A DNA stretch of 25,511 nucleotides from a virus, in the IMG/VR virus record IMGVR_UViG_3300046804_001246, positions 1 through 25,511 of that record, one strand, 5' to 3'. A program made the translations under genes and the position numbers. Of this stretch, positions 1-25,511 are shown one piece after another (within the stretch, counting starts at the first letter, position 1; the number at the start of each line of letters is the position of its first letter). The notes under the pieces are model-generated. The model ran no database searches. It saw only the letters and a program-made list of their open reading frames with translations, and was not told the DNA's origin.

Positions 1-208
1 AGACATTATGATGTACAAGCAAAATATCTCCTGACTCAATGGGACCATTGTAGCCTAGAGGGGTTTCAACCACTTCGGCAAATCTGTTTGAAAACTTATG
101 GTCCTCTTCAGATGTGCTTACGATTAATTCAATGCCACCTATCTCTTTGGTATTTGCATACCTTTTCCCATCAACAGGCTTTGCTATAAAATAAAATGGG
201 GACCTCAT
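1..208 (-). CDS. GroES-like co-chaperonin-type phage protein (partial, runs off left edge)
   Basis: The reading frame starts at ATG 208-206 and stays open to the left edge, giving about 69 residues. It begins MRSPFYFIAKPVDGK, then has a GGIELIV segment and ends in GPIESGDILLVHHNV. The order of a basic N-terminal strand, a GGI-x-L strand, a short loop and a G-D-x-L-x-V/F strand resembles the beta-barrel core of GroES, where a GGI-V-L segment is followed by V-G-D-I-V. Phages such as T4 (gp31) encode co-chaperonins to fold their capsid protein with host GroEL, so a place downstream in the structural operon would make sense. Its start codon overlaps the stop of the upstream gene by one base (TGATG), which suggests translational coupling. 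The C-terminal half is outside the window, so the fold assignment is tentative. Confidence 0.5.
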   Translation of the reverse strand, partial: MRSPFYFIAKPVDGKRYANTKEIGGIELIVSTSEEDHKFSNRFAEVVETPLGYNGPIESGDILLVHHNV

Positions 209-435
209 CAAATATTAATATTGTACTCAATAGCAACAGGAATTGTGGCATTAAACTCTTTCCAAAGAACCACTTCTTCTTTATCATTGATGATAAATAT
301 TTTGAAAGAGTTTTTGGTTTCATCGAATTTAATCAAATGAATTTCATTCGTATCTCCAAGGACACGTTGACCCACGATGTAGTGCATTGCACTACCCTTG
401 TAATCAGGACCTATTGATATTTTTCTAATGTCCAT
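208..435 (-). CDS. small conserved phage protein, 75 aa, paired with the GroES-like gene
   Basis: This 75-residue protein begins MDIRKISIGPDYKGSAMHY and contains IHLIKFDE, KIFIIND and a VVLWKEF segment, so it is predicted mostly beta with no signal peptide or membrane segment. It resembles small proteins I recall from marine phages next to GroES-like genes, but I cannot name a function. It lies 4 nt downstream of the 80-aa gene and its stop overlaps the start of the GroES-like gene, so it belongs to the tail end of the structural operon. The start ATG at 435-433 is the only Met near the N-terminus, and the upstream DNA is A/T-rich without a Shine-Dalgarno sequence. Confidence 0.75.
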   Translation of the reverse strand: MDIRKISIGPDYKGSAMHYIVGQRVLGDTNEIHLIKFDETKNSFKIFIINDKEEVVLWKEFNATIPVAIEYNINI

Positions 436-439
436 TTAA

Positions 440-682
440 TTAAGGAGTATATACTATTCCTAGTTGACCTGTCCCTGTGATTCTGTATACTCGTCCTACT
501 GCTAGACCACCTGCAATGGCGGCAGCGTTATTAGCGTATACAGGCACATTTGGTAGAGGCATTGATAGAATACTTCCAAGAGTAAAGTTCTTGGTAGCAT
601 TGCTATCTTCTGCATCTGTTCCTATTAATTTATCACTATAGGAAAGATTTGCATCGGTTGGATAAGAGTTGATGATTGACAT
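440..682 (-). CDS. small virion or appendage-associated protein, 80 aa
   Basis: The protein has a short N-terminal region with SYPTDANLSYSDKLIGTDAED followed by a small hydrophobic C-terminal region, NAAAIAGGLAVGRVYRITG. The segments 'S-DKLIGTD', 'ATKNFTLGSI' and 'VYANNAAAIAGGL-VG-VYR' recur in small proteins beside tail-fibre genes of uncultured phages, and I recognise this as a repeated phage module, not an enzyme. It sits 1 nt downstream of the 110-aa gene. A role as a fibre-tip or baseplate accessory protein is inferred only from position. Confidence 0.72.
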   Translation of the reverse strand: MSIINSYPTDANLSYSDKLIGTDAEDSNATKNFTLGSILSMPLPNVPVYANNAAAIAGGLAVGRVYRITGTGQLGIVYTP

Positions 683-683
683 A

Positions 684-1016
684 TTATTCAGCGGTTATAG
701 GTTCAGGCTCAGGAGTTGGCTCAGGTGCAGGAGGTACAGGAGGAATATAATCTCCTGTGATGGTTAGGTTCAGTTGCTCTGCAACCCAATCCCAGGCATA
801 ACTGTCGATTGTCCATTGTGCATAAGCATCACCTGTCATAGTCAGGTTCCCTTGCGCTAACTGAGGTCCAACTGCTAGGTCTACAGTCTCAGCGAATAAC
901 TGATAGTAGAATGTAGCTGATGTTCCTAGTGTTACATTGATAGCGTAAGCATTTAATATCTTCGCTTCTTGTACTGTTCCATTGTCCCAAATGGATACTG
1001 GTTCAATTGTTTTCAT
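684..1016 (-). CDS. appendage protein with proline/glutamate-rich C-terminus, 110 aa
   Basis: The N-terminal ~88 residues read as a small beta domain (MKTIEPVSIWDNG, INVTLGTSATFYYQLF, DAYAQWTID). They are followed by a Pro/Glu-rich tail near residues 91-107 (PPVPPAPEPTPEPEP). Its start overlaps the stop of the giant fibre gene by 4 nt (ATGA), so translation is probably coupled to the fibre. A small protein immediately downstream of a long fibre could be a fibre chaperone or tip protein. That is a positional inference and no catalytic motif is visible. Confidence 0.75.
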   Translation of the reverse strand: MKTIEPVSIWDNGTVQEAKILNAYAINVTLGTSATFYYQLFAETVDLAVGPQLAQGNLTMTGDAYAQWTIDSYAWDWVAEQLNLTITGDYIPPVPPAPEPTPEPEPITAE

Positions 1017-4000
1017 GATAATTTGTTTATTTTTTCGTTTAGTTCCTTAATTGCAGCGATTAATATAGGAGTAAGTTTTGAATAATCAACCTCTTGCATT
1101 TGTTCTCCATCCTTTTCTCCTGTCACAAGGTATGGAAGTATTTCCTGTATCTCGTGAGCTATGAATCCATCCTGTCTAGTCTTAGAGTTTTTGTATTTAA
1201 AGTTAACAGGATTTAAGCTTAATACTTTCTGTAGTGGATTGTCAATAGGTCGTAGCTCCTCTTTCAATCTATAATCAGAAGAAGTGTTGTATGCAGTGTT
1301 AGAGCCATCAGTTGATATTGAACCTACAAAGCTACCATTATAGCTGAATCTTATTATTGAACCTGTCACACCACTCAATCCTGCAACCAATGCAGTAGAT
1401 GTAGTGCTCTTTATTATTTGAGCATTACCTGCAACATTCAATGTGTAACCTGCATCAGTAGTTGTACCAATCAAGACATTGCCGCTAGTAGGAATAATAG
1501 TCATTGCTGTTACAGCATAGCTAGATATCGCAAGATTTCCACTACCAGCTGGTCTACCAACATTCCAATATGGAGTCCCAGAGTCACCAAAAACTATTGA
1601 AGCAGCAGAAGCAAATGCTACTCCTACACGTATTGTGCTATTAACATTTAAATTAGAACCTAAATCCGTTGTCGTTCCAATCAATACGTTTCCAGGAGCT
1701 CCTCCAGTTATTGTCATTGTAGGAGTTGACCCACTATTTGCAAAAAAATTAAAATTATTTCCATTGTATTGTATGAATCCATTAGAACTTGTAGAATTTA
1801 TGAATGACAAATCCACATAAGATACACTTGATTGAAATCTACCAATTGTTCCAGAACCATTTACATGAAGCAATGTACTCGGACTACTCGTCCCAATACC
1901 AACGTTGCCATTAGCTTTAAATCTTACAGCTTCGAAATATTGGTAACTTGGTGCTTCATATCTATAAACATCAAATGCTAAACCACCAGAATATGGATTA
2001 ACATCTGGGCTAGATATTGCCCTTATTCTACCATTTCTACTATCATTAAATGTATTACCACTCCAAGTTAAACTAATACCATTTACCCCCTCTGTAACAA
2101 CATTATCAATAAATCTTGCTGTTCCATTTACATTTAATTTATATCCAGCATCCGTTGTCGTTCCAATCAAGAGGTTGCCAGTAGTACTTATTCTTACCCA
2201 CTCCGTGTATGTAGTTTTATTTGTTCCTAAGTTACCAAACGTAATAAATCCTCCACCAGCTCCATGTGCAAAAATATCAGTAGAGTTGCCAGCAGCCAAA
2301 TCTTGGCCCATGCCAGCATAAACGTTACTTGCATTATCATACACCATAAACTTAGGACCAACCCCTGTTCCTAATGATAATCTTGTGGATGGACTACTTG
2401 TCCCAATCCCAACGTTGCCAGCAGATGTGATGCGCATACTCTCAGTCATTGACTTTGCTCCTCCAATAGCTACAACTGAAGTAGAGGTCCCTCTAAAGAA
2501 ATAAATATCTCCACTATTACCAACTCTAATAGCTGACCCAAGATTGCCAAACTGTGCTTGAGTTGAAATAAATGCACCACTTGTTGTTGTTGATGGAGCA
2601 ACTATTGAACCTAAAACTAAATCACCAGAAGAATAGTCTATTCCATAAGATGTTAAGGATTCATCAAGAGTATAGTTATCTCCTAAAACCCAATATCCAT
2701 TTCCTGCAACTACCCCAAATCCAGCTTTTATTGCTGGCCTATTTCCAGCTGCTGCTTGTACAGTTAGCCTAGATGTATATGCGCTTGTATTTCCAATCAA
2801 GACGTTGCCTCCCGAAGTGATGCGCATTCTATTTTGATTAGCAACTAAGTCATAAAAATCAAATGCTCTATCTGTTGAACCAGTAGCAACCTCTGTACCA
2901 ATTGCCCATAAATCAGTATTAGCATTACTTCCAAAGAAACGTAATTGAGTATTATTTGTAGACCCTCCAGATGTACCTTGCAAACGTAAAACCTCAGCAG
3001 CAGTTGTTGAAACGTGCAAGCGAAGCCCAGGACTAGTCGTCCCAATCCCAACGTTTGTACCATTGTCAAAGATTTGGCTATTTCCAATTGTTGTAGAACT
3101 TGTAAACTTAACAACTGTATTTGTTGTGCCAGAAACAGCAACAGATGTACCAGAGGAACCAGATGTTCCACTAGTAGCAGAAGTGCCACTGGTACCACTT
3201 GTAGCAGATGATCCAGAAGTACCACTAGTCCCACTAGTTCCTGTTGTACCACTGGTGCCAGAAGTAGCTGATGTGCCACTGGTACCTGTAGTTCCAGACG
3301 TACCTGAACTACCACTGGTACCACTTGTACCACCTGTACCATTAGTTGCAGATGTTCCACTAGTGCCACTAGAACCAGAGGTGCCTGTAGTACCTGATGT
3401 ACCAGACGATCCACTAGTAGATGATGTACCACTAGTTCCACTAGTACCCCCTGTTCCATCTGTAGCTGATGTTCCTGATGTACCAGAGGAGCCTGAAGTT
3501 CCTGTAGTACCTGAAGTGCCAGAACTACCACTTGTTCCTGTAGTACCACTAGTTCCACTAGACCCACTGGTTCCACTGGTACCACTGGTTCCAGATGAAC
3601 CATCTCCACCTGTGGCACCATCAAGGTTAACCACCCAAGAAGAATATGTTCCAGAGCCAGTTTGACCTGTCACTAAGAAACTTAATACACCAGTGTTTGG
3701 ATCATAGGCTGTAAGGATAGCTTCGTTATGCTGTAGGGCATCGAGCGAATATGTGATAATTATACTTTGTCCTAGTGTATAAGACAAACCAGTGCCTACA
3801 GTTATGGTACCTGTACCACCTGCTGCTTGTATGGTGTATGTAGAGCTTGATGTAGTGGCAAATCTATCTCCAGACAATCCAGAAGTACCAGATGTACCTG
3901 TCGTACCACTAGTGCCTGAAGTGCCACTAGTTCCAGTGGTACCACTTGTCCCACTAGAACCACTTGTGCCTGTTGTTCCACTAGTCCCACTAGTACCATT

Positions 4001-5176
4001 ACTACCATCAAGACCAGTGGTACCACTTGTTCCAGAGCTACCACTAGTTCCTGTCGTTCCACTTGTACCTGAGCTACCAGATGTACCTGTAGTACCAGAA
4101 GATCCTGAAGTTCCAGTGGTTCCACTAGAGCCAGAAGTACCAGTGCTTCCACTGGTTCCACTACTACCACTTGTACCTGTGGTCCCACTTGTACCACTAG
4201 TTCCAGCAGTTCCACTAGTTCCTGTGGTTCCTGAAGTTCCTGAAGAGCCACTAGTTCCTGTTGTACCTGAACTTCCACTAGTTCCAGAAGTTCCACTTGT
4301 TCCATTAACACCACTTGTACCACTGGTACCACTAGTGCCTCGTGTACCACTGGTTCCACTCGTTCCTGTTGTGCCTGACGTACCACTGGTGCCAGCTGTA
4401 CCACTTGTACCTGCTGGACCTGGGACATAGCCAAGAATTGCGTATATATCAAGATCTGTAATAGGGCTAGCTGATGTAACTAGTCCTTTTGCATTTACAG
4501 AAAACTTTAATGGAGTGATTACTGGATAAGGATTGGGATTTGCGTTTTGTAGTGTTAGTGTTGTTGTAGACAATGTAAAGCCTGTGCCCACTACATCACC
4601 TGTAAATGAAATTGCTTGTGGTGACACTACTAATGGTGCTGTTGTAACACTTGTTACAAGTCCTTTGGCATTCACTGTAACCACTGGTATTATTTGGCTA
4701 GCACCAAATGTTCCTGGGTTTATGTTGACAGTGTTTAATGTAAATACAGCAGAACCAGGTCCTGTTGCTACACCATCACCAGAAAGAGCTGTAATATAGT
4801 TTCCTGGAGGTTGGAATGATGATGAGTCTAAAGATCCATCACCCTTAACAAACTGTGAAGCTGTTCCTCCTGTAGTAATGTGTTTAGCAGCTTTAAGATT
4901 GCCTGTGAACTCGAGAGTGAAATTACCACCAATGGTTGTGTTTTGAATTAAGCTACCACCTAATTGAACTGGTTGGTTGAGAGCTGTTTGTACTATACCA
5001 TTGTTAAAAATATAACCTATACCAGAGTTTATGAAAGCCTGATTAATTTTCTGTAGAACAACCTGTAGATTATCATTTGTTTGTACGCCAATGTATAATA
5101 AATCTTCTCCCTCGTAGAATACACAGGAAGATGATAATAAAAGAGGACATGGGCTGGCTCCACATATAGAACTCAT
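1013..5176 (-). CDS. long collagen-like tail fibre with C-terminal S74 self-cleaving chaperone, 1387 aa
   Basis: Probable receptor-binding fibre. Residues 1-50 hold a Cys-containing N-terminal module (SSCVFYEGEDLLYIG, then NLQVVLQKI) shared with two neighbouring appendage proteins. Residues ~253-436 and ~524-678 are Gly-X-Y triplets, mainly GTS, GSS, GTT and GTA, a collagen-like rod. Between them is an ~85-residue beta domain starting at about DRFATTSSS. From about residue 708 there are at least seven repeats of the form N-V-x-IGTTSP / G-N-V-L-IGTTTD-x-G-x-x-LNVNG. Residues 1299-1387 carry SSDYRLKEEL, QDGFIAHEIQEILP and a C-terminal helix, the signature of the peptidase S74 intramolecular chaperone. 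In characterised S74 proteins this domain trimerises the fibre and cuts itself off next to the Ser of the S-D-x-R-L-K motif. Start ATG 5176-5174 has an A/T-rich leader without Shine-Dalgarno. Confidence 0.93.
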   Translation of the reverse strand: MSSICGASPCPLLLSSSCVFYEGEDLLYIGVQTNDNLQVVLQKINQAFINSGIGYIFNNGIVQTALNQPVQLGGSLIQNTTIGGNFTLEFTGNLKAAKHITTGGTASQFVKGDGSLDSSSFQPPGNYITALSGDGVATGPGSAVFTLNTVNINPGTFGASQIIPVVTVNAKGLVTSVTTAPLVVSPQAISFTGDVVGTGFTLSTTTLTLQNANPNPYPVITPLKFSVNAKGLVTSASPITDLDIYAILGYVPGPAGTSGTAGTSGTSGTTGTSGTSGTRGTSGTSGTSGVNGTSGTSGTSGSSGTTGTSGSSGTSGTTGTSGTAGTSGTSGTTGTSGSSGTSGSTGTSGSSGTTGTSGSSGTTGTSGSSGTSGTTGTSGSSGTSGTTGLDGSNGTSGTSGTTGTSGSSGTSGTTGTSGTSGTSGTTGTSGTSGLSGDRFATTSSSTYTIQAAGGTGTITVGTGLSYTLGQSIIITYSLDALQHNEAILTAYDPNTGVLSFLVTGQTGSGTYSSWVVNLDGATGGDGSSGTSGTSGTSGSSGTSGTTGTSGSSGTSGTTGTSGSSGTSGTSATDGTGGTSGTSGTSSTSGSSGTSGTTGTSGSSGTSGTSATNGTGGTSGTSGSSGTSGTTGTSGTSATSGTSGTTGTSGTSGTSGSSATSGTSGTSATSGTSGSSGTSVAVSGTTNTVVKFTSSTTIGNSQIFDNGTNVGIGTTSPGLRLHVSTTAAEVLRLQGTSGGSTNNTQLRFFGSNANTDLWAIGTEVATGSTDRAFDFYDLVANQNRMRITSGGNVLIGNTSAYTSRLTVQAAAGNRPAIKAGFGVVAGNGYWVLGDNYTLDESLTSYGIDYSSGDLVLGSIVAPSTTTSGAFISTQAQFGNLGSAIRVGNSGDIYFFRGTSTSVVAIGGAKSMTESMRITSAGNVGIGTSSPSTRLSLGTGVGPKFMVYDNASNVYAGMGQDLAAGNSTDIFAHGAGGGFITFGNLGTNKTTYTEWVRISTTGNLLIGTTTDAGYKLNVNGTARFIDNVVTEGVNGISLTWSGNTFNDSRNGRIRAISSPDVNPYSGGLAFDVYRYEAPSYQYFEAVRFKANGNVGIGTSSPSTLLHVNGSGTIGRFQSSVSYVDLSFINSTSSNGFIQYNGNNFNFFANSGSTPTMTITGGAPGNVLIGTTTDLGSNLNVNSTIRVGVAFASAASIVFGDSGTPYWNVGRPAGSGNLAISSYAVTAMTIIPTSGNVLIGTTTDAGYTLNVAGNAQIIKSTTSTALVAGLSGVTGSIIRFSYNGSFVGSISTDGSNTAYNTSSDYRLKEELRPIDNPLQKVLSLNPVNFKYKNSKTRQDGFIAHEIQEILPYLVTGEKDGEQMQEVDYSKLTPILIAAIKELNEKINKLS
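3143..3607 (-). repeat. tandem Gly-X-Y coding repeat, block 2
   Basis: This second tract of about 155 codons of Gly-Thr/Ser triplets is separated from block 1 by an 85-residue beta domain. Within it the phrases ATDGTGGTSG and ATNGTGGTSG recur about 40 residues apart, suggesting a longer internal duplication on top of the triplet repeat. Confidence 0.88.
3869..4420 (-). repeat. tandem Gly-X-Y coding repeat, block 1
   Basis: About 184 codons of almost uninterrupted Gly-Thr/Ser-Ser/Thr triplets, encoded by a 9-nt-like degenerate repeat that shows on the plus strand as recurring CCACTAGTTCC and CCACTTGTACC units. Synonymous codons are mixed, so the DNA repeat is imperfect although the protein repeat is nearly perfect. 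A short break (LDGSNG) lies near residues 389-394. Such tracts are prone to slippage and recombination, so rod length may differ between relatives. Confidence 0.9.
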
Positions 5177-5212
5177 AGCTCGATTATTTAAATTTTCTAT
5201 TTAATGCAAAGC

Positions 5213-5860
5213 CTACAAAGGCCCTGTAGTGGTTGTAGTTGTTGTAGGACATACGTAGGGTCCACAAGCTGGTAATGAACTTATATCGTAAAATGCAGTA
5301 ACAATACCACTTACAATTGTGACAATATTAATTGGTGGTGTTGTAAATGGATCTGGATTCGCTAATGGACTATTAGGAGATTGAACATAGTTGCCTGTAA
5401 ATGTAAATGGAACGCCACTTGAATTATACAACTGAGCACCTACTACAAAACCAACATTTGAATAATAATAAGCATCAGTTCCTCGAACTAAAACAAGAGG
5501 ATCATATCCCTCGTACCAGTCACACTTTACTTCACTTGGAGTCTTAGATGTCCAGACAACTGTACTTCCACAAATAGTTGCTCCATAACTAATAACCATT
5601 TTCTCAAGTGTTGGGGCACCTGATGTAGTAGTTGTTGTAGTTGTTGCACCTATCACCACATCGATATAGTTTGTACAAACTCCATTACTAATTATCCTCA
5701 CTGTTGTTGTACCAGCTGGAGCAACTACTGAATAGCCTGCTAGTAGAGCAGCTTTACTTACCCCTGTTGCAAATGCAGACACAAAACCATCAACATTTGA
5801 ATAAAGGTTAAATGGTCCTGCGTCTGCTCCAGATGATGTTAGAGTTATGAATACGTACAT
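5213..5860 (-). CDS. poly-Thr appendage or virion protein, 215 aa
   Basis: The N-terminal ~70 residues form a module with GPFNLYSNVDGFVSAF, KAALLAGY and NGVCTNYIDV segments. A poly-Thr linker (TTTTTTTSGAP, about residues 73-83) follows, then a ~120-residue beta-rich domain and a second poly-Thr tail (CPTTTTTTTGPL) at the C-terminus. The N-terminal module looks like one that recurs in uncultured Bacteroidota phages, but I cannot name it. The gene lies between the fibre and the 171-aa appendage gene, so a surface-exposed virion role is likely. The leader contains AACCAAT about 14 nt before the ATG, matching the leader class seen at 11484, 11944 and 14925. No enzyme motif is visible. Confidence 0.85.
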   Translation of the reverse strand: MYVFITLTSSGADAGPFNLYSNVDGFVSAFATGVSKAALLAGYSVVAPAGTTTVRIISNGVCTNYIDVVIGATTTTTTTSGAPTLEKMVISYGATICGSTVVWTSKTPSEVKCDWYEGYDPLVLVRGTDAYYYSNVGFVVGAQLYNSSGVPFTFTGNYVQSPNSPLANPDPFTTPPINIVTIVSGIVTAFYDISSLPACGPYVCPTTTTTTTGPL

Positions 5861-5878
5861 GCACTTTTAATTTATTGG

Positions 5879-6394
5879 TTAGCAAGAAGTTGCTGCGCTC
5901 AACACTCCACCACTTGATACTGTCCATTTAGTACTCAAGTTGGTTATGTAAATATAACCACTATAAGTAGTTGTTAAACCACTATTGGTGTATAAAACTA
6001 CACCATTGGCTAGTACAGGAACAGATGTATATAATGGAGCTAGTAATACAGCTGATGTACAAGGACTAGAAATATTCACCAATCCTCCTAAGTACCAAGT
6101 GTAATATCCAGGTCCTGTAGTAGTTGTAGTAGTTGTACTTGTTGTTGGAGCAGCAGAAGTGCTAGTGGTAGTGGTAGTGGGTGGTGTTGGAGAAATTTGA
6201 GATTCTATTAATGAAATAGCATAATCAATCTTCTGCAAGACAACGCATAAATTGTCGCAGCTCTCAATGCCTGTTCCTGGCAAAGTTGGACCTACATATT
6301 TTATATTTTCACAATCTACGTACTTGCACTGTTCACCACTGCAACCACAAGGACCTAAAGATCCACATCCTGGGCAATTAGTATTGAATGGCAT
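5879..6394 (-). CDS. Cys-rich appendage protein with poly-Thr linker, 171 aa
   Basis: I chose the start at ATG 6394 (MPFNTNCPGCGSLGPC) because the frame's more upstream Met would overlap the collar gene by 32 nt, whereas this one leaves a 4-nt gap. The first ~30 residues are very Cys-rich (CPGCG, CGCSGEQC). Then comes a segment with VGPTLPGTGIESCDNLCVVLQKIDYAI that matches the N-terminal module of the 375-aa collar protein and the 1387-aa fibre. A Thr/Ser/Pro linker (about residues 66-95) leads to a ~75-residue C-terminal beta domain with VVLYTNSGLTTTYSGYIYI and a final Cys. A tail-appendage role is inferred from the shared module and position. Confidence 0.85.
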   Translation of the reverse strand: MPFNTNCPGCGSLGPCGCSGEQCKYVDCENIKYVGPTLPGTGIESCDNLCVVLQKIDYAISLIESQISPTPPTTTTTSTSAAPTTSTTTTTTTGPGYYTWYLGGLVNISSPCTSAVLLAPLYTSVPVLANGVVLYTNSGLTTTYSGYIYITNLSTKWTVSSGGVLSAATSC

Positions 6395-6398
6395 AATT

Positions 6399-7526
6399 TT
6401 ATGGGATATACATGATATAATAAGCACCAATGGTAGGCTGGATGTTGCTATGGCTCAGTCCTCCACCTGTTGCACTAACAACTACACTAGTTGTAACATT
6501 CACTGTAGCATTGCTAGTTGGTCCAAGATCTGCACTTCCTGCTGTGCTCTTAAGATTATATGAATAGTTATTACCTGCATCAAACAATGTGTCAAGAGGG
6601 CTTGTATTAGTTAAATCACCAATATTAGCACCACTCTTAGCAATAAAGTGTGAATGTGGATCAGCTGTTGATGTAGCAGTTGCTGTGTGCGTGTGAGAAG
6701 GAATTTGATTAGCTGTCAGAGTGACGTTATTCAAACCTTGTAAAGTATTTAATGAATAGCTTGGATTACCTGGTGTAGTTGGATTAACAACTGAACTCAT
6801 TGGTATTGTACCAGCCATACTTCCATCTGTAGTTCCTACAGCAACACGTCCTCTCTTGTCTGGTGTACCATTACTTCCATTACATAAATACACGTTTGCA
6901 AACAAACCAGATCCTGCTCCTGTAATATCAAAACTTGCAAGAGAGCCATAGTATTCATACGCAACGTATGGTACCATTTTATTCTTGTACAAGTTAGATG
7001 GTGCAATGCTATCTAAATAAGCTTGAATAAGCGTATTCAAATCAGCAAGGGGAACATAATTAGTTGCTACATCAAGCTCTAGTGCTGTTAAGTCAGCAGC
7101 TGTTGAGCACAGCTTATTAATAGCTGCTTGAAGAATCGCATGTGTGCCAGACGATGCTGTTACACCTGTAAGACATCCAATTGTGTAATTGGCATTAAGG
7201 GTGGTGAGTGTCGACTCAATTGCTGTAACACTGGTTTTTAAAGCGCAAATTGATTTTATCAGTGCTGAGATTACATCATTTAGTGTTATGTCTCCAGACA
7301 CTGGAAGGAAACCACTCACCAATGGGCAAAGGTCAGCTGGATTGATAACAGGAATGATACCATTACCAGTAGACAAATCTATGATGAATGTTGTAATCTT
7401 TAATTCAACATCAGCAAGCGTGTCACCATTGGAAATATCAAGAGCAGGAATGTTATATCCTGTATATTTTACGCACTGATCAGATATGATTTCAGTGCAT
7501 CCATTGAAGCAATTAGAGCAGGCCAT
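6399..7526 (-). CDS. phage tail-collar-domain protein, 375 aa
   Basis: Residues 1-55 carry the shared N-terminal module (SDQCVKYTGYNIPALDI, DTLADVELKI). Residues ~60-180 are largely helical linker. From about residue 205 the protein reads like a tail collar domain: VYLCNGSNGTPDKRGRVAVG, then VTLTANQIPSHTHT, PHSHF, and a C-terminal GGGLSHSNIQPT followed by a YYIMYIP end. In T4 gp12 and related fibres, HxH motifs in this kind of domain bind metal and hold a receptor-binding trimer together, so a distal adhesin is likely. It starts directly after the stop of the 88-aa gene (no gap). The leader has no Shine-Dalgarno sequence. Confidence 0.9.
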   Translation of the reverse strand: MACSNCFNGCTEIISDQCVKYTGYNIPALDISNGDTLADVELKITTFIIDLSTGNGIIPVINPADLCPLVSGFLPVSGDITLNDVISALIKSICALKTSVTAIESTLTTLNANYTIGCLTGVTASSGTHAILQAAINKLCSTAADLTALELDVATNYVPLADLNTLIQAYLDSIAPSNLYKNKMVPYVAYEYYGSLASFDITGAGSGLFANVYLCNGSNGTPDKRGRVAVGTTDGSMAGTIPMSSVVNPTTPGNPSYSLNTLQGLNNVTLTANQIPSHTHTATATSTADPHSHFIAKSGANIGDLTNTSPLDTLFDAGNNYSYNLKSTAGSADLGPTSNATVNVTTSVVVSATGGGLSHSNIQPTIGAYYIMYIP

Positions 7527-7793
7527 TTATTTATATTTTAGAAGTTTCACTTTACTAGCTATTTGACAAACACTAAAGTTTTTAGCGTAGTCAGGATTAC
7601 AATACTTATATGTCAAGATTCTTCTGTAGTTAAGAAGATCTATCATTGTTGTGTATGGAATTGGCATATTAAGCGCAAACACAGTGTTGTTGTAGAGATT
7701 CTTTGCCACTTCTGTAATCTTGCACTCTATGTCTTGTAGCAAATCAGGGATTTCACCACATTCAGAACAGGAAGTTAATCTAGGTTGTAACAT
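7527..7793 (-). CDS. small structural-operon protein, 88 aa
   Basis: I start it at ATG 7793 (MLQPRLTSCSECGEIPDLLQ) because a separate 43-aa gene ends at 7796, leaving a 2-nt gap. A more upstream Met would overlap that gene by about 70 nt. The protein has one CxxC pair near residues 9-12 and a helical middle (DLLQDIECKITEVAKNLYNN), and it ends in a basic KVKLLKYK tail. I do not recognise the family. Tight spacing on both sides puts it in the tail/appendage operon. Confidence 0.72.
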   Translation of the reverse strand: MLQPRLTSCSECGEIPDLLQDIECKITEVAKNLYNNTVFALNMPIPYTTMIDLLNYRRILTYKYCNPDYAKNFSVCQIASKVKLLKYK

Positions 7794-7795
7794 GT

Positions 7796-7927
7796 CTATT
7801 GATTTTGAGGAGTGGGTGGTTGCACTGTGATTGATTCTTTTTTCTTTTGTGCACAATACGCACACAATCCATTCTTAAGATTGCATCCACATCCTACACT
7901 TGCTCCACAGCTTGAACACTTTGCCAT
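7796..7927 (-). CDS. 43-aa Cys-rich zinc-ribbon-like protein
   Basis: This very short gene runs from ATG 7927 to TAG 7796. It reads MAKCSSCGASVGCGCNLKNG followed by LCAYCAQKKK and a Pro/Gln tail. Cysteines at residues 4, 7, 13, 15, 22 and 25 form CxxC...CxC...CxxC pairs that could bind one or two zinc ions. It sits 1 nt downstream of the 188-aa gene and 2 nt upstream of the 88-aa gene, so it fills what would otherwise be a 130-nt gap exactly. The tight fit and Cys pattern support a real gene. Whether it is a virion or assembly protein is not visible. Confidence 0.75.
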   Translation of the reverse strand: MAKCSSCGASVGCGCNLKNGLCAYCAQKKKESITVQPPTPQNQ

Positions 7928-7928
7928 A

Positions 7929-8495
7929 TTAGTAATACGTTGTTACTGTTGCGTAATTATTTCCTGAACATCCACAGTTGTTTCTTATGAAGTTGTTCAG
8001 CATTTTATCAGCTTGAAGATACAATTTATTTGCTTCAACTGAAGCACAATTATTTGCAGCTGCTATAGATCCATTGATAAAGAATGATATAGTTGTTAGC
8101 TCCACCTTAGCTTGTGTCTTAATTGCTCTATCGCACTCCATCATATCAAGCTTCATAAATGCTTCATCAAACTTTTCCTGAAGTCTGTCAGTACGCATAA
8201 TAGTCTTTTCAACAAAGTTTACGTTTGCTGGAGCTACAGAATACTTAAGATAATAAATTCCATCAGGAAGAGGATCGTTACCAAGTGGGCTGATTCCTAA
8301 GTTAGATGTTGTAAACACATTCAACTCATTCACTGTAAATGGAACATTTACTATTCCAAAGTTTGGAACATTTATCTCAATAGATGGAGATGATACAACT
8401 GGTGGTGTTGTTGGGTATGTAGAAGCGTCAGCAACAGCAAGAGTTAACGTGTTGTATGTTGGCACTACAAGAATGTCTAGTTTCAGAGTTGGCAT
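7929..8495 (-). CDS. conserved virion protein, 188 aa (tail/neck type)
   Basis: The N-terminal half is a beta domain with MPTLKLDILVVPTYNTLTL, PSIEINVPNFGIVNVPF, ELNVFTTSNLGI and PLPDGIYYLKYSV. The C-terminal half is helical (RTDRLQEKFDEAFMKLDM...CDRAIKTQAK) and ends with Cys residues in NNCGCSGNN. I recall related proteins from Bacteroidota phages with the same beta-then-helix order, but without a tested function. It is preceded by a strong hairpin/terminator at 8505-8554, so its expression may depend on readthrough from the 392-aa gene or on a promoter not seen here. Confidence 0.83.
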   Translation of the reverse strand: MPTLKLDILVVPTYNTLTLAVADASTYPTTPPVVSSPSIEINVPNFGIVNVPFTVNELNVFTTSNLGISPLGNDPLPDGIYYLKYSVAPANVNFVEKTIMRTDRLQEKFDEAFMKLDMMECDRAIKTQAKVELTTISFFINGSIAAANNCASVEANKLYLQADKMLNNFIRNNCGCSGNNYATVTTYY

Positions 8496-8504
8496 ATGAT
8501 TTAT

Positions 8505-8554
8505 AAAGAAAATGCCAGAGGATTTTGAGAACTAATCCTCTCACCCTCTGGCAT
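8505..8554 (-). terminator. intrinsic terminator or attenuator after the 392-aa gene
   Basis: On the minus strand ATGCCAGAGG (8554-8545) pairs perfectly with CCTCTGGCAT (8521-8512), and TTTTCTTTAT follows at once. An alternative inner stem, AGAGGAT with ATCCTCT (8541-8535 / 8523-8517), competes for part of the same sequence. That offers two exclusive folds, as in attenuators. It lies 28 nt after the 392-aa gene and ends about 10 nt before the next ATG. Confidence 0.75.
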
Positions 8555-8582
8555 AGGTTATAGAAATTTTACTTACCTACTA

Positions 8583-9761
8583 TTAAGGAATCAAAGTGCT
8601 AGTAGTGGTAGTAGTTGTTGGAGGTGCAGCAGTAGTAGTAGTGGTAGTAGTGATACAAACATTGTTGTCAACTACAGTACCAAGACCAGCTTCTAGAACA
8701 GCCTCAACAGCAGCAGCAATACCAGCGTTACCTGGAGTGTCAGCATTAGGAACAGCGATGATAACCATGCTATCCTCATAGATGTAGTCACCCCACTGAT
8801 AAGCAGAACGATCAAACTGATTGAACTTGATGTAGTAAGAGTCATAAATAACTCCTGTAGATACATAAGACTCAAAGTTCTCGTTGTAACCATTCATTCT
8901 GTACAAGTGCTTCAAGTAACCTGCTTGATAGCTGTAGAAGTTTTTCTCAAGTTGAGCAATTTCTTCAGCAGTACCAGTTGGGTAAGAAGCTCTCTGAACA
9001 ACGATAGGATTAGCAACGATGTTACAGTTATCAGCTACGATAAAGTCAGCAGTGGTAGCAGGACCTGGGTAAACGAATGTTCTGAAGTACATTCTGTCAT
9101 ATTCCCAAGGGAATGCAGCAATATCACAAGGCTGACCATACTTGGTAAGAGGCTTACCAGAGATTCGAAGGATAGTTCCACCTACGTTCTCAAAAGTATA
9201 GAAGTCAGAGAAAGTGATATTGTCAGGGTTGTTACCAGGAGCTGCAAGATTCAATTGATAAATAAATTGATTAATCAATTCATTAGTGTCAACATCAGTG
9301 CAAGGATCAGCACCACAGTCACAGCAAGGAGCCTGTACAGTTACTGAACGAGTGAAACCATTGAAATATAAAGTGTCGAGATAACTAGAGTGAGCTCTCA
9401 AAGTAAGAGTCACAATTTCTCCACACTGTACGCTCCAATCAGTTACGTCAGTGATTTGAACAGCAGGAGTACCACAACCTGATACTTTGTACCATTCAGT
9501 CACGTTAGAAGAACAACCAGAACCAGAAGGACAACCCTTGATTTTATCAGAACGCTTAGAGCCCTGTAGGTAGGTGTTTTGTCTACCTTGAGCTACATAG
9601 AAGTATGGAGCAGCAGCAATGTTGCCAGCTGTAGCCACACTGTAGTCGTTCTTGAAGAAACCAACTTGACCAGCAGTTAGATTTTGAGTAGAACCAGAGC
9701 TAGGGAGCGATGTTTGCCCTACTGGAACTACAAAAAGGGTGGTTAATGAGAAATCAGCCAT
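8583..9761 (-). CDS. probable abundant virion protein, 392 aa, Cys-rich with poly-Thr C-terminus
   Basis: The protein begins MADFSLTTLFVVPVGQTSLP and is beta-rich with many Cys (CPSGSGCSSN, CCDCGADPC). A helical segment follows near residues 260-285, and a poly-Thr/Pro tail (TTTTTTTAAPPTTTTTT) occupies about residues 371-388. It has no signal peptide or membrane segment. Two things suggest high expression: a strong terminator-like hairpin right after it, and a leader (TAAACAAACTTAAAA) nearly identical to that of the probable capsid gene. Position downstream of capsid and connector genes fits a major tail, tube or decoration protein, but no family was recognised. Start ATG 9761-9759 is preceded by an A-run and no Shine-Dalgarno sequence. 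Confidence 0.85.
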   Translation of the reverse strand: MADFSLTTLFVVPVGQTSLPSSGSTQNLTAGQVGFFKNDYSVATAGNIAAAPYFYVAQGRQNTYLQGSKRSDKIKGCPSGSGCSSNVTEWYKVSGCGTPAVQITDVTDWSVQCGEIVTLTLRAHSSYLDTLYFNGFTRSVTVQAPCCDCGADPCTDVDTNELINQFIYQLNLAAPGNNPDNITFSDFYTFENVGGTILRISGKPLTKYGQPCDIAAFPWEYDRMYFRTFVYPGPATTADFIVADNCNIVANPIVVQRASYPTGTAEEIAQLEKNFYSYQAGYLKHLYRMNGYNENFESYVSTGVIYDSYYIKFNQFDRSAYQWGDYIYEDSMVIIAVPNADTPGNAGIAAAVEAVLEAGLGTVVDNNVCITTTTTTTAAPPTTTTTTSTLIP

Positions 9762-9784
9762 TTTTTTGTGTTTTTTAAGTTTGT

Positions 9785-10516
9785 TTATTCATTTGTTTGT
9801 ATTCTGAACTGCGCACTTTGTACAGCAGATGCATTCTCTGTATACATTGCAAGGTTTTGGACAGTTAGATCAACTAACTCATCTTCTAGGTATTCTTCAA
9901 GTTCGCAATTAACATCTGTAGATGGTTGACCATCGAACCTGACATAACCTGCCTTATCAATGTAGATTGGATATCTCATATAAGAAATGTATATAGCACT
10001 AGGAGTGAACGTTCCATCTGTGAATATACTAATTTCATCTGAAGAGAGGAAATTAAATGTTTCTTGATATTCGAAAGATGGCTTATAGTGAACGTTGTTC
10101 AATAAGAACTGCAAATCACCATGTTTTGCCAAATCTTTGTTTATCCATATTTGTCGATCCTTGCACACTCCCTTGTCAGCTAATATATAACTGTCAATAT
10201 AAAACATGTACTTTGGATCTAATTTATCAATATCTGCTGCCCACTGATTTAGTGTTTCATTCTTTAAGTGAAGGTTTAGCTTACCATTATTATAACTAAT
10301 GACAAGTCTTTGTAGGTCTTCGTAACGCTTCTTAAAAGAGTCAAGACCCAGTCCACTGACAACACTAAATCCATCAACCTTTTGTTTGATGAGCTTTATT
10401 TGAGCTTCGTTAAGCGCAAGTATTTTATCTTCGAGTTGAATCTGCTGATGCTCATTAGTCGATAGTTTATTTAGTTTTTGGTCAATCTTATATAATAAAC
10501 TATCTACAGGTATCAT
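9785..10516 (-). CDS. connector or neck-type structural protein, 243 aa
   Basis: Residues 1-75 are helical (DQKLNKLSTNEHQQIQLEDK...), followed by a mixed domain with YMFYIDSYILAD and SAIYISYMRYPIYIDKAGYVRFDG. The C-terminal helix reads CELEEYLEDELVDLTVQNLA then YTENASAVQSAQ. The C-terminal pattern resembles conserved proteins near the capsid gene of crAss-like phages that join head to tail, but I assign no specific name. Its start overlaps the stop of the 323-aa gene by 4 nt (ATGA), so the pair is probably coupled and stoichiometrically linked. Its TAA stop lies inside the leader of the 392-aa gene. Confidence 0.82.
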   Translation of the reverse strand: MIPVDSLLYKIDQKLNKLSTNEHQQIQLEDKILALNEAQIKLIKQKVDGFSVVSGLGLDSFKKRYEDLQRLVISYNNGKLNLHLKNETLNQWAADIDKLDPKYMFYIDSYILADKGVCKDRQIWINKDLAKHGDLQFLLNNVHYKPSFEYQETFNFLSSDEISIFTDGTFTPSAIYISYMRYPIYIDKAGYVRFDGQPSTDVNCELEEYLEDELVDLTVQNLAMYTENASAVQSAQFRIQTNE

Positions 10517-11484
10517 ACAGAAGCGAGTTTCTTAGATTTCAACTTTTGTTCGAGGGTGATTAGTTCATCTTGGTTATCATCATTAGCCAAGAACTTCACC
10601 AATTCATCCTCATCTTTTGCCACTTCATATTCACCTTCAAAGACACGTCCACTGGACTTAACTCTGTACACTGAATGTGCAATGGCTTGTTTAACCAAAT
10701 CTTTAATATGGAGTAAGTTTTCTTTCATATCTGCAAATCTGTTAAACACTTCGATTGTTGACAATCCTTGGTATTTACCAGACTTAAATTCAGTTTGCTT
10801 AAGAATGTTATCCACTTGGTTGTATACAAATTCTTCTTTAGAATCTTCTGTAACTGGAAGACCTAGAAGTCTTGCTACCTTTCTCTTCTTTTCAGGAGTC
10901 ATTGAATCAAACTTAGCTATCGCCTTATTGATCAATTGCTTCTTCTTAAACACCACAGCATTTTCGATATCATCATCCACAACGTAGAACTGTGTATCTG
11001 CTGGATAGTCGCCTCTTTCCCATGCTTGATAAGAACTAGCAATAGTTGGATGAACTCTCAACCAAGAGAAAGCAAGTTCTTGAAATGGAATCGATAGGTC
11101 GAAATAATTATCACCATCTAGAAGCTTAACTGGTTGAACATGTGCTGTGTCATCTGTAGACTTAGACAAGCTATAGTTCCAGAAAGAAGCTCTTGGTCCA
11201 AGATCTATTCCTCCTAGAGCATTTTCAAGTTTTTCTCTCAATGCTTTCACACGTTCAATTTCAATCTCACGTTCTGTGGGATCAGAAATCCTTTTGATGT
11301 AAGCAGCGTCAGCATCTAAGCCTGTTCTGTATCTTCCATCAAGTTCCTTGTAAGGATATTTAAAAACTCCAGTTCCTGGAATTCTTGTTAATCCTTTCTG
11401 TGACAATCCTCCTTGCATGGTTTGCATACCAGCACTGTTGTACTCCTTTTTAATCGTGGAGATTTTTCCAAGTTTATTACCCAT
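10513..11484 (-). CDS. head-associated structural protein, 323 aa
   Basis: A basic N-terminus (MGNKLGKISTIKKEYNSAG) leads to a region with GLDADAAYIKRISDPTEREIEIERVKALREKLE. A middle domain follows (FWNYSLSKSTDD, NYFDLSIPFQELAFSWLRVHPTIA), then a long helical, charged C-terminal half with MTPEKKRKVARLLGLPV and a Lys-rich end. Proteins with the same central 'DPTERE-IERVKALREKLE' type of segment sit beside the capsid gene in phages I associate with the crAss-like group. The leader AAACCAAT...ACTACAT and the first bases ATGGGTAA duplicate those of the HNH gene just upstream. No enzymatic motif is visible. Confidence 0.82.
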   Translation of the reverse strand: MGNKLGKISTIKKEYNSAGMQTMQGGLSQKGLTRIPGTGVFKYPYKELDGRYRTGLDADAAYIKRISDPTEREIEIERVKALREKLENALGGIDLGPRASFWNYSLSKSTDDTAHVQPVKLLDGDNYFDLSIPFQELAFSWLRVHPTIASSYQAWERGDYPADTQFYVVDDDIENAVVFKKKQLINKAIAKFDSMTPEKKRKVARLLGLPVTEDSKEEFVYNQVDNILKQTEFKSGKYQGLSTIEVFNRFADMKENLLHIKDLVKQAIAHSVYRVKSSGRVFEGEYEVAKDEDELVKFLANDDNQDELITLEQKLKSKKLASV

Positions 11485-11509
11485 AAATGTAGTTTTATAT
11501 TATTGGTTT
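11485..11509 (-). repeat. leader repeat copy downstream of HNH gene
   Basis: On the minus strand AAACCAAT (11509-11502) is followed by ACTACAT (11493-11487) and then the start of the 323-aa gene, ATGGGTAA. The same order and start bases occur before the HNH gene at 11945-11967, and the leader alone occurs before the scaffold gene. Confidence 0.7.
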
Positions 11510-11944
11510 ATTTAAAGATTTTCGTCTTTCTATTGTAACTATTCGATGACAATTGCAACATCGTACTTCACATTTAGATATTTCATCAAGTAATCTTTCT
11601 TTACTCCAGGTTTGTTGAACTGCCCATGAAATATTACCTAACTTCTCACCCCTAACATGATCAAACTCTAGAACTCTAATATCTGTAATTCCACAGTCTA
11701 CGCAAGGGTGATTCTGTAAATGCTCGATTACAATTTGTCGATTTCTATTTTTACACTTTGCTCTAGTTTTATAAGCTTCCCCATTTTTCCTTTTTCTAGA
11801 ATCAGATTTTAATTGTCTGCTTCTTTCTGATGAAATTGTGTGATAAGCTATAATTGACATAGAACAACCCAATATTTCACATATCTCTTTATAGGTTTTA
11901 TCTTCTGATCTTAATCGTAGGATTTCATCCTTGTACTTACCCAT
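11495..11944 (-). CDS. HNH homing endonuclease with N-terminal HTH, 149 aa
   Basis: Residues ~5-35 form a helix-turn-helix (DEILRLRSEDKTYKEICEIL, then GCSMSIIAYH). A basic linker covers ~41-70. The C-terminal ~70 residues are an HNH nuclease: zinc ligands C81 and C84 (CVDCG), the catalytic EFDHV with D95-H96, and C129/C132-H133 in VRCCNCHR. HNH enzymes of this type cut DNA with one metal ion and often spread by homing into intron-less alleles. Here the gene is free-standing between the capsid gene and the 323-aa gene and interrupts no reading frame. It follows a structured RNA-like stretch and is bracketed by duplicated leaders, both suggesting that it is a later insertion. Confidence 0.92.
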   Translation of the reverse strand: MGKYKDEILRLRSEDKTYKEICEILGCSMSIIAYHTISSERSRQLKSDSRKRKNGEAYKTRAKCKNRNRQIVIEHLQNHPCVDCGITDIRVLEFDHVRGEKLGNISWAVQQTWSKERLLDEISKCEVRCCNCHRIVTIERRKSLNKPII

Positions 11945-11967
11945 ATGTAGTTGATTTGTATTGGTTT
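11945..11967 (-). repeat. leader repeat copy upstream of HNH gene
   Basis: AAACCAAT (11967-11960) and ACTACAT (11951-11945) directly precede the HNH start codon ATGGGTAA. Together with 11485-11509 it forms an imperfect direct repeat on either side of the HNH gene. Confidence 0.7.
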
Positions 11968-11974
11968 GTTTTTG

Positions 11975-12047
11975 CAGAGTGTGCCAATCAAATGGCTAGG
12001 CTCACTGACCCACACTCTGTTTTGAAACGTTTTCACGTCAGTCCTAG
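11975..12047 (-). ncRNA. candidate pseudoknotted RNA element upstream of the HNH gene
   Basis: Two stems are interleaved. Stem A pairs 12047-12037 with 12009-11996: 11 base pairs (GTCAGT/ACTGAC and CCTAG/CTAGG) with a 3-nt bulge at 12001-12003. Stem B pairs CAGAGTGTG (11975-11983) with CACACTCTG (12011-12019), 9 perfect base pairs. One strand of each stem lies inside the loop of the other and only one nucleotide separates them at 12010, which is H-type pseudoknot geometry. The loops carry small hairpins, CCA/TGG at 11984-11995 and TGAAA/TTTCA at 12023-12035. The strand is inferred from the operon direction. It could instead be two mutually exclusive folds, or a DNA recognition site. Confidence 0.5.
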
Positions 12048-12066
12048 GGGTCTACCCAAGGAGAGG

Positions 12067-12098
12067 TATAAAGCTCCCCCCATGAAACATGAGGGGAG
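12067..12098 (-). terminator. strong hairpin just after the capsid gene
   Basis: On the minus strand CTCCCCTCAT (12098-12089) pairs with ATGGGGGGAG (12083-12074): 10 pairs including one wobble, around a 5-nt loop. CTTTATA follows. It starts 8 nt after the stop of the capsid gene. The U-run is weak, so it may act as a 3' mRNA stabiliser or as a partial terminator that keeps downstream genes at lower levels. Confidence 0.6.
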
Positions 12099-12106
12099 AT
12101 TTTATA

Positions 12107-13660
12107 TTAGAACTGTGGAATTTCTTCGATTAGAACAGTTCTTGACAAGTCTTCGATGAATACATCGCATCTGTCTTGCATCCAGATCTCATAGCCTGGG
12201 AATTTGTTGGCAGAAGACATACCCTGAGACTTAGCAAAGCCTAAGTGGTGTCTACGTCCATCGATATATCCCCAAGTCATAGAAGGAGCACCTTTCATTC
12301 TCACCTCACGAATGTTGTTGACCATAGAGCCATCAGACATTGGAGACACATCAAATACCATGAACACTGGAGTAGATTTCTTGTTCTGACCAAATTCCAA
12401 GTTGGACTGAGGAAGATCAAGTTCTTTCAAGTGGATAAGTTCCACACGACCAGTTTCACGAGTAACCATTGCATCAAATGCAAAGTTGTAAGTGATGTGC
12501 TGTCCTTCTCCTTGCATATATCTGTTTCCAGAATCAGCCATGAAGGTAAGACCAGAGTTCAATGCATCAGCCTTCAAAGCCTGCTGGAACACGTCAAATC
12601 CAGCTTCGTTGGTGTACATCTTCACTCTTCTGTCCTTAACATCCACACGTCTGTAGAACAAGTCTCCAAACACAGAACGAATAAGGTTTGCAGAGAATTC
12701 TCCACGATTGTATTGTACCAAGTTACCATTGTTACGCATTCTGTGGTAAACACCAGCAGATACACGCTTCAATTCTTGCTTAGATCCATTAGTTTTTACA
12801 GTGCCTGGCTTAGACCAGATCATTCTCTTCACCTTAAGCTCAAGCATTGATTTTCTCAACATGAACTCTACAAATGGCTCCCACTTAACATCATTACGAG
12901 TTAGAGGAAGTTGGTTTCTGCGCTGAGGAGCATATACCAAGATGTCAAGAGGATTACCTTTGGAATCTCTCATAGTCTTGTCATCAGCCCATGCAGTGAT
13001 TTGGTGCTCAAAACCATATCCAGAACCAAGAGATTCGAACATAGTGATTTTCTCACCAAGTCTTGGCAAACCAAGAAGATCTTGATCAAATTCACCAATT
13101 GCAGCATCTACTAGTTCTAGTTCGATACCAATTTGCAAGAATGTAGGGCTTACGAAATCCACAATTGGGTTATCAGAAACCAATGTGAAGCTGTAAAGGA
13201 ATCCTGCATTCCAAGGAACTGGGTCCTTAATCACATACCATCTTGGACCATACTGACGAGAACCTACAGAAACGATAGCGTTCTTAGAGAATTCGTTAGT
13301 GTCCAATACCACCTGAAATTCCTGACCATCGATACCTGGCTTGCTCAACTCAGCAGTGGAGCTAGGGATGTCAATGATTTTAGGGAATTTGTAAGGAACT
13401 TGAACTTCCCACTTCCAAGAATCGCTGTTGTTGTCGATGTAGTAAGGAGTGGACTTGTTGATCATATCAAGGAAGTCGTTGCTGTACAATGAGCTCTGAG
13501 TGTACAAGGAGATGATCTTCTTGTCATAGTCAGCTGGCTCAGTGGAGTGAAACGACTCCAAGTGATTTGAATCAGTTAGCTTTCCTACAGCACGCTTGTC
13601 CATTGACGCAACACGAGCATAGGTAAAGCCTGTTAAACCTGGGATTGTTTGAATTGCCAT
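12107..13660 (-). CDS. probable major capsid protein, 517 aa
   Basis: The call rests on context: a 517-aa soluble protein directly after portal and scaffold-like genes, with its own strong 3' hairpin and a leader shared with another presumed abundant protein. The protein begins MAIQTIPGLTGFTYARVASM and has no signal peptide, membrane segment or enzyme motif. Its composition is mixed alpha/beta, with a long central region including MFESLGSGYGFEHQITAWAD and RRNQLPLTRNDVKWEPFVEF. The C-terminus contains PSMTWGYIDGRRHHLG and EDLSRTVLIEEIPQF. Length fits HK97-fold capsid proteins of crAss-like phages (about 500 aa). The leader is A-rich (TAAACAAAGCTTAAAACA then ATGGC) with no Shine-Dalgarno. The fold itself cannot be read by eye. 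Confidence 0.75.
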   Translation of the reverse strand: MAIQTIPGLTGFTYARVASMDKRAVGKLTDSNHLESFHSTEPADYDKKIISLYTQSSLYSNDFLDMINKSTPYYIDNNSDSWKWEVQVPYKFPKIIDIPSSTAELSKPGIDGQEFQVVLDTNEFSKNAIVSVGSRQYGPRWYVIKDPVPWNAGFLYSFTLVSDNPIVDFVSPTFLQIGIELELVDAAIGEFDQDLLGLPRLGEKITMFESLGSGYGFEHQITAWADDKTMRDSKGNPLDILVYAPQRRNQLPLTRNDVKWEPFVEFMLRKSMLELKVKRMIWSKPGTVKTNGSKQELKRVSAGVYHRMRNNGNLVQYNRGEFSANLIRSVFGDLFYRRVDVKDRRVKMYTNEAGFDVFQQALKADALNSGLTFMADSGNRYMQGEGQHITYNFAFDAMVTRETGRVELIHLKELDLPQSNLEFGQNKKSTPVFMVFDVSPMSDGSMVNNIREVRMKGAPSMTWGYIDGRRHHLGFAKSQGMSSANKFPGYEIWMQDRCDVFIEDLSRTVLIEEIPQF

Positions 13661-13683
13661 TGTTTTAAGCTTTGTTTAGTAAT

Positions 13684-14925
13684 TTATAAGAACCATGAGT
13701 TCGCTTTTCCAGGATTGCCACCAGAACCAGGTTTTTTACTGGTTTGTCTCGCAACTTCCTCAAACAACTGGGTTGACTTCTTAGTCACTCCTGTTCTTTG
13801 TATGGTAGATAATGTAGGATCTTTTTCTAAGATCTTAAGAAGAAGTCCCACTTTAACTTTCATAGCGTGGTTCTCAGGTCTCTTAAGTTCCAGGATAGTC
13901 TTGTCAAAATCTGTCAGGGTTTCACCTGAAGGAGTTTTGTACTTGTCTACCAAAAGGAAGTCTTGTAGTTCTGATGCCAATTTGGGGTTTAATGGAATTC
14001 CATCAAACTCCTTTGTTTTCAATTTGTCTTGAAGGACAGACTGAACGTTTTGTATATATTGATTTCGAATCATTGCTTTTTGCTGAAGTTGTTGTTCAGC
14101 TTGCTGCTCCATTTGTTGCAGCTTTACTGCCTCCTTCTTTACAAGCACTTTGTGGTGCTTGCTAGCAACTGTTTCTAAATCACCATAGTTTCTAAGCCTC
14201 TCAACTTCTGTAGTGATGTCTTCATCGTCAAATCCTTGGTCTGCCAAGGCTTGTTTGATAACTCTCACTTGGTTGTCTTCATTGGACAAGTCCAATTCAG
14301 CGAAGCTTACCACATTGTTATATACACCAAAATAATCTTTAGGGTTTACACCCTTTACAAATATGGCATCAAACGCTTTTTGGTAATCTTCTCCAAACTG
14401 ACCAATGAAGTTATCAACAATCTCGATTGCACCTTTTTTCTTTTCTGCATTGAATTTCTCCAGAAACTGTTCTGGTGTTTCAATGACTGTATCTTCCTCA
14501 TCTTCGTCCTTTGTGAAGACACCAAGTTTGAAAAGATCTTTTGAGAGAGAAACAAATGGGGATTCTGGTACATCTTCTTCGTCATCAGCTTCTTCAGCTT
14601 GCGCTTCTGTTTGAGCTGGTGCTACAACGTCTTCGTTTTCCTCATCTTCTTCATCATCTCCAAGAAAGTTTTTCAAAACATCTTGAGGAGTGGTCTCTTC
14701 ACCATCTAGCTTTTGTACAACTTCCTTACCTTTTGAAACTTCTGGTTTTTTGGGAGCTTGGGGTTCATCAGCTGTCTTTACGATTGCCTCTAGTTTATCA
14801 GGATCTTCTGTAGAAGTTTCTGGAGAGAACAGATCGTCTAATAACTCTGTGTTACCCACTCCCATTCCCAGTGTTTCTTCGATACCAAAGTTACCAAGTG
14901 ATGGAGTGTCTAGGTTGTCTGCCAT
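13684..14925 (-). CDS. scaffold-like capsid assembly protein, 413 aa
   Basis: The gene lies between portal and capsid genes, the usual place for a scaffold. The protein is acidic and low in complexity over residues ~35-150, including DDEEDEENEDVV and ADDEEDVPES. A helical core around 150-250 (EQFLEKFNAEKKKGAIEIVDN) precedes a Gln-rich coiled-coil segment (AVKLQQMEQQAEQQLQQKAM, about 268-287) and a basic Gly/Pro/Asn C-terminus (KKPGSGGNPGKANSWFL). Acidic N-terminus, coiled coil and basic C-terminal tail are common in scaffolds, whose basic tail contacts the capsid protein. No protease motif is visible. The leader carries AAACCAAT and ACTACAT before ATG 14925. Confidence 0.7.
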   Translation of the reverse strand: MADNLDTPSLGNFGIEETLGMGVGNTELLDDLFSPETSTEDPDKLEAIVKTADEPQAPKKPEVSKGKEVVQKLDGEETTPQDVLKNFLGDDEEDEENEDVVAPAQTEAQAEEADDEEDVPESPFVSLSKDLFKLGVFTKDEDEEDTVIETPEQFLEKFNAEKKKGAIEIVDNFIGQFGEDYQKAFDAIFVKGVNPKDYFGVYNNVVSFAELDLSNEDNQVRVIKQALADQGFDDEDITTEVERLRNYGDLETVASKHHKVLVKKEAVKLQQMEQQAEQQLQQKAMIRNQYIQNVQSVLQDKLKTKEFDGIPLNPKLASELQDFLLVDKYKTPSGETLTDFDKTILELKRPENHAMKVKVGLLLKILEKDPTLSTIQRTGVTKKSTQLFEEVARQTSKKPGSGGNPGKANSWFL

Positions 14926-15058
14926 ATATGTAGTTAATTATTTGATTGGTTTATTGATATAAATGTACTTTCGTTTATAAAATAATCAAATAAGAAATAA
15001 TCAAAATTGTTGTTTTTTTGACACGTATAGCATTAAGTATACTTTTCTCTATATTTTT
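14926..15058. promoter_or_regulatory. AT-rich regulatory gap between portal and scaffold genes
   Basis: This is the longest gap inside the head-gene block, 133 nt. It contains the scaffold leader AAACCAAT / ACTACAT, a 10-bp perfect inverted repeat TTATTTGATT (14938-14947) / AATCAAATAA (14984-14993), a direct repeat AATAATCAAA (14981-14990 and 14996-15005), and one plus-oriented copy of TATAGCATTAA (15026-15036). That 11-mer is also half of a small hairpin GTATA/TATAC (15025-15029 / 15038-15042). A promoter or operator for the scaffold-capsid transcript is plausible. Confidence 0.45.
15026..15036 (+). promoter_or_regulatory. copy of the 11-mer TATAGCATTAA, antisense to head genes
   Basis: This is identical to copies at 22378-22388 and 23426-23436. 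Like the 22378 copy it follows GACAC within a few bases. In this position a promoter would fire antisense into the portal gene, so the role here is uncertain. Confidence 0.35.
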
Positions 15059-17653
15059 TTATTTCTTATTGTTTTTTGAAGCTCTATTAGAAGCATTTAT
15101 TTTAGCCACTTCTACATCATTCTTCATATTCTCTCTAGCAACGTTTAGTTTTTCTTTTTCAAGTTGCAGCTTCTGCATAGCTTGGTTGTTTTTAGATTGA
15201 ATATCTTGCATCTTTAATTGATATTCTTGAGCTGCTTTAGACTGTTGCATAGATAGATTTGCCACCTCTAGTACATCAGCAGTTCCTGACTTATCAATAT
15301 CTTGAGTTACTGTTTCACTTCTTCCAGCAGCATTGATAAGAGCCACTTCTTTCTTATTAATTCTATCAAGTTCTTGCTGATAGTTTTGATTAGCTAGCTC
15401 TTCTTGTTTTTGTTGCTGTTGAGCCTGTATTTGAGCAGCTGCAATTTGTTGTTGCTGCTGAAGCTGCTGTTGTTGAATCTGTAGTTGTTGATCTTGTAGT
15501 TGTTGCTGACGATCCTTGAGATTTTTGAATGTCTTCTTCATCTCTCTCATGGACTTAGTAGAATACAACTCAATTACATCATATAATGTGCCACCATTTT
15601 GTATAACTGCCTGAGACAACTGACGCAATTCATTGAACATTTGTGTATCTTCTGGTCTGTTTGTTACAAACACTTTAAGATCACGTAGTTTTAAATCATT
15701 ACCATTCACTTGTATAAATGCAGATTCTCCTTCTGCTGTAATATATGATAGTGTAGACATAGGTTTAGCACTTTCTACATATTGTGCAGCATCTACAATA
15801 GCTTGATATAGTTGACCAAGAACATACTCGTGCGCGATGAATAGAGGCTCTGTCTGAGCATATGACTGACTGACAGCTGTATTCACACCTGTGGCAGATT
15901 CACTTGCTTGTATGCTTCCTAAACGCTGTCTAGACATACCTATTAGCTCCCAACATTCATTCTTTAGTTGTAATGCAAGGTTATATCTAGACTGTATTTC
16001 ATTAGTTCTAGTAAGGTCTATATTTCTTGCAATGGTTGTATTAGATACAGCAGCCTTTGTATTCTCTGGGCTGTCATCATCGAATATAATACCACGCTCT
16101 CTTGCCTCCATTTCCCAGATGTCCAATGCATCTTGATCATCTCCATCTTTTAATCTAGGAACACGTCTAATATTTACAGAAGCTACGTTACCAATTTCCT
16201 TTTCTAGTAGTTTATACAACTGATTCATACAAATGTTGTATAACACTTGGAATGGCTTCATTAAATCTACTAATGACTTAGCTTCTGTATTCTTCACCTC
16301 AAATGTAGTGCCTATAATAGGGCAATAGTTAAGGATTTTTAGAGGTTTAATGTGATAGATGTCTGGTCCAATCTTAGTTCCTTGATACCATTGGTTAATC
16401 CATCCCCATTCTAGAGAAATTTGTGTAGGAATAGTGCCTGACTTGTAGTTCTCATCTACAAGAACAGTTTGCTCATTACCTAGTTCGTCAGTGTATATAA
16501 GTTTACCAATCTTTCTTTTAGAAATCCAATAAGCTCTAACAACAACGTATTTGTATCCAAATGAAGACACGTTAGATGTCAAACCCAAGAAGTCTTTTAG
16601 TCCATCATTGTTCTCTTTCATCTCACTTTCAATCATCATTCTTGTTTGTAGAACAAGAGGATCGTAAGTGTCATACATTACAGAGTCAATACCTGGTGTT
16701 GCATCTGGATTACCAAGGTTGGATTCACGAACGTTGATAAGTCCATAGTCTTGCAAGGAGCTTCTTAAGTGGTCAATCTCCTCTTTTGTCAAGTCAGGAA
16801 TGCTCTCAATAATCTCTGACAATTCCATAACTTGCACAGTACCAGCAGCATACGCTCCTTGATTTCTACCTGTAGGATCAGATATCCACTTTCTATCTGG
16901 TGTTGTTAAGAACCATGTATTCTTTGGGTTGGCCACTTCTATATTGAAGCCAAGCTTAGAGTTGTCTTCGTAGATGTGATAGAACTCTCTGGCAGAAATA
17001 AGCATATCTCTAAATGCATCTTCGCTCTTTTCTTTAAGATTGAATTCTGCTTTCTGACATGTCAAAATGTGGTTAGCCCACTTCTCTGCTACAGAAGTGT
17101 AAGAATCTAGCTGATCCTTCACTTGCTCCATTGTAATTTGTTCTAGCTGCTCTTCGTCAATTTCTTGACCCTGCATAGCCAGCTTCTGCATGATGTTCTG
17201 TCTGGCTTGAGAAATAATAAACTCTTGCAATACATCTGTCTTGAATTGTAATTCTTCAGACTGGCTATCATCATCAAATGCCTTTACACGAAATGTATCT
17301 GGACGCTTAGATATTTCACCTACAAGTTCGTTAATTGGCGTTGTTACAATAGAATAATGTTTTACATAAGCAGGAAGTCCTAAATCTCCCTGTAGCACTT
17401 CTGTAAATGATTTCACATCTGGCTCCTGATAAAAGTCTTCCATTCTTAGGATGCCTTTTACAAGGTCATAGTTTTTCACAAATGTGTCACGATTCTTCAT
17501 ATACTCTGCATATGATTTGTTTGCAAAGTAGTCCATCGTGTTCTTTATCCAACTCTCGTCCTGCTTCTCTTTCTCTGTCTTGAATTGATCAGGGAAAATG
17601 TTAAGATAGGCATATCGTATCGTTGCGTCCTTGGTATATCTAATGATTGCCAT
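15059..17653 (-). CDS. portal protein, 864 aa
   Basis: The portal forms the dodecameric ring through which terminase packages DNA. The call is based on its place directly after TerL, its length, and a core that reads like large Bacteroidota-phage portals. That core includes LMKPFQVLYNICMNQLYKLL (a long stem-like helix), then RQRLGSIQASESATGVNTAV, then SYAQTEPLFIAHEYVLGQLY. The N-terminal ~200 residues are helical. Residues ~715-754 are extremely Gln-rich (QQQLQDQQ, QQQQLQQQQQ), followed by ~110 residues of charged helix up to a Lys/Asn tail, probably a coiled coil projecting into the capsid. Its ATG overlaps the TerL stop as TAATG. The Gln-rich end is typical of crAss-like portals in my recollection. 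Confidence 0.88.
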   Translation of the reverse strand: MAIIRYTKDATIRYAYLNIFPDQFKTEKEKQDESWIKNTMDYFANKSYAEYMKNRDTFVKNYDLVKGILRMEDFYQEPDVKSFTEVLQGDLGLPAYVKHYSIVTTPINELVGEISKRPDTFRVKAFDDDSQSEELQFKTDVLQEFIISQARQNIMQKLAMQGQEIDEEQLEQITMEQVKDQLDSYTSVAEKWANHILTCQKAEFNLKEKSEDAFRDMLISAREFYHIYEDNSKLGFNIEVANPKNTWFLTTPDRKWISDPTGRNQGAYAAGTVQVMELSEIIESIPDLTKEEIDHLRSSLQDYGLINVRESNLGNPDATPGIDSVMYDTYDPLVLQTRMMIESEMKENNDGLKDFLGLTSNVSSFGYKYVVVRAYWISKRKIGKLIYTDELGNEQTVLVDENYKSGTIPTQISLEWGWINQWYQGTKIGPDIYHIKPLKILNYCPIIGTTFEVKNTEAKSLVDLMKPFQVLYNICMNQLYKLLEKEIGNVASVNIRRVPRLKDGDDQDALDIWEMEARERGIIFDDDSPENTKAAVSNTTIARNIDLTRTNEIQSRYNLALQLKNECWELIGMSRQRLGSIQASESATGVNTAVSQSYAQTEPLFIAHEYVLGQLYQAIVDAAQYVESAKPMSTLSYITAEGESAFIQVNGNDLKLRDLKVFVTNRPEDTQMFNELRQLSQAVIQNGGTLYDVIELYSTKSMREMKKTFKNLKDRQQQLQDQQLQIQQQQLQQQQQIAAAQIQAQQQQKQEELANQNYQQELDRINKKEVALINAAGRSETVTQDIDKSGTADVLEVANLSMQQSKAAQEYQLKMQDIQSKNNQAMQKLQLEKEKLNVARENMKNDVEVAKINASNRASKNNKK

Positions 17654-19677
17654 TATGTGAATAATTTATTTTTTCTCGTATTAAACATATTTCCAGAGCT
17701 GCTAAACAGCTTATTAGTCTTTAACTTTTTAGAATATAACGCCTTCACTCTGTCATCATTGGTTCCTCCAATCTTTCCAAATATGGGGTCCATCTTAAGT
17801 GCCTGAGCTATAGCTAGTTCTGCTGCTACAATCCTATCGAAGTTTCCTTCATCATTATATTGGATGATTTCTTCAAGAAGCATTGGGTCAAACATCTTGC
17901 TCACACCTGTAACTTCTTTAGTTATATTTCCCTCATCATCCTTTTCAGAATAAATAACATCCTCCATATATCTTTTCAGACATGTATGTAGGTAGTCAAT
18001 TATTTTCTGAGCTGATCTGTGAATACCAAATTCTCTTTTCACTGTAGTGTTTGGTATCACTTCTAACAACCATTGTGGTTGCTTCTCTAGATAGTGTGCA
18101 TCGCCCTTGCTTTTCATGTATTCGATGAAAGAAATATCATCATTCTCACAAAGAGCCCTAGCGTTATAATATTTAATTAGTAGTCTAGCCTGTTCTTCCC
18201 ACGTTTCCTTCTTATCAGGTCTTGCACAATACGAAGCTACGAACATATCCTGATATTTTTCACCAGTGAGATCGTGCATCCTCTTGTAAATATACACAGA
18301 ACCTAGTGAAGTTGAATACTTTGCCTGTCCTTGTCTATAAGGGTCAACTCCTGCAACGTATAATCCATAAGGAGGATTCTCTATAGGAAACTCATATATC
18401 ACTATAGGAGCATCTTTAGCATCTGTACTTTTTAGTGGGAAGTTTGTAATAGGCATCTTGTCTGTAAACTCATGTCCTATCTTTCCTTCATCACTAAATA
18501 ATATAACAGGGGTGCCAGTTCTTTCGTTCTGTAGCAACCTGATCTTCTGTCTTTTAGCAGCTTCTATATCGAAGATGTTGGTGTCTTCGTTAAGGAATAT
18601 ATCGTCCACCTTCTGTGGATAATACATTTTTTCTTTCAAATAAGCAACTCTATCTCCAGCTTTTTTTAGTCTTTCTAGGTTATCGTTGGTGATTTGATTG
18701 GCTTTCTCCTCATTAGACACCAGCATTTGTACATTATGTAGATCACTAGTGCGTGGGGCATTCAAATAACCACCTAATGTGCCAGGTTCTTTGGCTTCCA
18801 TTCTATATTTATTAGAAATGAATAAGCCATGTACACGCTTGGTGTCCTCATCATTGTTATAAGTTAAGAAGTTATAGTTGTCTACATCAAACATCAATGA
18901 CTTAGCATCCATAAACCTCTTCATGTCACCCCCTGTACCTGTCAGAATAGGAGAACATCCCCATCCAAATGGTGTTGTAAAGCCAGGAACAGCAGCCTGC
19001 AAACCTCGTAGAAAAGACCCTTTACCAATCTCGTCAATAATTAGTTTACGTGGCTTTGTACCAGCAATAGCTTCTTCGTTATTGCCTTCATCAAGGTTAC
19101 GTATTAATATTTGTGAAAAAGGAATACGTTCTCCTCCCTTTGTTTTAATACCTAACGTCACTTGATTCTTCCAATTATCTTCTACACGCTGCCATCTAAA
19201 ATACTCAGGAAGAAAGTTCAAGCCTTTATCAAGCTTGTCTGTAATAAGCTTAATATCTGGAGCATTCAAGCCAGCAATTACGTTCTGTGAGTTCTCATCA
19301 AAGGTAGCACCCCACGCAATATAGCTTGCTTCAAGCACAGACTTAGCAAAACGTCTAATTCCCAAAATAACCAACCCACGCTTTTCAGCATGGGCTCTGT
19401 CTATTTCGTTAGTTACCAACCATTCATTATCTCTTAAAGAAGGGTTGGCGTATTTCTGGTAGATGCGTCCTCGCTCATCCATAACATCCACTTCTGTATG
19501 CCATAGATTGAGATGCCAATACAGGAATGGATTGATGAACACACCATCCATCATAAATCCATCAAGACACAGCTTTCTGTGGAAGTCAAAGAAGGCTTTG
19601 TATTCTTGTGAATTCTTGTCAGGAAGGCGTGTTTGATTAATTAACCATTCACTATATGCAACATTTTCTAAACTCAT
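17653..19677 (-). CDS. terL: terminase large subunit (TerL), 674 aa
   Basis: DNA-packaging motor. The N-terminal ATPase has a Walker A-type loop GIRRFAKS at residues 106-113, Walker B LIIDE at 212-216, and a coupling motif LTGTGG at 245-250. The C-terminal RNase H-like nuclease shows its acidic residues at D445 (VAGVDPYRQG), E511-D513 (ALCENDD) and D614 (FDRIVAAELAI). Length and order fit complete TerL proteins. The Walker A loop has Ala where the usual GK[ST] has Gly, which is unusual. The start overlaps the upstream 110-aa gene by 4 nt (ATGA) and its stop overlaps the portal start by one base, so all three are likely translated in a coupled way. Confidence 0.95.
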   Translation of the reverse strand: MSLENVAYSEWLINQTRLPDKNSQEYKAFFDFHRKLCLDGFMMDGVFINPFLYWHLNLWHTEVDVMDERGRIYQKYANPSLRDNEWLVTNEIDRAHAEKRGLVILGIRRFAKSVLEASYIAWGATFDENSQNVIAGLNAPDIKLITDKLDKGLNFLPEYFRWQRVEDNWKNQVTLGIKTKGGERIPFSQILIRNLDEGNNEEAIAGTKPRKLIIDEIGKGSFLRGLQAAVPGFTTPFGWGCSPILTGTGGDMKRFMDAKSLMFDVDNYNFLTYNNDEDTKRVHGLFISNKYRMEAKEPGTLGGYLNAPRTSDLHNVQMLVSNEEKANQITNDNLERLKKAGDRVAYLKEKMYYPQKVDDIFLNEDTNIFDIEAAKRQKIRLLQNERTGTPVILFSDEGKIGHEFTDKMPITNFPLKSTDAKDAPIVIYEFPIENPPYGLYVAGVDPYRQGQAKYSTSLGSVYIYKRMHDLTGEKYQDMFVASYCARPDKKETWEEQARLLIKYYNARALCENDDISFIEYMKSKGDAHYLEKQPQWLLEVIPNTTVKREFGIHRSAQKIIDYLHTCLKRYMEDVIYSEKDDEGNITKEVTGVSKMFDPMLLEEIIQYNDEGNFDRIVAAELAIAQALKMDPIFGKIGGTNDDRVKALYSKKLKTNKLFSSSGNMFNTRKNKLFT

Positions 19678-20006
19678 TTCCTACCCTTAAGAAAATCCTC
19701 TGCCATAGAGCCAAGCTCACCACTACCACGTATTTCAATCTTAGATTCTTCCTTTTCTCTGAGTTTATCCACCACTTCTAAAAGAGCTAGATAGTTTTTC
19801 ATCGTTTCTTGGATGAATTTTCCTTGACTCTCAATACTAGCAATCACCATAGGTAGCATTCCTCCCTTGGCTGTAGGCTTCCATTCAATCCTATCCTTCA
19901 GCTCATGCAGAGGATTAGCATCAACATATTGCTTCCAGCTAGCAAGCTGTTGTTCAGCCCAATCTAGCTCTGTATTAACGTATGTTGTCTTCTTTGGAGC
20001 AGCCAT
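19674..20006 (-). CDS. 110-aa protein directly upstream of TerL, possible small-terminase-like
   Basis: The protein begins MAAPKKTTYVNTELDWAEQQ and is mostly helical. Its middle carries ASWKQYVDANPLHELKDRIEW and a long helix with ETMKNYLALLEVVDKLREKE, and its C-terminus is basic (DFLKGRK). It overlaps the TerL start by 4 nt. The slot just before TerL is where many phages carry a small terminase subunit, and a short helical oligomer-forming protein would fit. However, no clear helix-turn-helix is visible at its N-terminus, so this is only a positional suggestion. Confidence 0.7.
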   Translation of the reverse strand: MAAPKKTTYVNTELDWAEQQLASWKQYVDANPLHELKDRIEWKPTAKGGMLPMVIASIESQGKFIQETMKNYLALLEVVDKLREKEESKIEIRGSGELGSMAEDFLKGRK

Positions 20007-20010
20007 GTAT

Positions 20011-20205
20011 TTATGTTAATGTTACAATTCCTTGTGCAGCTGTCTTCAGCTCTAATACACTCACCTGTATTGGACCACTAAGCAACTCTTGTATTTGCTT
20101 GTTGGCAATCTCTTTAGTTTTGTCATCAATTCCAGGGGTGGCACACAATGCTGCCAATCTTTCGATTACAGTCATTGATTCTTGTCCAATCATTGCTCTA
20201 TTCAT
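20011..20205 (-). CDS. small helical protein, 64 aa
   Basis: The protein is 64 residues, with VIERLAALCATPGIDDKTKE and IANKQIQELLSGPIQVSVLE segments, so two amphipathic helices joined by a short loop, then a short beta end. It overlaps the upstream 85-aa gene by 8 nt and sits 4 nt before the 110-aa gene, making it part of the pre-packaging cluster. I do not recognise the family. A Met at residue 11 is an alternative start, but the overlap with the preceding gene favours the upstream one. Confidence 0.68.
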   Translation of the reverse strand: MNRAMIGQESMTVIERLAALCATPGIDDKTKEIANKQIQELLSGPIQVSVLELKTAAQGIVTLT

Positions 20206-20455
20206 CTATCAAATTGTTTATATCTTCATCAGAAAGTTTATCATCGTCCTCTTCATCCTCTTCTTCATTCACTCCAGTGTTTACATATTCTTCCTGGACA
20301 ACGATGTTAATGGTGTCTTGAACATCATCTTGTATTCCTATTATATCCACATAGTCAGCACCTGCATCATATATATGCGAAAGGGTTTCGATTAACACTC
20401 TAAGGTTAATCTTTCTAAATCTCACCTCTTTATTATTGCGCTTCGTCATATTCAT
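20198..20455 (-). CDS. small acidic-tailed protein, 85 aa
   Basis: A basic N-terminus (MNMTKRNNKEVRFRKINLRV) leads to a small alpha/beta middle (LIETLSHIYDAGADYVDIIG). The C-terminal ~23 residues are very acidic (EEEDEEDDD then DEDINNLIDE). A strongly acidic tail can mimic DNA or mask a DNA- or RNA-binding partner, but that is speculation. The first Met overlaps the upstream Cys-rich gene by 23 nt; Met3 (ATG 20449) is an alternative start. Confidence 0.68.
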   Translation of the reverse strand: MNMTKRNNKEVRFRKINLRVLIETLSHIYDAGADYVDIIGIQDDVQDTINIVVQEEYVNTGVNEEEDEEDDDKLSDEDINNLIDE

Positions 20456-20714
20456 CTTCTTGTTCCCTTGTCATTACAGACATCCATTTCTCTAATGGAC
20501 ACGCACATGACAAGCATTTTGTTTTAGCTGACAGCGTACATCCACAATGTGTGCAATGTGCATCTAGACGCACTGTCTTGTGATGTTTAGAATGGAATTT
20601 GCAATCATTGCATATTGCCATTCTCTGCGCTGACACTTGATCTATCTGTTCCTTTAGTTTTTCTTCTGGAAACAGATTGTTTTTCCAGCCCTCGTAAATC
20701 TGCGTTAAGCTCAT
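20433..20714 (-). CDS. Cys-rich zinc-ribbon-like phage protein, 93 aa
   Basis: The protein reads MSLTQIYEGWKNNLFPEE...QRMAICNDCKFHS and then a Cys-rich core with C35, C38, C54, C57, C59, C67, C70 and C72 (HCTHCGCT, KCLSCACP), which can bind two zinc ions. The N-terminal part IYEGWKNNLFPEEKLKEQI resembles the N-terminus of similar proteins I recall from Bacteroidota and their phages, so I keep the first Met. That makes the gene overlap the end of the IHF-like gene by 110 nt in another frame. A nucleic-acid-binding or assembly role is possible, and none is shown. Confidence 0.78.
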   Translation of the reverse strand: MSLTQIYEGWKNNLFPEEKLKEQIDQVSAQRMAICNDCKFHSKHHKTVRLDAHCTHCGCTLSAKTKCLSCACPLEKWMSVMTREQEDEYDEAQ

Positions 20715-21054
20715 TTATTTTATTGATTAATATTTTACGCTTTAGCAACATTTCATCTATCACATCATTCCACTTCTGAATCTTCGTCTCGCTGTCTGTC
20801 GAGACAATTTTATTTCTAAGAGCTCGTATTTGAGCATCCATTGTGTCAAGCTTCTTTTGAGCAGCTTCGTTATTCCATCTAAGGGTGCCCCATCCAGAAA
20901 TCTCCACCACCTTATGCTTCTGTGTAGCATTGATGACACTATCAAACTGATGCTTCACCACTTCATCGACAATACTAATGTCTATGTTGAGCTGCTTTGC
21001 CAATCGCTTGACAAACCAATCTCTATGAGACATGGAACTAAGCTTTTCCTCCAT
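20605..21054 (-). CDS. IHF/HU-like DNA-bending protein with coiled-coil extension, 149 aa
   Basis: Residues ~8-72 follow the HU/IHF pattern: a helical pair (RDWFVKRLAKQLNIDISIVD, then VVKHQFDSVINATQ) and the strand-turn VVEISGWGTLRWNNEAAQKK, matching the usual 'v.i.gfGtF....r' start of the beta saddle. The long DNA-binding arm of true HU is missing; the protein continues instead as a charged helix (about 73-130) and a basic Ser/Lys end. IHF-like genes are a known feature of crAss-like genomes. The start is either Met1 (21054), which overlaps the upstream gene by 17 nt, or Met8 (21033), which leaves a 4-nt gap. The last 110 nt overlap the Cys-rich gene. Confidence 0.72.
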   Translation of the reverse strand: MEEKLSSMSHRDWFVKRLAKQLNIDISIVDEVVKHQFDSVINATQKHKVVEISGWGTLRWNNEAAQKKLDTMDAQIRALRNKIVSTDSETKIQKWNDVIDEMLLKRKILINKINELNADLRGLEKQSVSRRKTKGTDRSSVSAENGNMQ

Positions 21055-21385
21055 GTAAAATCTTTATCTCCAATGTAACATCATTTGAGAAATCCAATGA
21101 TATCAAAGGATTGACAATAATCTTACCATCCTTCTTAAGAAGAAGATTACGCTTCTTAAGCTTACTCACCATATTATTCACTGTAGCTCCTGTCGTGTCA
21201 TACGTTTGACAAAACTTCTCCCTATTACTAGGAACAGAAATACTACCAGAAACAGCAATAAAAGACATCAACTGTATCTCCCTTTCTGTAAGCTCCAAAT
21301 CATTCAATGCAGAAAGAACAGAATAATACTTACGTGAAACGTTAGTATCATCTTGCAATTCCTTCTTTAATCGTTGTACAATCAT
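21038..21385 (-). CDS. winged-helix DNA-binding protein, 115 aa, first gene of the structural operon
   Basis: Residues ~31-98 look like a winged helix: LTEREIQLMSFIAVSGSISV, a recognition-helix region with TTGATVNNMVSKLKKRN, and a wing LLLKKDGKIIVNPL. It resembles MarR-type or replication-initiator winged helices. As the first gene after the promoter region, it may regulate this operon or the divergent plus-strand genes, perhaps through the AT-rich palindrome at 21501-21520. The leader holds AAACCAAT a few bases before the ATG. The regulatory target is inferred only from position. Confidence 0.7.
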   Translation of the reverse strand: MIVQRLKKELQDDTNVSRKYYSVLSALNDLELTEREIQLMSFIAVSGSISVPSNREKFCQTYDTTGATVNNMVSKLKKRNLLLKKDGKIIVNPLISLDFSNDVTLEIKILHGGKA

Positions 21386-21403
21386 TTGACCATTGGTTTA
21401 TAA

Positions 21404-21436
21404 CAAATATAAAACATCCTCCACCAAAATAACAAA
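21404..21436 (-). promoter_or_regulatory. Bacteroidota-type promoter for the minus-strand structural operon
   Basis: The minus strand has TATATTTG (21411-21404), a perfect match to the Bacteroidota -7 box TAnnTTTG. TTTG (21436-21433) lies 21 nt upstream, matching the -33 element and its spacing. The box lies 18 nt upstream of the winged-helix ATG. The host major sigma factor could therefore start this operon. Confidence 0.6.
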
Positions 21437-21637
21437 TTTTATTATTTCTGTTTTTCAATAAGCACCCCCACCCATATAGATGATTGTAAAAAGCCCCCCA
21501 CCAAAATTTTCAAAATTTGGAAAACTATTGTGTCAATGGGAGGGGAGGTTACATCAGATTGAAACCCCTTGAGGTTTTTGGCAGGTTGGGGTGTTCCCCC
21601 TGCTTTGACACTAACTAAAACCAAAACACAAACTAAG
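21437..21637. promoter_or_regulatory. divergent intergenic control region
   Basis: This stretch separates the two transcription directions. It holds an imperfect palindrome CCAAAATTTT/CAAAATTTGG (21501-21520), and the decamer CCACCAAAAT inside it (21499-21508) also occurs at 21421-21430. There are C-runs and G-runs (CCCCCCACC, GGGAGGGGAGG) and a possible plus promoter: TTTG near 21577-21580 followed 19 nt later by CTGCTTTG, which is only a partial -7 match. A short frame on the minus strand here is probably not coding. Confidence 0.45.
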
Positions 21638-22036
21638 ATGGCAAACGCAATCGAAATCACAGGCCCACAAATCTTTCGTCTCAGAGTTCTAGAATCTGCT
21701 AGACCTTACGCAAAAGATTCTGCTCTAGCAGGACAAACCTATTCTAGAGTGACCTACAATGGAACAGTCTTTACTATTAATGATAAAGATCCATTCCTTG
21801 CAGACCTCAAGGCTGGTAAAGTTCACACTGCATTCTTGCTTGAGACGCAAGACACTATCGAAGATTCTGAAGGTAACTCAACTAACGTTACACGATTACA
21901 ATTCGATGGTTACGCAAGCAATGCTCAAATGATTGGCCTAACCAAGACTGATGCTGTTCTACAAAGCATCATGAAAGGCTCATTCAAAGCAGAAGCAGAA
22001 CTTAGCGAGGCAGACCTACAGGCATTGGAGCAATAA
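21638..22036 (+). CDS. 132-aa soluble protein, first plus-strand gene
   Basis: I chose ATG 21638 (MANAIEITGPQIFRLRVLES) over a more upstream in-frame Met, because the upstream stretch is G/C-run intergenic DNA and this ATG has an A-rich leader typical of the window. The protein is mixed alpha/beta with QTYSRVTYNGTVFTINDKDP, LKAGKVHTAFLLETQDTIED and NVTRLQFDGYASNAQMIGLT, and an acidic helical C-terminus (EAELSEADLQALEQ). An acidic tail after a beta-rich core recalls single-stranded-DNA-binding proteins, but no OB-fold signature can be proved by eye. It stands alone, is followed by structured non-coding DNA, and may be strongly expressed. Confidence 0.85.
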   Translation: MANAIEITGPQIFRLRVLESARPYAKDSALAGQTYSRVTYNGTVFTINDKDPFLADLKAGKVHTAFLLETQDTIEDSEGNSTNVTRLQFDGYASNAQMIGLTKTDAVLQSIMKGSFKAEAELSEADLQALEQ

Positions 22037-22044
22037 GCTCCTTT
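22027..22044 (+). terminator. short hairpin overlapping the stop codon of the 132-aa gene
   Basis: GGAGC (22027-22031) pairs with GCTCC (22037-22041) around loop AATAA, which contains the TAA stop, and TTT follows. The stem is short, so this is a weak terminator candidate. Confidence 0.4.
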
Positions 22045-22057
22045 GCCAATAGGCATT

Positions 22058-22088
22058 AATAGCGTGGCGAGAAATCGCTGCGCTTATT
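22058..22088 (+). ncRNA. 13-bp RNA hairpin with GAAA tetraloop
   Basis: AATAGCG-TG-GCGA (22058-22070) folds onto TCGC-TG-CGCTTATT (22075-22088) around GAAA (22071-22074), a GNRA tetraloop. As RNA the TG/TG steps form two G-U wobble pairs, and one U is bulged. It lies in the 3' untranslated part of the 132-aa gene and could stabilise that message or mark the start of a small RNA. Confidence 0.45.
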
Positions 22089-22409
22089 ATCGTGTATAAG
22101 AACACAATCTAATGCGTCATCAAGCAAACTGATGATATGTATAATGCAGTGTTGCGTTGCGTTGTATATAGTGTGAAGATGTGTTCTATACGATAATATA
22201 AGTAAAATACAACGTTTGTATGATAATGTACAATTTAATAAACTTTTTCTCGAGGAAATCAAAAGTTTGTGTTGTACTTTATAAAGAAATAGTTGTGAGA
22301 ATAAGAGTAGGAGTGTCACCAATAGCATGTATAAGGGTATAAATTCACAGTGTTCATTTATTCCTTTAGACACATCGTATAGCATTAATTAAACAAAACG
22401 CACAACAAC
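22089..22409. other. AT-rich non-coding stretch
   Basis: No convincing gene is visible in either strand; one minus-strand frame here lacks protein-like composition and lies opposite the local transcription. It contains a TCATCA/TGATGA hairpin (22117-22135), a short TTGCG repeat near 22152-22161, repeated GATAATATA / GATAATGTA units, and near its right end the TATAGCATTAA element with the leader AAACAAAACGCACAA. It could include regulatory DNA or an origin, but no iteron array was found. Confidence 0.5.
22378..22405 (+). promoter_or_regulatory. candidate phage promoter plus leader (TATAGCATTAA ... CGCACAA)
   Basis: TATAGCATTAA (22378-22388) is followed by AAACAAAACGCACAA (22391-22405) just before an ATG at 22410. 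The same 11-mer precedes the 23469 gene, where it is followed by CAAAGCACA copies. GACAC lies a few bases upstream, as at 15021. Confidence 0.5.
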
Positions 22410-22532
22410 ATGATAACATTATGTGTAATGCCCAATTTCAAGGGTGATAGAAAAGAGACATTGCAAGCATTGATTGTATGTGTCCTAATTGACAGTATTT
22501 ATTGTTTTCCATTTATTCATCATTATTTATAA
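22410..22532 (+). CDS. possible 40-aa leader peptide or tiny gene
   Basis: ATG 22410 to TAA 22532 encodes MITLCVMPNFKGDRKETLQA followed by a hydrophobic end. Its only support is its position right after the repeated promoter and leader element, and the open frame up to 11 nt before the next gene. Composition does not argue strongly for or against coding. Confidence 0.35.
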   Translation: MITLCVMPNFKGDRKETLQALIVCVLIDSIYCFPFIHHYL

Positions 22533-22543
22533 TCAATCGCACA

Positions 22544-22849
22544 ATGAACATTTTAAAATTAGCTAGAGGAATAGCGTTTGGCACTGCTATCCTCGCAGGA
22601 TTATTGACAGTAGGTATGATAGTATTTGCTGGTTACGCAACAGAGATTGGTCTTAATGAATACAATCTCCTTGGATGTTTGTTCATCTTCTTTATGTCAG
22701 CCCTTTACGCGCTTGCTGTTGATGCAAAGATTAGAGAAGAAGCTACAGATGTAGAAGCTGTTAAGAAAGTTCATCAAACAACACTCAATCAGTGTATATG
22801 GATGATGGTTTTATTACTAGTTGGAACAATTCTTTTCTTTGTTTTATGA
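22544..22849 (+). CDS. small membrane protein with three predicted membrane helices, 101 aa
   Basis: I chose ATG 22544 (MNILKLARGIAFGTAILAGL) because it follows the CGCACAA leader element directly and matches the leader of other plus-strand genes; an earlier in-frame Met would run through that leader. Hydrophobic segments lie at about residues 8-33, 44-61 and 82-101 (WMMVLLLVGTILFFVL). A charged helix (AKIREEATDVEAVKKVHQ) separates the last two. An inner-membrane location is likely. Small membrane proteins in phage early regions can affect lysis, exclusion of other phages or the host envelope, and nothing here selects between these. Its stop overlaps the next start (ATGA). Confidence 0.75.
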   Translation: MNILKLARGIAFGTAILAGLLTVGMIVFAGYATEIGLNEYNLLGCLFIFFMSALYALAVDAKIREEATDVEAVKKVHQTTLNQCIWMMVLLLVGTILFFVL

Positions 22850-23055
22850 AATATGCTAGACAGTGTTCCATAACAGGTGAAGGAATGAATGAGGGATGGG
22901 TTGGTAATGATGGTGAAGTGTATTTCAAATATGCAAATGACGCTTTACAATGGTGCATAGATCGTGGATATAGAGATATTGACGATGCGTATGCTGATGA
23001 CGTTATTTATTGGACAGATTGGACAGAATGGGAGAATGACGAAGATGATAGTTGA
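22846..23055 (+). CDS. small conserved phage protein with C-terminal WTEWE motif, 69 aa
   Basis: ATG 22846 overlaps the upstream stop in ATGA, so I prefer it to an earlier Met inside the membrane-protein gene. The protein reads MKYARQCSITGEGMNEGWVG, then FKYANDALQWCIDRGYRDID, then DAYADDVIYWTDWTEWENDE. The CSITG-x-GMNEG start and the D-x-Y/W-TEWE end match a small protein family I recall from Bacteroidota and their phages, with no known function. Two Cys and many acidic and aromatic residues are visible, with no membrane segment. Confidence 0.75.
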   Translation: MKYARQCSITGEGMNEGWVGNDGEVYFKYANDALQWCIDRGYRDIDDAYADDVIYWTDWTEWENDEDDS

Positions 23056-23263
23056 AAGAAAGAGTATTGTTAGTGGTAAGATGTATCAGATGGACATCAA
23101 CATCACAGAAGAGCAACTATTCAACTTTATCAATGGTAGATCAGGACTTGCTCAAGAAGCATTTCCTGATTTATCTCTTGATGAACGTGAGTTCATAATA
23201 TCTGGTATTCATCCAACAGAATGGAAACAACTATTTGGTAAAGAAGATGAAAAGACTAACTAA
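23045..23263 (+). CDS. small phage protein of the REF-SGI-EW type, 72 aa
   Basis: The start at ATG 23045 (MIVERKSIVSGKMYQMDINI) gives an 11-nt overlap with the preceding gene; ATG 23036 is an alternative. The core is TEEQLFNFINGRSGLAQEAF, then PDLSLDEREFIISGIHPTEW. This pattern ('T-EQL...G...Q.A.P.LS.DEREF..SGI.P.EW') is common in small proteins of many phage groups, sometimes near nucleotide-metabolism or early genes, with no assigned role that I know. It is mostly helical and soluble. Confidence 0.78.
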   Translation: MIVERKSIVSGKMYQMDINITEEQLFNFINGRSGLAQEAFPDLSLDEREFIISGIHPTEWKQLFGKEDEKTN

Positions 23264-23375
23264 ACAAGAATTTGGCGAGAGAATAGTTTTTCTTAGCCTA
23301 TTAGGCATGATTATCATCGCACTCATTATGTGGTGGATGAAATTTGTTAAATACAATCCACAGATCATCTTTTAA
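23247..23375 (+). CDS. single-pass membrane peptide, 42 aa
   Basis: ATG 23247 to TAA 23375 overlaps the previous gene by 17 nt. The protein reads MKRLTKQEFGERIVFLSLLG, then MIIIALIMWWMKFVKYN and a short polar end. It has a charged N-terminus, one membrane helix at about residues 13-32 and a basic flank, so N-in topology is predicted. The overlapping arrangement matches that of the confident genes nearby, which supports it as real. Confidence 0.6.
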   Translation: MKRLTKQEFGERIVFLSLLGMIIIALIMWWMKFVKYNPQIIF

Positions 23376-23395
23376 GAAGTTGATTTGTGCGACTG

Positions 23396-23436
23396 CTGAG
23401 CACTCAGTATAAACTGCTCAACTATTATAGCATTAA
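23396..23436 (+). promoter_or_regulatory. promoter/operator region before the 23469 gene
   Basis: CTGAG/CTCAG (23396-23400 / 23403-23407) and TGAGCA/TGCTCA (23397-23402 / 23415-23420) are overlapping inverted repeats around a TATAAA-like sequence at 23408. The 11-mer TATAGCATTAA follows at 23426-23436. Two AAAGCACA copies (23445-23452 and 23462-23469) follow, the second running into the start codon. This is the only gap over 90 nt between 22849 and 24268. Confidence 0.5.
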
Positions 23437-23468
23437 CTAAATTCAAAGCACATTTAAACTCAAAGCAC

Positions 23469-23744
23469 ATGACAGTTCACAAATCGATTACAGATGTGTT
23501 GATGGACATCAATACGCCTGAAGCAGCAAAGAAATTCATCGTGATAACTGATCACGAAAAGACATTTTACTTTTCCTATCCACATGAGGATGAGTTTACG
23601 CCTCTTAGAGGTAATAGCTTTCTCACACGCACATTTATTCCTTTCACAATTAGCGTGCATCAAGAAGTGGGATCTCATTTTGTTTACAAATGGGATACAA
23701 TGAACGATGTTGTGAATCATTTTGAATTATTATTTAACTCTTAG
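23469..23744 (+). CDS. soluble small phage protein, 91 aa
   Basis: ATG 23469 directly follows the leader element CAAAGCAC. The protein reads MTVHKSITDVLMDINTPEAA, then KKFIVITDHEKTFYFSYPHE, then PFTISVHQEVGSHFVYKWDT. It is mixed alpha/beta with no membrane segment and no motif I recognise. It opens a new cluster of tiny genes after the promoter/operator region. The start is well defined because an in-frame stop closes the frame shortly upstream. Confidence 0.75.
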   Translation: MTVHKSITDVLMDINTPEAAKKFIVITDHEKTFYFSYPHEDEFTPLRGNSFLTRTFIPFTISVHQEVGSHFVYKWDTMNDVVNHFELLFNS

Positions 23745-23749
23745 TCGTT

Positions 23750-23989
23750 ATGAGACCTAAATTGAGACAACACATGAAAAATATGACAAGTTTTATTGCA
23801 TTAATGCTGGCGTTTTACATATTTGTGTATTACATGATCACATTCGTGATGATTATTACGCAAAGAACACTAGAGCTCCATCCATCTTTTGGTTTTCTTG
23901 CTCACATAATAGCATCGTTTGTGATCCTACTAACGATTTATATGTATGAGCCACGTAAAGACCAAAACAATAAAACTGACAGAAAATGA
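23750..23989 (+). CDS. small membrane protein with two membrane helices, 79 aa
   Basis: A basic N-terminus (MRPKLRQHMKNMTSF) leads to membrane helices at about residues 13-36 (IALMLAFYIFVYYMITFVMI) and 48-66 (FLAHIIASFVILLTIYMY). The C-terminus is charged (EPRKDQNNKTDRK). Both ends are predicted cytoplasmic. The last 44 nt overlap the next small gene in a different frame. No family was recognised. Confidence 0.72.
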   Translation: MRPKLRQHMKNMTSFIALMLAFYIFVYYMITFVMIITQRTLELHPSFGFLAHIIASFVILLTIYMYEPRKDQNNKTDRK

Positions 23990-24113
23990 GCTTGAAAACT
24001 TCAGGGCTATAGCAGAGAAATACAATGTAGCCTTTGAAGTGAAGCAAGTGAAAAACTTATATCATGTAACAGCTCCAGAAGATAAGATTTATCAATGGGG
24101 ATATGATGAATGA
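23946..24113 (+). CDS. small soluble protein, 55 aa
   Basis: ATG 23946 to TGA 24113 encodes MSHVKTKTIKLTENELENFR, then AIAEKYNVAFEVKQVKNLYH and VTAPEDKIYQWGYDE. It has a helix followed by two strands, a compact alpha/beta composition that looks protein-like. It overlaps the membrane-protein gene by 44 nt and its stop overlaps the next start as ATGA, an arrangement seen several times in this module. Confidence 0.65.
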   Translation: MSHVKTKTIKLTENELENFRAIAEKYNVAFEVKQVKNLYHVTAPEDKIYQWGYDE

Positions 24114-24268
24114 AAAAAGCTGAAACTATGAAATTTACTGAACAAGAATTAGAAACACTAATAGAACTGTGGCGTGATAAATTGACAATTAAAGAGATGG
24201 CCTGGCATATGAAGAAAAAGCCAACACAGATTTATTATCAGCTTAAGAAGCGTTCATTAGTAGGTTAA
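24110..24268 (+). CDS. tiny helix-turn-helix protein, 52 aa
   Basis: ATG 24110 overlaps the upstream stop (ATGA). A second in-frame ATG at 24128 would shorten it by six residues. The protein reads MKKAETMKFTEQELETLIEL, then WRDKLTIKEMAWHMKKKPTQ and IYYQLKKRSLVG. The pattern 'T-x-x-E-L-x-x-L-x-x-L-W...T-I-K-E-M-A-x-x-M-x-K-x-x-x-x-I-Y-Y-x-L-K-K-R' is a homeodomain/Myb-like or GcrA-like HTH, with the second helix at about residues 27-33 and the recognition helix at about 38-47. A DNA-binding regulator of this module is likely. Confidence 0.68.
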   Translation: MKKAETMKFTEQELETLIELWRDKLTIKEMAWHMKKKPTQIYYQLKKRSLVG

Positions 24269-24280
24269 AAATAGGGTTTG

Positions 24281-24348
24281 ATGTTAAGTCGCCAGTGCTT
24301 TCCAGTGGCAACATTTAAAAGAGCTCTTCGTAATGGAGAGCTTTTTTT
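24281..24348 (+). terminator. structured 3' element ending in a strong intrinsic terminator
   Basis: AGCTCTTC (24322-24329) pairs with GGAGAGCT (24335-24342) around GTAAT. The A-run just before it can pair with part of the T-run, and seven Ts follow. Just upstream a second stem-loop joins ATGTT (24281-24285) with AACAT (24310-24314) and GCCA (24291-24294) with TGGC (24306-24309), with a 5-nt bulge. The pair could be the end of the HTH-gene transcript, or a small RNA of about 70 nt. Confidence 0.75.
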
Positions 24349-24372
24349 ATTTAATTTAAACGCACAAAACAA

Positions 24373-24585
24373 ATGAAACAGACAGCAGTAGATTGGTTAT
24401 TCACTCAATTATGGGAGACACCAAAGGATAAGTTAACATGGCACAGCATCTTAGAAGAAGCCAAGCAAAGAGAGAAGATGCAGATTGAAGAGGCATTTAT
24501 AAAAGGTGAAGAAAACGTTGATCAATATGGATATTATGAGAACCCAAATTTATCTGAACAATACTACAAACAAACCTACGAATGA
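24373..24585 (+). CDS. small soluble protein, 70 aa
   Basis: The protein reads MKQTAVDWLFTQLWETPKDK, then WHSILEEAKQREKMQIEEAF and a Tyr/Asn-rich acidic end (YGYYENPNLSEQYYKQTYE). It is helical. The segment 'A-V-D-W-L...' followed by 'EEAKQREKMQIEEAF' recurs in small phage proteins of Bacteroidota in my recollection, with no function known. The leader holds CGCACAA (24361-24367) six nt before the ATG. As it lies just after a strong terminator, it needs its own promoter or readthrough, and I see no clear promoter in the 24 nt between. Confidence 0.75.
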   Translation: MKQTAVDWLFTQLWETPKDKLTWHSILEEAKQREKMQIEEAFIKGEENVDQYGYYENPNLSEQYYKQTYE

Positions 24586-24785
24586 ACATCTATCTAGGAC
24601 AACAAGCAAAGAGCCTATTCTACATGAGGGAGATACCTATTGATTCAATAGGTGTATTTCAGTCTCATGTAGGTGAGTGGCTGTATTGGTATAACGATGG
24701 TTTTACCTATGACACAGGATTCGCTGATAGCGAAGTAGAAGCATTACAAATAGCAAAGAAAAACTTTAAACCTTACAAAAAATGA
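24582..24785 (+). CDS. small soluble protein, 67 aa
   Basis: ATG 24582 overlaps the preceding stop in ATGA. The protein reads MNIYLGQQAKSLFYMREIPI, then FQSHVGEWLYWYNDGFTYDT and DSEVEALQIAKKNFKPYKK. It is beta-rich in the middle with a C-terminal helix and a basic end. It has many aromatic residues, no membrane segment, and no family that I recognise. Confidence 0.7.
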   Translation: MNIYLGQQAKSLFYMREIPIDSIGVFQSHVGEWLYWYNDGFTYDTGFADSEVEALQIAKKNFKPYKK

Positions 24786-24925
24786 AAAAGCAAATTGAAA
24801 GACCAGCAGACCTGGCACCAAAAGGTGTAAAAAGCACAATTAAAGGAAACTATAGTTTCAATGAAGTATTTGAAAATATATTTAATCAATCACGTAAACC
24901 AGATGAATCATGGAAGCACAATTAA
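24782..24925 (+). CDS. very small protein, 47 aa
   Basis: ATG 24782 to TAA 24925 overlaps the upstream stop by ATGA and the next start by 16 nt. The protein reads MKKQIERPADLAPKGVKSTI, then KGNYSFNEVFENIFNQSRKP and DESWKHN. It is basic at the start and helical in the middle. The gene chain (ATGA coupling before, overlap after) argues that it is real. Confidence 0.58.
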   Translation: MKKQIERPADLAPKGVKSTIKGNYSFNEVFENIFNQSRKPDESWKHN

Positions 24926-25146
24926 ACACATTCGAACACTGGGCCAAAACCCATTTGTCTGAAGAAGACGCACAAAGGTATTTTGAAAACATTCAAAATG
25001 AAGTGAATCCTATCAATCCTACACTTGAAGTGGAAGAAGATGCATTCATATATTCTGCATTTGTATGGGAACATTCAAAAGAAGGACACAACTATTGGAT
25101 GAATATTCAAAATGATTTAGAAAAGAAATATGGCTGGGAAGGTTGA
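24910..25146 (+). CDS. small acidic protein, 78 aa
   Basis: The protein reads MEAQLNTFEHWAKTHLSEED, then AQRYFENIQNEVNPINPTLE, then FIYSAFVWEHSKEGHNYWMN. It is strongly acidic and aromatic, helical, with no membrane segment. It could be a small inhibitor or DNA-mimic type protein, but no family was recognised. It overlaps both neighbours (16 and 17 nt), so the start at 24910 fits the packing of the cluster. Confidence 0.72.
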   Translation: MEAQLNTFEHWAKTHLSEEDAQRYFENIQNEVNPINPTLEVEEDAFIYSAFVWEHSKEGHNYWMNIQNDLEKKYGWEG

Positions 25147-25511
25147 TGATAAGGATGCAATGTGGTTAGAGGTTAACTTAAAGGTTAACTTCTACCAGCC
25201 TGAAGATCTTTTAGCAGGCATGTGGTTCATGAATAGTCTCTATCCAGGAAGTGATAGAGAGTTTGTTGAACTGTGGCTTCTAGAAGAGGATATTATTGAG
25301 GAGGAGTATGATAATTTCGTGGCAAAGAATGGATTTCCTGTTGAGCCAATACTCACTCTAGAAATGAAAAATCCTGATGAACCTGATCTAATCATAGCAT
25401 ATCCACCTGAAATAGGATGGATTTACGAGGATGAGGATGATGAGCTTAGAACATTTGATATTGAAGATGCAAACTGGATCATCCAGAACAATGATGGCAA
25501 AGTTTACATAC
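25130..25511 (+). CDS. acidic protein, partial at right edge (at least 127 aa)
   Basis: I start it at ATG 25130 (MAGKVDDKDAMWLEVNLKVN), overlapping the preceding gene by 17 nt; an internal ATG at 25160 is the other option. The frame stays open to the window edge. Visible segments include FYQPEDLLAGMWFMNSLYPG, FVELWLLEEDIIEEEYDNFV and IAYPPEIGWIYEDEDDELRT. It is very acidic and aromatic, with no membrane segment. Function unknown. Confidence 0.72.
   Translation, partial: MAGKVDDKDAMWLEVNLKVNFYQPEDLLAGMWFMNSLYPGSDREFVELWLLEEDIIEEEYDNFVAKNGFPVEPILTLEMKNPDEPDLIIAYPPEIGWIYEDEDDELRTFDIEDANWIIQNNDGKVYI

Follow-up and report, generated by a model that had tools for sequence, protein, structure and literature searches.

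A conserved three-way-junction RNA at the capsid/gp33 junction of crAss-like phages, tentatively read as an intercistronic boundary element

The window analysed here is the whole 25,511-nt stretch of IMGVR_UViG_3300046804_001246, and related loci are referred to by L numbers. Its major capsid protein has a Crass_capsid domain and a gp33-like gene comes next after the capsid gene, which places the phage in the Crassvirales (Table 1). The genes of the structural block are all on the minus strand, so that the relevant RNA is that of the minus strand, on which the capsid gene is followed by a hairpin (H2), a three-way-junction RNA element (3WJ) and an HNH gene. The predicted fold of the gp33-like protein matches uncharacterised proteins in BFVD, several of them crAss-like, such as one of Cellulophaga phage phi14:2, and no useful match was found in the PDB by sequence or by fold. 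Elsewhere in the window, a 1387-aa ORF (1013-5176, minus strand) contains long GTSGTSG repeats, and its C-terminal stretch resembles the end of a tail-fibre chaperone. The only genome match among the related loci was L204 (JACIXZ010000023.1), a crAss-like contig binned in a Tissierellales MAG; this placement is probably a binning artefact and not evidence of a host.

Table 1. Features of the capsid/gp33 junction in the window
Feature	Position	Strand	Evidence and remarks
Major capsid protein, crAss-like	12107..13660	-	Pfam PF23898 Crass_capsid, E 7e-26; phrog_11589 major head protein
H2 hairpin after capsid stop codon, terminator-like, weak U tract	12067..12106	-	MFE fold
Lineage-specific insertion, ~39 nt, boundaries approximate	12024..12062	-	Only in window, L001, L010, L012, L013
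Conserved three-way-junction RNA (3WJ)	11974..12019	-	Covariance model 45.6 bits, E 5e-9 (window's own clade among the training sequences); covariation in relatives
P1 5' strand CAGAGTG	12013..12019	-	Pairs 11975-11981; outer 7 bp of the 9-bp stem
P2 hairpin	11997..12012	-	UGGGU (12012-12008) with GCCUA (12001-11997), loop CAGUGA
P3 hairpin GCCA-UUUGAU-UGGC	11983..11996	-	UUYRNU-type hexaloop, conserved in nearly all relatives
P1 3' strand CACTCTG	11975..11981	-	Same evidence as P1 5' strand
Leader AAACCAA-N-AACTA	11948..11967	-	Before HNH start codon
HNH homing-type endonuclease, 149 aa	11495..11944	-	phrog_2255, E 9e-22; at ATGGGTAA start of downstream gene
gp33-like gene, 323 aa	10513..11484	-	Position after capsid gene as in crAss001 gp32-gp33; own second leader 11490-11509
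Leader AAACCAA-N(4-16)-AACTA, other sites	11490-11509; 14931-14952; 21618-21635	-; -; +	At gene starts

Among the relatives, the element is 46-60 nt long on the coding (minus) strand and combines a closing stem P1 of 7-8 bp, a hairpin P2 that is very variable in sequence yet paired, and a hairpin P3 with a UUYRNU-type loop. P1 occurs in the compensated types CAGAGTG/CACTCTG, CAGATGG/CCATCTG, CAGAGAT/ATCTCTG and CGGAGTG/CACTCCG, and all of the 80 closest relatives (80 contigs, capsid protein 93-99% identical, 51 distinct junctions) keep the closing stem, either as CAGAGTG...CACTCTG or with compensating changes. The copy in the window is a short form, in which P2 has five pairs, two of them G-U, and the thermodynamic model rates its three-way fold (-18.0 kcal/mol) and a long hairpin that could form instead on this P1 (-18.2) as equal. 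The three-way reading of the window is drawn from its relatives, in which P2 pairing is maintained (UAGGU/ACCUA in L016, UAGGU/GCCUA in L007) and P3 shows a double change (GUCA/UGAC in L016); in other clades P2 is longer and covaries strongly.

Two sets of sequences were used for the covariation analysis, the first comprising 39 distinct relatives aligned without structure, and the second comprising 29 distinct sequences found by scanning IMG/VR DNA with a pattern in which P1 and part of the P3 loop were specified and P2 and P3 were otherwise left free. In the first set, 91.8% of cells were paired, compared with 37-47% with slid partners; in the second, P2 and P3 paired in 88.2%, compared with 34-49% in the control. 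P1 was paired in 96.7% of cells, and P3 was 97.8% paired in A3, with swaps from CCC/GGG to AGG/CCU. Two-sided changes were found at 19 of the 21 pairs in the first set, and in the joint 68-sequence alignment the top eight of 1891 column pairs by APC-corrected G statistic were all predicted pairs, as were 11 of the top 14, these counts being guarded by slid and all-pairs controls rather than by a full phylogenetic null for shared ancestry. At paired positions G-U occurred 45 times and A-C 13 times, suggesting that the signal belongs to RNA of the capsid strand and disfavouring a DNA-level palindrome or a signal on the other strand. The original prediction, made from the window's letters alone, had suspected a selected structure in this gap, and that much is strongly supported by pairing and two-sided changes above the controls. 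We regard the identification of a conserved three-way-junction RNA as very nearly certain.

The covariance model also finds the element at the expected place in loci outside its training set, such as L155, L165, L174, L148 and L156. In the IMG/VR pattern scan, 79 of the 80 matches were located at the capsid/gp33 junction (two of them judged from one flank), and the remaining one was a chance match. Whole-contig searches gave a match in 14 of 18 contigs, a single one in each except one contig, whose second match was at chance level (E 0.39), so that each genome with the element has one convincing copy. Similar junctions, recognised by eye and by minimum-energy folding and not detected by the covariance model, suggest a 3WJ in the deeper relatives L114, L116, L119 and L143 (capsid identity 58-72%) and possibly in L113 (capsid identity 21%). 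The element is absent from L136, L149, L154, L163, L180 and L183, from crAss001 and phi14:2, and from the Leptolyngbya-type clade.

Searching the window against Rfam 15 returned nothing at gathering level, and a relaxed threshold gave chance-level matches only. A self-cleaving ribozyme, a group I or II intron or another catalogued RNA was therefore rejected for want of a credible covariance-model match, and the original suggestion that the gap encodes a self-cleaving or intron-derived RNA is not supported. No description of the element was found in the open literature, a search outside which most subscription journals lie. The 3WJ is most aptly regarded as a new family of structured RNAs, belonging to the broad class of cis-acting intergenic elements; it has no counterpart in Rfam 15 and keeps to a single junction throughout a large environmental group of crAss-like phages.

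The HNH protein of the window matches HNH families only. Its insertion site, the ATGGGTAA start codon, is occupied by an HNH gene in the window, L081, L082, L132, L221 and L271 and is empty in L001-L080, all 80 of which retain the 3WJ RNA; an HNH domain together with occupied and empty alleles at one site marks the gene as a putative free-standing homing endonuclease. Insertion at the start codon brings a second copy of the leader. Just past the 3WJ, L215, L258 and L276 carry short scars in which the start (ATGG...) is duplicated and a second leader is present, the trace expected of an HNH insertion that was later deleted. L130 and L181 have another HNH gene ahead of H2; that of L181 (4043-4507) is inserted right where the capsid gene ends and has a C-terminus, IPQF, like that of the capsid protein. 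In L138 (4176-4753), the 3WJ is followed by a tRNA-like stretch, apparently split by an HNH ORF of ~360 nt, and ARAGORN reports a tRNA-Thr (cgt) at 4646-4720. In L160 (1694-1768) and L115 (4170-4244), a tRNA-Met (CAU) gene follows the 3WJ directly, within the structural operon. Every case of HNH insertion keeps the structured element, although the form in L181 is divergent and more tRNA-like, and the HNH and tRNA insertions flank the element on either side and leave it intact. From these sequence comparisons the capsid/gp33 junction emerges as a homing hot spot and the HNH gene as a later homing insertion downstream of the 3WJ, that is, a passenger. The proposal that the RNA travels with the HNH gene is not supported, since the RNA is present without the gene in all 80 closest relatives. 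A HEARO or omega RNA of IscB-type systems was likewise rejected, given the RNA without HNH in L001-L080, the lack of an Rfam match and a 149-aa protein that matches HNH families only.

On the capsid side of the element, nearly all relatives, and also crAss001, have a GC-rich hairpin equivalent to H2 at this junction, nearly always upstream of the 3WJ where the latter is present. In the window, H2 is a strong hairpin with four T in the 9 nt past the inner stem (the same sequence as in L010), partly paired, and it is absent from the terminator-scan list. Loci with a 3WJ mostly have 0-2 U in the 8 nt after H2, whereas in loci without it a U run often follows the hairpin (crAss001, L136, L149, L163 and L180), giving it the look of an intrinsic terminator. 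Between the two stands the clade of the window, with a modest U tract, so that termination could still occur there. The leader motif has five matches in the window, compared with 0.16 expected, and precedes the gene at 14925 (after the portal gene), the HNH gene, the gp33-like gene and the first rightward gene near 21640; a pair of leaders ~3 kb apart recurs in four other genomes, with one of the pair at the capsid/gp33 junction. The motif may be a late promoter or a translation leader of these phages, and we read its shared pattern as suggesting that the capsid gene closes one expression unit and the gp33-like gene opens the next.

We tentatively propose, at somewhat below even confidence, that the 3WJ is an intercistronic boundary element. 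It would act in cis together with the GC-rich H2 just upstream, replacing the plain intrinsic terminator of crAss001 and of several relatives that lack it; the structured end, through cleavage and/or end protection, would keep the capsid message distinct from the one that follows, and the boundary would help to set capsid expression apart from that of the genes downstream. This role is suggested by the leader shared by the first gene of the capsid unit and the gene after the capsid, by the position of H2 ahead of the 3WJ, by the exchange between U-tailed hairpins and 3WJ loci with few U, and by the insertions that leave the element intact. On the other hand, conservation of the hexaloop suggests a binding partner, for which a passive boundary would have no need, the modest U tract in the window's clade may still allow termination at H2, and the relatives listed above as lacking the 3WJ, together with the isolates crAss001 and phi14:2, manage without it; these points count against the proposal. 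The best overall explanation, in which a conserved 3WJ and its boundary role with H2 are combined with an HNH insertion and a recently acquired second stem, is held at slightly below even confidence.

The binding partner takes a central place in another reading, which we consider unlikely, namely that the 3WJ is a cis-regulatory 5' leader of the gp33-like gene, to which a protein (a phage structural or host factor) or a ligand would bind, probably at the UUYRNU loop, to repress or activate translation. Both the conserved loop sequence and the end of the element, usually 22-33 nt ahead of the downstream start codon, are consistent with such a leader. However, the start codon lies outside the 3WJ, L160 and L115 have a tRNA in between, and in the window and the other loci with the start-codon insertion the HNH gene separates the RNA from the gp33-like gene, which restarts with the plain leader only.

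Insertions that displace both neighbours while the RNA is retained could alternatively point to a trans-acting small RNA from the 3' UTR of the capsid message, or to a processive antitermination element for the downstream tail genes, as could the compact, single-copy and well-conserved fold behind a terminator-like hairpin. This is less probable still, because the element is strictly tied to one junction and has no conserved unpaired seed apart from the hexaloop, and because neither a sigma-70-like promoter between H2 and the 3WJ nor a strong terminator around the element was found.

A likeness to tRNA was also considered. The 3WJ resembles the acceptor and T-arm half of a tRNA in its stem lengths (P1 7-8 bp, P3 4-5 bp), in the position of P3 next to P1 (0-2 nt between them in most sequences) and in a loop starting with UUCR; it differs in its 6-nt loop and in having neither an anticodon arm nor CCA, and it is recognised by neither ARAGORN nor the Rfam tRNA model, so that membership among tRNAs or tRNA-like RNAs was rejected. 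At the same junction, strikingly tRNA-like elements are present in L181 (after the HNH ORF, about 4600-4680), L204 (about 3615-3670) and L118 (about 4085-4140), with a stem of ~7 bp and a T-arm-like hairpin (GTGG-TTCGACT-CCAC or GTGG-TTCAAAT-CCAC) but without an anticodon arm, and these too are missed by tRNA models. P1 and P3 might thus mimic the acceptor and T arm as a processing signal, at which RNase P and/or RNase Z would cut. The arm geometry, the T-loop-like hairpins of these three loci and the real tRNA genes adjoining the element in L160 and L115 favour such mimicry; the failure of the tRNA models, the missing CCA, the 6-nt loop of the main clade, a T-loop A58 that is not conserved, and a first pair that is usually C-G, unlike typical RNase P substrates, make it improbable. 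The broader possibility of a new RNA class, in which an anticodon-less tRNA-like 3WJ would punctuate the structural operon and, cut by host tRNA-processing enzymes (or bound by a phage protein), would part the capsid from the following message, is a similarly long shot.

The original prediction was of a pseudoknot made of two interleaved stems. Both are exact in the window: on the plus strand, 11975-11983 (CAGAGTGTG) pairs with 12011-12019 (CACACTCTG) over 9 bp, 11996-12009 pairs with 12037-12047 through 11 Watson-Crick pairs and a 3-nt bulge, and the stems interleave with a single base (12010) between their inner arms. When the 162-nt gap was shuffled 2000 times with its dinucleotides preserved, perfect stems of at least 9 bp arose in 81 shuffles, bulged stems of at least 11 bp in 63 and an interleaved pair in 3. 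The combination is thus unlikely by chance, while the 11-bp stem taken alone, reached in about 3% of shuffles, is weak, and the 9-bp stem is accounted for by selection as P1 of the nested fold. The 5' arm of the second stem (12037-12047) lies in the ~39-nt insertion, which also folds as two local hairpins, and this arm is present in the window and in 4 of the 80 closest relatives (L001, L010, L012 and L013), being absent from the other 76; the junctions of L001 and L002 are accordingly 171 and 132 nt long. The sole change in the second stem among the five carriers turns a G-C into a G-U pair and preserves pairing, so the stem lacks compensatory support, with no two-sided change among these carriers. 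It competes with P2, and forcing it in a nested fold gives -41.0 instead of -52.4, a cost of about 11 kcal/mol, because its arms otherwise belong to a local hairpin and to part of the P1-P3 fold. With only one of the two stems conserved in relatives, a conserved pseudoknot is refuted; the conserved fold is the nested three-way junction, and the second stem is a recent lineage-specific addition. That it nevertheless serves the window's sub-lineage as a pseudoknot or a two-state switch (second stem versus P2) is very improbable, for the rarity of interleaved stems in the shuffles, loop lengths that look sterically possible and the G-U change that retains the stem are set against an arm missing from most close relatives, the lack of any two-sided change and the preference for local hairpins in nested folding.

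The first reading of this gap is thereby corrected: the structure under selection is the nested junction, and the HNH gene is a passenger that occupies a homing hot spot. CrAss-like phages rank among the most abundant viruses known, and to our knowledge little is known of how they set a very high capsid level relative to neighbouring genes. For this question, the strongly covarying 3WJ provides a precise and testable element.

Boundary structures around capsid genes have precedents. In phage T7, a terminator and RNase III hairpins around the capsid gene set the capsid message apart from the tail genes; the structures at the window's junction are alike in bounding the capsid, but a covarying three-way junction is not among the T7 elements. 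In T4-like phages, RNA hairpins control homing endonucleases, most of them by hiding the ribosome site of the endonuclease, and T4 segD sits at the capsid junction 23/24 (PMC2988022). The window is similar to these in that a stable RNA precedes an endonuclease gene that has entered a gene junction, whereas the 3WJ is conserved without the HNH gene and does not cover the start. Bacteroides phage crAss001 (MH675552) shares the same junction, between the major capsid gene gp32 and gp33, with a GC-rich hairpin immediately past the capsid stop codon; its 71-nt gap has a long U run behind the hairpin and no 3WJ, whereas the window's group adds the three-way junction, mostly without the U run.
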